Source: Thermoanaerobacter kivui (GTDB taxonomy: Bacteria > Bacillota > Thermoanaerobacteria > Thermoanaerobacterales > Thermoanaerobacteraceae). From it: a DNA stretch of 64,000 nucleotides. Positions 1 to 64,000 of the stretch are shown here, piece after piece. How positions within the stretch are numbered: the first letter of the stretch is position 1; every line of letters starts with the position of its first letter. A model generated the notes under the pieces. That model made no database searches. It saw nothing but the letters and a program-made list of their open reading frames with translations, and was not told where the DNA came from. A program made the translations under genes and the position numbers. Location: positions 1,615,501 through 1,679,500 of the forward strand of contig NZ_CP009170.1 in NCBI RefSeq assembly GCF_000763575.1, written 5' to 3'.

Positions 1-69
1 ACCATTCCTTTCTAAAAAGATAATTCTTCAGTATCCTTATCCAATTTCTTAACTTCTATCAATCCATTA

Positions 70-1461
70 CTATTTAATACATTGGATGTAATTCGAAGTA
101 AGACTATTTTTTAACATCAATACTACACACTCCACATGATACGTATAAGGGAACATATCAACAGGCTGAACTTCTATCGTTTTGTATCCATTGTCTTCAA
201 GATATCTTAAATCTCGTGCTAATGTGGAAGGATTACAAGAGACGTATACAATTTTTTTCGGATTTATTTTTATAATCGCTTCTAAAACAGGTGCGTCGCA
301 TCCTTTTCTTGGAGGATCCATTATAACTACATCTGCTTTGACTCCTTTATCAGCCAACTCAGGCATTACTTTTTCCGCATCCCCTGAAATAAATTCCACG
401 TTTTTAATGCCATTTATGTAAGCATTTCTCTTTGCGTCTTCCACTGCCTGGTGGACAGCCTCAATACCATAGACAAAGCCTGCCTTTTGTGCTGCAAACA
501 AAGATATAGTCCCTATACCACAATACACATCTATTACAGTCTCCTCACCTTTTAAATCAGCATATTCAAGGGCTTTTCCGTATAAGACTTCTGTTTGAAC
601 AGGATTTACCTGAAAAAATGACAAAGGGGATATTTCAAATTTTATGTCTTTTATATAGTCAATAATGTTATCGCTTCCGTAAATAGTTATATTTTCCTCC
701 CCCATAATCACATTAGTTTTTTTGGTATTAATATTTACTACTACACTTTTAAGCCCCTTTATCTCTTCTTTTAAAACATCAATTAGTTGTTTTTTATATG
801 GTATGTCCTTTCCACTAATCACAATAACAGCCATAACTTCCCCAGTTTTAAAAGCAACTCTTGTGACAATATGCCTTATCAGACCTTTTCCTGTTTTTTC
901 GTCATATACAGATATGTTGTATTTTCTAATCCAATTCCTTACAATCCTGGCAATCTCATCACTAATCTCATGCTGTATCATACAACTTTCCACAGGCACA
1001 ATGTTATGAGAACGAGGAGCGTAAAAACCTGTCACAGCTTTCCCTTCAACCATTCCAACTGGAAATTGTGCTTTATTTCTATACCGCTGAGGCTTTTCCA
1101 TCCCTATGGTATCGTGGACTTTAGTATACACTTTGCCTATTCTCTCTAAATTGTCTTTGACTTTTTGTGTTTTATATTTTAACTGCCCTTCGTAGCTTAA
1201 ATGCTGTAAAGAACAGCCACCGCACTTATCTGCATAAGGACATAAAAGCTCTACTCTATCATGAGACTTTTCTAATATTTCTACTACATGACCTATAACA
1301 TAATTTTTAGAAACTTTATCTATTTCGACAATGACTTTCTCTCCTGTTAAGGCTTTTTCTACAAATACAGCAACTCCTTCAATTCTTCCAACTCCTTGCC
1401 CTTCATGTGCCATATTGTCAATATATACCTCGTATTTTTCTCCTACTTTTATGTCGTGCAA
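70..1461 (-). CDS. rlmD: 23S rRNA (uracil-5-)-methyltransferase, RlmD/RumA family
   Basis: A cytosolic SAM-dependent enzyme that should form 5-methyluridine in 23S rRNA. The 463 residues carry an N-terminal TRAM RNA-binding domain (about 8-60), the Fe-S motif CPYADKCGGC with a further Cys near 160, the SAM-binding stretch DVYCGIGTIS, the motif DPPRKG and the catalytic-Cys motif YVSCNPSTLARD near the C-terminus. This is the usual family layout and length. The ATG is preceded by GGAGGCG. RlmD versus the closely related RlmCD specificity cannot be settled from the sequence alone. Confidence 0.9.
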   Translation of the reverse strand: MHDIKVGEKYEVYIDNMAHEGQGVGRIEGVAVFVEKALTGEKVIVEIDKVSKNYVIGHVVEILEKSHDRVELLCPYADKCGGCSLQHLSYEGQLKYKTQKVKDNLERIGKVYTKVHDTIGMEKPQRYRNKAQFPVGMVEGKAVTGFYAPRSHNIVPVESCMIQHEISDEIARIVRNWIRKYNISVYDEKTGKGLIRHIVTRVAFKTGEVMAVIVISGKDIPYKKQLIDVLKEEIKGLKSVVVNINTKKTNVIMGEENITIYGSDNIIDYIKDIKFEISPLSFFQVNPVQTEVLYGKALEYADLKGEETVIDVYCGIGTISLFAAQKAGFVYGIEAVHQAVEDAKRNAYINGIKNVEFISGDAEKVMPELADKGVKADVVIMDPPRKGCDAPVLEAIIKINPKKIVYVSCNPSTLARDLRYLEDNGYKTIEVQPVDMFPYTYHVECVVLMLKNSLTSNYIQCIK

Positions 1462-1535
1462 TTCAAACGCCTCCTTTTTCCCATAATTATTATACCGTTA
1501 TATAGCAAAAAAATATAGGGGTTTCCCCCTGTCAT

Positions 1536-1625
1536 TTTTGAAACATCATTATTTGCAGTTCCAATGCCCTGCTTTTGCGCAGACGCCCAAGCATCTTCTT
1601 TACCTGGTGCCTGTGGCGCTTGTAC
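1536..1625 (-). pseudogene. Fossil of a GH15 glucoamylase N-terminus
   Basis: Thirty minus-strand codons read like the mature N-terminus of a secreted clostridial GH15 glucoamylase; the core is GKEDAWASAQKQGIGTA and it ends NNDVSK, where family members continue into a VWFT-like strand. An in-frame stop lies five codons upstream and the similarity ends at the SK, so neither the signal peptide nor the catalytic domain remains. The local GC content is clearly above the AT-rich flanks. This is most simply the scar of a deleted amylolytic gene. The family call rests on remembered sequence patterns. Confidence 0.5.
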
Positions 1626-1663
1626 CGTTATACTATTATTTTATCGCAAATGATAGTATTGTG

Positions 1664-1673
1664 CAAACGTTTG
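1664..1673. promoter_or_regulatory. LacI/CcpA-type palindrome upstream of the glucoamylase fossil
   Basis: CAAACGTTTG is a perfect 10-bp palindrome with a central CG, the form typical of LacI-family operators. It lies about 40 bp upstream, on the minus strand, of the glucoamylase-like fossil, where a sugar-responsive operator would be expected. Between them is a second inverted repeat, TACTAT...ATAGTA (1631-1658). Both may be relics of the lost gene's control region. Confidence 0.4.
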
Positions 1674-1787
1674 TTATAATTTTAAACAAAAAAAATACAC
1701 TTAAAAAAGTTTATAAAAAAATCGGTTACCCTATTATTTATTATGCCATCTATATAGTATTTTATACCATTTTTCTAAAATTTTATT

Positions 1788-2204
1788 TTAATTACAACAT
1801 TTCATAAGTATATCATAAACTTCTGGCATCACTTTCTTTAAGTTAATAGGCTTTTTCTCAAGATTTGTAAAAGGATGCTCTGTATAACCCTGCGCTAAAA
1901 GCTTATTATCCTCTTTTCTTATTACATCATATAAAAATTTAAGGCGAGTCCCTTTTACAAATTCCAATCTGGTTCGTATTATTATAAGATCATCGTATAA
2001 AGCCGAAGAAAAATACTTACACTGTGCATCAATTACAGGCAACATCACATTTTTTTCTTCTAAGCTTCTGTAAGACATTCCTAAAGAGCGAAAAAATTCA
2101 GTCCTTCCAATTTCAAACCAGTTGAAATAATTGGCATAGTAAACTATGCCCATTTTGTCAGTCTCTCCATAGCGGACCCTTATTTCAGCATCCCATACAT
2201 ACAC
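1788..2204 (-). CDS. Acyl-CoA thioesterase, YbgC/FadM hot-dog family
   Basis: A small hot-dog-fold thioesterase, likely hydrolysing short-chain acyl-CoA in the cytosol. The family signature RVRYGETDKMGIVYYANYF is near the N-terminus and includes the Asp equivalent to the catalytic Asp of 4-hydroxybenzoyl-CoA thioesterases. A longer reading frame extends to 2231, but the GTG at 2204 sits seven bases after AGAGGTGA and gives the usual length of about 138 residues. The start lies just past the pyruvate kinase terminator, so expression probably depends on read-through or a weak internal promoter. Confidence 0.82.
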   Translation of the reverse strand: MYVWDAEIRVRYGETDKMGIVYYANYFNWFEIGRTEFFRSLGMSYRSLEEKNVMLPVIDAQCKYFSSALYDDLIIIRTRLEFVKGTRLKFLYDVIRKEDNKLLAQGYTEHPFTNLEKKPINLKKVMPEVYDILMKCCN

Positions 2205-2212
2205 ATAAATCA

Positions 2213-2249
2213 CCTCTAAAAACAAAGACAAGAAAAACTCTTGTCTTTA
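2213..2249 (-). terminator. Terminator after pyruvate kinase
   Basis: A 9-bp stem, AAGACAAGA (2225-2233) with TCTTGTCTT (2239-2247), overlaps the pyk stop codon. Downstream on the minus strand the RNA continues UGUUUUUAG. It fits an intrinsic terminator closing the pfkA-pyk unit. Confidence 0.75.
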
Positions 2250-3998
2250 CTTTATATTTACAATTCCTTTATACACAAATCCCCTAACAGTATCAACTGT
2301 CACAGTCATACCATCTTTTAGTTTGGAAGTTGCCCCTTCACACCCCACAATCACAGGAATGCCTAAGTTCAACCCTACGATAGCTGCATGGGATGTGAGG
2401 CCACCTTCCTCTGCTATTATAGCAGAGGCTTTTTCTATAAGAGGCATAAAGTCTCTCTCTGTTTTTGTAGTCACTATTATGTCTCCTTCTCTGAATTTGT
2501 CTTTATCTTTGTTGCCGTCGTTAATTACACATACGACTCCTGTTTTAGATTTAGACCCTATTCCTATGCCTCTTAAAAGAACATCCCCTACTATATGTAC
2601 TTTGAGCATATTTGTGGTACCCGTCATGGCAACAGGAATACCTGCTGAAATTACAACAATATCACCGTTTCTTATAAGACCTGCTTTTAAAGCACTTTGA
2701 ACAGCCACATCTATCATCTCATCTGTAGTTGACACTTCTTCTGTCACTAATGGATATACTCCCCAAACTATAGAAAGTTTTCTTGCAACAATTTCACTGG
2801 GAGTAGTAGCAATTATCGGAGCAGCAGGTCTGTACCTTGATACCATTCTCGCTGTATAGCCTGACGTAGTACAAGTTATTATAGCAGCTGCCCCTATCTC
2901 TCGTGCTGTAGTACAAGTAGCATGACTAATAGCATTTGTAATAGAGATGTTTGCATCTATATTTCTTTCTACGACGTCTCTATACCCAACGTATGCTTCT
3001 GTTTTTTCTGCAATTTTTGCCATTGTTTCAAAAGCTTCTATAGGATATTTCCCTTGTGCTGTCTCTCCTGACAACATTATAGCATCTGTGCCATCAAGTA
3101 TAGCGTTTGCTACATCTGTCACTTCTGCCCTTGTAGGCCTTGGGTTTCTCATCATAGAATCCAACATTTGAGTTGCAGTAATCACTGGTTTTCCTGCTTT
3201 ATTGCATTTTTCTATAATCATTTTCTGAACGATCGGTATTTCTTCAAGAGGAATTTCAACACCTAAATCTCCACGAGCCACCATTATGCCATCTGAAACT
3301 TTTATAATTTCATCTATATTTTCTACACCTTCACGGTTTTCTATTTTTGCAATAATCAAAATATGGTCTGCTTTATTCTCTTCTAAAAGCCTCCTTATCG
3401 CCAAAACATCTGAAGCTTTTCTAACAAAAGACGCTGCAATCATATCAATGCCTTTTTTTATTCCAAATTCGATATCCTCTACGTCTTTTTGAGTTAAAGG
3501 TGGAAGATTAAGTTTTACACCCGGAACATTTACTCCCTTGTGGTCTTTTACAGGTCCAGAATTTTCTACAACACAAATAATATCTTCCCCTTTAATATCT
3601 GTGACCTTTAAAGAAATTAATCCATCATCAATAAGAATGCGACTACCTCTTTCTACATCTTGAGGTAATCCCTTATATGATACACTGCATATGGTTTCGT
3701 CTCCTAATACCTCTCTTGTCGTAATAATGAAGGTTTGTCCTTCTTTTAATTCCACTCCACCATTTTTAAATTTCCCTGTTCTTATCTCTGGACCTTTTGT
3801 ATCTAATAAAATAGCAACAGGCAGCTTTAACTCTTCTCTTATCTTTTTAATGTTGTCAATTCTTGCTCCATGCTCTTCAAAATCTCCGTGTGAAAAGTTT
3901 AAACGGGCGACATTTAAACCTTTTTCAATTAATTTTCTTAATATGTTATAGTCTTCACTGGCAGGTCCTATCGTACAGACGATTTTTGTTCTTCGCAT
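2247..3998 (-). CDS. pyk: Pyruvate kinase with C-terminal PEP-utiliser domain
   Basis: Converts PEP and ADP to pyruvate and ATP, the last step of glycolysis. The 583 residues start with RRTKIVCTIGPAS, contain ATQMLDSM and the regulatory C-terminal domain, then add about 100 residues with GGLTSHAAIVGLNLGIPVIVG, the PEP-utiliser mobile domain containing the TSHAAI histidine. This two-part form is typical of Bacillus and thermophilic clostridia; the extra domain is not required for catalysis in studied enzymes. The gene lies 21 bp downstream of pfkA in the same direction, making a glycolytic operon. Confidence 0.96.
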   Translation of the reverse strand: MRRTKIVCTIGPASEDYNILRKLIEKGLNVARLNFSHGDFEEHGARIDNIKKIREELKLPVAILLDTKGPEIRTGKFKNGGVELKEGQTFIITTREVLGDETICSVSYKGLPQDVERGSRILIDDGLISLKVTDIKGEDIICVVENSGPVKDHKGVNVPGVKLNLPPLTQKDVEDIEFGIKKGIDMIAASFVRKASDVLAIRRLLEENKADHILIIAKIENREGVENIDEIIKVSDGIMVARGDLGVEIPLEEIPIVQKMIIEKCNKAGKPVITATQMLDSMMRNPRPTRAEVTDVANAILDGTDAIMLSGETAQGKYPIEAFETMAKIAEKTEAYVGYRDVVERNIDANISITNAISHATCTTAREIGAAAIITCTTSGYTARMVSRYRPAAPIIATTPSEIVARKLSIVWGVYPLVTEEVSTTDEMIDVAVQSALKAGLIRNGDIVVISAGIPVAMTGTTNMLKVHIVGDVLLRGIGIGSKSKTGVVCVINDGNKDKDKFREGDIIVTTKTERDFMPLIEKASAIIAEEGGLTSHAAIVGLNLGIPVIVGCEGATSKLKDGMTVTVDTVRGFVYKGIVNIK

Positions 3999-4019
3999 AT
4001 CTTCACTCCCTAATCATTT

Positions 4020-4985
4020 TTATATAGACAAAATTTTGCTCAATTCATACAATTTTCTGTTAAACTCTTTCTTCATAGAGAGAGCTTCGTCTATATCATC
4101 ATCCACAATTTGATTATTTCGTATGCTTATTATCCTTTTTGTCTTGTTTTCCAAAAGTAATTCTACAGCTCTTGCTCCCATTTGGCTTGCCAGCACTCTG
4201 TCCATCACTGTCGGAGCTCCACCTCTTTGAATGTGTCCCAAAATAGTATACCTTAAATCCAATTTAGGTAACCTCTCCTTAATCATTTTTGCAAGTTCTG
4301 GAGCACTCATAACTCCTTCTGCAAGGACAATTATATGATGAAGTTTACCTCTTTTTATCCCATAAGTAATTTTATCGCAAAGTTCATCAATGCTCCACTC
4401 CACCTCAGGGAGTATAATCATTTCTGCTCCTCCTGCTACACCAGCATACAAAGCAATGTAACCCGCATTTCTTCCCATCACTTCTATTATATTTGCTCTT
4501 TCATGAGAAGTAGCTGTATCTCTTATTTTATTTATTGCATCAATAACCGTATTACACGCTGTATCAAAACCTATTGTATAATCAGTACAAGGAATGTCAT
4601 TATCAATTGTTCCAGGAATTCCAATAGTATTTACATTCCACTCTTCACTCAAAAGTTGGGCTCCTCTGAAAGACCCATCTCCTCCAATAACTACTAAACC
4701 TTCTATTCCGTGTTTTTGAAGAGTTTCATAAGCTTTTTTTCGCACTTCTTTTTTCTTGAATTCTTCACATCTGGCAGTCCTCAAAATAGTACCGCCTTTT
4801 TGCAATATATCTCCTACAGAAGAAAGGTTTAGGTCAATAACTTCATCCTCTACTAAACCTGCAAATCCTCTCATGATTCCCTTTACTTTAAGCCCATAAT
4901 AAATTCCTGTTCTTACCACAGCCCTTATGGCTGCGTTCATCCCTGGTGCATCTCCACCACTTGTAAGTATCCCAATTGTTTTCAT
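4020..4985 (-). CDS. pfkA: ATP-dependent 6-phosphofructokinase
   Basis: Phosphorylates fructose 6-phosphate to fructose 1,6-bisphosphate. The 321 residues begin [22 protein letters not shown] (nucleotide-binding Gly11 region) and carry GGDGSFRGA and the catalytic motif [20 protein letters not shown], with Gly rather than Asp at position 104 (GGDGS), the mark of ATP-type enzymes. The length matches the short allosteric bacterial type. It is cotranscribed with pyk. Confidence 0.96.
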
Positions 4986-5063
4986 ACTTTACCTCCTCAT
5001 TTTAACCCGCATGGACTTTACTAGTCCCGTTTTTGTTAAAACGCCCTTTTGGGGCAAAAAAAA

Positions 5064-5261
5064 TCATAATCCGTATTCAATAATAATGCTTTGAGCATCC
5101 GGCGCTTCCGCCCTTGGTACTAAAACCTCACAGTAAGATCTTTTTTTATCTATCTTTTTATTAAGTGGACGTAATTTTACCAAAAAGCCCTCTTTTGTTA
5201 AAACATCTTTGACTTTTTCTGCTGTCTGCATGTCATGTGCCATATATACGACCGTCCACAT
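5064..5261 (-). CDS. Hypothetical 65-residue protein between dnaE and pfkA
   Basis: Not assigned to a family with confidence. The product is small and soluble, with no signal peptide or membrane segment. It starts MWTVVYMAHDMQTAEKVKDVL, has a basic middle (LRPLNKKIDKKRSYCEVLVPR) and ends EAPDAQSIIIEYGL. The pattern of an alpha/beta unit followed by a strand with a single Cys recalls DUF2007-like signal-transduction domains, but this is a guess. It has the same direction and tight placement as its neighbours, and the ATG follows AAGGAGGCC. Confidence 0.7.
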   Translation of the reverse strand: MWTVVYMAHDMQTAEKVKDVLTKEGFLVKLRPLNKKIDKKRSYCEVLVPRAEAPDAQSIIIEYGL

Positions 5262-5361
5262 AAAATGGCCTCCTTAGTATTTCTAAATCATATTTTAATC
5301 TATTTTTATCCTCTTATCAACATAAAAATTTGTAATCTGCCCTTTCGACAGAACATTTTTA

Positions 5362-8300
5362 TCATATTACTTTGACATTCTCTTTTCCTAAAACAGCATA
5401 TAACTGTTTAAACAATTCATTACTTCCGTTCACCCACAGGTCTCTGTTGGCTGCAAACAATTTTTGATTGTTCAATCTAAGCAGTACAGGCATATTGCCT
5501 TGATTGTTTTTTAATATTTGCTTAACAACTTCAATCTTTGTAGAATCCTCTAAATTTAAATAAAGTTTTTTAGTTATCACTTGAGTAAGCAGTTTTATTT
5601 CATCACACAATATTTTAGGGTCTTCCTCTTCCTTAAAACTTACTTTTCCTTTTATAACAACAGGAGTATCCTCTTTTAATATACTTGCATATTTTTCATA
5701 GACGGTTGGAAAAACTATCACTTCAATAGTCCCGTACAAGTCTTCAATTGTCACAAAAGCCATGACATTATTGTTTTTAGTAAACGTGACTTTTTTACTT
5801 GCTACAACTCCTACAATCACCACTTCCTGATTGTCCTGAATCTTCTTTTCGGTAATTTCTTCTTCAGTAAATTTAAAATCAAGCGTGGTAAGGTTAGTTA
5901 TTTTTGGAATATCTTCTATATATTCTTCTAAAGGATGCCCACTTATATAAAGCCCCAATGTTTCTTTTTCCATTGAAAGTAACTTATTTTTAGGAAATTC
6001 CTCTATATCCGGGAGATTAAAATTTACAACGTGTCCTTGTTGTTCAACCTCAAATAAAGAAATTTGACCGCTCAGATTGTTATCTTTGTTTTTGCGAATA
6101 TCTTCCATTAATCTCTCATACACCGAAAGAAGCTGTGACCTGTAAACACCGAAAGAACTAAATGCTCCTGCTTTTATCAAACTTTCAATCGCTTTTTTAT
6201 TTAATTGGCTGTCCTGCATTCTTTCAAAAAAGTCAATGACAGACTTAAATTTGCCATTTTTTTCTCTTTCATTCACTATTTCCAGTGTCATATTTAATCC
6301 TACGTTTTTCACTGCACTAAGCCCAAACCTTATCTTATCATCTACTACAGTGAAATAAGAATAGCTTTCATTTATATCAGGTGGTAATACCTCTATGCCC
6401 ATTTTTTTGCATACTTGTACATAAAATGCAACTTTATCTAAATTATCAACAAAACTGTTCAAAAGAGCTGCCATAAATTCCACTGGATAATATCTTTTTA
6501 AATAAGCAGTTTGATATGCTATAACTGCATAGGCAGCAGCATGAGATTTATTAAAAGCGTAGTTTGCAAATTCCATCATTTCGTCAAAGAGTTTATTAGC
6601 AGTCTGTTCATCTAATCCTTTTCTCAAAGCTCCCGGTACTATGACATTGCCATTTTCATCTACAATGCCATAGATAAAATTCTTCCGCTCTTCTTCCATT
6701 ACATTCATTTTTTTCTTTGCCATAGCACGCCTTACAAGGTCTGACCTGCCAAGCGAGTAACCTGCAAGGTCTCTAACTATTTGCATTACCTGCTCTTGAT
6801 ATACCATACATCCATAAGTCACATCTAAAATTGGTTTGAGAAGTGGGTGGTCGTAAACTATATTTTCGGGATGGTTTCTGTTAGCAAGATATCTCGGTAT
6901 TTGGTCCATGGGCCCAGGACGATAGAGAGAAATTCCTGCTATTATATCCTCAAGATTTTTAGGCTTTAACTCTGTCATAAATTGTTTCATTCCTGAAGAC
7001 TCTAACTGGAAGACTCCTTCTGTCTCCCCTCTTCCTATAAGTTCGTAAACCTCAGGGTCATCGTATTCCATAGAATCAAGGTCTATGGTTACGCCTTTAT
7101 TTTTTTTGACCATTTCAATGGTATCTCTTATCACTGTCAACGTCCTTAAGCCTAAAAAATCCATTTTTAAAAGTCCTAATTCCTCAAGAACTGACATAGG
7201 AAACTGTGTCACTATAGAATCTTCATTTTTTTGAAGAGGAACATATTTAACAAGAGGTTCTTTAGATATCACAACACCTGCCGCATGAGTAGAAGCATGT
7301 CTTGGAAGTCCTTCTAAAGATTTAGATATATCAATAAGCTGTTTAACCCTTTCATCTTTTTCGTAAAGGGCTCTAAGTTCTGGGTTTAAAGACAAAGCCT
7401 TGTTAATAGTCATACCTAATTCAAAAGGAATCATTTTTGCAATGGCATCTACTTCAGCATAAGGATAATTTAAAGCCCTTCCAACATCCCTTATAACTGC
7501 TCTTGCTGCCATTGTACCAAAGGTTATAATCTGGGCAACGTTATCTTTGCCATATTTTCTCACAACATAGTCAATTACTTCTTGCCTTCTCTCATAGCAA
7601 AAATCAGAATCAATATCAGGCATACTAACCCTTTCCGGATTTAAAAACCTTTCAAAAAGCAAATTGTACTTTAAGGGGTCCACATTTGTTATGCCTAAAC
7701 AATAAGCCACAAGACTTCCTGCTGCAGAACCTCTTCCTGGTCCCGTCATAATCCCGTTGTCTTTTGCAAACTTTATAAAGTCCCACACTATGAGGAAATA
7801 ATCCACATATCCCATCTGGTTTATTACAGAAAGCTCATAATTTAACCTTTCAATTGCTTCTTCACTGGGATTTTTGTAACGTCTTTTCAAACCTTCAAAA
7901 CACAAATTTCTTAAATATTCATAAGAATCAACGCCTTCTGGCAAATCGTATTTGGGCAATTTCGTCTTATTAAACTCAAATTCTACATTGCACATGTCTG
8001 CAATCTTCTCAGTATTTTCAATGGCCTCTTTACAACAAGAAAAAAGATTCTCCATCTCTTCTGGAGATTTTAAATAAAATTCATCAGTTGGAAAAGACAT
8101 GCGATCTTCATCATCAATTGTCTTCCCTGTTTGAATGCACAAAAGCACTTCATGAGCTTTTGCGTCTTTTTTTTCAAGATAGTGTACATCATTAGTAGCA
8201 ACTAAAGGTATTCCTGTCTCTTTGGATAGTCTTATAAGCTCTTTATTTACCTTTTGCTGCTCTAAAATTCCATGGTCCTGCAGTTCTAAATAAAAATTCC

Positions 8301-8799
8301 CTCGTCCAAAAATAGAGTCGTAAAAAAGTGCTGCCTCTTTCGCTTTTTCATACTCACCTCTTAAAATATGAGAAGGCACTTCTCCGGCAAGGCAAGCACT
8401 TAACGCAATGAGGCCCTCACTGTGGTCTTTTAAAAACTGTTTATCTACTCTTGGTTTATAATAAAATCCCTCGATTGAGGCTACAGAAACTATTTTCATC
8501 AGATTTTCATATCCTGTCATATCTTTTGCCAACAAAACTAAATGATAATTTTCATTGTCTATGCCGTATTCTCTATCATACATGCTTCTTGGAGCAACAT
8601 AAATTTCACAGCCTATTATTGGCTTTATACCTTGGGACACAGCTTCCTTGTAAAAATCTATGGCTCCATACATAACACCATGGTCGGTAATCGCTATGGC
8701 TTTCATGTTTAATTCTTTTGTCTTAGCTATCAAATCCTTGATTCTACAAGAACCGTCTAATAAACTGTATTCAGAGTGGATGTGTAAATGCACAAACAT
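5362..8799 (-). CDS. dnaE: DNA polymerase III alpha subunit
   Basis: Replicative DNA polymerase of the DnaE type (1145 residues). The N-terminal PHP domain opens with FVHLHIHSEYSLLDGS; the polymerase core contains GPGRGSAAGSLVAY, the two-aspartate motif MPDIDSDF (near residue 395) and the third-aspartate motif LLKMDFLGLR. A helix-hairpin-helix region and an OB-fold (VVIVGVVASKKVTF onward, near 1000) follow. Firmicutes usually also have PolC as the main polymerase, so this copy may be DnaE1-like in an accessory or leading role. It lies 10 bp downstream of the CBS/DRTGG gene. Confidence 0.96.
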   Translation of the reverse strand: MFVHLHIHSEYSLLDGSCRIKDLIAKTKELNMKAIAITDHGVMYGAIDFYKEAVSQGIKPIIGCEIYVAPRSMYDREYGIDNENYHLVLLAKDMTGYENLMKIVSVASIEGFYYKPRVDKQFLKDHSEGLIALSACLAGEVPSHILRGEYEKAKEAALFYDSIFGRGNFYLELQDHGILEQQKVNKELIRLSKETGIPLVATNDVHYLEKKDAKAHEVLLCIQTGKTIDDEDRMSFPTDEFYLKSPEEMENLFSCCKEAIENTEKIADMCNVEFEFNKTKLPKYDLPEGVDSYEYLRNLCFEGLKRRYKNPSEEAIERLNYELSVINQMGYVDYFLIVWDFIKFAKDNGIMTGPGRGSAAGSLVAYCLGITNVDPLKYNLLFERFLNPERVSMPDIDSDFCYERRQEVIDYVVRKYGKDNVAQIITFGTMAARAVIRDVGRALNYPYAEVDAIAKMIPFELGMTINKALSLNPELRALYEKDERVKQLIDISKSLEGLPRHASTHAAGVVISKEPLVKYVPLQKNEDSIVTQFPMSVLEELGLLKMDFLGLRTLTVIRDTIEMVKKNKGVTIDLDSMEYDDPEVYELIGRGETEGVFQLESSGMKQFMTELKPKNLEDIIAGISLYRPGPMDQIPRYLANRNHPENIVYDHPLLKPILDVTYGCMVYQEQVMQIVRDLAGYSLGRSDLVRRAMAKKKMNVMEEERKNFIYGIVDENGNVIVPGALRKGLDEQTANKLFDEMMEFANYAFNKSHAAAYAVIAYQTAYLKRYYPVEFMAALLNSFVDNLDKVAFYVQVCKKMGIEVLPPDINESYSYFTVVDDKIRFGLSAVKNVGLNMTLEIVNEREKNGKFKSVIDFFERMQDSQLNKKAIESLIKAGAFSSFGVYRSQLLSVYERLMEDIRKNKDNNLSGQISLFEVEQQGHVVNFNLPDIEEFPKNKLLSMEKETLGLYISGHPLEEYIEDIPKITNLTTLDFKFTEEEITEKKIQDNQEVVIVGVVASKKVTFTKNNNVMAFVTIEDLYGTIEVIVFPTVYEKYASILKEDTPVVIKGKVSFKEEEDPKILCDEIKLLTQVITKKLYLNLEDSTKIEVVKQILKNNQGNMPVLLRLNNQKLFAANRDLWVNGSNELFKQLYAVLGKENVKVI

Positions 8800-8809
8800 A
8801 ATCTATCAC

Positions 8810-10117
8810 CTAAGTCATCTTTATTCTTTTTAACAACCTCAGAGACATCAATGCCTTTGCAATCTCTTCCTTGTCGTGAATAATCTGTATATCCAATTTA
8901 CTAAAATTGTTGCTCACTTCTATCACTTTTGCAAAGACCTCAATCACTTGCTCAGGATGTATAGGCTTTATAAAGTATACAGAAAAATTATCCACTACAG
9001 CATCGTACCGTTTATTTCGCGTTATGGCAAAAATGCCAGACTCGCACATCAACATCATTAAAGCGCTACTGCTCACCGTTCCAAATTGGTTTATCATGTT
9101 AGAAGGAATCTTCCCTTTAAACTTAACCCCATTCTCTATCCTTTCCATATCAAAATCTTTAAATATAGTATCTTGAATGGCTTCACTAATTTGGGGCTGC
9201 TTAGACATATAATGTAAAGCCTTAATGACATCTTCTCTGCTTACAAGCCCTATTAACTCTTTTCCTCTCGTCACTGGCAAAATTTCTACGTTCCACCATA
9301 TCATTAGATGAGCAGCGTAGGAAAGAGTAGTAGTATCAGTAACAAAAACAGGATTTTGTGTCATTATACTGCCAATTTTGTCTTCATCTGAAGCTGTCGC
9401 AACATCCCTTGAAGTAACCATACCCACTAATATTCCTTTAGAATCCACAACAGGATACCTTGTATGCTTAGTTTCAGCGTATAATCTTTTCCAATCTCTT
9501 ACAGTTTGCTGTGTCGTCATATAAACCGGATTATATGTCATCACATCGCTTACATAAAGAATTTTTTTGCGTGTCATGCTTTCATTAATAGCTTTATTTA
9601 TAAGAGTCGCGACCGTAAAAGTATCGTACGATGTAGAAATGAGAGGCAAAGAAAGCTTATCCGCCAATTCTTTTATGTGGGGTAGAGTATCAAACCCTCC
9701 TGTAATCATTACAGCAGCTCCTGCTTTTAAAGCAGCCTCTTGAGCATCTTCTCTATTTCCCAAAATCACAAGGTCTCCTGGCGTTATGTACTTTACCATC
9801 TCATCAATGGTCATAGCACCGATTAAAAATTTGTGAAGTTCCATGTCCATGCCACCATGACCACCTAAAACTACCCCTTCCACCACATTTGTAACAACTT
9901 CGTATGTAAGACGGTCAAAATATCTATCTTTTTGTTTCCTCCTTATAGTTCCTACCCTTGGAATCGTAGTCACAAGCATCAAATTTTCCGCATCTTTTAT
10001 TGCTTTGTACGCTGTTCCTTCACTGATATGAAGAGTTTGTGCAAGTCCTCTTACAGAAATTTTTGTTCCTTCTGGTAAATTTTTAATATACTCTAATACA
10101 ATTTCATTTTTTGTCAT
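8810..10117 (-). CDS. ytoI: CBS/DRTGG-domain regulator, YtoI-like
   Basis: A predicted nucleotide-sensing regulator. It has an N-terminal helix-turn-helix (VRGLAQTLHISEGTAYKAI), a DRTGG domain (about 70-185), two CBS repeats (about 195-305, for example YPVVDSKGILVGMVTSRDV and EILPVTRGKELIGLVSRED) and a C-terminal hot-dog-like domain ending KALMSLRLLKRIK. This order matches B. subtilis YtoI, whose role is not known in detail. The ATG at 10117 sits about nine bases from AAAGGATG and is preferred over one three codons upstream. Confidence 0.85.
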   Translation of the reverse strand: MTKNEIVLEYIKNLPEGTKISVRGLAQTLHISEGTAYKAIKDAENLMLVTTIPRVGTIRRKQKDRYFDRLTYEVVTNVVEGVVLGGHGGMDMELHKFLIGAMTIDEMVKYITPGDLVILGNREDAQEAALKAGAAVMITGGFDTLPHIKELADKLSLPLISTSYDTFTVATLINKAINESMTRKKILYVSDVMTYNPVYMTTQQTVRDWKRLYAETKHTRYPVVDSKGILVGMVTSRDVATASDEDKIGSIMTQNPVFVTDTTTLSYAAHLMIWWNVEILPVTRGKELIGLVSREDVIKALHYMSKQPQISEAIQDTIFKDFDMERIENGVKFKGKIPSNMINQFGTVSSSALMMLMCESGIFAITRNKRYDAVVDNFSVYFIKPIHPEQVIEVFAKVIEVSNNFSKLDIQIIHDKEEIAKALMSLRLLKRIKMT

Positions 10118-10134
10118 AACTATCATCCTTTATA

Positions 10135-10166
10135 CAAAAAAGGTTTCTTAAAAAGAAACCTTTTTT
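10135..10166 (-). terminator. Terminator after the HPr gene
   Basis: The stem AAAAGGTTTC/GAAACCTTTT with a short A/T loop is immediately followed by a T run on the minus strand. It lies right after the HPr stop codon, separating whiA-HPr from the ytoI-dnaE unit. Confidence 0.8.
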
Positions 10167-10168
10167 GT

Positions 10169-10435
10169 TTATTCCTCACCGAATTTTGATTCAATGAGGT
10201 CTACTAATGCTTTTATAGCAGCCTCTTCATCGTCTCCATCGGCACTCAACTTAACAACATTGCCTTGCGAAACACCAAGAGACATTATTCCCATAATGCT
10301 TTTGGCATTAACTTTCTTGTTGTCTTTTTCCACCCATATTTGTGAAGAAAACTTGCTTGCAGTTTGTACAAATAATGCTGCCGGTCTTGCATGAAGCCCT
10401 GTCTTATTTTTAATCTCAATTGTAACTTCTTTCAT
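10169..10435 (-). CDS. ptsH: Phosphocarrier protein HPr
   Basis: An 88-residue HPr. His15 lies in TGLHARPAAL, the PTS phosphorylation site, and Ser46 in KKVNAKSIMGIMSLG, the HPr kinase site used for CcpA-mediated catabolite repression. At this place behind whiA, Bacillus encodes Crh, which lacks His15; here His15 is present, so the protein can act as a true PTS carrier. The start ATG overlaps the whiA stop codon (TAATG), suggesting translational coupling. Confidence 0.93.
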   Translation of the reverse strand: MKEVTIEIKNKTGLHARPAALFVQTASKFSSQIWVEKDNKKVNAKSIMGIMSLGVSQGNVVKLSADGDDEEAAIKALVDLIESKFGEE

Positions 10436-11391
10436 TATTGAACTCTCCTCTCTTTCAATTTCTTTGATATTTCTTCAATTTTTCTAAGTCTATGATTCAC
10501 TCCTGACTTGCCGACAGGAGGAACTAACATTTGTCCCAGTTCTTTTAAGCTCAAATCCGGATAATTAATCCGAAGCTCAGCAATTTCTTTTAAACTTGGG
10601 GGTAGATAATCCAACCCTACCGAATCTTTTATATAGTTTATACTTTCTACCTGTCTTAAAGAAGCATTGATTGTTTTTGTAAGATTTGCAGTTTCACAAT
10701 TCACAATTCGATTTACATTGTTCCTCATTTCTTTGTAAACTCTTATGTTTTCAAGATTCAAAAGTGAACTGTGAGCACCTATTATATTCAAAACATCAAC
10801 AATCTGTTCTCCTTCTTTTAAGTATACTACATAATTATTTTTTCTTGCAATAACCTTTGAATTTAAATGGAAAGAATTTATCAATTTGCTTAAATCCTTC
10901 CCATGCTCTACATTGTGAGTAATAAATTCCATGTGATAAGCTTTTTCAGGATCGCTTATCGAACCACCCCCTAAAAAAGCTCCTCTTAAGTAGGCTTTTT
11001 TAGCTTTGATACTTTTTACAATTTTTTTATCTATTCCATAACTTAATTTTACATGACCATTTTCATAATTCAATATACCAACTCTATTTAAAATCATTTC
11101 TGCGTTTTCTCTGTTCGGAATAAAAATAAGATAGCTTAGGTTTTTTTTAAGATATCTACTTCTTCTTACCATTGTCTCAGGAGTTATGCCAAACAAGTCT
11201 TTTATCAATTTAAAAACCAATCTTGCAACAGAGGCATTTTCTGTTGTAAGACTTAAGGACATCTTCATATTACCATAAATAGAAATAGTACCTATCATTC
11301 GTATTAAAGCTGCTAATTCTGCTATTTTACTTTCCTCATCCTCCGGATAAATCCTTGCCAGTTCGTCTTTTGTAGCCGATGAAAAAGACAT
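10435..11391 (-). CDS. whiA: DNA-binding protein WhiA
   Basis: A regulator of the WhiA family (318 residues), with an N-terminal LAGLIDADG-like domain ([14 protein letters not shown] onward; [23 protein letters not shown]) and a C-terminal helix-turn-helix ([29 protein letters not shown]). In Firmicutes WhiA affects cell division and chromosome segregation; in Streptomyces it acts in sporulation. It usually follows rapZ-yvcK directly; here those genes are 11.8 kb upstream. The ATG is preceded by GAGGTGATG, and a TATAAT lies about 35 bp upstream. Confidence 0.95.
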
Positions 11392-11441
11392 AAAACATCA
11401 CCTCAACAGGCTTATTTTTATTATACTACATTCTTTCAAAA

Positions 11442-11480
11442 AAAACCCTTTAAAAAATAAACAAATCAAAGGGGTTTTTA
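11442..11480 (-). terminator. Terminator after the 77-residue ORF
   Basis: A long hairpin with AAAACCCCTTT and AAAGGGTTTT arms (one bulge) ends in an eight-T run on the minus strand. It lies directly after the small ORF ending at 11485 and upstream of whiA. Confidence 0.7.
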
Positions 11481-11484
11481 ATAA

Positions 11485-11718
11485 TTACAACAATCTTTTT
11501 AATTCCCATTCAATGTACTCCGGGGAATTTTTCCAATTATGCCTCTCCTCAGAATTGCACCATTCTTTAAATTCCTTGTAGTCTTTCCATTCTTCATACT
11601 CACTGGCTTCTACCAACTTTTTTAAAGTTACAAGTTTCATGACATCATAGCTGCCGTATAATTTTTCATAATCCTTATAATATTGATAATCCCTTCCGTA
11701 CCGTGATGTATTTTTCAT
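11485..11718 (-). CDS. Hypothetical 77-residue acidic/aromatic protein
   Basis: No family recognised. The product is rich in Tyr, Trp, Lys and Glu with a repetitive feel (EYEEWKDYKEFKEWCNSEERHNWKNSPEYIEWELK), and has one Cys and no membrane segment. It looks like a small helical, possibly nucleic-acid- or spore-associated protein, but no function can be given. It is flanked by terminators on both sides, so it is probably its own transcription unit. The ATG follows a GGGGTGATG site. Confidence 0.65.
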   Translation of the reverse strand: MKNTSRYGRDYQYYKDYEKLYGSYDVMKLVTLKKLVEASEYEEWKDYKEFKEWCNSEERHNWKNSPEYIEWELKRLL

Positions 11719-11739
11719 AACATCACCCCGAATCCTATT

Positions 11740-11775
11740 TTTTAAAAAATAGAGGGGAACTTTTATTCCCCTTTA
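11740..11775 (-). terminator. Terminator after the neopullulanase gene
   Basis: GGGGAA (11754-11759) pairs with TTCCCC (11766-11771), and the minus-strand RNA then runs UCUAUUUUUU. It sits about 40 bp after the neopullulanase stop codon. Confidence 0.7.
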
Positions 11776-11814
11776 ATATTCTACATATATATTATTCATG
11801 CATCTTGGCATTGG

Positions 11815-13539
11815 TTACTTCAAAATATACCCACAGTTTGGTTCCAAATACAACATATTGCCACTTCTCTTCAACTTGCCCATTCCTAAAATATCTTCTT
11901 TTTCACTCACTCCTTCTAAAAATATTACCTCTTCTCTGCTACTATTATTTATTATTACAATAATCGATTTGCCATTGTATTCTCTTTTAAAACTAAAGAC
12001 TTTTCCACTGGCATACAATGTCGTATAACTGCCATATCTCAACTCTTCATTTTCCCTTCTTATAGAAATGAGCTTTTTGTAAAAATTAAAAATACTCTTA
12101 TTCTGTTTTTCTTCTTCCCAAATCATACACCCTCTACAATCAGGGTCATAACCTCCTACCATCCCTACTTCATCACCATAATAAATGTAAGGCACACCGA
12201 TAAAAGTAAATTGAAACACTAATGCTAATTTCATTCTAGCAACCATGCCATTGCACAAAGTTAAAAATCTCTCTGTATCATGACTTCCTATCAAATTAAA
12301 CATAATCCTATTTACACTTTCCATATGCCTCATAAGCTGTTCTGTGATCATAGTGTTAAACCTTGAAGCGCTAATTTTCCTTTTTGCAAAAAAGTCTACA
12401 ACTGCATTTCTAAAAGGATAGTTCATGACACTGTCAAACTGGTCCCCTCTAAGCCACGGAGACGCATCGTGCATTACCTCTCCCACAATTATCGCATCTG
12501 GCTTTGCCCTTTTTACAACTTCTCTAAACTTTCTCCAAAAATGATGGTCTATTTCATTTGCAACATCTAATCTCCAACCGTCTATGTCTACTTCTTTAAT
12601 CCAATATTCAGCTACTTCTAACAAATACTTTTGCACTTCTGGGTTTTTTGTCATAAGCTTTGGCATTCTCCAAGCAGTATCCGCAAAAACCTCATAGGAA
12701 GGCTTAGGATGCGTCTTTATTGGCCATTCATATATGTTAAACCAGTCCCAATATTTTGATTTTTCCCCGTTTTTAATGACGTCCTGAAAAGCAAAAAAAT
12801 CATATCCGCAGTGATTAAAAACTGCGTCAAATATCACTCTTATTCCATTATCATGACACTTTTTAACCAGCTCTCTCGCTTTTTGTGTATCTCCAAAATG
12901 CGGGTCAATTGTGTAATAATCCGTAGTATCGTATTTGTGAGTAGAAGGTGATAAGAATATAGGAGTCAGATAAATAGTATTTATTCCTAAATATTTTAAG
13001 TAGTCTATTTTATCTATTATCCCTTGCAGGTCTCCACCAAAAAATGTATCAGGTGTTGGCCTTTCTCCCCATGACCTTACATTTTCAGGGTCATTTGCTT
13101 TGTCCCCATTGTTAAACCTTTCCGGAAATATTTGATACACTATGCAATCGCTTGACCATTCTGGTGCAAAAAAAATGTCTTTTTCCCGTATGTAAGGATA
13201 TTGGAAAAATCCCCAAAAACCATTTTTAGGCCTTTTTTTGTAAAAACCTGCTTCGGTATAATATACTTTTTCACCATCTTCTGATACCAGATAAAAGAAA
13301 TATACAAACTTTTTATTCAGCTCCAAAGTGGTTTCAAAGTAATCAAACAGTTCATTTGTATGAGTCAAAACCATTGGCTTTATTTTGAACTTTCCCAGCC
13401 AATCGTATCTGTCTTTGTACAAAATATATACCCTGTCTACATCAAATACAGCAGTCCTCAACACTACACGAAGTTGATTTTTATCTAAAGGATATGCGTA
13501 AGGTATATCGCTTTTATGAAATATCGCCTCTTTTATCAT
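11815..13539 (-). CDS. GH13 neopullulanase / cyclomaltodextrinase-type amylase
   Basis: An intracellular alpha-amylase-family enzyme (574 residues, no signal peptide), likely cleaving maltodextrins, cyclodextrins or pullulan. The N-terminal about 120 residues look like the CBM34-type domain of neopullulanases. The catalytic barrel begins WSSDCIVYQIFPERFNNGD; the nucleophile Asp is in DGWRLDVANE, the acid Glu in AIIVGEVMHD and the third Asp in NLIGSHDTERF. The start lies 13 bp behind the RodZ-like gene with GGAAGGGGAAAG as ribosome site. Together with the amylase/maltose operon it forms a starch-use region. Confidence 0.88.
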   Translation of the reverse strand: MIKEAIFHKSDIPYAYPLDKNQLRVVLRTAVFDVDRVYILYKDRYDWLGKFKIKPMVLTHTNELFDYFETTLELNKKFVYFFYLVSEDGEKVYYTEAGFYKKRPKNGFWGFFQYPYIREKDIFFAPEWSSDCIVYQIFPERFNNGDKANDPENVRSWGERPTPDTFFGGDLQGIIDKIDYLKYLGINTIYLTPIFLSPSTHKYDTTDYYTIDPHFGDTQKARELVKKCHDNGIRVIFDAVFNHCGYDFFAFQDVIKNGEKSKYWDWFNIYEWPIKTHPKPSYEVFADTAWRMPKLMTKNPEVQKYLLEVAEYWIKEVDIDGWRLDVANEIDHHFWRKFREVVKRAKPDAIIVGEVMHDASPWLRGDQFDSVMNYPFRNAVVDFFAKRKISASRFNTMITEQLMRHMESVNRIMFNLIGSHDTERFLTLCNGMVARMKLALVFQFTFIGVPYIYYGDEVGMVGGYDPDCRGCMIWEEEKQNKSIFNFYKKLISIRRENEELRYGSYTTLYASGKVFSFKREYNGKSIIVIINNSSREEVIFLEGVSEKEDILGMGKLKRSGNMLYLEPNCGYILK

Positions 13540-13552
13540 TTCTTTCCCCTTC

Positions 13553-14353
13553 CTATGTGTGTAAAATTATTGTAACAGGTGCCGCAACATCTACCCGCGG
13601 CAGTTCCACACCGTCTACTGTTATTTTAACATCTGGAGGATACCCCATCAAGATATCTATACTATTTTTGACATCAAAGGTCTTGGACATTCCATTCGTC
13701 ATCAGTCCCTCATAAACAACCAAACCATCTACTTTTACACTAAACCAGCACTTTTGCCCGGGAACACTTATGTCAACTTTATAACTTTGTGAAGCCGGAA
13801 GAACTTTATACTCTATCTTTTTTGATGTCACAGATACTTTTTCTACAGTTGTTTTTACCTCTTGCTGAGTAGCAGTCTCTTGTTGTGGTAAAGAAGTTTT
13901 TTCGTCAGGAGCTGTCGAAACTTCTGATTGCTTTTGTTGTGGCAATGGTGCAATTCCTTTTTTAACTTGATTCACAACATAATAAAAGCCATAACCTATA
14001 ATCCCTACTATTAAAACTAAGATTATCGCTCTTTTTAATATTAAAAAAAACTGTGAAAAATCTCTCCTTTCTTTCATGTAAGACTGAGTGGAGGTGACTG
14101 CAATTTCTTCCTTTTCTTTTTCACGAAACAAATATTCATATTTTTTAACCACTTCATTCCCATTAAGGCCTAAAGCTTCAGCGTAACTTTTTACAAATCC
14201 TTTTGCATATACAGAAGCAGGCATGACACTGAAATCGCCTTCTTCAATAGCCTTCAAATACCTTGTACGGATCTTTGTAATCTCCTGGATTTCCTCCAGT
14301 GTCATTCCCTTTTTAAGCCGCTCGTTTTTTAAAAATTCTCCCAATTCATTCAT
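13553..14353 (-). CDS. RodZ-like helix-turn-helix membrane protein
   Basis: A membrane protein with a cytoplasmic helix-turn-helix of the RodZ type (LGEFLKNERLKKGMTLEEIQEITKIRTRYLKAIEEGDF), one membrane segment (about 106-128, ILVLIVGIIGYGFYYVV), a Gln/Thr/Pro-rich linker and a C-terminal beta-rich DUF4115-like domain. RodZ proteins anchor the MreB cell-shape machinery. The ATG at 14353 is placed after AAGGGGTGAT; an ATG three codons upstream overlaps the ribosome site. It is cotranscribed with the neopullulanase gene, with which it has no obvious functional link. Confidence 0.85.
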   Translation of the reverse strand: MNELGEFLKNERLKKGMTLEEIQEITKIRTRYLKAIEEGDFSVMPASVYAKGFVKSYAEALGLNGNEVVKKYEYLFREKEKEEIAVTSTQSYMKERRDFSQFFLILKRAIILVLIVGIIGYGFYYVVNQVKKGIAPLPQQKQSEVSTAPDEKTSLPQQETATQQEVKTTVEKVSVTSKKIEYKVLPASQSYKVDISVPGQKCWFSVKVDGLVVYEGLMTNGMSKTFDVKNSIDILMGYPPDVKITVDGVELPRVDVAAPVTIILHT

Positions 14354-14447
14354 ACCTATCACCCCTTACAACCATCCATTATATATATTCCACACAAAAC
14401 ACATTTTTCCTTCATGATTTTTCATAAAAACAAATTAAAAGGATGAA

Positions 14448-15521
14448 TCAAACAGCATTCACCCTTCTTCTATATAGTAAATCCACAAAAGCTTCCAAAC
14501 GGGTTTGGTAACCTGCTTGCCCAGTGTTTTCATCATATACTAAAGACATTACTGGAATATTGTAATCTCGGCTAATTTTTGCAATTATTCCTTGAGCTAC
14601 TATTTCAGGGGTGCAGGTAAAGGGAAGTATGTGAATTACACCGTCATAATTAAGTTTAGCATATTTTATCGTATTTGCAACTGTATTAAGCCCATGTCCT
14701 CCAATATCTCTTTCAAGATATCCTTTGCCATTTTTCTTAAATTCAAGCCTTTGAGGTAATTTAAAAGCGCTATTTATTAGATAATCGGACAAATATTCTG
14801 TTTTTGTAACTTCTACACCTAATTCATTTAAAGCTTTACTGACATCCATGTTTGTAAAAGGTTCTAGTAACATATAAATTTCTCCTACTAATGCAACTCT
14901 AAGCTGCACTTTTCTGTATACATTAGCGTTTTCTTTTATTTTTTTCATGGCATCAGCAACGATTTTATCTACCTCTTTACCATTTTGGGCTTTATCTAAC
15001 TTTTTCATATATTCCTCATATATTTTAGTTGTGATGCCCCGCCTGTCTTCATGAGCTCTGTGTTTTAATAAAAATTTTTCAAGTTTGTCAGCTGCCAACA
15101 TTTTTTTCACTGCGAATAAAAAAGATTTTAAAGCTGTTTTCCCATCGACATTGGGAAAATATGATGATAACTCCTTCAAAAAATCAATTAACCTGCCATG
15201 AGGAGGGTCAATTATGATCATGTTGAAATTATACCCTAAGTCCTTTAATATCTCCTTTTGAACATGACCATAATACCCAAATCTACAAGGCCCTATACCT
15301 CCCAACATTATAATAGTATCTGCTCCTTTGTCAAGAGCCTCTATGAAATTCCCTACATTGATTTTAAAAGGCAGACAAGCAAACTCATGGGAATTTCTCA
15401 CTCCTAAACTTAAAGTTTTATTGGTAGTAGGGGGTGGTTCTATAACTTCAACACCAATTCCTTCAAACATAGTCTTTAAAATCATGTTCAAAGAACCCAT
15501 GTGAGGATAAGTAATTTTCAT
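14448..15521 (-). CDS. 2-hydroxyacyl-CoA dehydratase-like protein (shorter paralogue)
   Basis: Belongs to the group related to 2-hydroxyglutaryl-CoA dehydratase subunits and activase-associated proteins (DUF2229/COG3580-3581 type). Conserved cysteines in SHEFACLPFKINVGN, GIGPCRFGYYG and LPFTCTPEI suggest a bound 4Fe-4S cluster. The true substrate is unknown and no ATP-dependent activase is next to it. It overlaps the upstream paralogue by a few bases. ATG codons at 15527 and 15521 are both possible; the second is chosen. Confidence 0.7.
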   Translation of the reverse strand: MKITYPHMGSLNMILKTMFEGIGVEVIEPPPTTNKTLSLGVRNSHEFACLPFKINVGNFIEALDKGADTIIMLGGIGPCRFGYYGHVQKEILKDLGYNFNMIIIDPPHGRLIDFLKELSSYFPNVDGKTALKSFLFAVKKMLAADKLEKFLLKHRAHEDRRGITTKIYEEYMKKLDKAQNGKEVDKIVADAMKKIKENANVYRKVQLRVALVGEIYMLLEPFTNMDVSKALNELGVEVTKTEYLSDYLINSAFKLPQRLEFKKNGKGYLERDIGGHGLNTVANTIKYAKLNYDGVIHILPFTCTPEIVAQGIIAKISRDYNIPVMSLVYDENTGQAGYQTRLEAFVDLLYRRRVNAV

Positions 15522-16504
15522 ACGCACACCGCCCTTTTCTTAAATTTCAAAAGGTCTATAAATGCTTCTAACCTCGTCATAATACCCGCTTCTCCCGAAT
15601 GCTCATCAATTGTAAGCAACATAAAAGGCATTTCCTTATCCCTTTTATACATTCTCTCCAGCAATTCCTCTGTCATAGAATTAGGCCCACAGCCAAAAGC
15701 TGAAACCATTATAACTCCGTCTACATTCTTTTGTTTTAAAAAATGCAGTCCTGCTCCTAAAATATCTCTTTCATACGACCAAAACATGTCTTTAGACAGC
15801 ATTGACGCCCCCTCTAATATAACGTCTGTCTCCAGCATTTCCATAGTAAAAATTTCTGCCCCCATATCTCTTAATTTATTTATAATTCCCATGCTTATGT
15901 ATTCATCCATAATATCATAAGAATGGGCAAGAACAGCTAACTTAATCTCATAATTTTTGTTTGCTCTTGTTAACCTATTTCCCTCCCAAATTTTTATAGC
16001 TTCGATTGGAGTAAAACCTCTTTTTAATAATCTTTCAAACTTTTTTTGTTCCTCCAAAGCATTAAAATAAGCCTTTAAAGCTTGTCGCTTGTTTTTTTCA
16101 AACATCCTTCCAACTTTTGCAGCCTCTTTTTTGATGGAAGTATCGTCTCTATACATATTAATTTCCATATCTATAATAGGTGGTAAATCACCAATTAAGC
16201 TTTTTATAAAATCTGGCAGTCCTAAAAACTTTGAACAAAGGTATTTTTTTCTTTCTACACTTACAATCCTCGGAATAAATATGTAATCAACATCTTTTTC
16301 TTTTAAATTTATCACATGTCCTACATAAGTTTTAACAGGAAGACAAGCATCTTCAACACAGTTTTTTACTCCTTCATCAAGAATTTTTTTATTTGTATCC
16401 TGGGAAACCACTACTTTTGCTCCCACACCTTCAAAAAAAGTCTTCCACATTGGATAAAAATCGTAATATAAAAGTCCTTTAGGTATTCCTACAGTCTTGC
16501 TCAT
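15518..16504 (-). CDS. 2-hydroxyacyl-CoA dehydratase-like protein (longer paralogue)
   Basis: First gene of a two-gene unit with the overlapping paralogue downstream. It starts MSKTVGIPKGLLYYDFYPMWKTFFEGVGAKVVVS, a family hallmark, and has conserved Cys in NCVEDACLPVKTYVGH, KKYLCSKFLGLPD and SAFGCGPNSM, fitting Fe-S binding. Pairs of such proteins probably form a complex. The reaction is unknown, and calling it a dehydratase would overstate the evidence. The ATG follows AAAGGAGGTTAAAA. Confidence 0.72.
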   Translation of the reverse strand: MSKTVGIPKGLLYYDFYPMWKTFFEGVGAKVVVSQDTNKKILDEGVKNCVEDACLPVKTYVGHVINLKEKDVDYIFIPRIVSVERKKYLCSKFLGLPDFIKSLIGDLPPIIDMEINMYRDDTSIKKEAAKVGRMFEKNKRQALKAYFNALEEQKKFERLLKRGFTPIEAIKIWEGNRLTRANKNYEIKLAVLAHSYDIMDEYISMGIINKLRDMGAEIFTMEMLETDVILEGASMLSKDMFWSYERDILGAGLHFLKQKNVDGVIMVSAFGCGPNSMTEELLERMYKRDKEMPFMLLTIDEHSGEAGIMTRLEAFIDLLKFKKRAVCV

Positions 16505-16570
16505 TTTTAACCTCCTTTAAAAGCAAATACATATTTATTTTTGCCATGAATTTTTATTTATATACAAAAT

Positions 16571-16600
16571 AAAAATACCGGAAATAATCCGGTATTTACA
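16571..16600 (-). terminator. Terminator of the amylase-malEFG operon
   Basis: A perfect 10-bp stem, AAATACCGGA (16573-16582) with TCCGGTATTT (16588-16597), is followed on the minus strand by TTTATTTTGT. It lies 25 bp after the end of the malG reading frame. Confidence 0.8.
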
Positions 16601-17271
16601 AATTGTTCCATGTGTAACAATTTTTTATCCTTTTACTGCACCTGCTGCAAGACCAGCTTGCAAATACCTCTGCAATACCATAAAGAGTATTACAAGAGGC
16701 AAAGATGCCATAACAGAGGCTGCCGCAAATTGAGTCCAGTGGGCCGAAAATTGGTTTTGAATAAACCTTTGAAGCCCTAACGCTATTGTGTAATTTTCAG
16801 GTGACTTTAGTACCGCACTGGACAAAATAAATTCACTATATACTCCCATAAAGCTAAATAAGAATATAACTACAAGCATGGGAGTCGCCAAAGGAAGAAT
16901 TATTTTCGTGAAAATTTGCCAATGAGTAGCTCCATCAACTAAAGCAGCTTCGTCCAACTCTTTTGGAAGACTATCAATATAGCCTTTTAAAAGCCATATA
17001 CTAAAAGCGCTGCTACCTGCCATGACCAGCATAAGGGCATAGAGATTATCCAGAAGGTTTAATTTTGCCATTATACCAAATATAGCAGGTAATGCCATAA
17101 ACGTAGGAAACATCTGAAGTATTAAGAGAGTCTTTAAGCCATTTTTTCTTCCAGCAAACTTCATTCTACTGAAAGCATAAGCTGACGTAGCAGTCAAAAA
17201 TAATTGAATAGTTGCTACACCAACGCTTAAAATCATACTGTTTTTTACCCAAAGTAAAAAATTAGTCTTTT

Positions 17272-17280
17272 GCAACACAT
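17272..17280. repeat. Target-site duplication, left copy
   Basis: GCAACACAT immediately precedes the left end of the insertion sequence and recurs at 18874-18882 after its right end. Nine bp is the usual duplication length for this IS family. Confidence 0.9.
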
Positions 17281-18873
17281 CATAGTGTAAAATTATCGTA
17301 GGATTTTTTAAGTGATAAAAAACAAGAGACAACCCCTGTGATAAAATAGATTATGGAAAACAAAACAATACAGAAAGGGGTGTCTCTTGTGAAAAAAAAT
17401 ATCTTTGAGGATATTATACTACAAAATGCTCTAAATTTCACTAAGGAAGTAGTAGAAATTTTTGGTGATTTATTAAATAAAGGAATGAATATTACAGAGC
17501 TTGCAGCAAGGATAAAGGAACTGACGGACAAACTAGGTAGAGAGGCAATAGAAGCAATTATTGAAGAGTTAGATAGGATAATAAAAGAAGATAAGAGAAG
17601 GAAAGAAAAATGGGTAGTAGAGAGGAAAGATAAAAAGAGATTAACGACAATCCTTGGGGATATAGAATATGAGAGGACATATTACAAATCCAGAGAGGAT
17701 GGAAGATATACATACTTGATAGATGATGCATTAGAGATAGGACGGCACGATAGGATAGAGAAGGGAGTAAAAATAAAGTTAGTAGAAAACGCGATAGAAG
17801 AATCATATGAGAGAAGTAGTAAAAAAGCATGTCCAGAGGAGTTAAGTAAACAGACGGTATTAAACGCAATAAGGGAAATAGGAGAAGTAGAAGTAAAGAG
17901 AGAAATAAAAGAGAAGAAAGAGGTAAGGGTATTATACATAGAAGCAGATGAAGACCATGTGCCTTTGCAAGATGGCAGCAATGAAACACCGCGATTGATA
18001 TACATACATGAAGGTAAAGAAGAGAAAAATGGTAGAAATGTACTGAGAAATGTGCATTACAAAGCATATGTAGGAGAGAAACCTGAAGACATATGGATAG
18101 ATGTAGCAAATTACATAGAAGACAATTACAAAGAAGAGAAGATAGAGAAGATATACATAGCAGGAGATGGGGCACCGTGGATAAAAGAGGGATTAAAATG
18201 GATATTAAAATCAAGGTTTGTGTTAGACAGATATCATTTAAACAAATACGTATTAAAAGCAACATCAAAAGAGCCAAAGTATAGAGATAAGATATGGAGA
18301 GCAATAAATGAAGGGAATAAAGAAGGAGTGAAGAAGGTATTTGATGAGCTAATAAAGGCAGCAGAGGAAGAGAGAGAGAAAGAGAAGATAAAAGAAGCAA
18401 GGAAATACATACTAAACAATTGGGAAGGAATAGTGATATACAACAAAGACGAAGATGTAATAGGGTGCAGTGCAGAAGGGCATATAAGCCATGTATTTTC
18501 AGCCAGATTAAGCAGGAATCCACTAGGGTGGAGTAGAGAAGGATTAAAGTTAATGGCGAAATTAAGGGTATTCAGCAAGAATGGAGGAGACTTAAGAGAA
18601 GCAGAATGGGGTAAGAAAAAGAATATCAATGCTGGGAGTTATAATTTAACGAAGAAGCAAATAAAAGAAGCGGTAAGGAGAGTTAAAACGTCTACAAATG
18701 AAAAAATAAACAATATTACGGTTTTGAATATAGGGAAAGTAACGCCAATATATAGGGTTTTAAGAGCATTAAAATATGCACAAGTTATATAAAAAGCATG
18801 ATAAGTTGAAGTATGAAATTAACTAAGTTTCAGGGGTTGTCTTAAAAAAATCCTACAGTATCTTGACACTATC
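17281..18873 (+). mobile_element. ISLre2-family insertion sequence, 1593 bp
   Basis: A complete element bounded by 9-bp direct repeats and imperfect terminal inverted repeats of about 32 bp. The left end begins CATAGTGT and the right end, reverse-complemented, GATAGTGT; both continue to GTAGGATTTTTT(T)AAG. It holds a single full-length transposase gene reading opposite to malG. The intact ends and open frame suggest recent insertion and possible activity. Confidence 0.93.
17389..18792 (+). CDS. ISLre2-family transposase (UPF0236)
   Basis: A transposase of about 467 residues. The N-terminal half is lysine-rich and helical ([28 protein letters not shown]), with [18 protein letters not shown] typical of UPF0236/ISLre2 proteins. 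Acidic residues of a DDE-type core are in [16 protein letters not shown] and [13 protein letters not shown]. The GTG at 17389 follows AAAGGGGTG at good spacing; an ATG at 17353 lacks a ribosome site. No frameshift or internal stop is seen. Codons are A-rich with many AGG/AGA and ATA, unlike the core genes. Confidence 0.92.
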
Positions 18874-18882
18874 GCAACACAT
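18874..18882. repeat. Target-site duplication, right copy
   Basis: Second copy of GCAACACAT, inside malG, directly after the right IS end. Reading GAT GTG TTG C from this copy into the sequence left of 17272 gives DVLQKTN without a break, which confirms the IS boundaries. Confidence 0.9.
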
Positions 18883-19121
18883 CCTTATAATTTTGAAATG
18901 TCATATGTTGTGGAAAAATTGAACCGGAGAAAAAGGCATCTCCAGGCGCCATAGACGCTCCTACTACCCAAGCTACAGGAAACATCATTATTGCAATTAC
19001 AGCCCATATAATAAGTCGGCTAATCCATAAAGATACTTTTTCATGAGGTTTTAATTTTTCCCTATAATAAATCTTTTTAGTCGTTTTTTTGTCACCAATT
19101 TTAACACTTGCATATTCCACT

Positions 19122-20042
19122 TTAATCCACCTCCTCAAAGGCATGGGTCATCTTCATATTGATAAGGCTCAATGTGCCAATTATCAAGAATATAATTATA
19201 GACAAAGCTGCCGCCAAGTCATATCTGTTAAACTGCATTGTCATCTTGTAAGCCGAACTTACAAGCAAATCAGTATGACCTGCAAAAGAAGTATCTGTCC
19301 TTGGAGGTCCTCCTCCTGTAATTAAAAACGCTGCGCCAAAGTTGTTGAAATTATAAGCAAAAGATGAAATAATAAGTGGCAAAGTAGAAGATGTCAACAT
19401 TGGTACTGTTATCATTCTCAGCTTTTGGAACCATGTAGCACCGTCGATGTCTGCAACTTCATAAAGCTCTGGCGGTATTGCTTGAAGCGCCCCCAAAGAA
19501 GCGTTCATCATAAAAGGATAACCCATCCACACACTGACCATTATAATTGCAACTCTTGCCCAAAATGGATCAAGAAGCCATGGTATCATAGGCAAATGCA
19601 GTCGCTGTAGTATCAAATTTATACCGCCGTATTGTTGATTTAAAAGCCCCGTCCATGTCAGTGCAGCAATTGTTCCAGGAAGTCCCCATGGAATAATCAA
19701 TATTGCCCTATAAAAATTTGTCTCCCACATGTTTCTATTGTTTAAAATAACAGCTAAGAGAAGACCTATAATATAACTTAATAAAGTAGCTGAAAGAGCA
19801 AAAATAACTGTCCACACAAATACAGGAGCAAAAACTACTTTAAAAGGTCCTGACAGTATATCTATAAAGTTTTTAAATCCTACAAATTGATAGTTATTAA
19901 AGTGGTATAGATTAAAATTTGTAAAAGCAATATAAATAGTATACAACATAGGCACAAAACTTAATACAGTCATAGAAAGTATAGCAGGTGATAAATACGC
20001 ATAAGGCGTTAGCTTATCTCGTATGGTCTTTTTACCTTTCAT
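19122..20042 (-). CDS. malF: Maltose/maltodextrin ABC transporter permease
   Basis: Inner-membrane permease of a CUT1-type sugar importer (306 residues). It has six predicted membrane segments and the cytoplasmic loop EVADIDGATWFQKLRMITVPML that contacts the ATPase. It lacks the long periplasmic insertion of E. coli MalF, as is normal in Firmicutes. The gene lies 48 bp behind malE and overlaps the ribosome site of malG. No MalK-type ATPase is encoded here, so a shared ATPase elsewhere is expected. Translocation should fail while malG is interrupted. Confidence 0.92.
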   Translation of the reverse strand: MKGKKTIRDKLTPYAYLSPAILSMTVLSFVPMLYTIYIAFTNFNLYHFNNYQFVGFKNFIDILSGPFKVVFAPVFVWTVIFALSATLLSYIIGLLLAVILNNRNMWETNFYRAILIIPWGLPGTIAALTWTGLLNQQYGGINLILQRLHLPMIPWLLDPFWARVAIIMVSVWMGYPFMMNASLGALQAIPPELYEVADIDGATWFQKLRMITVPMLTSSTLPLIISSFAYNFNNFGAAFLITGGGPPRTDTSFAGHTDLLVSSAYKMTMQFNRYDLAAALSIIIFLIIGTLSLINMKMTHAFEEVD

Positions 20043-20089
20043 TCAACAACCTCCTTTTCTAAAAAAAGGGGCTAAAAGCCCCATTTTTG

Positions 20090-21334
20090 TTACTGTTGCG
20101 TTGCAATACCTTGTTTGATCTGATTTACCATTTCATCTGCTGCTTTGTCAACAGGAACCTTTCCTGAGGTAATAAGCTGTAATGCATTGCCAGCAGGACC
20201 CCATACTGCAGCCATTTGCGGTATATTAGGCATTGGAATAGCATTTTTAGCTTGTTCTGCAAAAGCATTCAAGATTTCATTGTTCTTAACTTCAGGATTA
20301 TCCAAAAGTGAGTTAAGAACCGGTATTCTGTTACCTGTTTCAAACAGTGGCAATCCTGTATTTTCAGCAAGATACTTCATTAAATCCCATGCTTCTTTTT
20401 GATGTTTTGAATTCGCACTTACAAATGCAGCCTGTACACCTGCAAAAGAAGGTGTGGGTTTTCCATCAATTTGTGGAAGTGGAGCAACTTTAAATGGAAC
20501 ATTAGCTTTCTTAAAGCCATCTACATCCCATGGACCGCTTATATATAGTCCAGTTTTTCCACTTTGGAAATTGCCTTTTGCCATATCGCCGTTTATATCT
20601 GCAGGCATGAATTTATACTTTGTCACAAAGTCTTTTATAAGTTCTAAGCCTTTCTTTGCACCATCGTTATTCAATCCTATATCGTTTGGATCAAGTCCAC
20701 CGCCTGTATCCTTAAACACATAACCGCCATAAGCAGATATAAAGGCAAAGCTAAAATAGAAGTTATTTACATCGTATTGGAATCCTACTTCTTTGCCCAG
20801 CTTAATTAAATCATCAAGTGTTGCTGGTGGTGTTGGAACTTTCTCTGTATTGTAGAAAAGTGCATAAGTCTCCATTGAAATTGGTACAGCATACATTTTT
20901 CCATCGTAAGATACAGCACTTATGCTCATTGGAACATAGTCGTCTTTGTTTATAACTCCGTCTGGTACTTCAGCTAAAAGTCCTGCCTTTTGGAAAGTAC
21001 CCAAGTTATCGTGTGGTAAACCAAACATGATGTCTGGGCCCTTACCACTTTGAGCAGCTGTTGAGAAAGCTTGGAAGTCACTCTGGTCTGCCAAAACTTT
21101 TACTTTGTTGCCAGTTTGCTCTGCCCACTTATTTGCAATCTCTTGAACCTTTGCTATTTCAGGATCTGTTAAGTGTGACCATACTACAAGTTCTACAGGC
21201 TCTTTCTTTTGTTCTGTCTGACCTTGTGATGAAGTATTTTCGCTTGTCTTGCTGCCGCCACAACCTGTTAAAGCAGCTGACAAAACGAATACCATCACAG
21301 TCAGCAATGCAATTATTTTTGTGTACTTCTTCAT
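20090..21334 (-). CDS. malE: Maltose/maltodextrin-binding lipoprotein
   Basis: Extracellular solute-binding protein (family 1) of the sugar importer. The ATG at 21334 follows AGGAGGATTTGT and opens MKKYTKIIALLTVMVFVLSA with the lipobox LTGC, so the mature protein is anchored by its N-terminal Cys. The longer open frame upstream lacks a ribosome site. The body has the usual features KVKVLADQSDFQAFSTAAQSGKG-type hinge and FAGVQAAFVS. It sits second in the operon, behind the secreted amylase whose products it would bind. Confidence 0.92.
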   Translation of the reverse strand: MKKYTKIIALLTVMVFVLSAALTGCGGSKTSENTSSQGQTEQKKEPVELVVWSHLTDPEIAKVQEIANKWAEQTGNKVKVLADQSDFQAFSTAAQSGKGPDIMFGLPHDNLGTFQKAGLLAEVPDGVINKDDYVPMSISAVSYDGKMYAVPISMETYALFYNTEKVPTPPATLDDLIKLGKEVGFQYDVNNFYFSFAFISAYGGYVFKDTGGGLDPNDIGLNNDGAKKGLELIKDFVTKYKFMPADINGDMAKGNFQSGKTGLYISGPWDVDGFKKANVPFKVAPLPQIDGKPTPSFAGVQAAFVSANSKHQKEAWDLMKYLAENTGLPLFETGNRIPVLNSLLDNPEVKNNEILNAFAEQAKNAIPMPNIPQMAAVWGPAGNALQLITSGKVPVDKAADEMVNQIKQGIATQQ

Positions 21335-21390
21335 ACAAATCCTCCTCTTAATTTTTAATTTTATTATAATTTTGGGAAAAACCCAAAATC

Positions 21391-22971
21391 TTATTTCACT
21401 TTTACATTTGTCCATATGCTTACACTGTCTTTAGGTAAAGTTATACTTAAAATGTTGTTTTCACTATTTCCTCTTTCAACTTTTAAATTAACTCCTTCTA
21501 ATAAACCCTTTAAATAATCACTGTATTTGCCTTTTCGAAGAGAAGTCTCTATATTTTTTATAGTAGTCTCTTCTCCTTTATTTATTGCAACTACAACTAT
21601 GTCTTTCCCATATTGCCTCTCATAGATATAAACATCATCGCTAACATACCTTGCTACAGTCTTCCCATACTGTAACGCCTGTGTAGCCTTGCGCAAGTTT
21701 GACAATTCTCTAATTAAAACATAAGCCTTAGTATTCTCATCAAACTTTTCCATCATTGGCCTATTATAAGGGTCATTTCCGCCATTTGTGTCATTATGCA
21801 AATACTGCTCTGTCCCATAATATATAGCCGGAATCCCACGAGATGTCATTATAAACGCAATAGCTTCATGCAATTTGTTCTTATCATCATTGACTGATAA
21901 AAACCTCGGCATATCGTGATTGTCCACAAAAGTAACCAACTTATAAGGATTATCATAATCTTTATTTGTCTCTTCAATAGTATCATTCAATCTGTCAAAG
22001 CCATAATCTTTTTCAAAAACATCCTTTATCGCATTGTTGAGCATAAAATCCAATACAGAAAAACCACTCATATTGGCAAATTGAATATTATAACCGTACA
22101 AAGGATCAGTGGGACCGTTTAACATCCACTCGCCAAAAAGAATAGCATCTTTTTTAACGCCGTATATGGTATCAGCAAAACTTTTTACCCATTCCATAGG
22201 CATATGCTTTACTGCATCTAGCCTTACCCCATCAATTCCATGACTAAACCATAACTTGATAGAATCCTTTAAATACTTGTCAACAATAGGATTACTTTGA
22301 TCAAGGTCCACAAGGTCAAACAAATTTTTATCCTGCAAGTCCTTTAAATTGTTCCAATTTGTAATAGTGCCGTTGTGATGAAAAAGCTTATTAAGATCAT
22401 TGCTATAAGTTCCTAATAATTTCCCATTGTCATACAAGGCACCGTTTTCAGCAAAGTCAGTGTTGTTTTCATCTGCGGGACTCGTGTGATTTGGAGCAAA
22501 ATCTAGTATAACTTTTATCCCATTAGCGTGAGCAGTCTTTACAAAATTGTCAAAGTCCTCCCATGTACCAAAATGTTCTTCTACTCTTTTAAAGTCCCTT
22601 GCCCAATATCCGTGATAAGGTGCATTTATTTCGCCATTATATATTGCCGGTTTGTTGATGTTGTCTACAACAGGAGAAATCCAAATAGCTGTTACTCCCA
22701 TCCCTTTTATATAAGGAATTTTTTCTGTCAAACCTTTTAAATCTCCACCCCAATACATCCTCCAATTGGTATAGGTTGGATCAAACATACCTTTACTTAC
22801 TTCCGGGTCATCGTTGGACTTATCCCCATTGTAAAACCTATCTATCATAACCTGATATATTACATCCGATTCAGCGGAATTATTAGAACTAGTCTCTTTA
22901 ATACCACAACTGGTCAGCAATAAAGAAAAGACTAAAATTATTGCCGCAAATAGCTTTACATTCTTTCCCAT
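21391..22971 (-). CDS. Lipoprotein alpha-amylase, GH13
   Basis: A cell-surface starch-degrading enzyme. The signal peptide ends in the lipobox LLTSCG, so it is probably lipid-anchored. Catalytic residues are visible: nucleophile Asp in GVRLDAVKHMP, acid Glu in AILFGEWMLNG, and Asp in TFVDNHDMPRF. MYWGGDLKGLTEKIPYIKGMG matches the GH13 alpha-amylase/CGTase side of the family; the product spectrum is not predictable. It is the first gene of the amylase-malEFG operon and is read from the strong promoter at 23090-23118. ATG at 22971 is chosen over GTG three bases upstream. Confidence 0.9.
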   Translation of the reverse strand: MGKNVKLFAAIILVFSLLLTSCGIKETSSNNSAESDVIYQVMIDRFYNGDKSNDDPEVSKGMFDPTYTNWRMYWGGDLKGLTEKIPYIKGMGVTAIWISPVVDNINKPAIYNGEINAPYHGYWARDFKRVEEHFGTWEDFDNFVKTAHANGIKVILDFAPNHTSPADENNTDFAENGALYDNGKLLGTYSNDLNKLFHHNGTITNWNNLKDLQDKNLFDLVDLDQSNPIVDKYLKDSIKLWFSHGIDGVRLDAVKHMPMEWVKSFADTIYGVKKDAILFGEWMLNGPTDPLYGYNIQFANMSGFSVLDFMLNNAIKDVFEKDYGFDRLNDTIEETNKDYDNPYKLVTFVDNHDMPRFLSVNDDKNKLHEAIAFIMTSRGIPAIYYGTEQYLHNDTNGGNDPYNRPMMEKFDENTKAYVLIRELSNLRKATQALQYGKTVARYVSDDVYIYERQYGKDIVVVAINKGEETTIKNIETSLRKGKYSDYLKGLLEGVNLKVERGNSENNILSITLPKDSVSIWTNVKVK

Positions 22972-23047
22972 CACTTTCCCCCTTACAAGTGATTGCCAAT
23001 ATATTACAGTAATCGCTTTCTTAGAATGTATTTTTTAAAAGCGCCCA

Positions 23048-23118
23048 ATTGCAACAGTGTTGCAATCGCTTGCGCTTGCTTTCAATATTATTGTATATCT
23101 TAATTTAACAAATGTCAA
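23048..23118 (-). promoter_or_regulatory. Promoter and palindromic operator of the amylase-mal operon
   Basis: On the minus strand, TTGACA (23113-23118) and TACAAT (23090-23095) are spaced by 17 bp, a near-consensus housekeeping promoter. Downstream of the predicted start site lies a perfect 19-bp palindrome, ATTGCAACAGTGTTGCAAT (23048-23066). The position suggests a roadblock operator for a sugar repressor of LacI type; no regulator gene is in the window. A further GCAAGCGCAAGCG stretch lies between promoter and operator. Confidence 0.8.
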
Positions 23119-23155
23119 TATGTTTTTTTGTACAACATAGACTAAAATTCCTCGT

Positions 23156-24130
23156 TTACTTAAGCAGGCTTACAATTACTTCTGCAAGCTTTTGCTCATC
23201 GTGCCTTATAAATTCCTTTTTTAAAGCTACTAAATTTTCCTCTACCACTTTAATTCCCATACTTTCTAACTGATTTTTATCGTATTCAACAGGTTGTGAC
23301 ATGTCTTTTATATAGCGCTCCATATAATCATGGGGAATTTCACCGTTGTTGACAATAATGTAATCTAGAGATTTAAGCCCATGTTCAAAAAGAGCCTTCA
23401 CATGGTCACAAGCAGTATAGCCCAAAGTCTCTCCCGGCTGTGTCATGATATTACATGCGTAAATTTTAACCGCTCTAGAGGTTTCAATAGCACCACACAC
23501 TCCATCTACCAAAAGATTAGGGATTACACTCGTATATAAACTTCCAGGACCCAATACAATGGCATCAGCATTTAATATATCCACTAATACTTCTTCAAAA
23601 GGCTCTGCATGAGAAGGTTCAATATATATCCTCTTTATCTTACTGTTTTCTTTTTGCTGTACAACAGGAATTTGCGATTCCCCTTTAATGATAGTCCCGT
23701 TTTCAAGCTCTGCTACAAGCCTTACATCATCAAGAGTTACAGGAATAACTTTTCCTGATACAGCAAGCACATCACTCATCTTTTTTACAGCTTCTTCAAA
23801 ATTTTTAGAAATGCCTATCATGGCTGCCAAAAACAAATTCCCAAAATTTTGGCCCTTTAGCATTCCCTCAGTAAACCTGTACTGCAAAAGTTGTTCCATT
23901 GTAGGCTCTGTATTTGCTAAAGCCAGTATACAATTTCTTATATCTCCAGGCGGCAGTATCCCTAAATCCTGTCTTAGGATTCCCGAGCCGCCGCCATCAT
24001 CTGCTACTGTAACTACCGCAGTAATATTGGTTGTATAAAGTTTTAATCCTCTTAGCATAGTAGAAAGCCCTGTACCTCCACCAATAGCAACAATTTTAGG
24101 CCTGCCTCTAAAATTTTGCTTTGCACTCAT
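23156..24130 (-). CDS. yvcK: YvcK-type protein (gluconeogenesis factor, CofD-like fold)
   Basis: A UDP-sugar-binding regulatory protein of the YvcK family (324 residues), needed for growth on gluconeogenic substrates and for cell shape in Bacillus. Motifs are KIVAIGGGTGLSTMLRGLK at the N-terminus, VTVADDGGGSGILRQDLGILPPGD and VLGPGSLYTSVIPNLLV. It lies one base behind rapZ. Its usual downstream partner whiA is displaced to 11.4 kb. Confidence 0.94.
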   Translation of the reverse strand: MSAKQNFRGRPKIVAIGGGTGLSTMLRGLKLYTTNITAVVTVADDGGGSGILRQDLGILPPGDIRNCILALANTEPTMEQLLQYRFTEGMLKGQNFGNLFLAAMIGISKNFEEAVKKMSDVLAVSGKVIPVTLDDVRLVAELENGTIIKGESQIPVVQQKENSKIKRIYIEPSHAEPFEEVLVDILNADAIVLGPGSLYTSVIPNLLVDGVCGAIETSRAVKIYACNIMTQPGETLGYTACDHVKALFEHGLKSLDYIIVNNGEIPHDYMERYIKDMSQPVEYDKNQLESMGIKVVEENLVALKKEFIRHDEQKLAEVIVSLLK

Positions 24131-24131
24131 T

Positions 24132-24986
24132 TTACTCCTCTCCTATATCTCTGTGATGAATGATAACAAAATAATCATCGCTTTTCAAAAGTTCATAAAG
24201 AGCATTTGCAATGGTAACTGACCTGTGTTTACCCCCTGTACATCCAATAGCTATTACCAGCTGTGATTTTCCTTCTCTGATATAATACGGAATTAAAAAC
24301 TCAATCATATCTCCCAGTTTTTTTAAAAATTCCTTCGCTTCTTCCCATTTCATAACATATTCTTTGACCTTTTCATCATTTCCAGTTAAAGGTCTTAACT
24401 CTTCAATATAAAAAGGATTAGGCAAAAATCTCACATCAAATACAAGGTCTGCATCAAGAGGTATTCCGTATTTATATCCAAAAGACATGATATTTATTAT
24501 AATTCCTTTAAATTTTTTGCCTTTTAAAAATATATTCGACAATTCCTCTTTTAATTGCGAAGAAGTTAAATTAGAAGTATCTATTATGCTATTGGCTATT
24601 TTTCTTATTTCCGCAAGCCTTTTTCTTTCCTCATTTATTCCGTCAACTATTCTCCCCTCTTCAGAGAGAGGATGCTTTCTTCTGGTTTCTTTAAATCTCT
24701 TTATCAAAACCTCATCAGAAGCTTCCAAAAAAATTATTTCGTAGTCGTAATTGTTTTTTTTCAAAAACTCAAGGCTGGAATAGATATCTTCAAAAAATTG
24801 GCCACCCCTTAAATCCATTCCAAGAGCTACTTTATCTATATTTTTCGATTGATAAAAAAGATCGGCAAGTTTTGGTATTAAAGCAGGTGGAAAATTATCT
24901 ATACAAAAAAAACCCATATCCTCCATCGCTTTTAACGCTTGCGTTTTTCCAGCACCAGAAAGGCCTGTTATTATGACGAACCTCAC
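24132..24986 (-). CDS. rapZ: RapZ/YvcJ nucleotide-binding protein
   Basis: A P-loop protein ([24 protein letters not shown]) with the C-terminal RapZ domain ([19 protein letters not shown]). In E. coli RapZ guides RNase E to GlmZ RNA; in Firmicutes the role is less clear. The GTG at 24986 follows AAGGGGTGAT at proper spacing; the frame opens slightly further upstream, but those codons form the ribosome site. It belongs to the murB-PHP-rapZ-yvcK operon. Confidence 0.94.
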
Positions 24987-24991
24987 AAATA

Positions 24992-25723
24992 TCACCCCTT
25001 AGCGTTTATTATATCTTCTTCTGTTAGTCCTGCCTCTTTTGCTATCTCTATTCCTCTTTTAAAGTCTCCCACCCTAAGTGGTGTATGGGCATCGCTATTT
25101 ATCACAAACTTACAGCCTTCGCTTTTAGCTATCTTTACAAACTCTACTGTCATATAGCCGTGGCTCGCATTAATCTCAAGAGCTGTCCCCCTTTCCTTAG
25201 CTGCTTTGGCAAGTCTCATCGTGTCAATATCTACTTTAGCACCGGGATGTGTTATTATGTCAATCTTGTATTTTTTTATAGCATTAATCATCGCTTGTGT
25301 ATTTTTTTCTCTCATTTCAGCTTTTAATAAACCAATGTATTTGCTCAACAGATTTTTACCAAACAACTGCACACCGTTATAAAAATCCTTAGGCATTACT
25401 CCTGTGTGATATCCCATAAGTAAAATATCTAAATATTCCATAAGCTCATCAGGAACATCTATACTTCCATCAACACTTATGAGGTTTGCTTCTACCCCCA
25501 TCAGCACTTTAATTTGAGGGTATTTTTCATTAATTTTGTCTATTTCTTCTCTCATTTTCTTAAAATCCTTTTTTCTTAAACCATAAAATATGTGAGCTGG
25601 TCCATGGTCAGTAATAGCAATTTCTCTAAGTCCCAACTTTATTGCCCTTTTTACATTGTCCTCTATACTCCCTTTCCCATGACTGTATACAGTGTGAGTG
25701 TGATAATCAGCAAAAATTTTCAT
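24992..25723 (-). CDS. PHP-domain phosphoesterase, YcdX-like
   Basis: A metal-dependent hydrolase of the PHP family (about 244 residues). Metal-binding motifs are visible: [41 protein letters not shown] and FVINSDAHT. The closest relatives are YcdX-type phosphatases and histidinol phosphatase-like proteins; the substrate is not known. The ATG at 25723 follows AGGTGATT. It is tightly packed between murB and rapZ. Confidence 0.88.
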
Positions 25724-25735
25724 TTGTTCAATCAC

Positions 25736-26641
25736 CTATTTCTCTCCTACTATTTTTATCTCAGGAATAAGTTCCACTCCAAACTTTTCTTTTACTACTT
25801 TTTGTACATGTTCAATCAAGTTTACAACATCGTAAAAAGTTGCATTGCCAGTGTTTATAATAAAACCACAGTGTTTTTCAGAGACCTTTGCTCCTCCAAT
25901 TGAATACCCTTTAAGCCCCGCTTCCTCAATAAGCTTGCCAGCGTAATAACCTGGTGGCCTTTTAAAAGTACTTCCGGCACTGGGATACTCTAAAGGCTGT
26001 TTTTCTTTTCTCCTCGCATTTAATTCCTCTATTTTGCTCTTTATTTCTTCGTACTTTCCTTTTGATAAGTTCAACCACGCTTTTAACACAATCCAATCCT
26101 TTTCTTGAATAATACTATGTCTGTAGGAAAACCTCATCTCCTCATTTGCAAGAACCAATATATTACCTTCTTCATCCAAAACCTCTACTTTTTCTACCAC
26201 GTCTTTCATTTCAGGTCCATACGCCCCTGCATTCATTACTATTGCTCCACCCAAAGTCCCTGGGATACCACCAGCAAACTCAAAACCTGTGAGTTCATGT
26301 AAAAGTGCAACATTGGCAATATAAGAAAGTGGTGCGCCTGATTCTACAATTATTGTATCGCCTTCTACAATTACATTTTTTAAGGAAGATAACTTTATTA
26401 CAACCCCTCTTATGCCCTTTTCACTCACTAACAAATTGGTTCCATTCCCTAATATAAAAAAAGGTATATTTTCCTTTCTTAATAAAGATATGACATTTAA
26501 CAATTCATCTCTATTTTGAGGTATAACCAATACATCAGCAGGACCTCCTATTTTAAAGGAGGTGTGCTTTTTCATAGGCTCATTTAAATATATTTTTCCA
26601 TCAGGAATGATATCTTTCAATTTGTCAATAATTTCAATCAC
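25736..26641 (-). CDS. murB: UDP-N-acetylenolpyruvoylglucosamine reductase
   Basis: A FAD-dependent enzyme of peptidoglycan precursor synthesis, making UDP-MurNAc. It contains HTSFKIGGPADVLVIPQN, GNGTNLLVSEKGIRGVVI, the FAD-loop stretch EFAGGIPGTLGGAIVMNAGAYG and the catalytic region PSAGSTFKRP; the C-terminus has KHCGFIINTGNAT. The size is that of the type II MurB of Gram-positives. The GTG start at 26641 follows AAGGAG. It heads the murB-PHP-rapZ-yvcK operon. Confidence 0.95.
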   Translation of the reverse strand: MIEIIDKLKDIIPDGKIYLNEPMKKHTSFKIGGPADVLVIPQNRDELLNVISLLRKENIPFFILGNGTNLLVSEKGIRGVVIKLSSLKNVIVEGDTIIVESGAPLSYIANVALLHELTGFEFAGGIPGTLGGAIVMNAGAYGPEMKDVVEKVEVLDEEGNILVLANEEMRFSYRHSIIQEKDWIVLKAWLNLSKGKYEEIKSKIEELNARRKEKQPLEYPSAGSTFKRPPGYYAGKLIEEAGLKGYSIGGAKVSEKHCGFIINTGNATFYDVVNLIEHVQKVVKEKFGVELIPEIKIVGEK

Positions 26642-26767
26642 TGTACCACTCCTTAAATTCAAAGTAAATAATTACTACATTTATAGTCTATCATTAATAT
26701 ATTGTTTTCATTCCAAAATGAAACTTTATACGCAATTTTATAATAGCACTTTTTTTTTACAAAATAA

Positions 26768-26790
26768 ATAGAGGGGATTAACCCCTCTTT
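26768..26790 (-). terminator. Terminator after the zinc-ribbon gene
   Basis: AGAGGGG (26770-26776) pairs with CCCCTCT (26782-26788); on the minus strand it is followed by ATTTATTTTGT. It separates the zinc-ribbon gene from murB. Confidence 0.7.
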
Positions 26791-26960
26791 TATGCATTGT
26801 AACAAACCTTAAATCTCTTGCTTATGCAACCTTCCGAATCGTACATACTCACAACAGCTGTACATTTTTTTATCTTTATCTCGCAATTACAATCCCTGCA
26901 AAAATACAGGTTGTTGCCTATTTTGCCCACATTTGTACTTTTGCAATTTGGGCATTCCAC
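26790..26960 (-). CDS. Small zinc-ribbon protein, 56 residues
   Basis: A short gene. The GTG at 26960 lies six bases behind AGAGGTGA, with a stop codon just upstream. The protein begins MECPNCKSTNVGKIGNNLYF and continues CRDCNCEIKIKKC, giving two CxxC pairs typical of a zinc ribbon, then a basic tail ending KVCYNA. It is followed immediately by a terminator. Similar tiny zinc-ribbon proteins are common in clostridia, but their function is not known. The double CxxC spacing and ribosome site make it very likely real. Confidence 0.75.
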   Translation of the reverse strand: MECPNCKSTNVGKIGNNLYFCRDCNCEIKIKKCTAVVSMYDSEGCISKRFKVCYNA

Positions 26961-27348
26961 AGCATCTCACCTCTTCATTGGCTGCTTATCCCATCAAACT
27001 ATTTAAAGGAAATCTTTGCACCTCCTGTAATTAGTCTTAAAATGGTTTAAGCAGCACATTAATTTATTAAAATAAAAAATAAAGATTAAAAACTCAAAAA
27101 ATAAGCCCATGCATTAAATAGTCTTAAAATTTCGAATATTTTGTAGACTATTAAAACCTCCTACCGTTTCATTGCTTATTATATCACATATGTAAAAGCC
27201 AAATATAACCCGAAATTCGTTCATATCTCCTAATATTTTGAATTTTTCCTTATATTTATTCAACATATCTCACTTTAGCAAAAAAAATATCCGTTTTTCT
27301 GTGTTTTCTGATACAACTCAAGGCATATAATTATATGAGGTGTTGCTC
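26961..27348. other. Intergenic region between divergent units
   Basis: About 390 bp without a gene, very AT-rich. It should hold the divergent promoters of the zinc-ribbon gene and ytrH. One imperfect hairpin is visible at 27117-27152 (AATAGTCTtAAAAT with ATTTTgtAGACTATT). CATATAAT at 27323-27330 could be part of a sporulation-sigma promoter for ytrH, but the matching upstream box is not convincing. Nothing else was recognised. Confidence 0.5.
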
Positions 27349-27675
27349 ATGATTTTTAAAGTTATAAAGGTATTTTCCATTCCTTTTTTCACATCAATGG
27401 GAGTTGTTATAGGTGGAACGCTTATTGGTGCCTTATCAGCTGTATTTACTTTTGACTCCCCTGTCAAAATAATCAATATGATTTTAAAAGATATACGATT
27501 ATGGGCTATTCTGGTAGGACTTGGCGGTTCTTTTACTGCAATAAGGGGCTTCGAAGTAGGTTTAAGCGGTGAATTCACACAGCTTGCAAAACAAGGTTTA
27601 ATAATTCTTGGCGCTTTTTTAGGCTCTCATGCAGGTTTTATAATCATCTCTTTTATTGTTGGTGATTCAAAATGA
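27349..27675 (+). CDS. ytrH: Sporulation membrane protein YtrH
   Basis: A small membrane protein (about 108 residues) of the YtrH family, with Gly-rich hydrophobic segments (FFTSMGVVIGGTLIGALSAVF; LIILGAFLGSHAGFIIISF). In Bacillus ytrH-ytrI is a mother-cell operon needed for efficient sporulation. The ATG at 27349 follows ATGAGGTG. The next gene overlaps by four bases (ATGA), matching the ytrHI arrangement. It supports the host being an endospore former. Confidence 0.82.
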   Translation: MIFKVIKVFSIPFFTSMGVVIGGTLIGALSAVFTFDSPVKIINMILKDIRLWAILVGLGGSFTAIRGFEVGLSGEFTQLAKQGLIILGAFLGSHAGFIIISFIVGDSK

Positions 27676-28226
27676 AAAAGTATTATATTCATCTTTGCAT
27701 TTTTATTCTTGGTTTTATCATTGGAGGTTCTATCGTAAATGCAGTAAATGGCATTAAAATTGAAAAACTAATTTTCGAAAAAGAAGCTTATAGAATGAAT
27801 AACATTGAATTAAGTGAAAAGGTGTCAAAACTTAATGAATCCCTAAAAAACAAGCCTCAAAGAGTAGTCACAGAGATAATTGTGCACATAAATAATGCTG
27901 ACAATAAATTGGCTATTGAAATAGAAAAATACGTAAAAGAAAAACTATATGGCTTATACGGAAAAGAGGTAGAAAAAATAGACCCCATATTAATAAAAAA
28001 CATTTTTGATGGCAGAGTCTTAACAATTGAAAATAAAAAAATAATCCTAAAGGTTAACTTTATTGTAATAAATACTATTATCGAAATTTACCTTGATATT
28101 CATGAAAAAAAATTCTCTAGAAGAATAAACATAAATTACAGATTGTTAACAAACCTTTTTGTATGTAATTTAAAGTCTCCTGCTTTTATGCTAGGGTGCA
28201 GGCTCACGTATCTAAGTCGTGTCTAA
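27672..28226 (+). CDS. ytrI: YtrI-like sporulation protein with altered C-terminus
   Basis: One N-terminal membrane anchor (YYIHLCIFILGFIIGGSIV) followed by a coiled-coil stretch (IELSEKVSKLNESLKNK) and an alpha/beta domain, the layout of YtrI. The frame overlaps ytrH by four bases. The last roughly 18 codons run into a large inverted repeat beginning at 28172, and the stop codon lies inside that element. The natural C-terminus has probably been replaced by inserted sequence; the protein may still work. Confidence 0.7.
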   Translation: MKKYYIHLCIFILGFIIGGSIVNAVNGIKIEKLIFEKEAYRMNNIELSEKVSKLNESLKNKPQRVVTEIIVHINNADNKLAIEIEKYVKEKLYGLYGKEVEKIDPILIKNIFDGRVLTIENKKIILKVNFIVINTIIEIYLDIHEKKFSRRININYRLLTNLFVCNLKSPAFMLGCRLTYLSRV

Positions 28227-28284
28227 GGCTCATTTTGGGCAGATGAGACACACTACACCTTGCGCATAAAAGCGGAGACTTTTT
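28172..28284. repeat. 113-nt structured element with long closing stem
   Basis: AAAGTCTCC(T)GCTTTTATGC at 28172-28191 pairs with GCATAAAAGCGGAGACTTT at 28264-28282, leaving one bulge, and the plus strand continues with a short T run. The enclosed 72 nt can form further paired arms: AGGGTG with CACCTT, GTGT with ACAC, and CTCAT with ATGAG. The overall shape is that of a branched RNA ending in a terminator, or of a small mobile element. It is not recognised as a known family. It captures the 3' end of ytrI. Confidence 0.65.
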
Positions 28285-28293
28285 AAAAATGAC

Positions 28294-28308
28294 TTTGTCT
28301 ACAGTCTG
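28294..28308 (+). repeat. 15-bp repeat TTTGTCTACAGTCTG, copy 1
   Basis: This 15-mer recurs in inverted orientation at 33872-33886. The two copies flank the patatin-to-PAP2 gene block, and each sits next to another unusual element (the 28172 hairpin; the 33.9-kb remnant). They look like ends of a former insertion element. Confidence 0.6.
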
Positions 28309-28315
28309 ACATAAA

Positions 28316-29188
28316 TTATTCATTTTGTATGTTAATTTCTTTCTTTATTTTCCAAACAATAGAATCGGCAGCTTCAAATCCCATATTTATGCATTTTCCC
28401 GCCTGGTCAAACCTATACCAGCGAATATTATTAACATTAGGTTTTATTGTATAGACTCTTTTACCCCTCTCTGTTTTTTCGGAATTTTTGTTAGAGCTGT
28501 CTTTTAATAACTTCATAGTTGTAGCTGTAATGGACATAATTTCAGGCGCTGTCCTTTTTAAATTGAAATACTTTTTTAGAGGCAGCAACTTATCACTATT
28601 AGCTAAAGAATAAAAGGTTTTTTCAAAAACTCCCATATCTATGCTAGAGCTCACATCACATTCTATAATTATGTCTGCACCCAATTTAGCTGCTAATTCT
28701 ATTGCCTCAGAATCAACAATTGACCCATCAACTAACTTGGTTCCATTGTACTCCACAGGTTCAAAAAAGACAGGGATAGAAATGCTTGCCCTTATAGCTT
28801 TTATCAAGTCTCCCTCTTTAAATACTACTCCCTTTCCTGTTTGAATATCAGTAGCCACAATATATAGAGGAATATTAAGTTCCTCAAAACTTTCTTTCAC
28901 ATAACCCCGCAAATATTTCTCTATTTTTTCACCCTTTACTAAGCCGGTTCGTGAGGCTTTAAAATCCAATAAACTTATAAATTTTAACATATTAATCTTT
29001 TTTGCATCACTTATAAGTTTGTCTACATTATGTCCTGAAGCATAGATTGCTCCTATTATCGCTCCCATACTTATGCCTATTATAAAATCAATAGGAATAT
29101 TTTCTTCTTCAAATCTTTTTAGTATACCTAAGTGGGCATATCCTCTTGCTGCTCCACCGCCCAGTATAAGTCCTACTCTTGGTCTCAT
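28316..29188 (-). CDS. Patatin-like phospholipase, RssA/NTE type
   Basis: A serine lipid hydrolase (290 residues) with a Ser-Asp dyad. It has the oxyanion glycines RVGLILGGGAARGYAHLGI, the nucleophile elbow GISMG and the DGS motif (KLVDGSIVDSEAIEL) with the catalytic Asp. No signal peptide, so it acts inside the cell, likely on phospholipids. It lies 15 bp behind tetR and ends the phasin-aarF-tetR-patatin unit. The substrate is unknown. Confidence 0.88.
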   Translation of the reverse strand: MRPRVGLILGGGAARGYAHLGILKRFEEENIPIDFIIGISMGAIIGAIYASGHNVDKLISDAKKINMLKFISLLDFKASRTGLVKGEKIEKYLRGYVKESFEELNIPLYIVATDIQTGKGVVFKEGDLIKAIRASISIPVFFEPVEYNGTKLVDGSIVDSEAIELAAKLGADIIIECDVSSSIDMGVFEKTFYSLANSDKLLPLKKYFNLKRTAPEIMSITATTMKLLKDSSNKNSEKTERGKRVYTIKPNVNNIRWYRFDQAGKCINMGFEAADSIVWKIKKEINIQNE

Positions 29189-29203
29189 TTCCCATCACCA
29201 TTT

Positions 29204-29773
29204 TTACTCAAAGATAATTTGTATGGCATTTAACGCATCCAAAATTTCATTTTCATTAGAATCTAAAATCACTTGAATTCCCGTACCAAACATTGCACCA
29301 AGTATCATCCTCGCCACTGCTCGTGGAGAATAATTTCTAAAATTCTCTCCTAAAGCACTGTTACTTAGAATTTTTTCCTCAATCATTTTAGATAAGTCAT
29401 TAAATAAATCTTTTAATAAACTGTTAAAAGAAGAGGACCACATAGCTAAACCTGTAAAATCGTACAACAGTTTAAAAAGTCCTGGATTATTTTTTAAAAG
29501 GTCTTTAAAAAAATTCACTAAGGATAGCATCTTATCTTTTGCAGTTTCTCCCATACTCAAAGCTTCATTTATTTCTTTTAAATATTTATTTATCATCATC
29601 TTTATTACCTCTGTAAAAAGCCCTTCCTTACTGCCAAAATAATAATGCAATTGGCTTAATACAACACCAGCTTCCTCTGCAATGTCTCTTAAGGAAACAT
29701 TAGCATATCCTTTAGTTGAAATACACTTATATGCAGCATTTAATATTCTTTGCGATTGGTTTCTTCCTTCCAT
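29204..29773 (-). CDS. TetR-family transcriptional regulator
   Basis: A 189-residue regulator with an N-terminal helix-turn-helix (RILNAAYKCISTKGYANVSLRDIAEEAGVVLSQLHYYFGSKEGLF) and a helical ligand-binding C-terminal half. It is encoded within the operon it probably controls: the operon promoter at 31896-31923 has an inverted repeat of TetR-operator size just downstream. The ligand is unknown, but lipid-related neighbours suggest a fatty or membrane-derived signal. Confidence 0.9.
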   Translation of the reverse strand: MEGRNQSQRILNAAYKCISTKGYANVSLRDIAEEAGVVLSQLHYYFGSKEGLFTEVIKMMINKYLKEINEALSMGETAKDKMLSLVNFFKDLLKNNPGLFKLLYDFTGLAMWSSSFNSLLKDLFNDLSKMIEEKILSNSALGENFRNYSPRAVARMILGAMFGTGIQVILDSNENEILDALNAIQIIFE

Positions 29774-29802
29774 CTTGGATTTCCCCTTTTGAAGTTTATT
29801 TA

Positions 29803-31479
29803 TTAAAGCCGCCCAGATCGGAAAATAGAAATTGCTAAACCTAAAACTATGACAAAAGCTATCGCTAAACCAATCTTTAAAATTATCCCATTAAGCTTAT
29901 ACATTTCTGCACCAGCATTAGCACTCATTCCTGACCCTATTAAAATCCCTGCAATGACAATACTTAAAGCCAAAAGTATAATACTGGTGGAAAGCCGATT
30001 AAATACCTTATCAACCCGTTTCTCTAAATTTTCAAGGTCTCTTATTTTCAATTCTATAGCATAATTTTCTTCTGCTGTTTTCCTTAAAAAATTCAATAAA
30101 AATGATGGCAACTCCTTTATCAATCTGCTATAATCCATTGTGGCATTTATTATCTCTTCTTTCATATGTTGAGTAGAAAACATTTTAGGTATCAACTGCT
30201 TTGCAATTGGTTTTGCCACTTCTAAAACGCTAATTTTGGGATCTAACTTTTCTACTATTCCCTCTAACGTTATAAGGCTTTTAGCCAGCATATTAAATTC
30301 ATTGGGAATTACAATATTATACGAAAATACACGGTCAAATATCCCATTGAGGACTTCCCCAACTTTGAGCTTTTCTAACGGTATTTCAACATATCTATCT
30401 CGCAAATTATTTATGTCTTTTTCTAGCTTTTTCATATTGACATTTAGAGTCACAGCATTTAAATCTATAATGCTTTCAATAATCATCCTGCTATTTTTGT
30501 AAACAATCCCCAACAACATTTTAGAAAACTGTCTTTTCCTTTCTGGACTTAAGCTACCTACCATTCCAAAATCTAAAAATGCTATTGTCCCATCCTCTAG
30601 CACCATAATATTTCCCGGATGAGGGTCTCCATGAAAAAAACCATCCCTTAAAATCTGATTCAATACAGATTTTGCAAGGTTTCTTGCAATTGCACCGCGG
30701 TCTAATCCAGCCTCATCAATTGCATTAAAATCATTTAACGGAATGCCACCAATGTATTCCATCGTCAATACACGTCTTGTCGTATGGGTCCAGATTATAG
30801 AAGGAATTTTGACTTTTTTGTCTTTTAAAAAATTCTTTTTGAACTTTTCTGCGTTTTCCCCCTCTATTCTAAAATCTAATTCCTCTTCCAATCTCTTTTT
30901 GAAGTCTTCTACCATTTTTGTAAAATTGTATATTTTTCCATATTTTGTATGATTATCAACAAATTTGGCTATATCTTCTAATATCCTCATATCTTGGGCT
31001 ATGATTTTTTCTATCCCTGGCCTTTGAACCTTGACAACAATAGTTTTGCCTGACCACAACAAAGCCTTGTGAACTTGTGCTATAGAAGCCGCCGCTAGAG
31101 GAGTAGGTTCAAATTCAGCATAGGCTTCCTCCAAACTTTCGCCAAATTCATTTTGTATAACTGATTTCACCTCATCAAAAGAAAAAGCAGGAGCTTTGTC
31201 CTGTAATTTTTCCAATTCTTTTATGACATCTTTTGGCAAAATGTCAGACCTTGTGCTTAAAATCTGCCCCATTTTTATAAAAGTAGGTCCTAATTCTTCA
31301 AGAGCAAGTCTTAATCTTTCTCCACGGGAAAGTTTCGCAATATTTTCATCATTTGTTTGCTTCAAGATTTTTCTTCTTACATTTATATGTTTTAAAATTC
31401 CAATATTGTCAATTATAGCACCAAACCCGTATTTGATGAATACAAAAATTATTTCTCTATATCTTCTTAAATGTTGCAT
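29803..31479 (-). CDS. ABC1/AarF/UbiB-family atypical kinase
   Basis: A membrane-associated protein-kinase-like ATPase (558 residues). Visible motifs are EELGPTFIKMGQILSTRSDILP (the KxGQ motif), AAASIAQVHKA (Ala-rich loop), VVKVQRPGI (lysine), FHGDPHPGNIMV (catalytic loop) and IAFLDFGMVGSL (metal-binding DFG). Two C-terminal membrane segments are predicted (SIILLALSIVIAGILIG; IGLAIAFVIVLGLAISIF). UbiB proteins support ubiquinone synthesis in proteobacteria; this anaerobe likely lacks ubiquinone, so a role in lipid or isoprenoid handling is more plausible. Confidence 0.92.
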   Translation of the reverse strand: MQHLRRYREIIFVFIKYGFGAIIDNIGILKHINVRRKILKQTNDENIAKLSRGERLRLALEELGPTFIKMGQILSTRSDILPKDVIKELEKLQDKAPAFSFDEVKSVIQNEFGESLEEAYAEFEPTPLAAASIAQVHKALLWSGKTIVVKVQRPGIEKIIAQDMRILEDIAKFVDNHTKYGKIYNFTKMVEDFKKRLEEELDFRIEGENAEKFKKNFLKDKKVKIPSIIWTHTTRRVLTMEYIGGIPLNDFNAIDEAGLDRGAIARNLAKSVLNQILRDGFFHGDPHPGNIMVLEDGTIAFLDFGMVGSLSPERKRQFSKMLLGIVYKNSRMIIESIIDLNAVTLNVNMKKLEKDINNLRDRYVEIPLEKLKVGEVLNGIFDRVFSYNIVIPNEFNMLAKSLITLEGIVEKLDPKISVLEVAKPIAKQLIPKMFSTQHMKEEIINATMDYSRLIKELPSFLLNFLRKTAEENYAIELKIRDLENLEKRVDKVFNRLSTSIILLALSIVIAGILIGSGMSANAGAEMYKLNGIILKIGLAIAFVIVLGLAISIFRSGRL

Positions 31480-31513
31480 TATTTCACACCTGTCATCAAA
31501 ATTTTATAGTTAC

Positions 31514-31840
31514 TTATTTTTCTGTGTTTTGCATTTCCTCCAGCACTTTTCTGACTTCCTCACGAACAATACTCTTTATCTCTTCCCTAGTAACAATATC
31601 TTCCTTTTTGGCAATATTCATGTAGCCTAACGTTTCAGCAACTGCGTCTTTAATCATTTTTCTCAATTCTTCCTTCTGTTCTTCACCTTTTTTTACCAAG
31701 TCTTTTACCATTTTTTGTGCATCTTCTCTTGCAACTTCTCCTCTATCTACAAGTTCTTCTACTATTTTTTCTATTTTCTCTCGCGATAATGCAAATAATC
31801 CCAAACCAAAATTGATAGATTTTTCAAGCAAACTTGTCAT
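31514..31840 (-). CDS. Phasin-like coiled-coil protein
   Basis: About 108 residues, nearly all predicted helix with heptad-like charge (LVDRGEVAREDAQKMVKDLVKKGEEQKEELRKMI). The N-terminal part, LLEKSINFGLGLFALSREKIEKIVEELV, matches small phasin/PhaI-like proteins often found beside UbiB-type kinases. No PHA synthase is seen. The ATG at 31840 follows GAAAGGGGTT. It is the first gene of the TetR-controlled operon. Confidence 0.75.
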   Translation of the reverse strand: MTSLLEKSINFGLGLFALSREKIEKIVEELVDRGEVAREDAQKMVKDLVKKGEEQKEELRKMIKDAVAETLGYMNIAKKEDIVTREEIKSIVREEVRKVLEEMQNTEK

Positions 31841-31864
31841 ATATATAACCCCTTTCAAAATTAA

Positions 31865-31923
31865 TTCGGACATCCGTCCTAATATCTCTACTAATATTAT
31901 ATACTAAAATTTCCTAAAGTCAA
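31865..31923 (-). promoter_or_regulatory. Promoter and TetR-type operator of the phasin-aarF-tetR-patatin unit
   Basis: On the minus strand, TTGACT (31918-31923) and TATAAT (31896-31901) are 16 bp apart. Downstream of the predicted start site lies TTCGGACATCCGTCCTAA (31865-31882), an imperfect inverted repeat with GGAC/GTCC half-sites, of TetR-operator size. Its placement would block transcription when bound; TetR from within the operon is the obvious candidate. Confidence 0.65.
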
Positions 31924-31935
31924 TATGGAATTTTA

Positions 31936-32682
31936 TTACTCCTCAAGAAGCTCTTTTACAACTTCTATACCGTTTAATTTCATGTGATACAAAAACATGG
32001 TATGTATCAAATTGCCATCATGAGGCATTATCTTGAGGGACTCGGCAGTTTTTACAGATGTATCATAGGTTTCAACGCAATTTTCCGGTACAATTACATT
32101 TACTTTAAGATTATTGGCATTTGCAATCATTTTTATAGACATAGCCGTCTGGTAAACGCATAAATCAGTACAATCTCCTACAACAATAAAAGTAGATTTT
32201 CCTTCCTTTATCATTTCAGCAACTTTCTTTAAAAACTCATTCCCGCCTTCTAATTCCCCTCCAAAAAACACATTCAACGAATTTTTCTCCACAATCACAG
32301 GTTCTCCTTCAATTACTTCCTTCAGTTCGTCAATAATTTCACTCTCATAGGTGCCTTTTACACAGTGAGGTGGAAATTCTCCAAATTCAACTGCATCTGA
32401 AGGATGAGCGTCATTTAAAAAGAACACATTTTTTATCCCCATTCTGTAGCAGGCCTTTAATAAATTCTTTATAGGTTCTATTATGCCTGCCACTCTTGGA
32501 CTAGCTAATGGACCGCTTTTACAAAAACCGTTTAGCATATCCACAACCAAAACTGAAACCTTATCCTCTCCACCAGCATTGTATATTACACTGCTCAAGC
32601 TTTTTTCTTCAAGGTTGCTATAAAAGTCAAAAAGGTAATTTAAAAAGGGCCTTGTGTTATACAAAAAACTGTCAAAATTCAT
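31936..32682 (-). CDS. Cysteine hydrolase (isochorismatase/nicotinamidase-like)
   Basis: A cytosolic hydrolase of the isochorismatase-fold superfamily. The Asp of the triad is in VSVLVVDMLNGFCKSGPLA, the Lys probably in EPVIVEKNSLNVF, and the nucleophile Cys in VVGDCTDLCVYQT. FLNDAHPSDAVEFGEFPPHCVKGT resembles the metal-binding histidine region of nicotinamidases, so nicotinamide deamidation is a reasonable guess. There are about 40 extra N-terminal residues. ATG 32682 is chosen with AAGGGGTG upstream. Confidence 0.85.
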   Translation of the reverse strand: MNFDSFLYNTRPFLNYLFDFYSNLEEKSLSSVIYNAGGEDKVSVLVVDMLNGFCKSGPLASPRVAGIIEPIKNLLKACYRMGIKNVFFLNDAHPSDAVEFGEFPPHCVKGTYESEIIDELKEVIEGEPVIVEKNSLNVFFGGELEGGNEFLKKVAEMIKEGKSTFIVVGDCTDLCVYQTAMSIKMIANANNLKVNVIVPENCVETYDTSVKTAESLKIMPHDGNLIHTMFLYHMKLNGIEVVKELLEE

Positions 32683-32752
32683 AAAAAACACCCCTTTATA
32701 TGTTTATTCTTACCAAAATTATACCATAAAAACAATTCTTAAACATAATGTA

Positions 32753-33172
32753 TTACATATTGAAAAAAGTTTCTCTAGCTACAGCCAAAAGTCTCCCCTC
32801 TTCTGTGTAAGCCTCACAAACTGCAACAGTAGTTTTATTGCCAGCATGTACTATTTTTCCAATCGCCTTTACTTTGTCGACCAAATTTGCAGGTGAAACA
32901 TAATTTATATTCATCTCAAGAGTCACCACTTGCTTTCCAACTGTGCGAGCTGCCATACCCATTGTAATATCCATCAAAGAAAAAAGCACGCCTCCGTGAG
33001 CAATGCCAAGAGGATTTAAGTGTTTTTCTTCAATTTCCATTTTTGTAACAGCATAACCCTTCCCTAATTCTGCTACATGCACCCCTATTAATTGATGAAA
33101 ATTAGTACTCCTATTTATTTTTAAAAGTTCTTCAAAAAGTTTTTCATCTATTCCACCATTTATTGCTTTCAC
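32753..33172 (-). CDS. Hot-dog thioesterase, PaaI family
   Basis: A 139-residue acyl-CoA thioesterase of the PaaI/YdiI type. The motif LNPLGIAHGGVLFSLMDITMGMAA carries the HGG pair and active-site Asp of the family, and NINYVSPA is the usual following strand. Likely a housekeeping hydrolase of aromatic or short-chain acyl-CoA. The ATG follows GAGGAGGGCGGGAATG. It is not visibly coupled to the neighbours. Confidence 0.87.
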   Translation of the reverse strand: MKAINGGIDEKLFEELLKINRSTNFHQLIGVHVAELGKGYAVTKMEIEEKHLNPLGIAHGGVLFSLMDITMGMAARTVGKQVVTLEMNINYVSPANLVDKVKAIGKIVHAGNKTTVAVCEAYTEEGRLLAVARETFFNM

Positions 33173-33212
33173 ATTCCCGCCCTCCTCATAAGTTGTTGTT
33201 ATTATTATAGCA

Positions 33213-33240
33213 TAAAAAACACAGGACTTTTCCTGTGTTT
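33213..33240 (-). terminator. Terminator after the PAP2 gene
   Basis: A perfect 10-bp stem AAACACAGGA/TCCTGTGTTT (33217-33226 with 33231-33240) with a four-base loop and a minus-strand run TTTTTTATG. It overlaps the PAP2 stop codon. Confidence 0.85.
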
Positions 33241-33787
33241 ATGCAAATATTTTATGCCATATTTTTATAATATACCCTTCAACAGGACTAAGTATTCCTT
33301 CAAGTCCTCTTAAAATTTTACTGCTTATAAATCCTATTATAAAGCCTGCTATGACATCCAGTGGATAATGTACTCCCACATATATTCTTGCAAATAAAAG
33401 TAATAGAGTTAAAACCATCATTATACTGCCAATACTTTTGTCATACATAAGCTCTGTAAAAGATAAAGCCGAGCCTCCTGACGCATGGTCACTCGGAAAA
33501 GAAGCATCTGCAGGATGTTTTACCAAAAGATTGACTTTGTGATGCACAAAAGGTCTGGGTTCAAAATAGACGGTAGAAATTATTAAATTTAAGCCCAATG
33601 CAATAATAGCTGCAAAAAAGGCATTCATAGAAGTCTTTTTACCCTTATCACCGCCTATAAACCACTGAACCAACATAAGCATCCCATACAAAATTGGAGA
33701 ATACACAGCAATAAAAGTCATAATCTTGTCCAAAAAAATATTATGGCCTGCTAAGCCATTTATCATGTGAAAAAGTGTCAAATTCAT
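33239..33787 (-). CDS. PAP2-family membrane phosphatase
   Basis: An integral membrane phosphatase (182 residues), probably recycling undecaprenyl diphosphate (BcrC-like) or another lipid phosphate. The three catalytic motifs are seen: a weak KxxxxxxRP (TVYFEPRPFVHHKV region), FPSDHASG and RIYVGVHYPLDVIAG. Several membrane helices are predicted. The ATG follows GAGGTGAAGAAAC. The call at family level is secure; the substrate is inferred. Confidence 0.88.
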   Translation of the reverse strand: MNLTLFHMINGLAGHNIFLDKIMTFIAVYSPILYGMLMLVQWFIGGDKGKKTSMNAFFAAIIALGLNLIISTVYFEPRPFVHHKVNLLVKHPADASFPSDHASGGSALSFTELMYDKSIGSIMMVLTLLLLFARIYVGVHYPLDVIAGFIIGFISSKILRGLEGILSPVEGYIIKIWHKIFA

Positions 33788-33871
33788 GTTTCTTCACCTC
33801 ATGAAATATTATAGAGGTGAAGCCTTAAAGGAAAATTAGATTTTCATTAAAAACAAATTAAAAAATTATAA

Positions 33872-33886
33872 CAGACTGTAGACAAA
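33872..33886 (-). repeat. 15-bp repeat TTTGTCTACAGTCTG, copy 2 (inverted)
   Basis: CAGACTGTAGACAAA on the plus strand, the exact reverse complement of 28294-28308. It lies 16 bp before the remnant of the GC-rich element that truncates the sensor fragment. Confidence 0.6.
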
Positions 33887-33901
33887 CTTTCGAAAATAGG
33901 A

Positions 33902-33955
33902 TATTTTGCATAAGGAACGACTTGTGACAAAGCGGCAACAAAACTTAGCAAGACC
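33902..33955 (+). repeat. Degenerate copy of the 60.7-kb structured element
   Basis: ATTTTGCATAAGGAACGACT aligns with ATTTTGCACAAGAGAAGCGACT at 60726, and the following AAACTTAGCAAGAC aligns with AAACTTAGCGAGAC at 60833. The hairpin between these blocks in the longer copy is shortened here to a few bases, and the GC-rich 3' half is missing. It looks like a deletion derivative. The reading frame of the neighbouring sensor fragment ends inside it. Confidence 0.5.
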
Positions 33956-34166
33956 AAGGGTACTCTCCTATACTTATTAGCGTAGGAATAATTAAGCTGT
34001 ATCTCAAATCATACCTTAGAGCAGAAATTACAAGAGGAATATACAAAAGTCGTGTATAGGCGTAAAAATATATAGTGTTTATGTTTCGCGAAGTATAAAA
34101 TATAATCCCAATTATTGTAAGTAGCAATATAAAAATTAAAATGTCTGTAAATTTTTTGTTTTTCAA
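33945..34166 (-). pseudogene. Truncated N-terminus of a membrane sensor protein
   Basis: 73 codons with two hydrophobic segments (ILIFILLLTIIGIIFYTSR; LLYIPLVISALRYDLRYSLIIPTLISIG), like the N-terminal membrane sensor of clostridial PAS histidine kinases (RLLYIPL..ALRYG pattern). After ISIGE the frame enters the element remnant and stops within five codons. The start would be TTG without a clear ribosome site. Treated as a gene fragment. Confidence 0.65.
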
Positions 34167-34378
34167 AAATTAAAAATCTTATTTTTAAACTCTTCCATAA
34201 CTCTCCTCTCCTCTGAAATTACAAAAAATTTGCTTTTTCGTCAATTTTCTTGCTTATTCTACGAATATTGTATATTTATAAATTTTTATTGTCACCAATC
34301 GACTATAGTCAAATTTTAATGAATTTTTAACACTATTTTGATATAATAAGCTAAGAATTGTAAAGGGGTGGAAAACTT

Positions 34379-35054
34379 ATGAGAATTCTCATTGTAGATG
34401 ATGAAGAAAATTTAGTAAATGCTTTATATAAAGCCTTAAAAGAAGAAGGATATAGTGTAGATATTGCACAAGATGGTTTAGAAGGGTTAGAATATGCCAA
34501 AATGAACGTCTATGATGTAATAATTTTAGACATAATGCTTCCAGGAATGGATGGCATTAAAATTTTAGAGAATTTAAGAAATGAAAGCATTAACACTCCT
34601 GTACTGATGCTTACAGCGAAAGATGCTACAGAAGACAAAGTAAAAGGTCTTGATACAGGAGCTGACGATTACATGACAAAACCTTTTGAGTTATGTGAGT
34701 TAATGGCAAGAATTCGCGCCCTTTTAAGGAGAGAAGCTCCTACTAAAAGCCCTATTTTAAAGGTTGCCGATTTAGAACTAAATACTTTGACACACCAAGT
34801 CAAAAGAGGAGATAAAGAAATAACTCTCACAAGCAAAGAATTTGCCCTTTTAGAATATATGATGAGAAATGCAGGAAGAGTTTTAACCCGCACCCAAATA
34901 GCCGACCATGTATGGGACTATGAATTTGATGGCTTTTCCAATATTATCGACGTATACATACGCTATCTCAGAAAAAAAAATTGACGACGGTTTTGAAAAT
35001 AAACTCATTCATACGATAAGAGGTAGCGGATATTGTTTAAAGGAGTCTAAGTAA
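34379..35054 (+). pseudogene. OmpR-family response regulator with +1 frameshift
   Basis: The receiver domain is intact (VDDEEN, phospho-Asp in YDVIILDIMLPGMDG, Lys in MTKPFEL) and so is most of the winged helix. At a run of nine A (34972-34980) the frame shifts and stops after RYLRKKN. Removing one A restores IDDGFENKLIHTIRGSGYCLKESK, the normal C-terminus, ending at 35054 two bases before the kinase start. A functional protein is possible only by slippage, or if the run is a sequencing error. RBS GGGGTGG precedes the ATG. Confidence 0.88.
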
Positions 35055-35055
35055 A

Positions 35056-36432
35056 ATGAAAAAAATTTATTTTCCATTAAAGCTAAAATTGACATTATGG
35101 TATGTGCTGCTCTTAACTATTGTAATAACAATATTTAGTGTTGTAACTTATTTAAGCCTGGAAAAAATGATAATTATAAATGAAGATACAATACTTAAAA
35201 CGCAAGTTCAACAAATATCATCAGTACTTGATATAGAAAATGGAAAAATTAAATCCGGTGATGAACCTTTCTATGCCAATACAGACTTTTACGGAGCTCT
35301 TTATTCTTACCCAGACTTAAATCTGATAGAATCCAATATTCCTTCAAGAATTCTCGGCTAATATACCACAAACACCGATTTTATAGGCAAATACCAAACT
35401 GTTATATTGCCTGAAGGTAAGCTTAGAGTGTATTCCGCTCCTGTATATTATGACAACAAAATAATAGGAATAATTGTAATAGCCCAATCGCTAAATTTAA
35501 TGGATATAGCAATGAAAAATCTGTTTGGCATCTTCACCATTATAATTCCAATTTTAATTGGTATTGCAATTTTAGGTGGGATTATTATCTCAAACAAAGC
35601 ATTAAAACCAATTAGTCACATGACTAAAGTTGCAAGAGAAATAAGTGTCGGTGACCTATCTAAAAGGCTTAACCTACCTTACACTAATGACGAAATAGGA
35701 AATCTTGCCCAAACCTTTGACATGATGATTGAAAAACTTGAAAACTCCTTTAAAAGGCAAAAACAATTTACCCATGACGCCTCCCATGAGCTTAGAACTC
35801 CCATTGCTGTAATACAAACCCAAGCAGAATCAGCATTAAATGGCACAGGCACAAAAGAAGAATATAAAAAAGCTTTACAAGTAATACTTGAGGAAGCAAA
35901 GCACATGTCAAAACTTGTTCACGATTTATTATTCCTTGCCAGAAGTGACTCTAATGCAGAAAAATTGACTATAGAAAATTTAAATTTCAGCGAATTAATA
36001 GAAGGAATTGTAAATGAACTTGCCCCTCTTGCTGAAAATAATGGTTTAATATTAAAAATTATAAAAAATGATCCTTCCTACATTAGAGGAGACCAAACAA
36101 GAATAATTCAACTTTTTTATAACTTAATAGACAATGCCATCAAATATACGCCAGCTGGTGGAAAAGTAGAGATAAGTGTAGAGAATGCAGGAAAATTTAT
36201 TAAGACCTCTATCAAAGATACAGGAATAGGAATACCTGAAGAGCATCTACCCCATATTTTTGAAAGGTTTTATAGAGTTGACAAAGCAAGGACAAGAAAA
36301 AGCGGAGGAAGTGGATTAGGGCTTTCTATCTGCCAGTGGATTGTAAACGCCCACGGCGGAAAAATCGAAGTCGAAAGCTGTGAAGGCAAAGGAGCGACTT
36401 TTGTAGTATGGCTTCCTACCTCAAAAAAATGA
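35056..36432 (+). pseudogene. Histidine kinase with in-frame nonsense codon
   Basis: The partner kinase: N-terminal membrane segment (LTLWYVLLLTIVITIFSVVTYL), sensor region, second segment (IFTIIIPILIGIAILGGIII), HAMP, DHp box with the phospho-acceptor His (FTHDASHELRTPI), and ATPase motifs (N box QLFYNLIDNAIKYTP, GIGIPEEHLPHIFERFYR, GSGLGLSI). A TAA at 35359-35361, in the middle of the sensor domain (after PSRILG), interrupts the otherwise open frame; reading continues YTTNTDFIGKYQTV in the same frame. The kinase is probably inactive. Confidence 0.9.
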
Positions 36433-36453
36433 GTTTGGATAATTCCAAACTCA
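36424..36453 (-). terminator. Terminator after copA (also at the end of the kinase gene)
   Basis: TGAGTTTGGA (36430-36439) pairs with TCCAAACTCA (36444-36453). On the minus strand a run of seven T follows, terminating copA. It sits between the convergent kinase and copA ends. Confidence 0.8.
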
Positions 36454-38841
36454 TGCCCTAAATCTTCTCAACCTTAAGGCATTTGATACAACTGATACTG
36501 AGCTAAATGCCATTGCCCCTCCTGCTATAGCTGGAGTTAAAAATCCCATCGCAGCAAATGGTATGCCGATTGTATTGTATACAAAAGCCCAGAATAAATT
36601 TTGATATATATTTCTCATGGTAGCTTTGCTTAATTTTATGGCGGTCACAATACCCATAAGATTTCCACTTATCAACGTTATATCCGAGGTTTCTATCGCC
36701 ACATCTGTACCTGTACCTATCGCTATGCCAACATCCGCAGTAGCTAAAGCAGGAGCATCATTAATACCATCTCCCACCATTGCAACTACTTTTCCCATTT
36801 TTTGAAGCTTCATAACCTCTTCAGCTTTATGTTCTGGCAATACTTCTGCCACCACATTTTTTATACCAACTTGTTTTGCTATTGCCTCAGCAGTCCTTTT
36901 ATTATCTCCCGTAATCATGTACACTTCAATACCCATAGCCTGTAACTCTTTAATAGCTTTTGCCGAATCACTCTTTACAGTATCTGCAACAGCTATAATG
37001 CCATAAACTCTGTCGTGAGATGCTAATATCATTGCTGTTTTACCTTGTGATTCTAGTTCTTCAACCTTATCTTCAATTGACGTTATATCAATATTTTGTC
37101 TATCCATGAGCCTTCTATTGCCAATATAAAACTCTTTTTCATTTATCGTAATGCATATACCATAGCTTGGTATAGCCTCAAATTTCTCAGGCTCTTCCAA
37201 TATTTTGAATTTTTCTTTTGCTTTATTGACAATTGCTTGTCCCAATGGATGCTCAGAATTTTTTTCCGCAATTCCCGCAATTTTCAAAATCTCATCTTCG
37301 GTGAAATCTCCAAGAGCTACTATGTCTGTAACTTCCGGTTCTCCTTTTGTTATCGTCCCAGTCTTATCAAATACTATTGCCGTTATTTTCCCTGCCTTCT
37401 CAAGATGTTCTCCTCCCTTTATGAGTATACCATTTTCTGCTCCTTTTCCTGTCCCTACCATCACAGAAGTGGGAACTGCAAGTCCAAGCGCACACGGGCA
37501 GGCAATTACAAGTACTGATACTGCATTTATTATGCCCGCATTAAAATCTCCATACCCAAAATACCAAATTAAAAATGTGGTAGCAGCTATGGCTATAACT
37601 GTGGGTACAAAAATACCAGAGATTTTATCAGCAATTTGTTGAATTGGCGCTTTTGATCCTTGGGCATCTTCTACCATTTTAATAATTTGCGACAGTACCG
37701 TATCTTTACCCACTTTTGTCGCTTCAAATTTAAACGTTCCTGTTTTATTTATCGTAGCGCCAATTACTTCATCACCAACGCCTTTTTCTACAGGAATAGA
37801 TTCACCAGTTATCATAGATTCATCTATTGTGGAACTACCCTCAACTATTTTACCGTCAACTGGTATTTTTTCGCCCGGCCTTACAACAACGATATCCCCG
37901 ACTTTGACTTCTTCAATAGGTATATCTAATTCTTGCCCATCCCTTATCACTCTCGCGGTCTTTGCTTGTAGTCCCATGAGGTTTTTTATTGCTTCAGATG
38001 TTTTTCCCTTGGCTATAGCTTCAAGCAGCTTACCTAATGTTACAAGCGTTATAATAACTGCTGATGCCTCAAAATACAAGTAATTGTGTATCTCATGAGA
38101 GGGTTTAGTAAATACATTGTACAAACTATAAAAATATGCTGCAGATGTTCCCATAGCTACCAAAGTATCCATATTTGCCGTCATATTTTTTAAATTGTTC
38201 CAAGCACCTTTATAATATCTAAAACCTACAATAAACTGAACAGGTGAAGATAAAAATACCTGTAACCATGGATTATCAAGTATTCCACCTGAAATTTTAA
38301 ACATTCTCAAAACCATTGATATTACTAACGGCACAGTTAAAATCGCTGAATATATTACAAGTTTCCTTAATGTATTTATTTCTCTCTCTTTTATCTCTTT
38401 TTCTGTGTCAATACCTACTCCAGTCTTTTCTTTTGCATCATATCCTATATCTTTTATCGCTTTAATCATTTTTTCTGTATCAATTTCATTTGAATCATAT
38501 TCGACAATTGCCGTCTCAGCTGCAAAATTAACTGATGCATTGCTTACACCAGGCAGGTTTTTTAAGGTTTTTTCGATTTTGGCAGCGCAGGATGCGCAGG
38601 ACATACCCATAAGTACAAGCTCTACTTTATCTTTTATTACACCATATCCTATATCTTCTATTTTTTTCTCAATATCGCATATGTTAATTTTATCTGGATC
38701 ATATATAACCGTTGCTTTTTCAATCGCAAGATTTACATTTGCGTCTAAAACTCCATCTAAGCTTTTAAGCCCTTTTTCTATTTTTGTTGCACAAGCTGCA
38801 CAAGACATCCCAGTTATTTTTAAATTAGCTTTTTCGGCCAT
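36451..38841 (-). CDS. copA: Copper-exporting P1B-type ATPase
   Basis: A membrane ATPase (about 796 residues) exporting Cu(I). Two N-terminal heavy-metal domains ([12 protein letters not shown] and [12 protein letters not shown]) are followed by eight expected membrane helices, the TGES actuator loop, the transmembrane metal site CPCALG, the phosphorylation motif [16 protein letters not shown] and GDGINDAP. The CPC and HMA motifs point to Cu(I) rather than Zn or Cd. ATG 38841 follows GAGAGGAGATG. It sits near copZ. Confidence 0.93.
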
Positions 38842-39062
38842 ATTTTCATCTCCTCTCAATTTGCAGCATTTCCACAAGAAACTTTGTTTGTCGTACTTAT
38901 TTTATACGCTTTTATACAATTCATGCCTGTTACTATACTATTCATATCGGATTTTGTCAATATCACTTATTAAATTTATTTCACAACTCAGTTTACAAAT
39001 AAGTATAATAACATGAGATATGCAAATAATATTTTTGATAATAAAAATTGGAGGTGTTTCAC

Positions 39063-39215
39063 ATGTCAGCAGAAAACGTAGTCAAATGCTCAGTAAATAC
39101 TTGTAATTACTGGAAAGATATGAAGTGTCATGCTCCATCTATTGAAATAAATTCAAAAGTAATGTCTGCAAAGACTAGCTCAGAAACAGAATGCACAACA
39201 TTTAGACCAAAGTAA
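39063..39215 (+). CDS. DUF1540-family small Cys-rich protein, 50 residues
   Basis: A short gene. It reads MSAENVVKCSVNTCNYWKDM and continues KCHAPSIEINSK, ending in a tail with a fourth Cys (TECTTFRPK). The CxVxxCxYWxxxxCxAxxI pattern is the DUF1540 signature of Firmicutes; such proteins may bind metal, and function is unknown. The ATG follows TTGGAGGTG, and an 18-bp perfect terminator starts right at the stop codon. It lies on the opposite strand between copA and copZ. Confidence 0.85.
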   Translation: MSAENVVKCSVNTCNYWKDMKCHAPSIEINSKVMSAKTSSETECTTFRPK

Positions 39216-39256
39216 CACCAAAAAAGCATTGATGACTCATCAATGCTTTTTTGGTG
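39216..39256. terminator. Strong bidirectional terminator
   Basis: An 18-bp perfect stem (CACCAAAAAAGCATTGAT and its complement) with a five-base loop. The stem contains A6/T6 tracts on both sides, so it can terminate the DUF1540 gene and the convergent copZ transcript. Confidence 0.9.
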
Positions 39257-39294
39257 CTTCAAGTCTTTCAAGCTTTTTATGCATATTTAGTGTA

Positions 39295-39519
39295 TTACAC
39301 TTCATATCCTGTATCAATAATTGCTTTTTTCATATCATCTACAGAAACTTTAGCAGGATCATATGTTACCGTAACATTACCTTTGTCAAGGTCAACAACA
39401 GCTTTCAATACCCCATTTAACTTTTTTAGTGCATTTTCGACAGACATCTTGCAATGGTTGCACGTCATCCCCTTAACATTTATAACAATCGTTTCCCCTT
39501 TTGGCCCAAACAAACCCAT
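39295..39519 (-). CDS. copZ: Copper chaperone, HMA domain
   Basis: A 74-residue heavy-metal-associated domain with the metal site MTCNHCKMSVENAL and the usual C-terminal DMKKAIIDTGYEV. It delivers Cu(I) to CopA. The central HC between the cysteines (CNHC) is typical of the CopZ type. It stands as its own minus-strand unit upstream of copA, separated by the DUF1540 gene. Confidence 0.88.
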   Translation of the reverse strand: MGLFGPKGETIVINVKGMTCNHCKMSVENALKKLNGVLKAVVDLDKGNVTVTYDPAKVSVDDMKKAIIDTGYEV

Positions 39520-39591
39520 AATACCCTACTCCTTTCATAAATTAAAATATTATATTGGGGCAGCACATATATTTAACAAAAATTTTTTGCA

Positions 39592-40227
39592 TCAACGTTT
39601 TTTCCTTTTTAAAAAACTTAAAATAGCAGGTATAACTGAAATTACAATTATTGCTATGGTGACCAATCCAAAATGATTTTTCACTATTTCAAGATTTCCA
39701 AAATAATAACCGCCAAAAGTAAACAATGCGACCCAGCATACCCCACCTAAGGCATTGTAAAATAAAAACTTAAAATACCTCATCTCTCCAATCCCTGCTA
39801 CGAAAGGAACAAAAGTTCTAATAATAGGTATAAATCTTCCCAAAACAATAGTGATAGAGCCATATTTTTCATAAAATCTATGAGCTTCCATCAAATGCTC
39901 TTTTTTTATAAACCTCAAATTTTCGCTCTCATAAATTTTTTCTCCAACAAATTTTCCTATATGGTAATTTACAGTATCTCCCAATATGGCAGCAGATGCC
40001 AAAAGTACAAACAAGTAAAATACGTTTAATTTTCCAATTGCCGCAAAAGCTCCTGCAGCAAAAAGAAGAGAATCACCCGGCAAAAATGGCGTTACAACAA
40101 AACCAGTCTCTAAAAATACTATGAAAAACAAAATGCCATAGGTCCATAGTCCATATGTTTGTATAATAGTGCCTAAATATTTATCAAGATGTAGCACAAT
40201 GTCGAGAAAGTCTCTTATAAGGTTCAT
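39592..40227 (-). CDS. DedA-family membrane protein
   Basis: An integral membrane protein of the DedA/SNARE-associated (VTT) family (about 211 residues). The family motif [16 protein letters not shown] and an upstream [12 protein letters not shown] segment are present, with four to five membrane helices. Members act in membrane lipid and proton homeostasis, some as undecaprenyl-phosphate flippases. ATG 40227 is chosen because AAAGGATG precedes it; longer frames lack a ribosome site. Confidence 0.9.
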
Positions 40228-40326
40228 CAACTTCATCCTTTCATATATATAGTAGTACAACATCAATTATACTATATATATGAAAGGTTTTGTAAAAATA
40301 TATGAAAATCTAATAAAATTTTAATC

Positions 40327-40677
40327 TTACTCATTCCAATGGCCATGTCTATGGCGCATACCTCTATGACCTCTTTGTTCTTCTTCATAAACTCTGTAAT
40401 TTCCACCTTCCACTCTTATCGCTTTACCATTAACCAGAGCATCTGCCACCTTTTGGCGGGCAGAATTGATTATTCTAAAAAATGTTGGCCTTGATACCTT
40501 CATCATATCCGCACATTCTTCTTGTTCCAAACCCTCAAGGTCTTTAAGTCTTATAGCTTCAAGCTCTTCTACTGTCAAAATAACTTCCTCTAATAAGTGC
40601 ATAGGTACACCCATTGGTTTGAAATAAGTTACATCCGGTTCACTTTTTACCCATCTACATTTTGGAGGTCTTGGCAT
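40327..40677 (-). CDS. DUF134-family DNA-binding protein
   Basis: A 116-residue protein starting MPRPPKCRWVKSEPDVTYFKP, the DUF134 signature, with a sigma-region-4-like helix-turn-helix (LTVEELEAIRLKDLEGLEQEECADMMKVSRPTFFRIINSARQKVADAL) and a His/Arg/Gly-rich tail (RGHRGMRHRHGHW) that could bind metal. Such proteins are often found near iron-molybdenum-like (NifB/DUF-type) or metal genes. The target is unknown. Confidence 0.87.
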   Translation of the reverse strand: MPRPPKCRWVKSEPDVTYFKPMGVPMHLLEEVILTVEELEAIRLKDLEGLEQEECADMMKVSRPTFFRIINSARQKVADALVNGKAIRVEGGNYRVYEEEQRGHRGMRHRHGHWNE

Positions 40678-40744
40678 TTTCTCACACCCTATTGTTTAAT
40701 AAATTACGATTACTTTAATATTTTATACCTTACTAAGAAAAATA

Positions 40745-43196
40745 TCAATCCTTCATATATGCCAAAAATTTTTCAACAAGAATCGGATCAAATTGTATCT
40801 CCGCCATCCTCTTAATCTCCTCTAACGCTTTTTCTTTAGGCATTGCCTTTCCTTCGGTATCCGTCATACTCACATATGCATCTACTATAGCCAAAATTCT
40901 GCATTCATAAGGTATATCTTCACCTTTTACTCCTAAAGGATATCCACTGCCATTCCACCATTCATGATGCATTAAAATCATATCCGCAAGATGAGCCAAG
41001 TCAGGTGATGTCATGGCAATCCTATACCCTATTTCACAATGCTTTTGAAACGCCACTCTTTCTTCTTCACTTAAATTATCTAATTTTGAAAATATGTAGT
41101 CCGTTGTGCCAATTATTCCTATATCATGGAATTATGCCAAAAGTTCCAAATTTCTTATTCTATTTTTGGAAAGCTTAAGATATTCAGCAAAACTTACCAA
41201 AAGCTCTTTTACCATATTTTGATGCCTTTTTAATGCGGGTTGTCTCACTTCAAAAATCTTTAAAATAGAATCTAATACTTTTCTATAACTGCTGCGTTTA
41301 TGAAAAAGCTTTTCTCTATACATGTTATTATCTGCTTCTTTAAAAACCTCTTCTATCTTATCAAAACTGTTGTTTTTAACAGCATACCCTATAGACACGC
41401 TCAAAGCTATATTGTCCTTTTCAAAAGTAAACTTGCTGTCTTCCACCATTTTGCGTATTCTTTCTGTAGCTTTTTCAACGACATCAATACCTGTATTTGG
41501 CAATATTACTGCAAACTCGTCTCCGCCTATTCTCGCTATAATGTCTTGGCTTCTAAAACACTTTCTCAATATATCGGCAGCAGTTTTCAAAAGCATATCC
41601 CCAGCTTTGTGGCCCATAGTATCGTATATCCATCTTTAAAAGTTCCTCCAATTCGTAACCATAAGCCTCTACTGCAGCTTTATTTGCCTCTATAATCTTA
41701 CCGTCTTGGTACCTTGCAAACAATATTATGTCATTTATATTGTTAAAAAGCAGTTTATACCTTTTTAAAATTTGTTCGGCTTTTTTGTTTTCTGTAATAT
41801 CGCGAGAAATAAAAGATATACCAATATACCTACCTAACTCATCTTTTAAAGCAGCAACTGAAACAAGCACATGTATGGTTTTTCCCTCTTTTGTAATCCG
41901 TATTCCTTCATAACTTTTTATTTCTTCTCCTTTTAACAGTCTTTGTAAAATATTTTTGACTTTTTCTTTTTCAAAATCTGGAATCAAAGTGTATATGCTC
42001 TTACCTATTATTTCATCAGCTTTATAGCCGTATATTTTTTCACAGCCTTTATTCCAAGTTTGAATAATGCCTTCAAGGTCAAAACTCCCAATTCCTTCAT
42101 TAGAAGATTCTACAATAAATTCATACTGTTTCAATAGCTTTTCATACTCTCTTTTATCGCTTATATCTCTAAAAACCATCACTGTACCTATAATGTTTCC
42201 TTCCGCATCTTTTATTGGAGCAGCAGAATCAGCAATGGATATCACACGACCATCTTTTGATATCAACGCAGTGTGATTTGCAAGCCCTGTAATCTCACCG
42301 GTTTTAAGAACTTTTTCTATAGGAATTTCAGCCTTTTCCTTAGTATCCTCATTTATTATGTTAAAAACTTTATCAATTTTTTCTCCCAAAATTTCTTCTT
42401 CTTTATATCCCGTAAGCTTTTTCACTGTAGGGTTCATAAATTTAACATTGCCATTGGCATCTGTGGCAATAACCGCATCTCCAATGCTTTTTAATGTAAC
42501 TTTAAGCCATTCTTTTTCTTCATGCAAAGAATTTATAAGTTCTTTTTGTTTGCGGTCAATTGCTGCTAATCTATTTCTCGCAATTTCATAAAATTGCATC
42601 AATAAAACAATTGCCATGATAATTTTTAGGGAATACAAAAGGTCAAAGTCTACCAAATAATTTAGCAAATTAAAATGGTTAATAACAGGATACGTTATTT
42701 CTCTAATACCTATCAAAATAAATAGTATTCCTATAACCAAACTGGAAACAACTTTCAAAAGATTGATATTTTTAAATACCAATACACCAGAAATTATACT
42801 CATAACACCTAAAAAAACGTACATCGGCAAGACATCTATGTAATTACTTTTTTCTAAAATCTTACCTCCGCCATACCACCCACAACAAAGTAAAATTAGC
42901 CATAACACTTTTTTTGAAAAATTTATTTCAAAAAAAGAATAAAAACCATAAGTAAATAGTATAGAGCTAATTAAAAGCAATATAAAAATTGATACTTGCG
43001 TAAAAGGAACATTTTGAATTGTCTTATACTCTATCATATACTCTAAAGCATACCTTATTAAATCAAGTCCCCACGCACTCCCCCAAAACTTAATATACTT
43101 TTCTTTTTCTGCATTATGTACAAATAAATAAAACATCGCTAACACTAGCAAAATAATAATTTGATAATTTAAAGAAATATGTACAGCATCAAACAT
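40745..43196 (-). pseudogene. Membrane PAS-PAS-PAS-GGDEF-HD-GYP protein, decayed
   Basis: A c-di-GMP signalling protein: hydrophobic N-terminal membrane region (about 170 residues), at least two full PAS domains plus part of a third, a GGDEF domain (MGHKAGDMLLKTAADIL..IGGDEFAVILP) and an HD-GYP domain (HHEWWNGSGYPLGVKGEDIP). Two lesions are visible. At about 41620 the third PAS is joined to the middle of GGDEF by a deletion that also shifts the frame (the frame after MDIRYYGPQSW is wrong). At 41129-41131 a TAA lies in frame before FHDIGIIG, where Leu is expected. The protein cannot be made whole. Confidence 0.88.
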
Positions 43197-43330
43197 AAAT
43201 TTCCCCTCTCTCCCCAAAAAAGCAAATACTTCTAACTATGTCTAAGTATATTATAAAACCTTTTAAAACTTATGTCTATTAGCAAATTTCTTTTTTCCGA
43301 AAACAATAAAAAGAGAAAATTCCTCTCTTT

Positions 43331-44017
43331 TTATTGTCTAATCAGTATTTCACTGAATTTTCCACTAATTGCCTTTTTTATTTCTAATAAAAATTTAATA
43401 TCGCAGTCCTCTATACCACTTATATTTTTATCCAAGACTCCTTCAGCATATTTATACCTTTGCAAGGCATATCTTTTTGCGGGAGAAATCCAATCAGAAA
43501 TAGAAATAAAATCTTCTAAAGCAAGAAGTTTATCATTTACAGTAGTTCTAAACTCATAATCCACTCCAGAATTTTTAATTATCTCCACACTTTTTTGTAT
43601 ATTATTTATATCTGCTTTATTTTTCAAAAACAAATCGTATTTTTCTAGAGGAGCTTTTACATCCATAGCTACATAATCAATAAGCTTTTCCTCTAACAAA
43701 TTTTTTAATATCTGAGGTCTTGAACCATTAGTATCAAGCTTTACACTAAAATTTAACGCCTTTATCTCCTTTATAAAATCTTTTAATCCTTTCCACAGCG
43801 TTGGTTCTCCCCCTGTTATGCAAACCCCTTCTATTACATTTGCCCTTTTTTTGAGATAGTCAAAAAATTCTTTTTCACTGCGAACTCCTTCTCTTAAAGG
43901 GATTAAATAACTATTGTGACAGTAAGAACACAGGAAATTGCAGCCACTTACAAAAACAGTGGCTGCAATTTTTCCCGGGAAATCGACAAAAGAAACAGGC
44001 ATAAAGTCGTACATCAT
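43331..44017 (-). CDS. nrdG: Anaerobic ribonucleotide reductase activating protein
   Basis: A radical-SAM enzyme (228 residues) that generates the glycyl radical on NrdD. The cluster motif CNFLCSYCHN is near residue 30, followed by ITGGEPTLWKGL. It overlaps the nrdD stop codon by four bases, so the two are translationally coupled, and it shares the cobalamin riboswitch upstream of nrdD. Confidence 0.93.
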   Translation of the reverse strand: MMYDFMPVSFVDFPGKIAATVFVSGCNFLCSYCHNSYLIPLREGVRSEKEFFDYLKKRANVIEGVCITGGEPTLWKGLKDFIKEIKALNFSVKLDTNGSRPQILKNLLEEKLIDYVAMDVKAPLEKYDLFLKNKADINNIQKSVEIIKNSGVDYEFRTTVNDKLLALEDFISISDWISPAKRYALQRYKYAEGVLDKNISGIEDCDIKFLLEIKKAISGKFSEILIRQ

Positions 44018-46092
44018 ATAGCAAATTCCTTTCTTTCTTTAAACTCTTTTTGCTTTCCTTTATTCCAATTTTTAACTGGTCTGTAGTATCCTACAACTCT
44101 ACTGTAAACTTCACACTCTTTTCCACAGTATGGGCATTCAAAATATTCTCCCGATATATATCCATGGTCTTCACATATTGAAAAAGTCGGCGTTATTGTG
44201 TAGTAAGGTATTCGGTAATTGTGAGCTATCTTTTTAACCAAAGCTTTGCAGGTATTTACATCATTTATGCTCTCACCGATAAATCCGTGAAACACTGTGC
44301 CACCTGTATATTTGCATTGCAATTCCTCCTGCAAGTCGAGAGCAGTAAATATATCTTCTGTAAAGTCTACAGGAAGCTGTGTTGAATTAGTATAATAAGG
44401 CACATCGCTACCTGCAGTTATTATATCGGGGAATAATTCTTTATCTTTTTTAGCCAATCTATAGGAAGCTCCTTCTGCAGGGGATGCTTCTAAATTGTAC
44501 ATGAAATTAAATTCTAATTGATATTGTTCTAATTTATGCCTCATAAAATCTAATACTTCAACTGCAAATTTCCTTCCCTCTTCACTGGCTATACTTACTC
44601 CCATGAAATTTAATAGTGCTTCATTCATTCCAATGAGTCCTATTGTGTTAAAATGGTTTTGCCAGTAAAATCCAAATCTCTTTTTTATATCTCTTAAGTA
44701 AAATTTTGAATAAGGATACAATCCCATTTCAGTCATTTTCTCTAAAATTTCTCTCTTTATTTCAAGGCTTGTTTTTGCAATATCCATAAGCCTTTCTAAC
44801 CTTTGGAAAAACTCTTCTTTTGATTTAGATAAATATCCAATTCTTGGCATATTTATTGTTACAACCCCTATTGAACCTGTAAGAGGGTTCGCTCCAAAAA
44901 GCCCTCCCCCACGCTTTCTTAATTCTCTGTTGTCCAACCTCAACCGACAGCACATCGACCTCACATCATTGGGATCTAAATCACTATTTACAAAATTGCT
45001 AAAATAGGGTAAACCATACTTTGCAGTCATTTCCATTATTTTATCTATGACAGGACTATCCCAGTCAAAATTTTTAGTTATATTATAAGTGGGTATTGGA
45101 AAAGTAAATATCCTGCCACTGGCATCCCCTTCCATCATAACTTCTGCAAATGCTATATTTAGCATGTCCATTTCTTTTTGAAATTCTTTATATGTTTTAT
45201 CCATCAATTGACCACCAATTATAACAGGTTCATCTGCCATAATCTCCGGTACCACAAGGTCCATAGTTATGTTTGTAAAAGGAGTTTGAAATCCCACTCT
45301 AGTTGGAACATTTATGTTAAATATAAACTCCTGTAAAGCCTGTTTGACCTCTTTGTAAGAAAGATTATCATAATATATAAAAGGTGCCAAATAAGTATCA
45401 AAATTAGAAAAAGCTTGTGCACCAGCTGCTTCCCCTTGAAGTGTATAGAAAAAGTTGACAATCTGTCCAAGAGCGGACCTAAAGTGCCTTGGAGGTTTGC
45501 TTTGAACTTTCCCCTCCACCCCTGTAAATCCAGAAAGCAGTAAATCCCTTAAATCCCATCCACAGCAATACACAGATAAAAGACCTAAGTCATGAATGTG
45601 CAAATCTCCATTTACATGGGCATCTCTAACTTCTGGAGGATATATTTTGTTTAACCAGTAATGAGCTGTTATCGTACTGGAGATATGGTTATTTAAACCT
45701 TGGAGTGAATAACTCATATTGCTATTTTCATTTACTCTCCAGTCCTGTTTTCCTATGTATTCGTCCACCATTTTTTCAATATCCATGAACATGTTTCTAA
45801 ATTCCCTAATATCTTGATGCTGCTTTCTGTATAAAATATACGCTTTTGCAGCCTTAGCGTAGCCGTGTTTTATAAGATACTGTTCAACAATATCTTGTAT
45901 TTGCTCCACACTGGCTATTCCCTCTAAATGCTTTTCAACATAATCAGTAACCTCATCTGCTACTTCAACTGCTTGTTCATATTCTCCTTCCCCCACTGCT
46001 TTAAAAGCTTTATATATAGCATTTACAATCTTAGATTTATCAAATTCAATCTCTCTTCCATTTCTTTTTATGACCTTCATAGCGATTTTCAT
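44014..46092 (-). CDS. nrdD: Anaerobic ribonucleoside-triphosphate reductase (class III)
   Basis: Makes deoxyribonucleotides under strict anaerobiosis. An N-terminal ATP cone (KVIKRNGREIEFDKSKIVNAIYKAF) precedes the glycyl-radical enzyme core; a C-terminal zinc site (CEDHGYISGEYFECPYCGKEC) and the glycyl radical loop RVVGYYRPV are intact. ATG 46092 lies nine bases from GGAGG; other in-frame ATGs nearby (46113, 46080) fit less well. The leader of about 300 nt carries a cobalamin riboswitch. Confidence 0.94.
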   Translation of the reverse strand: MKIAMKVIKRNGREIEFDKSKIVNAIYKAFKAVGEGEYEQAVEVADEVTDYVEKHLEGIASVEQIQDIVEQYLIKHGYAKAAKAYILYRKQHQDIREFRNMFMDIEKMVDEYIGKQDWRVNENSNMSYSLQGLNNHISSTITAHYWLNKIYPPEVRDAHVNGDLHIHDLGLLSVYCCGWDLRDLLLSGFTGVEGKVQSKPPRHFRSALGQIVNFFYTLQGEAAGAQAFSNFDTYLAPFIYYDNLSYKEVKQALQEFIFNINVPTRVGFQTPFTNITMDLVVPEIMADEPVIIGGQLMDKTYKEFQKEMDMLNIAFAEVMMEGDASGRIFTFPIPTYNITKNFDWDSPVIDKIMEMTAKYGLPYFSNFVNSDLDPNDVRSMCCRLRLDNRELRKRGGGLFGANPLTGSIGVVTINMPRIGYLSKSKEEFFQRLERLMDIAKTSLEIKREILEKMTEMGLYPYSKFYLRDIKKRFGFYWQNHFNTIGLIGMNEALLNFMGVSIASEEGRKFAVEVLDFMRHKLEQYQLEFNFMYNLEASPAEGASYRLAKKDKELFPDIITAGSDVPYYTNSTQLPVDFTEDIFTALDLQEELQCKYTGGTVFHGFIGESINDVNTCKALVKKIAHNYRIPYYTITPTFSICEDHGYISGEYFECPYCGKECEVYSRVVGYYRPVKNWNKGKQKEFKERKEFAI

Positions 46093-46135
46093 CTTTTTAA
46101 ACCTCCATTTCATTGTTCTTTTGCAAATAATTAAC

Positions 46136-46164
46136 CCTCTTAACTCCTACGGCCAGTTAAGAGG
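46136..46164 (-). promoter_or_regulatory. Leader hairpin between the B12 riboswitch and nrdD
   Basis: CCTCTTAACT pairs with AGTTAAGAGG over a nine-base loop, about 40 bp before the nrdD start. Upstream, GAGGTACC...TACCTC can form a competing stem that shares the CCTC bases. The two exclusive structures are a plausible expression platform for the riboswitch. No strong T run follows, so the effect may be on translation or elongation rather than classic termination. Confidence 0.5.
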
Positions 46165-46211
46165 TATACAAAGGTACCTCACCTCCTCTATACACCGTAG
46201 AGCAAGTGATG

Positions 46212-46412
46212 CAAATACAGGCAGGTCTCCTGACTTAGGGTCACCGCTCTTTACGCCTTCCCATCTTTCAAACATTGGGGACGGTTCCTTTTGTCTGAAC
46301 AGACAGTGGCATAATGTAAAGAGCTCACCATCACAGTGGCGGGACCGTGCAGGACTTTCACCTGCTTCCCTTTTAACCCAATTTTGAAGCCAAAATTGGG
46401 CACCTGTATTTG
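46212..46412 (-). ncRNA. Cobalamin (B12) riboswitch
   Basis: On the minus strand the conserved boxes are clear: the closing stem AAATACAGG/CCTGTATTT, GGGAAGCAGGTGAAAGTCC, TGCACGGTCCCGCCACTGT (with the B12-box GCCACTG) and the 3' block AAGTCAGGAGACCTGCCTG. It lies in the nrdD leader, so B12 should repress the anaerobic class III reductase when a B12-dependent class II enzyme can take over. Confidence 0.95.
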
Positions 46413-46558
46413 ATATTATTGAATTTTCTACAAAATGTAGTATACATAATTATATTTACCTCAATATTTAGTATATCATTGCCTTATAACCTTGTCAATA
46501 AAAAATAATTTTTTAACATCCTTTTTTTGTAAACCTACAGAAATATTATAATTAAGAC

Positions 46559-46577
46559 GGCAGGATTTTCTCCTGCC
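46559..46577. terminator. Hairpin downstream of the Fur-family gene
   Basis: GGCAGGA (46559-46565) pairs with TCCTGCC (46571-46577). The minus-strand flank is only mildly T-rich. It lies about 33 bp after the fur-family stop and is a probable terminator. Confidence 0.5.
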
Positions 46578-46609
46578 TCCTTCCAAAAATTTTTTAATAG
46601 CCACCCATA

Positions 46610-47086
46610 TCAATGTTCCTCATCTCTTTGAATAGTTTTTTTACATTTACTACATATTCCATAAAAATTTAACTCTCCATAATATACATCAAAATCGTAT
46701 TTTTGATCTATCATTTTTATATATCTAATCAAATCAGGACTGTAATATTCATCTATACTGCCACAATATTTACAAATTAAATGAGCATGAATCTTTTTTT
46801 TGTTAAACATTTTAAGTTCATAGTATTTTTTATCCCCAATCACATTTTCTGATAATATACCTCTGTCTACAAAAATTTTTAAATTTCTATAAAGAGTTGC
46901 TACACCATAATGGGGACATTCTTTCTTTACTTCTTGGTAAAGGGTATCAAAGTCAAAATGAGTATTTGGATTTTTTAAAAACACATCTAGTAAGATCTGT
47001 CGCTTTTCAGTTATTTTTAAGCCATTTGCTTTTAAAGCCTTTATTAAAAGGGGCATTAAATCATTTTTACTTTTAATAGTATTCAT
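46610..47086 (-). CDS. Fur-family metalloregulator
   Basis: A dimeric metal- or peroxide-sensing repressor (158 residues). The winged helix includes ITEKRQILLDVFLKNPNTHFDFDTLYQEVKKECPHYGVATLYRNL, the metal region KKIHAHLICKYCGSIDEY, and a second zinc pair CSKCKK at the C-terminus (two CxxC pairs, a structural zinc site). Whether it is Fur, PerR or Zur cannot be decided; no iron box is obvious in the window. Its promoter carries two palindromes that may be its own operator. Confidence 0.9.
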   Translation of the reverse strand: MNTIKSKNDLMPLLIKALKANGLKITEKRQILLDVFLKNPNTHFDFDTLYQEVKKECPHYGVATLYRNLKIFVDRGILSENVIGDKKYYELKMFNKKKIHAHLICKYCGSIDEYYSPDLIRYIKMIDQKYDFDVYYGELNFYGICSKCKKTIQRDEEH

Positions 47087-47105
47087 AATAAATCACCAAA
47101 TTTCA

Positions 47106-47151
47106 AACATATGTTCAATTTAAATATACATCTTTTATTGACATATGTCAA
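47106..47151 (-). promoter_or_regulatory. Fur-family gene promoter with two palindromes
   Basis: TTGACA (47146-47151) and TATATT (47123-47128) on the minus strand are 17 bp apart. The -35 box is the left half of a perfect palindrome, TTGACATATGTCAA (47138-47151), and AACATATGTT (47106-47115) lies past the start site. Both share the core ACATATGT, which suggests one regulator binding twice, perhaps the Fur-like protein itself. Confidence 0.7.
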
Positions 47152-47234
47152 TAACTATTTGTACATTTTTCTCCACTTCTCCCACAATATTTCATCTATT
47201 TCGTCCACTAATACCGGTAGTGTCGAACTTTAAT

Positions 47235-47837
47235 TTATCTCACACAGAACGTCTGGCAAAAAATCTCTGCAAGCTCATCTGATGAAAAAATTTCATAGTT
47301 TCCAAAAAACTCAAGCCTTGTAGGAAGTAAAACCTGCCTTTTTACATTATCCTTTATCAGGAAGAAAAACCTTGTATCGTCAGGTAATTTGCCAAACTTT
47401 TTTTCATACACCTTTATCAGAAACTTTCTCAAACTCTCTGAAAAAATCTCAGGTTCTTTTTCATAATCTAATGCAACACCGTTTAAACTTGCAAAAACTC
47501 CACTCAGAAGTGTGCCGCTCTTTTTTGCGCAAATCCTTTTGAAAGTAATTCTTTGAAGATAAATCCCTTCAAAAGGGTTTAAGAGAACATTGAATAGCCT
47601 AAACAAATTTTGGGACACAATTTCAACAAACGGTGTTGCAAGATAAATTCTAAAATCATTGAAAACCCAAATACCATCTTGTACCTCTTTTTTGTTTTTA
47701 GTTCTAATTGGTGTTATTGTGTACAAATGTGAAGAAAGCGCATCTCCTATCATACCAAAAATCTCATTGTAATAAGAGGATGGAAGAAAGACTCCATCCT
47801 CTCTTGCAAAAAAGTTTAAAACAAAGTAATGTGCCAT
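47235..47837 (-). CDS. cas6: Cas6-like RAMP protein, C-terminally short
   Basis: Last gene of the Csm operon. The 200 residues have the general pattern of Cas6 crRNA-processing nucleases: an N-terminal ferredoxin-like half (FLPSSYYNEIFGMIGDALSSHLY) and a second half with EPEIFSESLRKFLIKVYEKKFGKLP. The glycine-rich loop (GFG type) that normally ends Cas6 is absent, as the reading frame stops at ELAEIFCQTFCVR. It may be a divergent or C-terminally damaged Cas6. The ATG follows AAAGGTGG. Confidence 0.55.
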   Translation of the reverse strand: MAHYFVLNFFAREDGVFLPSSYYNEIFGMIGDALSSHLYTITPIRTKNKKEVQDGIWVFNDFRIYLATPFVEIVSQNLFRLFNVLLNPFEGIYLQRITFKRICAKKSGTLLSGVFASLNGVALDYEKEPEIFSESLRKFLIKVYEKKFGKLPDDTRFFFLIKDNVKRQVLLPTRLEFFGNYEIFSSDELAEIFCQTFCVR

Positions 47838-47851
47838 TTTTTACACCACCT

Positions 47852-49042
47852 TTAAAAGTCTTTGAGCATTTCTTCGCCTATTGTCACCTTAACCCAGCCA
47901 GGAATTGTTGATATATTTCCGCTTTTGAAAACAACTCTCCTTGTTTTTGGGAAAAGCTCAGGGTAAATCTTTGAGTTATTGTCAACCACTTTTAGTTTTG
48001 CAAAGCTTTCTTTCTCGAAAAACATCCCAACTGTTTTTGAGTAGTATCCGGTTGAAAATCCAAGCTGAATCAAAAACTGATTTGGCGCAAGGCCTTTTAA
48101 AATCCCAATTAACTTTCTGTACTCTGCAACAATCTGTGTTAGTTTGTATTTGCTGTAAAACTCTATTTCACTTGATATATACTTCTCAGTTGCACTGTTG
48201 ATTACTTCTGCCAGGAACTCAATGCAGTTTTTATAACTGGCGATGTTGACAAACTTGTCTTTTAAACCGCCTGTTGCCTCATTGCCTAAGACAAATCCAT
48301 CTCCAACCTTTATTATGCCTTTTAGCTTTGTTAAGGGGTTTATCCCTTCTGCCACAATTGACAAACCACATTGAGGGTCATCAAAATTTCCTCGCCTATT
48401 ATACCACTTGACTTTGTTGTCGCAGATATTCAAAACTTTTATCTCATAGCCGGACATATTTTCATACAGCACAAATTCAGTATCACTTATCTGAAGGAAC
48501 TTAAAAGGCGAAAAATAAGATTGAAAAAAAATATTGACTTCTGCAGCATCATCAACCTCTTGAGGACTAACACCGTTTCTTCTTTGGTCAATTGCCTTTA
48601 TCTTTTTCTCATAAGCAGAACTAAGAGCATTTTCATACTGCTTGAGCAAAGTACTTTTTAACGCCTTTGTTAAAAATGACCTCACTGCACCTTTTAATGA
48701 CGCCCCCGGAATATATGCCCTTCCTGCACTTTTTACAAATGATACAACCTCATTTGGTAAAGACCTCACACCGTCTAATTTTATCTTATACCTTGTACAT
48801 TTATCAACATCAATTGCATATTTTTTTACAACATCATCCAGTCTAAATCCTCTTGGATTTGTTTCAAGTGCGTGTGTTATTGTATCTATCAAGCCTTCTT
48901 TGGAAATACTCATCTCAAATAGCTTATCAAAATTGATAACCCTTAAAAAATCGCCCTCTTTTATGAACTCAAAGCTCTGCAGTTTATCTTGACTACCTAT
49001 CACAAGTGGTGTTAAAACCTCAACTTCATATGTTTTACTCAC
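47852..49042 (-). CDS. csm5: Type III-A effector subunit Csm5
   Basis: A RAMP protein of the Csm complex (about 396 residues), capping the Cas7-like backbone at the crRNA 3' side. EVEVLTPLVIGSQDKLQ at the start and the Gly-rich RAMP loop YIPGASLKGAVRSFLTKAL are clear. It overlaps csm4 by several bases. The GTG at 49042 is preferred over a TTG one codon upstream because GGGGGTGAG sits eight bases before it. Confidence 0.88.
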   Translation of the reverse strand: MSKTYEVEVLTPLVIGSQDKLQSFEFIKEGDFLRVINFDKLFEMSISKEGLIDTITHALETNPRGFRLDDVVKKYAIDVDKCTRYKIKLDGVRSLPNEVVSFVKSAGRAYIPGASLKGAVRSFLTKALKSTLLKQYENALSSAYEKKIKAIDQRRNGVSPQEVDDAAEVNIFFQSYFSPFKFLQISDTEFVLYENMSGYEIKVLNICDNKVKWYNRRGNFDDPQCGLSIVAEGINPLTKLKGIIKVGDGFVLGNEATGGLKDKFVNIASYKNCIEFLAEVINSATEKYISSEIEFYSKYKLTQIVAEYRKLIGILKGLAPNQFLIQLGFSTGYYSKTVGMFFEKESFAKLKVVDNNSKIYPELFPKTRRVVFKSGNISTIPGWVKVTIGEEMLKDF

Positions 49043-50018
49043 CAATAAAACTCACCCCCTCTGGCAAGGGAATCAAAAACGCCAAACCATATCTTATCAC
49101 GCTGTGTGCACTAAAACCGGTTGGTGTTACATCAACTACCCTGCCCTCAACTTTGTCTTTTACGATGCTCCCCTCAGAAAACATCCTAACAGTCTTCTTT
49201 TTTGTCCCAAAATCGCCTTTTGAGTAAATATATCCTCCTCTTGTTGTTATCTCATAAAACGTGAATCTCTCTATTTCCTTATTGTCTTTTGGACTTGTTA
49301 ATGACAGTAGCATGTAATAGCTTCCATCTTTCTTTAAATTGTTGGTTGAAGATACCTCAATAAACTCAGGCTCAAATAGTCCTAATCCAGATGTTCTATC
49401 ACCGCCTAAGCCTTCATCTCCCAAAAGCCTTATTGCAGCTTTTATCTCATCTTCTAAGTTTTGGTCTAAAATCTCTAAGTAAAACCAAAGCCCTGTGTCT
49501 TTTTTAAACTGGCAATGGGTAAAATAATATATATTTGAAGAAGAAGTAATTCTATCAATTGCCACCCTTGGTCTTTCTTTGATTTTCCATAAATCGGAAT
49601 AAAATTGTGCCTTTTCTTCTGCTTTTAATAAAAAATCTCCTGCTGGCTCAAATGCACCTTTGAAAAGGTTTGATAAATCTTCCTCTCCAACAAATCTTAC
49701 TTTTTTTATTTTTTTCTTATCATCAGATTTTACATATTCCTGTAAATCCAAACCCATTGGTTTGAATACAAAAAACTTATCCATTAAATATGGCATTGTA
49801 GATGAAACTTTGAATGCAGGTTTTCCGTCTAAAAAGCTATTAATCAGCTCATCTGTCTTTTGTTTGCCAAATAGCAACGAATATGAATTTATAATTCCAC
49901 TCATAATTGTATCAGAATGTGCCATGGTATGTGTTGTATTGTATGTCTTTTCTTTCGAGCCAAAGTGAACAGGGGTTTTGAATTTGAGTTTGACTTTATA
50001 AAGATTCCTGTTGCTCAT
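49035..50018 (-). CDS. csm4: Type III-A effector subunit Csm4
   Basis: The Cas5-like RAMP subunit that binds the crRNA 5' tag and Cas10 (327 residues). It begins LYKVKLKFKTPVHFGSKEKTYN and carries the Gly-rich motif LLGDEGLGGDRTSGLGLFE. It lies between csm3 and csm5 in standard order. ATG preceded by AAAGGATGAT. Confidence 0.9.
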   Translation of the reverse strand: MSNRNLYKVKLKFKTPVHFGSKEKTYNTTHTMAHSDTIMSGIINSYSLLFGKQKTDELINSFLDGKPAFKVSSTMPYLMDKFFVFKPMGLDLQEYVKSDDKKKIKKVRFVGEEDLSNLFKGAFEPAGDFLLKAEEKAQFYSDLWKIKERPRVAIDRITSSSNIYYFTHCQFKKDTGLWFYLEILDQNLEDEIKAAIRLLGDEGLGGDRTSGLGLFEPEFIEVSSTNNLKKDGSYYMLLSLTSPKDNKEIERFTFYEITTRGGYIYSKGDFGTKKKTVRMFSEGSIVKDKVEGRVVDVTPTGFSAHSVIRYGLAFLIPLPEGVSFIGE

Positions 50019-50031
50019 AGCTTATCATCCT

Positions 50032-50829
50032 TTAAAATTGAAGATTTTTAAGAGCAGCTGCCTCAGCTATAACCTGCGGCTGCTTTTGAGTAAAGTACGC
50101 ATCCCTGTCCTTGTAGAAAATCTTTATATCAACAAACTGAACCTTGCCATTGCCTCTTGTGCCCTGACCACCAAGATAATCATCTTCCAATAGACGCATT
50201 GCCTGAATTAACTTTTTGATGTAAAGGTCACCATCATCCTCTCCATCAACCTTAAGCCTGTTTACAACAAACTCTGCCTCAAACTCAGCTCCAGCTGGGA
50301 CTCTTTCACTCTGCCTTGGATTTGCTTTTGAGGTTATTCTATCTATGTTATTTTCAAACTTGACCTCTGTCCACTCCAAATCAAGATTCTCTTTCATTTT
50401 GTCAGTGATTGACTTTTTAATTAGTTTTGCATCACGGACAATTAATCTTGTTGGGAGAACTGCATCTGTGAAATCACGTTCTTCGCCGTTTTTGAGTTTA
50501 TGTTTGCCATGATTCCTGCCAAAAAGCCCACAAACAACACAGTCTTCATCGCCGCAGATGTGAATGTGTATTCCAGATGTCCCATCTCTTTCTCCTTTAG
50601 TTACAACCAAAAGTTCATCCTTCACTTTGCCCTCTGCAAACTCCATAAGTGAACGCATTTTTCCTTTGAGTGAAGACCCCGGTATGTATGGCTTGCCTTC
50701 TGCATCCTTTACAACAGCATTGTCAATTCCACCAATCTCTAAGCTGTTATTACCTTCTCCTATGTGAAGACCTGTTACTGCCTTTATTTTGCATTTTACG
50801 ATGTATTTGCCTTTTAAAATAACATCCAT
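50032..50829 (-). CDS. csm3: Type III-A effector subunit Csm3 (Cas7-like, target RNase)
   Basis: The backbone subunit (265 residues) that cuts target RNA every six nucleotides. The RAMP loop YIPGSSLKGKMRSLMEFAEG and the Gly-rich end YLGGQGTRGNGKVQF are present. Asp in EIGGIDNAVVKD corresponds in position to the catalytic Asp known from other Csm3 proteins. Cysteines in HICGDEDCVVCGLFG suggest a zinc site. Confidence 0.92.
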   Translation of the reverse strand: MDVILKGKYIVKCKIKAVTGLHIGEGNNSLEIGGIDNAVVKDAEGKPYIPGSSLKGKMRSLMEFAEGKVKDELLVVTKGERDGTSGIHIHICGDEDCVVCGLFGRNHGKHKLKNGEERDFTDAVLPTRLIVRDAKLIKKSITDKMKENLDLEWTEVKFENNIDRITSKANPRQSERVPAGAEFEAEFVVNRLKVDGEDDGDLYIKKLIQAMRLLEDDYLGGQGTRGNGKVQFVDIKIFYKDRDAYFTQKQPQVIAEAAALKNLQF

Positions 50830-50871
50830 TTTAAATCCAACCTCCCAAAAATGTATAATGTTTTTTATTTT

Positions 50872-51273
50872 TTATTCTCTTCCGCCAAAGAATTTGTGGT
50901 ATGCAACAACTGCCTCAAAAAAGTCTTTAAATCTCTCCAATGTTTTCTCATTTTGTTCTGCAATTGGCAATGCCTCATCGACTATATCTTGAAAATCTTT
51001 TAGCTTTGGAAATCTTCCTGATGTATATGCCATCTTTGCTTTTAAAAGCTTTAGTTTGTATTTGTAGTTCTCATCCTCTGGGGAAAGTCTTTTGACCTCT
51101 GTGAAAACCTTGCGCAGCTGTGTAACCGTTACATTGGATTCTTTTAAAAGATGCCCTGTTTTCTTTGCAACCTCAGAAAATACCTTGCCATCTTTGTCCT
51201 TATCAGGATTGATGGCAGTCTTAACTTCTTTTAATATCTCATTTTTTAGAGCTCTGATATTAACATTTGGCAT
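50872..51273 (-). CDS. csm2: Type III-A small subunit Csm2
   Basis: An all-helical small subunit (133 residues) that lies along the target RNA in the Csm complex. It contains VTQLRKVFTEVKRLSPEDENYKYKLKLLKAKMAYTSGR, the conserved family centre, and ends RFKDFFEAVVAYHKFFGG. It is found directly behind cas10. RBS AAAGGAGGG. Confidence 0.9.
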   Translation of the reverse strand: MPNVNIRALKNEILKEVKTAINPDKDKDGKVFSEVAKKTGHLLKESNVTVTQLRKVFTEVKRLSPEDENYKYKLKLLKAKMAYTSGRFPKLKDFQDIVDEALPIAEQNEKTLERFKDFFEAVVAYHKFFGGRE

Positions 51274-51302
51274 ATCAAAAATCCCTCCTTTAATTTAAAA
51301 CC

Positions 51303-53627
51303 TTAGCTTCTTATCTCAAGCTCAGCCCAGCGGGCTGCTAAATATGCATACTCGTAAAGTGAATTTGTCTCCTTTTTGATTATTGCATTTAAAATTTCAT
51401 CAAGCTCATCTTTTAGCCTTTTGTACCTATCTTTTAGCTTTGCTATATAGTATACAAATCTCCATGACTTGAACATCTCACTACTTTCATTCGCCATCTT
51501 TTCTAACTTGTCAACCGAATATATAACATTTATCAAGGCTTTTGAAACATTTTTGTCTTTTACAAGATGCACAATTTTTTCTTTTATATTTTTCAAATCC
51601 TCAAAATCTTCCCAACCGACAAAGTTACCACCAAATGCAAAGCAATCTTTCTTCTTGCCATTTTTGCGTTCAAACTTCTTTGCCCCATCAAGGTGTTCAC
51701 CACACACTGTTGCAACTCTGTAGATGGGGTATTTTTTATCTGGTGCTATCTCAAAGCCCATGGACAGTGTTATGTCTTCATTCTGGCAAACATAATCTCT
51801 GAACTTCTTATAAATTGTGCTTGCTAAGTGAGGCATGTCCGACCACGGGCCAAGCACGCAAAAATCATCCCCGCCTGCGTAAATAATAACTGAATTAGGA
51901 CCTTGCTCCTTTGTAAGTTTATTAAAGTAATATCCAAAGAACAGAGAAAACTCCTGAGACAACGTCATGACTCTTGAAAGTGAGTTTTTGTCTTTTAAGC
52001 CATCTTTAAATATCCTTCCAAGATTGTCAACATCACCTCGCACTATCCCCCACGTTTTTAGCCCCTTTGACTCTTTCACAATATCATCTAAAAGTTTGAT
52101 ATCACCATCTTTATCCATAGGCACATATGTTGATATGTCAAGTGCTTCATAATATTCAACCTCAAATATGTCTTTTTTGGACAGTGAATTTTCTTTCTCT
52201 AACTCTTGAATTTTTACCATGTCTATGATTATTGTGTTTGAAATACTCTCATAATGTGAGGAAAATTTAATTCTCCTTCCAAATTCAGCCAATATTTTAT
52301 ATATGTCACCCGGCTTTTCTGAAACTTCCGGCCTTCCCCAATTGTCAATTATAAACAAACTCTTCATGAGTTTTTGCCCAAGCTCAACAAAGCTGTCACA
52401 AAAAGTGCAGACATTCTCGTTTGTGTACGTTAAATTCCCACAATGTGGACATTTGTTTTCAAAATCATCAAAAGGCTCAAAAAACTTCAGTTTTTCATTT
52501 TTGATGATATCATCAAATTTTTTGCTCTTTCTAATCTGAATTTTCTTTGCAACCTCATCAAACTTCTCACCAATATTGCTCATAAATGATAAAAGGTCAA
52601 TGCTGCAGCTTCCTAACAAAACACTCAAAGCTCCTTTGTGATATCTAAACATTATACTATTCATTATGCTTTGATAATTAGGAAGCCTTTCTTCAAATGA
52701 CTTTGGCATCAGAAGGTAAAAATGCCCACCACCGTTGTATATAAGGTTGCAAATAGGCATGTTTTCTTCTTTCAAGATAAATCTTGCAATTGTGTCCAAC
52801 AGGAATGCTATGTAAAATGATTTTCCTTTAAGAGCTTTTAGCGCACCGTTCATTTTGGTGTCAAAAACAAAATCCTGAATGCCAGAAACATCACCTTTTA
52901 CAAGGCAAAACAGCTCCCCATCTCCTTTTTGAATAGAGCCTTTGTTTTTGAGCTTTGTCAAAATTGTCTCAAGCTCTTTTCTTATCCTTACCGTGTCACC
53001 TTTGAATCTGTATTTGAGCTCTCTGTCAAGACAAAAGGCAATTGCTGCTGTTGATTTGCTGTGTGCCCAAAGCGAAATATCAAGCTTGCTATGATAAAAA
53101 GCTGATGGGATGTTGTAGGTATACTGCTGCATGAGATTGTAAACTGCTGTTGCATAATCTTCTATATCAATTGATTCTTTGAAATTCTGGCGCAATTGAT
53201 TCATTTTCAGAAAAAATTCTTTCCATAATTCTTCGTAATCTTTTGATGAGTTCTCTTTAGGTGAATTGTATGGAAACTCTATCTCATATTTTTTTGACAA
53301 TAATTTATAGTACAAATCTTGATTTGATTTTTGCTCCTTTTCTTCTTCAAGTTTGATGTTTGAAAAGATAGAAATCATCTGCTTTACTTTTTGGCTCTCT
53401 TCTTCGATCTCGTCATAGCCTTCTCCGTCTGTTGCAGCAGAAATTTTAGCAGCAATGGAAGTCAAGAGCTCTTCATACTCAGAAGGCTTGTAATAGCTGG
53501 GAATGAGCGATGTTATTTGGAAATCTTTCAGAATTGTATTTTCTGTGTCGTGCAAAAGAGCACCTAAAAATAGCCTGTGGTCAAAAATTTTTTCTTCCTC
53601 AGATGAGTAAATATTGTAAAAAATCAT
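51303..53627 (-). CDS. cas10: Type III-A Cas10/Csm1 with HD and GGDD motifs
   Basis: Signature subunit (about 774 residues). The N-terminal HD nuclease motif is in LFLGALLHDTENTI, two zinc-binding CxxC pairs (CPHCGNLTYTNENVCTFC) lie centrally, and the second Palm domain has the cyclase motif YAGGDDFCVLGP. Both activities (ssDNA cleavage and cyclic oligoadenylate synthesis) should be possible. The ATG at 53627 overlaps the stop codon of the upstream HEPN fragment (ATGA), so translation is coupled to it. Confidence 0.95.
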   Translation of the reverse strand: MIFYNIYSSEEEKIFDHRLFLGALLHDTENTILKDFQITSLIPSYYKPSEYEELLTSIAAKISAATDGEGYDEIEEESQKVKQMISIFSNIKLEEEKEQKSNQDLYYKLLSKKYEIEFPYNSPKENSSKDYEELWKEFFLKMNQLRQNFKESIDIEDYATAVYNLMQQYTYNIPSAFYHSKLDISLWAHSKSTAAIAFCLDRELKYRFKGDTVRIRKELETILTKLKNKGSIQKGDGELFCLVKGDVSGIQDFVFDTKMNGALKALKGKSFYIAFLLDTIARFILKEENMPICNLIYNGGGHFYLLMPKSFEERLPNYQSIMNSIMFRYHKGALSVLLGSCSIDLLSFMSNIGEKFDEVAKKIQIRKSKKFDDIIKNEKLKFFEPFDDFENKCPHCGNLTYTNENVCTFCDSFVELGQKLMKSLFIIDNWGRPEVSEKPGDIYKILAEFGRRIKFSSHYESISNTIIIDMVKIQELEKENSLSKKDIFEVEYYEALDISTYVPMDKDGDIKLLDDIVKESKGLKTWGIVRGDVDNLGRIFKDGLKDKNSLSRVMTLSQEFSLFFGYYFNKLTKEQGPNSVIIYAGGDDFCVLGPWSDMPHLASTIYKKFRDYVCQNEDITLSMGFEIAPDKKYPIYRVATVCGEHLDGAKKFERKNGKKKDCFAFGGNFVGWEDFEDLKNIKEKIVHLVKDKNVSKALINVIYSVDKLEKMANESSEMFKSWRFVYYIAKLKDRYKRLKDELDEILNAIIKKETNSLYEYAYLAARWAELEIRS

Positions 53628-54051
53628 GCCAAAAACCACCTTCTTTTCATCATCTTTTCAAACAGCCCTGACGCAGAATCAAATAGTTCTTTGAATGTAG
53701 CTAAATCTTCTAGATAGTTTTGATTGCTTCGTGCCGAAGAACCGTGTGAAGCCGCATTTCTAACATATTCAAGGTTTAGCAAAACTTCAGCATCCTCCTG
53801 CTCTTTGATTAATTTATTCTTCTCAGGATGATAACACTCTATGTTCTGCACCTCATCTTTTATTTTCTTCCTGCTTTCTTCACGAGCATCATAGTTCATA
53901 TTGTCTCCGATAGTATATACATCAGAGAATAAAACAATTATTGCCTCATACAAAAGTATCAAAGCCTTTAGATACTGATTTTTTCAGAGAAAAATTGAGC
54001 TCTCTTGAACATAATCTGGAATAATTTATCTTGTCTGTTAATCTCTATAAA
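53624..54051 (-). pseudogene. HEPN-domain fragment, probably remnant of a second CARF-HEPN effector
   Basis: The open frame ending at 53624 encodes YLKALILLYEAIIVLF, a charged helix and YVRNAASHGSSARSN, whose RNAASH fits the RxxxxH motif of HEPN RNases. A good internal start (ATG 53899 behind CGGAG) would give 91 residues. Upstream, the neighbouring frame reads RQDKLFQIMFKRAQFFSEK and would join YLKALILLYEA if the run of six A (53979-53984, minus strand) had one more base. No sensor domain remains. It is either a free-standing HEPN protein or the tail of a dead Csm6-like gene; its stop is coupled to cas10. Confidence 0.6.
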
Positions 54052-54131
54052 TCATCTTTGCATGATGTCGGCTAAATATATCAAAACCCAACTCTGTACC
54101 CCTTCACTTATCTTAAAAATCCTCTCCCTTT

Positions 54132-55574
54132 TTACACTCTTGACTTTAACCAGTTGTTAATCGTCTCAAATTTAATATCCTCTGTATATCTAACAAAAAT
54201 ATTTTTACCATCAAACCTCACATCAGTCACATTTCCCTCAAACCCTGAGTGAGCAAAATAGTTTCTCTCATCACAACTACTCAACTGCTTTTCAGGATAT
54301 AGAATTTTCAAAAGTTTTTCCCAGTAATTGAAACTCCCCTTTTCTAAAATCCACTTTTCTATTTTCTCTGAGTCATTTGAAATCTCATTACCAAGCATGA
54401 CGTTGTTCATCGGAAGTGTAAAGATTTCATAAATCTTTTCAAATCCCTCTTTCAAAACTTTCAAATCAAGCCCAGTGTCTTGGTCAAATGAAGTAACTCC
54501 AAACACTTTTAAAACATCAACCAAACCCATGTAAAATCCTAAGCTCAAAATAGCCTTTAAATATGCTCCCTTGTCAAGCTTTGGTGAATTTAAATACCCC
54601 TGATTGAGTTTGCTTTCTGCATAGTTTATTAGCTTTTCAAGTTCCTCTTCAATGTCAGAAATGGTATGATAAGGCAGATAATAGATGTAGAGTGGTATGT
54701 TGTTCTTTATTGCAGAGAATATATAAACAAACATTTCAAGTTTTTCTCTCAAAGACTTTCGGTTTTGCCGAACCAGCTGAACCTGCTGTTTTTGTAAATC
54801 TACTAAGTTTCCTTTTCCATTGTTATTTATCTCTTCATAGATATTCTTCAAAAATGAAAAATTCTTCGATATAACATCCTCACGAGTGATAGGTGATGAA
54901 AAGAATGCTTTGTAAATTTGAGGCTGAATGTGTATATCAAATGAGGTTGCCGCACTGCCTAAAATTGGGTCAGAAAATACAAGGTAAACCTTTGGTATCC
55001 TTTCTTTGTGTATCCAATGCCTAAGCCTTGTAAAAACCACAAAATGTCTTGATGCCTCTATCATTGCAGAAATGTATATGTTGTGTCCACTGGAAATGTC
55101 TATATAAAATATATCTACAGTGCCTTTTAAATATCTTTTTATCATATCAAGTAAAATTTCTAAAACAATATCATCATATGAGCTGTCAAGTTCAATGGGA
55201 TTTTCTTTTAAGTATGTGCCCAATGAGTGGATAATAATTTTTTCATCTCTTGCCTTTTCAAGAGGAATTCTCTCTATGAAGTCATTTGGATTTTTTAGAT
55301 AGCTGCTTGGATTTTTGAAAATTTCTCTTAGCTCATTTTTCAAATCTTCATCAAAGTTAGCATTGCCAAGGCCTTCATTTAAAACTATACTCACAGGATA
55401 AATGAGGACAACTTTGCTATCTATCCCTTGGGATTTTAAAAATTCTCTTAACGCAAATGATGAAAGCTCATATTTTGCTTCAAATTTGTAATTTTTCCCT
55501 TCAAAATCTCTGACCACAAATTGCTGCAGGTCGGTTCTATAATCCATTCTTCCCACTTGATAGATTATTCTCAA
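54132..55574 (-). CDS. csx1: Csx1-like CARF-HEPN ribonuclease
   Basis: An accessory effector of type III CRISPR (480 residues). The N-terminal CARF domain (motif FYIDISSGHNIYISAMIEASR near 160) should bind cyclic oligoadenylate from Cas10; the C-terminal HEPN domain carries RNYFAHSGF, an RxxxxH catalytic motif. Activation leads to unspecific RNA cleavage. The start is TTG behind GGAGGGA. An 18-bp palindrome lies about 50 bp upstream. It stands at the head of the Csm gene block after csx20. Confidence 0.85.
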   Translation of the reverse strand: MRIIYQVGRMDYRTDLQQFVVRDFEGKNYKFEAKYELSSFALREFLKSQGIDSKVVLIYPVSIVLNEGLGNANFDEDLKNELREIFKNPSSYLKNPNDFIERIPLEKARDEKIIIHSLGTYLKENPIELDSSYDDIVLEILLDMIKRYLKGTVDIFYIDISSGHNIYISAMIEASRHFVVFTRLRHWIHKERIPKVYLVFSDPILGSAATSFDIHIQPQIYKAFFSSPITREDVISKNFSFLKNIYEEINNNGKGNLVDLQKQQVQLVRQNRKSLREKLEMFVYIFSAIKNNIPLYIYYLPYHTISDIEEELEKLINYAESKLNQGYLNSPKLDKGAYLKAILSLGFYMGLVDVLKVFGVTSFDQDTGLDLKVLKEGFEKIYEIFTLPMNNVMLGNEISNDSEKIEKWILEKGSFNYWEKLLKILYPEKQLSSCDERNYFAHSGFEGNVTDVRFDGKNIFVRYTEDIKFETINNWLKSRV

Positions 55575-55623
55575 AAATATCCCTCCAATTTGTGTTTGAA
55601 AAGAGTTATATTTTTGCAGTTAA

Positions 55624-55641
55624 TACTTTTATATAAAAGTA
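55624..55641. promoter_or_regulatory. 18-bp perfect palindrome upstream of csx1
   Basis: TACTTTTATATAAAAGTA is its own reverse complement and lies 50 bp before the csx1 start in the 245-bp gap behind csx20. The centre resembles a -10 element. It may be an operator for the csx1-csm operon or simply part of an AT-rich promoter. Confidence 0.45.
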
Positions 55642-55819
55642 ATACCACAGTATTTTTTTTGATAAACCACTTAAATATTTCTAAAATCGTATTGTATAAA
55701 AAGGTAAAACAAATAAAGAACTAAGAACAAAATATGACTTATACTTCCCTGTTTTTTTTTAGGAATCGATAAAAATTTTTATGTGACTTAGTCTGTTGAA
55801 AAATGTTATTAGTAATTTA

Positions 55820-56221
55820 CTATACATAACATATTATATACCTTCTAAACCTCTCATGCTTGAAAAACTTTACTATCTCAACTGAGCCATCTGGCTTTCT
55901 TATCTCCTGGACAGCTCTTTTTGTTGTTGCGTATATAGGAATAAAGCCATTTTTCAAACACCAGCTAACCATGTAAACAGTTGCACCAAAATCCCCCTGC
56001 ACAAGGCAAAAGTTTTGAACATCCGACTTGTTCTCAATCAAAAACTGAGTTAGCCCCAAAAACATATCATCTGTCAAATCAATATCGGGCGGGATGTTAC
56101 ACCAAAAATTCTGCAAATCCTCTGGAAGTGAAATTATTTGTGATACATCTAACTTATTCTTTGCCTCTTCTTCCTGCTCCTTAGTTAGGTAATGGTTGAA
56201 AATCAAAAACAGTTTGTTCAT
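55820..56221 (-). CDS. csx20: Csx20-like CRISPR-associated protein
   Basis: A 133-residue protein. KLFLIFNHYLTKEQEEEAK, ISLPEDLQNFWCNIPPDID, FCLVQGDFGATVYMV and IPIYATTKR followed by FKHERFRRY match my recollection of the Csx20 family, which is found with type III systems. To my knowledge Csx15/16/20-type proteins have been proposed as ring nucleases that remove cyclic oligoadenylate. The position beside csx1 fits a signal off-switch. The family call is from memory only. Confidence 0.6.
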   Translation of the reverse strand: MNKLFLIFNHYLTKEQEEEAKNKLDVSQIISLPEDLQNFWCNIPPDIDLTDDMFLGLTQFLIENKSDVQNFCLVQGDFGATVYMVSWCLKNGFIPIYATTKRAVQEIRKPDGSVEIVKFFKHERFRRYIICYV

Positions 56222-56444
56222 GTCATTGACACTCCTATAAAATTGTTTTAATGTTAAAATATTGAATTATATGGCCTATCACCTCAAATACTATATCCCT
56301 TCTTTCAACGGTAGGACAATTTTTCGGAAAATTAGTCTCCCCTTTAGCACAAGGCTTCTTAAGGTATACTCCACATGTATAAATTAATTTCTTTTTATTC
56401 ACCTCTTATATACTGTCTATAAAATTCATCAAAAAATATACTAT

Positions 56445-56473
56445 AATCCTCCCCCTTCTGTAAGGGGAGGATT
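56445..56473 (-). terminator. Terminator after the transporter-FmdE operon
   Basis: AATCCTCCCC and GGGGAGGATT arms (one bulge) form a strong hairpin right behind the FmdE-domain gene; minus-strand flank ATAGTATATTTTTTG follows. It separates the operon from the CRISPR block. Confidence 0.75.
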
Positions 56474-56477
56474 TCCT

Positions 56478-56987
56478 CTACTCTCCAAAACAATCAATAC
56501 AAACTTTTTTACCTTCTTTAAATCTTATTTTATTTTCTGCTGCATATTCACCACATATTTCACATTGTATTGAAGGGTATATTTTTGCTTTTGGAGGTAT
56601 GTCATAATTCGGAACTTTAAAATCAAAAATTTCTTCTAAGGACGCATTTAGCAAATATTCCTGCCACTCTTTTCTGTCGTTTGATTTATTGAAAGCTTTT
56701 AATACTATCCTTATGCCTTCATTGGTATCTCTTCTAAAAAAAGTAAAAGCTTGTTTGCCTCTATCTCTGTAAATGAGATTTCCTTTTCCAAAAGTGCATC
56801 CTGTAATATATTGAACTGCATCAACACCACAGGCATTATTCTCTGTCACACAGACTACTTCTTCATCTCTTGAAAATTTAAGATTAAGGTTTGAAATAGC
56901 AGCTTCACAAGCTCTAAAACCTATAGCAAGGCCTGGACATTCATGGCCGTGAAAAGCCACACATTTTTCCCACAATTCTTTGTCCAT
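56478..56987 (-). CDS. FmdE-domain zinc/iron-sulfur protein
   Basis: About 169 residues with the FmdE (formylmethanofuran dehydrogenase subunit E) domain: CVAFHGHECPGLAIGFRACEAAI, the Cys-rich VTENNACGVDAVQYITGCTFGKGN, and a C-terminal zinc ribbon CEICGEYAAENKIRFKEGKKVCIDC. This organism is no methanogen; free-standing FmdE proteins often travel with metal or cofactor transporters, as here. ATG 56987 follows AGGAGGATG. Function unknown beyond metal binding. Confidence 0.85.
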   Translation of the reverse strand: MDKELWEKCVAFHGHECPGLAIGFRACEAAISNLNLKFSRDEEVVCVTENNACGVDAVQYITGCTFGKGNLIYRDRGKQAFTFFRRDTNEGIRIVLKAFNKSNDRKEWQEYLLNASLEEIFDFKVPNYDIPPKAKIYPSIQCEICGEYAAENKIRFKEGKKVCIDCFGE

Positions 56988-56998
56988 TCTGCATCCTC

Positions 56999-57421
56999 CT
57001 AACATTGCAATATATCTTCAGGTCCTTTTATACTGTCAAGTTCATAAACATAAGGTTTTATATCAAGTATAGGACTTCCATCTAAGGCATCTATACCCTT
57101 TACATATAATTTATTGCCTTCCACTTTTATAAGGTCAGCAACGCAAAAAGCTATGGGATTAGGCCTTGAAGGAGACCTTGTAGCAAACACCCCTTTTATT
57201 TCAGGGGCAAAAGGAGTGATCGTTTTTAAAACATCTCGTTTTCCTAAATGGCACCAATAAAGTACAATTATATGTCTTTTATTTTCAATGTCTTGAAGTC
57301 CCTCTTGAAATTCAGGGTATATTTCCAAAACAGCCTCTTTATCAGATAATCTTCCCTGTCTGGGAGCCTCTCCCCTTTTACTATAAGGACTACGTATAAT
57401 TCCTATAGGTATTAAGTCCAA
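56999..57421 (-). CDS. trmO: tRNA-Thr N6-methyladenosine methyltransferase TrmO family
   Basis: A UPF0066/TsaA-type SAM-dependent methyltransferase (140 residues). LIPIGIIRSPYSKRGEAPRQG, VLYWCHLGKRDVL, GVFATRSPSRPNPIAFCVADLIKV and LDGSPILDIKPYV are the family's conserved blocks. In E. coli TrmO methylates t6A37 of tRNA-Thr. In clostridia and archaea this gene commonly sits with metal-transport genes, so its physiological role here may differ. The start is TTG behind AAAGGGG. Confidence 0.88.
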   Translation of the reverse strand: MDLIPIGIIRSPYSKRGEAPRQGRLSDKEAVLEIYPEFQEGLQDIENKRHIIVLYWCHLGKRDVLKTITPFAPEIKGVFATRSPSRPNPIAFCVADLIKVEGNKLYVKGIDALDGSPILDIKPYVYELDSIKGPEDILQC

Positions 57422-57444
57422 GCTAAACTACCCCTTTCCATAAT

Positions 57445-58197
57445 TTAAAGTGGTACAACTATTGGTATATTGTGGCACTTTTCAACTGCAACGGGTATTC
57501 CATAGACAGCTTCTATGTTCTCTTCAGTCATAACTTCCATTCCACCATAGGCGAAAATAGTATTGTTTTTTAAAAATAAAAATTTGTCAGAAAATCTAAG
57601 AGCGAGATTTAAATCATGAAATATTACAATAGCCGCAATGTTTTGCTCTTTAACCGCCTCTTTTACAATTCTTAGAACTTCAATTTGATTTTTTAAATCC
57701 AAGTTGTTTGTCGGTTCATCTAACAGCATTACAATAGGTTGCTGTGCCAATGCCCTTGCTATGACCACTTTTTGTAGTTCTCCACCACTTAATTCGCTTA
57801 AATACCGCAAAGATAATTTTTCCAAGTCAAATTTTTTTAACACGTTATTTACAATTTTTATATCTTTATCAGTAACGTCCCATTTTATATGGGGTTTCCT
57901 GCCTAAAAGCACAGCGTCAAATACAGTAAACCGGGCATTTTCATGCCTCTGAGCTACATAACCTATTTTTTTGGCTACTTCTATTCTACTTAATTTTGAA
58001 ATTTCATCTTTTTCAATGTATATCGTACCTTTGTGGGGCTTTAAAATTTTATTTATACACTTTAAAAGAGTGGATTTACCTGCTCCATTGTTTCCTAAGA
58101 TAGACAACAATTCTCCTCTTTTAAGAGTAAATTTGACATCTTTTAAAACAGGCACACTGCTGTAACTAAATTCAATTCCATTTATATCCAAAATCAT
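57445..58197 (-). CDS. FecE-type ABC transporter ATP-binding protein
   Basis: ATPase of a siderophore/heme/cobalamin-type importer (250 residues). Walker A GNNGAGKSTLLKC, signature LSGGELQKVVIARALAQQ, Walker B VMLLDEPTNNLD and switch His (FHDLNLAL) are all intact. It overlaps the permease gene by four bases. The cargo is not certain: iron chelate, cobalamin or a molybdenum-type ligand. Confidence 0.93.
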   Translation of the reverse strand: MILDINGIEFSYSSVPVLKDVKFTLKRGELLSILGNNGAGKSTLLKCINKILKPHKGTIYIEKDEISKLSRIEVAKKIGYVAQRHENARFTVFDAVLLGRKPHIKWDVTDKDIKIVNNVLKKFDLEKLSLRYLSELSGGELQKVVIARALAQQPIVMLLDEPTNNLDLKNQIEVLRIVKEAVKEQNIAAIVIFHDLNLALRFSDKFLFLKNNTIFAYGGMEVMTEENIEAVYGIPVAVEKCHNIPIVVPL

Positions 58198-59258
58198 CTT
58201 CTGTACCCCCTTGAAAGGACGTAGAGAAAAACCGGAGCTCCTAAAAAAGACGTTATCGCTCCGACAGGAAGAACTATAGGGGAAATAATAGTTCTTCCTA
58301 ACGTATCTGAAGCTAAAAGTATCAAGCCTCCAATTACAGAAGAAGCAGGAATCAAAAATCTGTGGTCTCCTCCAATCAACCTTCTCATTATGTGTGGTCC
58401 AATTAATCCAATAAAACCTATAATTCCTACAAAGGAGGTAATAACCGAAGCAATCAACGATGCCATAAACATGCCTAATAATCTCACTTTTTCAACGTCA
58501 ACCCCAAGCCCCTTTGCTGTTTCTTCTCCGCTATCTAATGCATTGTAATTCCACCTGTTAAACATGAAGTATATTAAAGAAATGCCGATTACAGCAGACA
58601 TTATCCCCAACTCTTTCCAGGATGCCCTTCCTATGTCTCCAAATGTCCAAAATACAACAGAAGCCAGTTTTACATCATCGGCAAAATATTGTAAAATCGT
58701 GGTACCCGCTGAAAACAATGAGCCAAGTGCTACTCCTGCTAAAACCATTGCTTCAGGAGTTACCCTAAACCTTTTTGCCAGCATCAATACCACTATTGTT
58801 GAACCCATAGAACCTAAAAAAGCAAAAAACACTACTAAATAAGGATTATTTATAATCACAGAATCAGGATTTGTAGTACTACCTGCTCCAAATACAATGA
58901 TAGCTACTGCCGCTCCAAAAGCCGCTCCTTGTGAAATACCTAAAGTAAAAGGAGAAGCCAAAGGATTTCTGAGAATGCTTTGAGTTACACATCCTGCAAC
59001 TGAAAGACCAATTCCCGCCACAATTGCTGATAAAATTCTTGGCATCCTAATATTCCAAATTATAATGCGAAATCTCTCTTCCCCTTGTCCTAAAAGAGTT
59101 TTTATGACATCGTAAACACTAAGCCCGGCAGAACCAGCATTTATCGCATATATTGAAAGGATTAAGGTCAATAAAGCAGTTAAAAGTATTATAAATACCT
59201 TCCTCTTGATGTATCGATTATAACTCTCTGGTATAGTATTTATAAATGACTGTCTCAA
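58194..59258 (-). CDS. FecCD-family ABC transporter permease
   Basis: An inner-membrane permease with about ten predicted helices (354 residues). FecCD motifs are visible: RMPRILSAIVAGIGLSVAG, NPLASPFTLGISQGAAFGA, and FVGIIGFIGLIGPHIMRRLIGGDHRFLIP before the ATPase-contact loop. The start is TTG behind AAGGGGATG. It works with the ATPase and the binding lipoprotein next to it. Confidence 0.93.
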   Translation of the reverse strand: MRQSFINTIPESYNRYIKRKVFIILLTALLTLILSIYAINAGSAGLSVYDVIKTLLGQGEERFRIIIWNIRMPRILSAIVAGIGLSVAGCVTQSILRNPLASPFTLGISQGAAFGAAVAIIVFGAGSTTNPDSVIINNPYLVVFFAFLGSMGSTIVVLMLAKRFRVTPEAMVLAGVALGSLFSAGTTILQYFADDVKLASVVFWTFGDIGRASWKELGIMSAVIGISLIYFMFNRWNYNALDSGEETAKGLGVDVEKVRLLGMFMASLIASVITSFVGIIGFIGLIGPHIMRRLIGGDHRFLIPASSVIGGLILLASDTLGRTIISPIVLPVGAITSFLGAPVFLYVLSRGYRR

Positions 59259-59282
59259 GGCTTCATCCCCTTATCTTTGTAA

Positions 59283-59307
59283 TTCCCCCACCTTTTAAGT
59301 GGGGGAA
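59283..59307 (-). terminator. Intercistronic hairpin between binding protein and permease
   Basis: TTCCCCCAC (59283-59291) pairs perfectly with GTGGGGGAA (59299-59307) over a seven-base loop. No T run follows, so this is probably a partial terminator or RNA-stability hairpin giving more binding protein than permease. Confidence 0.55.
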
Positions 59308-59319
59308 CTTTATTATACA

Positions 59320-60471
59320 CTAAAACTTAATTTTTTCAAAACCAGCGTACACTTCTTTCATTTTGTCATACACATTTTTGCCGTAATCCTCAAAGAAGAA
59401 GGTGTATATTTCCTTTGCTTTTGCCACAGGGTCAATATCTTTAAATTGTTCAGGGAACAGCACTTTACCTACCCAGTAGGAATCAACTAAAGCTGTATCT
59501 ATATTTGTCGTATAATTGTTATAAGGAAGAATTCCATACACATTATCGTTTTTTACCGCTTTTAAACTTTTGTAAAAATCAGCATTCTTTTGGTAATCTT
59601 GTTTAACTAAATTGAAGTTCCCTTCATCGATAAATATTATATCGGGATTCCAAGCTAATAATTTTTCTCTTTCTATCATGATACTGCCTTTTTGTCCTAA
59701 AGTATCAGCAACATTCTTTGCATGTACTGCCATAAAAGGGGGATAATTTCCTTGCGTACTTTCTATACCGTGAGCACCTTTAAATCCTAAAGCACCAATG
59801 TAAACTGTAGGCTTTTTATCCTCAGGTATATCTTTCGTCCTATCATTCAAATCTTTTTGAATATCCTTTATACAATTGACTAATTTCTGTGCCCTATCTT
59901 CTTTTCCCATAATTTTACCTACAATATTTAAAGAAGTATATACATCTTCTTCAAAGGTTCCAAGCTTACCATAACTTAAAACTACCACAGGAATTCCTGT
60001 TTTGGCCTGTAGGTCATCAGCTTTAGCCTTGTCAAGCAAAGATATCACAAAAATAACATCTGGATTGACTTCTACCAGTTTCTCTGCATCTGGGGTAGAA
60101 TCAGGACCTCCTTGCCCAATAGTAGGAAGTTGAGCTAATTTATCTTGAAAAATCATGTTGTAAGTTCTCCCGTTTGCAAGTTTTTTGTCTATATTTTCTA
60201 CTCCTACTACTCTGTCAATTCCATCTACATAAGTGATGAGTCTAAGTGCTCCTGGACCTATTCCTACAACTTTATGTACTGGCAGCTTTATCTCCACTTG
60301 TCTCCCAGCTAAATCCGTCACTGTAATTGTTTGAGAAGTTTCTTTAGGCTTTTCAGATGTTTGTGTTTGATTTTGTAAAGATTTACTGCTACAAGCTGTT
60401 AAAGAAATGACAAGTATCAACAACACAGCAATAACAACGTTTACTTTTTTTGATACCTTTGACACCTTCAT
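59320..60471 (-). CDS. Metal/cofactor-binding lipoprotein of the ABC importer
   Basis: A periplasmic-binding-like lipoprotein (383 residues, FepB/BtuF type). Its signal peptide VNVVIAVLLILVISL leads into the lipobox LTACS, then a Ser/Gln/Thr linker. TITVTDLAGRQVEIKLPVHKVVGIG is the typical N-terminal strand and NPDVIFVISLLDKAKADDLQ the central fold. It differs from standard siderophore binders in its long C-terminal domain with Tyr, Asn and Lys. First gene of the operon, read from the promoter at 60546-60575. Confidence 0.92.
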   Translation of the reverse strand: MKVSKVSKKVNVVIAVLLILVISLTACSSKSLQNQTQTSEKPKETSQTITVTDLAGRQVEIKLPVHKVVGIGPGALRLITYVDGIDRVVGVENIDKKLANGRTYNMIFQDKLAQLPTIGQGGPDSTPDAEKLVEVNPDVIFVISLLDKAKADDLQAKTGIPVVVLSYGKLGTFEEDVYTSLNIVGKIMGKEDRAQKLVNCIKDIQKDLNDRTKDIPEDKKPTVYIGALGFKGAHGIESTQGNYPPFMAVHAKNVADTLGQKGSIMIEREKLLAWNPDIIFIDEGNFNLVKQDYQKNADFYKSLKAVKNDNVYGILPYNNYTTNIDTALVDSYWVGKVLFPEQFKDIDPVAKAKEIYTFFFEDYGKNVYDKMKEVYAGFEKIKF

Positions 60472-60519
60472 ACCCCTCCAGAAATAATTTTTTTAATAAT
60501 TTAATTAATATATACGGAC

Positions 60520-60575
60520 AACACGATCGTGTTACTTCTTGAAAAATTATAACATAAAAAAAATAAACAAATCAA
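60520..60575 (-). promoter_or_regulatory. Promoter with palindromic operator AACACGATCGTGTT
   Basis: On the minus strand TTGATT (60570-60575) and TATAAT (60546-60551) are 18 bp apart. The predicted start is followed by a perfect 14-bp palindrome, AACACGATCGTGTT (60520-60533), whose GC content stands out in AT-rich surroundings. It looks like a repressor site over the start of the metal-importer operon. No Fur-, DtxR- or ArsR-box is matched with confidence. Confidence 0.7.
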
Positions 60576-60609
60576 TAGCATTTATATCGAATTTTTGGGA
60601 ATTAATAAA

Positions 60610-60632
60610 ATAAAAAGAGCTAAACGCTCTAT
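60610..60632 (-). terminator. Small terminator-like hairpin
   Basis: AGAGC/GCTCT with a five-base loop followed on the minus strand by TTTTTATTTTA. The stem is short; no gene directly upstream on the minus strand is intact, so its role is unclear. Confidence 0.4.
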
Positions 60633-60716
60633 AGTTGCCCTGCATTTTTATTCTCCTTTCTCATAAATTCACTAGTATATATTAACAATGTCCGTGTAAA
60701 ATTTAAGTAGGTAAGG

Positions 60717-60990
60717 AGCTGACATTTTGCACAAGAGAAGCGACTTGACAGCCCGGCACTCAACTGAACGGGCTGGTCCTTTCTCTTATTCTCCTTTTTT
60801 AACATTTTCGGTTGAGTGCCGGGAAACTTAGCGAGACTGAGAGGCGAAAGCGGGGCTGGAGGCAAGGATGCCGGAGGCGGGCCCCTGAGGCAAGGACGCC
60901 GAATGGGCCCGGAACCCCGTCGGAGTCCAAGGTCGAGCGTTAGTTTAGTCTGCTCTATCACCGGAGCAAACTGTGCAAAATGTCAGCTGA
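60717..60990 (+). mobile_element. GC-rich structured element with 16-bp perfect terminal inverted repeats
   Basis: AGCTGACATTTTGCAC (60717-60732) and its exact complement GTGCAAAATGTCAGCT (60975-60990) bound 274 bp far richer in GC than the surroundings. Inside, a 13-bp perfect stem CCCGGCACTCAAC/GTTGAGTGCCGGG is followed by AAACTTAGCGAGACTGAG, a GCGAAAGC tetraloop hairpin, two GAGGCAAGGAYGCCG hairpins and GGGCCC/GGGCCC arms. Structure dominates and no convincing protein is encoded. A shorter, decayed relative is at 33.9 kb. Candidate identities are a HEARO/omega-type RNA element or another non-autonomous element; none is proven. Confidence 0.65.
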
Positions 60991-61033
60991 ATGAATCACC
61001 TACTAACTCTTGACACATCAACAATTAAAAGAG

Positions 61034-61060
61034 TTGAAAAACTTCAAAAAATGATATAAA
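61034..61060 (+). promoter_or_regulatory. Probable tRNA-Sec promoter
   Basis: TTGAAA (61034-61039) and TATAAA (61055-61060) are 15 bp apart, and the tRNA begins 10 bp further on. The spacing is slightly short, but no better candidate lies nearby. Confidence 0.5.
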
Positions 61061-61070
61061 ATATGTTATC

Positions 61071-61165
61071 GGGAGTAGATAGGTGCTGGTGTGCCTACTA
61101 GACTTCAAATCTAGCTTCTCGCTTAAATAGCGAGAGGTGGGTTCGATTCCCACATACTCCCGCCA
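61071..61165 (+). tRNA. selC: tRNA-Sec (anticodon UCA)
   Basis: A 95-nt selenocysteine tRNA with encoded CCA. It shows the long acceptor stem (GGGAGTAG with a TACTCCC 3' side), anticodon loop CTTCAAA with TCA at 61105-61107 between CTAGA/TCTAG arms, a long variable arm (CTTCTCGCT/AGCGAGAGG) and the T loop GGTTCGATTCC. All arms pair, so it looks functional. It is next to broken selB and selD pieces. Confidence 0.95.
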
Positions 61166-61224
61166 CCCTAATTATATCACTATCCCTCCCCTATTTTCTT
61201 TTTTTATTTTTTATACTTTTATAC

Positions 61225-61249
61225 AAAGAAAAAAGGCCTATTCGCCTTT
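61225..61249 (-). terminator. Terminator behind the selB remnant
   Basis: AAAGGC/GCCTTT with a six-base loop overlaps the selB stop codon; on the minus strand it is followed by TTTTCTTTG. Confidence 0.6.
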
Positions 61250-61453
61250 ATATAAAATTCTTACATTATCTATCCTTTTTGTCAACTTTATCGAATCAAA
61301 ATATTCTAAAATCGACATGGCATATTTTCGGCTGGTCTTTAGTAAATCCCTATAGATACCCAAGGTTATTTCTCCATGTTGTTTTAAATATTCTACTAAT
61401 ATTTTTTGAGCTTCCATGAAATTCTTCCTGCTCAAATACATCTCATCGTCAAT
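61238..61453 (-). pseudogene. selB: selB C-terminal winged-helix remnant
   Basis: The frame reads KIDDEMYLSRKNFMEAQKIL and continues EYLKQHGEITLGIYRDLLKTSRKY..LEYFDSIKLTKRID, the last winged-helix domain of the selenocysteine elongation factor SelB, which binds the SECIS hairpin. Everything before KIDDE is missing or out of frame: the preceding fragment ends with a stop codon in another frame. It cannot act as SelB. Confidence 0.85.
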
Positions 61454-61809
61454 TTTTATTAGTTATCCTATCTCTGTTTTTTAAAGGTTTTGCCGTTTTT
61501 AAAAGAGATAACTTTACATCAACAATCATAGAAGGTGTAATAGCACCAACAGGAGCAATTACGTCTCCTCGTTTTATTTCTTCAACTTTTACATTTGCCA
61601 AATTTATTGCTGTCCTTTGACCTGCTCGTGCACATTCAACATCCCTTTCGTGCACTGCTGCGTCATCATTGCTATTTAAACCTACCAACAAGTTTTTGTC
61701 ACAAAGTTATATCTAATTGACACAGAACCTGTGCCAAGGCCTCAGGGCCAATTTTTGCAGCTCAACCCGAACTTTTAGTCATTTGTGTAAGTCTTACTCG
61801 TTCCACCAT
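61449..61809 (-). pseudogene. selD: selD N-terminus fused to selB domain II by deletion
   Basis: From ATG 61809 (behind GAGGTGAT) the sequence reads VERVRLTQMTKSSG, then an in-frame TGA (61762-61764), then AAKIGPEALAQVLCQL. This is the active-site start of selenophosphate synthetase, where UGA would encode Sec16 ahead of the catalytic Lys. After a one-base frameshift near 61701 it continues DKNLLVGLNSNDDAAV, still SelD, and then switches to HERDVECARAGQRTAINLAN..EEIKRGDVIAP, which is SelB translation-factor domain II. It ends after PLKNRDRI. Most of selD, the selB GTPase domain and probably selA were lost between these points. Confidence 0.85.
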
Positions 61810-61819
61810 TTTTATCACC

Positions 61820-62039
61820 TCATTTCTTTAGTAAATATAAATAGCCCCGGACCTTTTTGCAATAAATGCCTCTTTCCCATAACAGTTTTACCATATCGTC
61901 AAGTTCTAAATCAATTCCGCTACCAGGGCTCCGGAAGCTCTCGATAAAGTCATTATAAGCCTTTTGTAATTTTCTCCTATACCGGGGCCATAACCATAAC
62001 CCAAAGATTATAATCGCTTTTCCATCATAACTTCCTTTA
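61820..62039 (-). pseudogene. Unidentified ORF between yedF and the selD remnant
   Basis: A minus-strand frame open for about 74 codons, ending 11 bp before the selD start. It contains FGLWLWPRYRRKLQKAYNDF and ends DDMVKLLWERGIYCKKVRGY. There is no in-frame ATG at the ribosome site (AAAGGAAG then ATGATG in the wrong frame); a one-base shift would join them. Probably a damaged small gene of the selenium operon; no family recognised. Confidence 0.4.
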
Positions 62040-62127
62040 TTTAGTCATTACCTTTTTATTTTTCCATTAACGTCAATACTAATTTGTTTTCACAACATCG
62101 ACAATACTCACTAAAATTTGTCATATT

Positions 62128-62697
62128 TTAAACTTTTATTACTCTTGAATTAGTCATTTTTTCAGTAATTGTGTACATATTTGTAATACTTCCTATCAAA
62201 AGCTTATCTTTTATGCCATAAAAATCGAGGCAGGTTCCACAGGAAATTATCTCCACACTCATCTCCATCAGTTCTTTTAAGTCAACAATAGCTTCAGAGC
62301 CTTCTGTTGTAAGTTTAACACCGTTATTAATAAAAATTACACAATCCGGCTTTTTATTTTGCTCTTTTAGTGAAATAATAAAGCTCTTCATTAGAAGTTT
62401 ACCTAGCCTTTCGTCTCCTTCTCCAAACTTATCAGAGGTTATAACTACTATATAGTTGTCACTTTTTTCACCGGTGCTTCCCTTCTTCTTGTAAATATTT
62501 ATGTGAAATTCATTTTCTTTGACCTCCACTGCCACCTCACAGCCTGCACTTTTAGCATACTTTGAAACGTTATCTTTTGACACTTCATTATCTACTATTA
62601 CTACCACTTTTCCTTCTTTTATTTCCTCCAGAGCTTTTTTAGTCATTATAACAGGTGTGGGACAACTTTTTCCTCTTGCATCAACTACAGTATCCAT
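62128..62697 (-). CDS. yedF: Selenium metabolism protein YedF
   Basis: A 189-residue protein of the type seen only in selenium-using bacteria. The N-terminal TusA/SirA-like domain has VDARGKSCPTPVIMTKKALEE (Cys in CPxP); the C-terminal DsrE-like half has VEIISCGTCLDFYGIKDKLLIG. It is thought to handle reactive selenium or sulfur. The gene is intact, whereas selD and selB beside it are not. ATG follows TGGAGGGTAA. Confidence 0.88.
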   Translation of the reverse strand: MDTVVDARGKSCPTPVIMTKKALEEIKEGKVVVIVDNEVSKDNVSKYAKSAGCEVAVEVKENEFHINIYKKKGSTGEKSDNYIVVITSDKFGEGDERLGKLLMKSFIISLKEQNKKPDCVIFINNGVKLTTEGSEAIVDLKELMEMSVEIISCGTCLDFYGIKDKLLIGSITNMYTITEKMTNSRVIKV

Positions 62698-62725
62698 AAA
62701 TTACCCTCCATTTAAAATTCTATTT

Positions 62726-62762
62726 AAAAAGAGCAGAATCTTGGCAAACCTGCTCTTTTTTT
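62726..62762. terminator. Bidirectional hairpin between yedF and the 62.8-kb fragment
   Basis: AAAGAGCAG (62728-62736) pairs with CTGCTCTTT (62750-62758), with T runs on both strands. It lies in the yedF leader on the minus strand and just before an 18-bp near-tandem repeat (TTTTTTTACTTAATTC twice). Confidence 0.7.
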
Positions 62763-62797
62763 ACTTAATTCCTCTTTTTTTACTTAATTCAATTATA

Positions 62798-62953
62798 TCA
62801 TTTATTTATATCTTTAACAAGGTATCTAAAGCAGCTGAATTTATTGGGTATGACATAGGAGAAGATGTAAGTAGTGGATGTGTCGCCACTTGGAATGTAT
62901 TTAATTCTGACGCCATTGTTCCTTTTTATATTGCAATTTGCATAAAAAAATAG
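62798..62953 (+). pseudogene. Orphan C-terminal gene fragment
   Basis: Fifty-odd plus-strand codons read like real protein: SKAAEFIGYDIGEDVSSGCVA then TWNVFNSDAIVPFYIAICIKK and a stop. No start codon or upstream domain is in reach, since the 5' side runs into the terminator. I cannot name the parent family. It resembles the tail of a larger enzyme left after a deletion next to hydE. Confidence 0.4.
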
Positions 62954-62966
62954 TTTAACAATTTTA

Positions 62967-62996
62967 TTGATTTCTTATTAACAATTGTTTTATACT
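62967..62996 (+). promoter_or_regulatory. Probable hydE promoter
   Basis: TTGATT (62967-62972) and TATACT (62991-62996) are 18 bp apart. A 10-bp palindrome AACAATTGTT lies between the boxes, and TTAACAA occurs twice nearby, vaguely like Rex half-sites. The hydE start codon is 32 bp downstream. Confidence 0.55.
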
Positions 62997-63027
62997 AACT
63001 TATAAAGAGAAAGAGAGAGTGATATTT

Positions 63028-64000
63028 ATGATAAGAGAGAAAGATATTGATGCGTTAATTGAAACATTAGAAACACAGCACGACATTAATAAAGAAGGTC
63101 TTGTAACGCTTTTAGCTTTGGAAAATCCTTCTAAGCTTTATCAAGCTGCAGACAGAGTTAGAAAAAAATATGTAGGAGATGAAGTACATTTAAGAGGTCT
63201 CATAGAATTCAGTAACTACTGCAGCAACACTTGTTTTTATTGTGGACTCCGAGGTCCTAACAGGACAATTAAACGATATAGAATGGAACCTGAAGAAATC
63301 ATACAATGTGCAAAATATGGAGCATCGGCTGGTTTGAAGACAATAGTTCTTCAAAGCGGTGAGGATAAATATTTTAAAATAACTACTTTATGTAAAATAG
63401 TAGAAGAAATTAAAAAAATGGATATGGCAGTAACTTTAAGCATTGGAGAACTTTCCACCAAAGACTACGCCGAATTAAAAAAAGCGGGTGCAGACAGATA
63501 CCTACTTCGCATTGAGACCACAAACAAAGAACTATATCAAAAATTACATCCCGGCATGAGTTATGAAAATCGCGTAAGATGTCTTATAGATTTAAGAGAA
63601 TTAGGCTATGAAGTCGGAACGGGAAGCCTCATAGGACTTCCAGGTCAAACTTTAGAAATGTTAGCAAAAGACCTTATGTTTTTCAAAAAAATAGATGCTG
63701 ACATGTTGGGAATGGGACCTTTTATCCCTTGTGAAAACACCCCATTAGAAAATGAAAAAGGTGGAGATGTGGAAACAGTCTTAAAGATGATGGCTTTAGC
63801 AAGGCTTCTCATGCCAGATATAAATATGCCTGCTACGACTGCTTTGGGTGTCAAAGACAAATTAGGCTATATAAAAGGATTGCAATGTGGAGCTAATGTA
63901 ATAATGCCAAATATAGGTATAGATGAGTATAAAAAGTTATATAAGCTCTATCCCGGAAAGGTACCTGACAACCCATCCGAAACTGTAAATAGCCTTGAAA
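63028..64000 (+). CDS. hydE: FeFe-hydrogenase maturase HydE (runs off the window)
   Basis: A radical-SAM enzyme for assembling the H-cluster of FeFe hydrogenase. The cluster motif CSNTCFYCGLRGPNR is near residue 65, followed by LQSGEDKYF and IGLPGQTLEMLAKDLMFF, both typical of HydE/BioB-like proteins. 324 codons are visible without a stop; family length is about 345, so only the last part is outside. The ATG follows a weak GAGAGAGTGAT site. It signals hydrogen metabolism in an anaerobe. Confidence 0.92.
   Translation, partial: MIREKDIDALIETLETQHDINKEGLVTLLALENPSKLYQAADRVRKKYVGDEVHLRGLIEFSNYCSNTCFYCGLRGPNRTIKRYRMEPEEIIQCAKYGASAGLKTIVLQSGEDKYFKITTLCKIVEEIKKMDMAVTLSIGELSTKDYAELKKAGADRYLLRIETTNKELYQKLHPGMSYENRVRCLIDLRELGYEVGTGSLIGLPGQTLEMLAKDLMFFKKIDADMLGMGPFIPCENTPLENEKGGDVETVLKMMALARLLMPDINMPATTALGVKDKLGYIKGLQCGANVIMPNIGIDEYKKLYKLYPGKVPDNPSETVNSLE

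Follow-up and report, generated by a model that had tools for sequence, protein, structure and literature searches.

In the IS1182 family, the staphylococcal elements IS1272 and TnSha1 target stem-loops without a sequence consensus (PMC5678879, PMC4923244), and several of these target stem-loops were confirmed as terminators by RNA-seq (PMC4923244). In insertions of these two elements, the target hairpin was removed wholly or partly and no duplication was left (PMC5678879, PMC4923244). Duplication of the whole stem-loop appears in the model of PMC5678879 as “pathway b”, which was drawn as a possibility. PMC5678879 cites a review in which some IS1182 members are stated, with no detailed data, to target palindromes. 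Bacterial MITEs, as reviewed in PMC10969869, are shorter than 500 bp and intergenic, with terminal inverted repeats, a stable stem-loop and, in younger copies, direct repeats, and the family described here resembles them in these respects. The pneumococcal SPRITEs, named in the same review (PMC10969869), are likewise small dispersed repeats that are associated with rho-independent terminators; SPRITEs are themselves terminator-like, whereas here the hairpin is the target and lies outside the element.

The locus lies in a window of 64,000 nucleotides, the whole stretch of Thermoanaerobacter kivui DNA that was analysed (NZ_CP009170.1, positions 1,615,501 to 1,679,500). We conclude with high confidence that positions 28139-28308 of this window are a MITE of a hairpin-targeting family, most likely mobilised by an IS1182 transposase, and that the altered end of the adjacent ytrI gene is a separate matter. 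The features of the element are as follows.

28139-28308, no strand: complete MITE (type A), 170 bp, with terminal inverted repeats and a flanking direct repeat; 15 other elements of the genome match it
28139-28153, plus strand: left terminal inverted repeat CAGATTGTTAACAAA, one mismatch to CAGWYTGTWGACAAA
28294-28308, minus strand: right terminal inverted repeat CAGACTGTAGACAAA, no mismatch to CAGWYTGTWGACAAA
28129-28138, no strand: left copy of the 10-bp target-site duplication ACATAAATTA, an exact flanking repeat
28309-28318, no strand: right copy of the 10-bp target-site duplication ACATAAATTA, its last three bases being the complement of the stop codon of the patatin gene
28172-28284, no strand: inner branched inverted repeat, from the sequence and RNA folding

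The closing stem of the branched inverted repeat at 28172-28284 consisted of 19 pairs with one 1-nt bulge and was accompanied by a T5 run, in agreement with the initial annotation, which had reported a 19-bp closing stem and a terminal T run. RNA folding of 28150-28310 gave -51.9 kcal/mol (z -4.36) for the plus strand and -50.6 kcal/mol (z -5.43) for the minus strand; none of 200 shuffles folded as well in either case, and both strands folded about equally well. The 113-nt branched repeat that had been proposed was therefore real and better than its shuffles; it was not the whole unit, being the core of the 170-bp element. The suggestion that it might be a small mobile element was borne out. 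The element is multicopy, has no transposase gene, is bounded by 15-bp terminal inverted repeats and is flanked by a 10-bp target duplication; the orthologous site in the relative G005 was empty, and that in G007 was without the element. The repeat score of the 10-bp flanks was reached by a fraction of only 0.0005 of 4000 mis-paired flank pairings from 40 elements of the family. The element in the window is an ordinary MITE copy, old and defective.

The search for other copies that the initial annotation had proposed was carried out with a 126-nt query from the window and returned 31 matches in the genome, which is one contig of 2,397,824 bases. In the surroundings of these matches, the common sequence extended past the stretch first reported and ended in the terminal inverted repeats CAGWYTGTWGACAAA. 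Such ends, with at most one mismatch, occurred at 78 sites in the genome, compared with 2 for the reversed control pattern. Forty paired elements with both ends present were obtained; five were IS copies (1566-1568 bp) and the other 35 were short elements. The pairs were picked by hand from the computed end pairings and the window copy was added; pairings that would have given 374, 473 and 944 bp instead were discarded as spurious, and 20 unpaired loci (L107-L113, L115, L117, L119, L120, L123, L127, L128 and L134-L139) as well as a single element end at window position 33872 were left out. The short elements comprised 16 of type A, which match the window element (the window copy included, two of the matches spanning 33 and 51 bases only), 18 of a type B subfamily, mostly 258-333 bp, and one 315-bp element (L118) that matched no query. 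Type A copies reached 312 bp, and the middle was missing from the window copy and several others; the copies differed in length by large internal deletions (45, 102, 138, 162, 184 bp, etc.). The single end, at window 33872-about 33960 (CAGACTGTAGACAAACTTTCG...), was apparently a truncated type B MITE.

The 500-aa transposase, read from one IS copy, scored 496.3 bits with NF033551 IS1182 (cut-off 270), and its gene contained a stop or frameshift in two of the five IS copies. In several G000 and G008 copies (e.g. L084 301-1803) the frame had no internal stop; this stop-less frame crossed the right terminal repeat (...FVNKL) and ended within the duplicated target, so that its length differed with the target. 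A TnSha1 transposase without a stop codon is mentioned in PMC5678879. The terminal repeats were common to the MITEs and all five IS copies. The idea that the MITE interior derives from the IS was considered and rejected: in blastn comparisons at E 1e-4, none of the 35 short elements, the window element among them, matched the IS, and the ends alone are common to both. Since the interiors do not match, it is the common ends and the common choice of target that point to mobilisation in trans. The MITEs were most likely mobilised in this way by an IS1182-family transposase with the same terminal repeats, which would also have moved the gene-less copy in the window.

The window copy is situated among the following genes and sites.

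27340-27675, plus strand: ytrH, the upstream neighbour (Pfam PF14034 Spore_YtrH)
27672-28226, plus strand: ytrI open reading frame as read here, 184 aa, C-terminus out of frame; weak NCBIfam YtrI match (21.9 bits, cut-off 125)
28105-28112, plus strand: run of 8 A, the frameshift or sequencing-error site; 7 A in the G002 orthologue
28126-28128, plus strand: TAA at which ytrI natively stops, as read in the G002 frame; not in frame in this sequence
28316-29188, minus strand: patatin-like phospholipase gene, convergent with ytrI (Pfam PF01734)

A native intrinsic (or bidirectional) terminator of ytrI, which would not be a mobile element, would also take the form of a strong hairpin and T5 run immediately after ytrI, where the convergent genes meet. 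Orthologues of ytrI were found in 3 of the 14 other genomes searched (G002, G005 and G007). The proposed comparison of ytrI C-termini and hairpins in these relatives showed that the hairpin was not kept in all of them: ytrI was without the element in G005 (ending ...PLE*) and in G007 (ending ...PLEE*), with no such terminator after it in either. The patatin-like stretch was kept beyond the site in G005, so this site is truly empty; the downstream sequence differed in G007. The empty G005 site refutes a terminator origin, although terminator action may remain. The multiple copies with terminal repeats and target duplication also argue against it, as does a simple terminator scan, which gave no match in the region of the element, and a native terminator is very improbable.

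Still less probable is that the MITE insertion itself made the new ytrI C-terminus, as the initial annotation had supposed. The ytrI frame does enter the inverted repeat and stop inside it, at 28224-28226. However, G002 carries the same insertion, its element matching the window copy at 126 of 126 bases, and its ytrI ends normally before the element (...LDIHEKNSLEE*), so the insertion did not alter the YtrI protein, unless the G002 assembly lost one A. One extra A in the window (8 against 7 in G002) makes the frame skip the native TAA and run into the element. The altered C-terminus is separate from the insertion and, to judge from these reading frames, a one-base frameshift or a sequencing error. 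Ten bp separate the native stop codon from the element downstream of it, and the ends of the convergent ytrI and patatin genes were 7 bp apart before the insertion. The MITE landed between these two genes, just past the ytrI stop, and duplicated 10 bp; as a long imperfect inverted repeat it may passively terminate transcription between them. Equally hard to credit is that the copies are dispersed members of a structured non-coding RNA gene or riboswitch family. The initial annotation had allowed for a structured RNA, and the branched shape and low folding energy favour one, but an Rfam covariance-model search gave no relevant match, the reverse strand folds about as well, and the copies differ by the large internal deletions given above.

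Clear flanking direct repeats were found in 27 of the 40 elements, whereas mis-paired flanks gave 0.14 of 40 on average and never more than 1. In 24 of the 40, the repeat was at least 18 bp long (18-30 bp) and its right copy folded as a stem-loop with -1.2 to -16.8 kcal/mol; the other three clear repeats belonged to the window copy (10 bp) and to L083 and L124 (6 bp each), and the 24 do not include L097, L106 and the first element of L102, whose repeats have diverged. Direct repeats of MITEs are usually short, whereas the 18-30 bp repeats of these 24 elements amount to a whole stem-loop. Hairpins with 7 or more net pairs adjoined both junctions in 20 of the 40 elements, compared with 0.2% of 4000 window positions, and flanks that had been shuffled gave a mean of 0.21 and a maximum of 2 of 40. 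A T run stood beside the hairpin, on either strand, in 22 of the 24 and also at 1224 of 4000 random window positions; because T runs are this common, the term “terminator-like” refers mainly to the hairpin. When 14 family targets were folded, the 5' and 3' overhangs outside the stem were 0-4 nt and differed by at most 1, which is expected if the cuts fall at the two feet of the hairpin. As read from the sequences, most members of the family have a duplication of the whole hairpin, with one copy on each side of the insert.

Thirteen of the 40 elements showed no clear duplication by the repeat score. These included three elements whose long repeats had diverged (matching at 16 of 21-22 bases), some elements that kept both hairpins with indels in the loop (e.g. 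L114), and L098 and the 315-bp element L118 (1014205-1014519), which were flanked by two different hairpins, suggesting rearrangement by recombination between copies. The IS copy L086 had a hairpin on one side only, and the right side of the IS copy L083, with its 6-bp repeat, was without a hairpin. For the window copy, the junction hairpin scores were 1 and 5 and the 10-bp repeat does not fold. Its rebuilt target contained a weak 6-pair inverted repeat (GAATAA, 7 nt, TTATTC; -0.9 kcal/mol), which is there because both genes end in GAA-TAA. A whole-hairpin target was considered for this copy; the weak repeat is all that the rebuilt target offered, and the duplication is short and atypical. At L102 (G000 2380834-2381306), two elements of different subfamilies were adjacent, with one hairpin copy between them that was common to both and three hairpin copies in total.

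For three insertions (L099, L132 and L084), sites with a single hairpin and without the element were found in relatives. The comparison covered 8 of 9, 9 of 11 and 6 of 11 loci besides the query's own; L208 was uninformative, and L200 and L207 differed in the region. The L099 site had a single hairpin without the element in G001, G004, G008 and G009, and the L084 site in G001, G005, G007 and G008. At the L132 site, again without the element, G005 and G007 had the same hairpin and G001, G002, G006, G008 and G009 a diverged one. In some relatives an element abutted the same hairpin (G005 and G007 at the L099 site, G004 and G009 at the L084 site). Exact hairpin repeats of 20-32 bp were present in all 8 copies examined in G008, which were the long ones among 11 transposase matches. 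In T. wiegelii (G009), each of the 4 long copies among 7 matches was flanked by exact hairpin copies, some 2.25 kb from each other; these four were retrieved under two sets of names (L160-L163 and L188-L191) and counted once. In a wider survey, ends were sought in 9 of 20 loci (L160-L163, L169-L172 and L175), the other 11 being mostly partial matches or at contig ends; L170 gave no pair, and L175 failed automatic pairing and was read by eye. An exact 23-bp hairpin repeat was found in a Bacilli MAG (transposase 51% identical) and in an Erysipelotrichaceae MAG (transposase 50% identical), a diverged one (20 of 28 bases) in a Clostridia MAG, and an 18-bp hairpin on both sides in a Paenibacillus, the last by a by-eye reading that was then folded.

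This IS1182 branch and its MITEs probably cut terminator-like hairpins at both feet and duplicate them wholly, so that a terminator is rebuilt on each side, and the family would then have two outcomes, deletion in IS1272 or duplication here. The transposase would mostly insert at the two feet of such a hairpin, making the target duplication a full hairpin, and it may cut an extruded cruciform. The duplicated hairpins could retain terminator activity; the host gene would keep its stop signal and the element would be insulated against read-through.

The family resembles IS1272 and TnSha1 in its transposase family and its stem-loop targets, and the “non-IR” targets also found for those elements (PMC5678879) recall the window copy; it differs in that the hairpin is deleted in those elements and the complete hairpin is duplicated here. 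Deletion of the hairpin without duplication was not the pattern found, since hairpins were duplicated in most members and the window copy had its 10-bp duplication. Stem-loops on both sides, as in pathway b, were present by repeat and fold in the 24 elements described above, the window copy having the 10-bp repeat only. A literature search of titles and the starts of abstracts did not find whole-hairpin duplication; most subscription journals were out of reach, and ISfinder entries or reviews may record such repeats. The window feature by itself matters little, being an old MITE beside a frameshift or sequencing error in ytrI. The MITE/IS family, in contrast, is a variant of IS1182 transposition worth pursuing. 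Its natural insertions are numerous, and for the three that were compared the relatives include sites without the element; together they show a DDE transposase that picks a DNA shape, the terminator-like hairpin, and duplicates all of it, and they are direct material for asking why IS1272 deletes hairpins and these relatives duplicate them. They also suggest a “harmless landing” strategy that would spare host transcription units.

Several other observations were made in the same genomes. A type-A-like element of 134-135 bp had the same flanks in five relatives (L033, L034, L035, L036 and L038, in G001, G007, G008, G009 and G002) and is an old shared insertion. Each of the four long T. wiegelii IS1182 copies (L160-L163) carried a 0.66-kb insert exactly within a terminal repeat, after CAG(AC/TT)TGT, at the left end in two copies and at the right end in the other two. 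The insert of L160, the copy that was scanned (1258-1915, NC_015958.1), had no open reading frame of at least 70 aa on its strand and matched the group II intron families RF02001, RF01998 and RF00029; the IS1182 ends in T. wiegelii seem to be a homing site of a group II intron. Elsewhere in the window, a cobalamin riboswitch was located at 46203-46422 on the minus strand and a selenocysteine tRNA at 61071-61161 on the plus strand.
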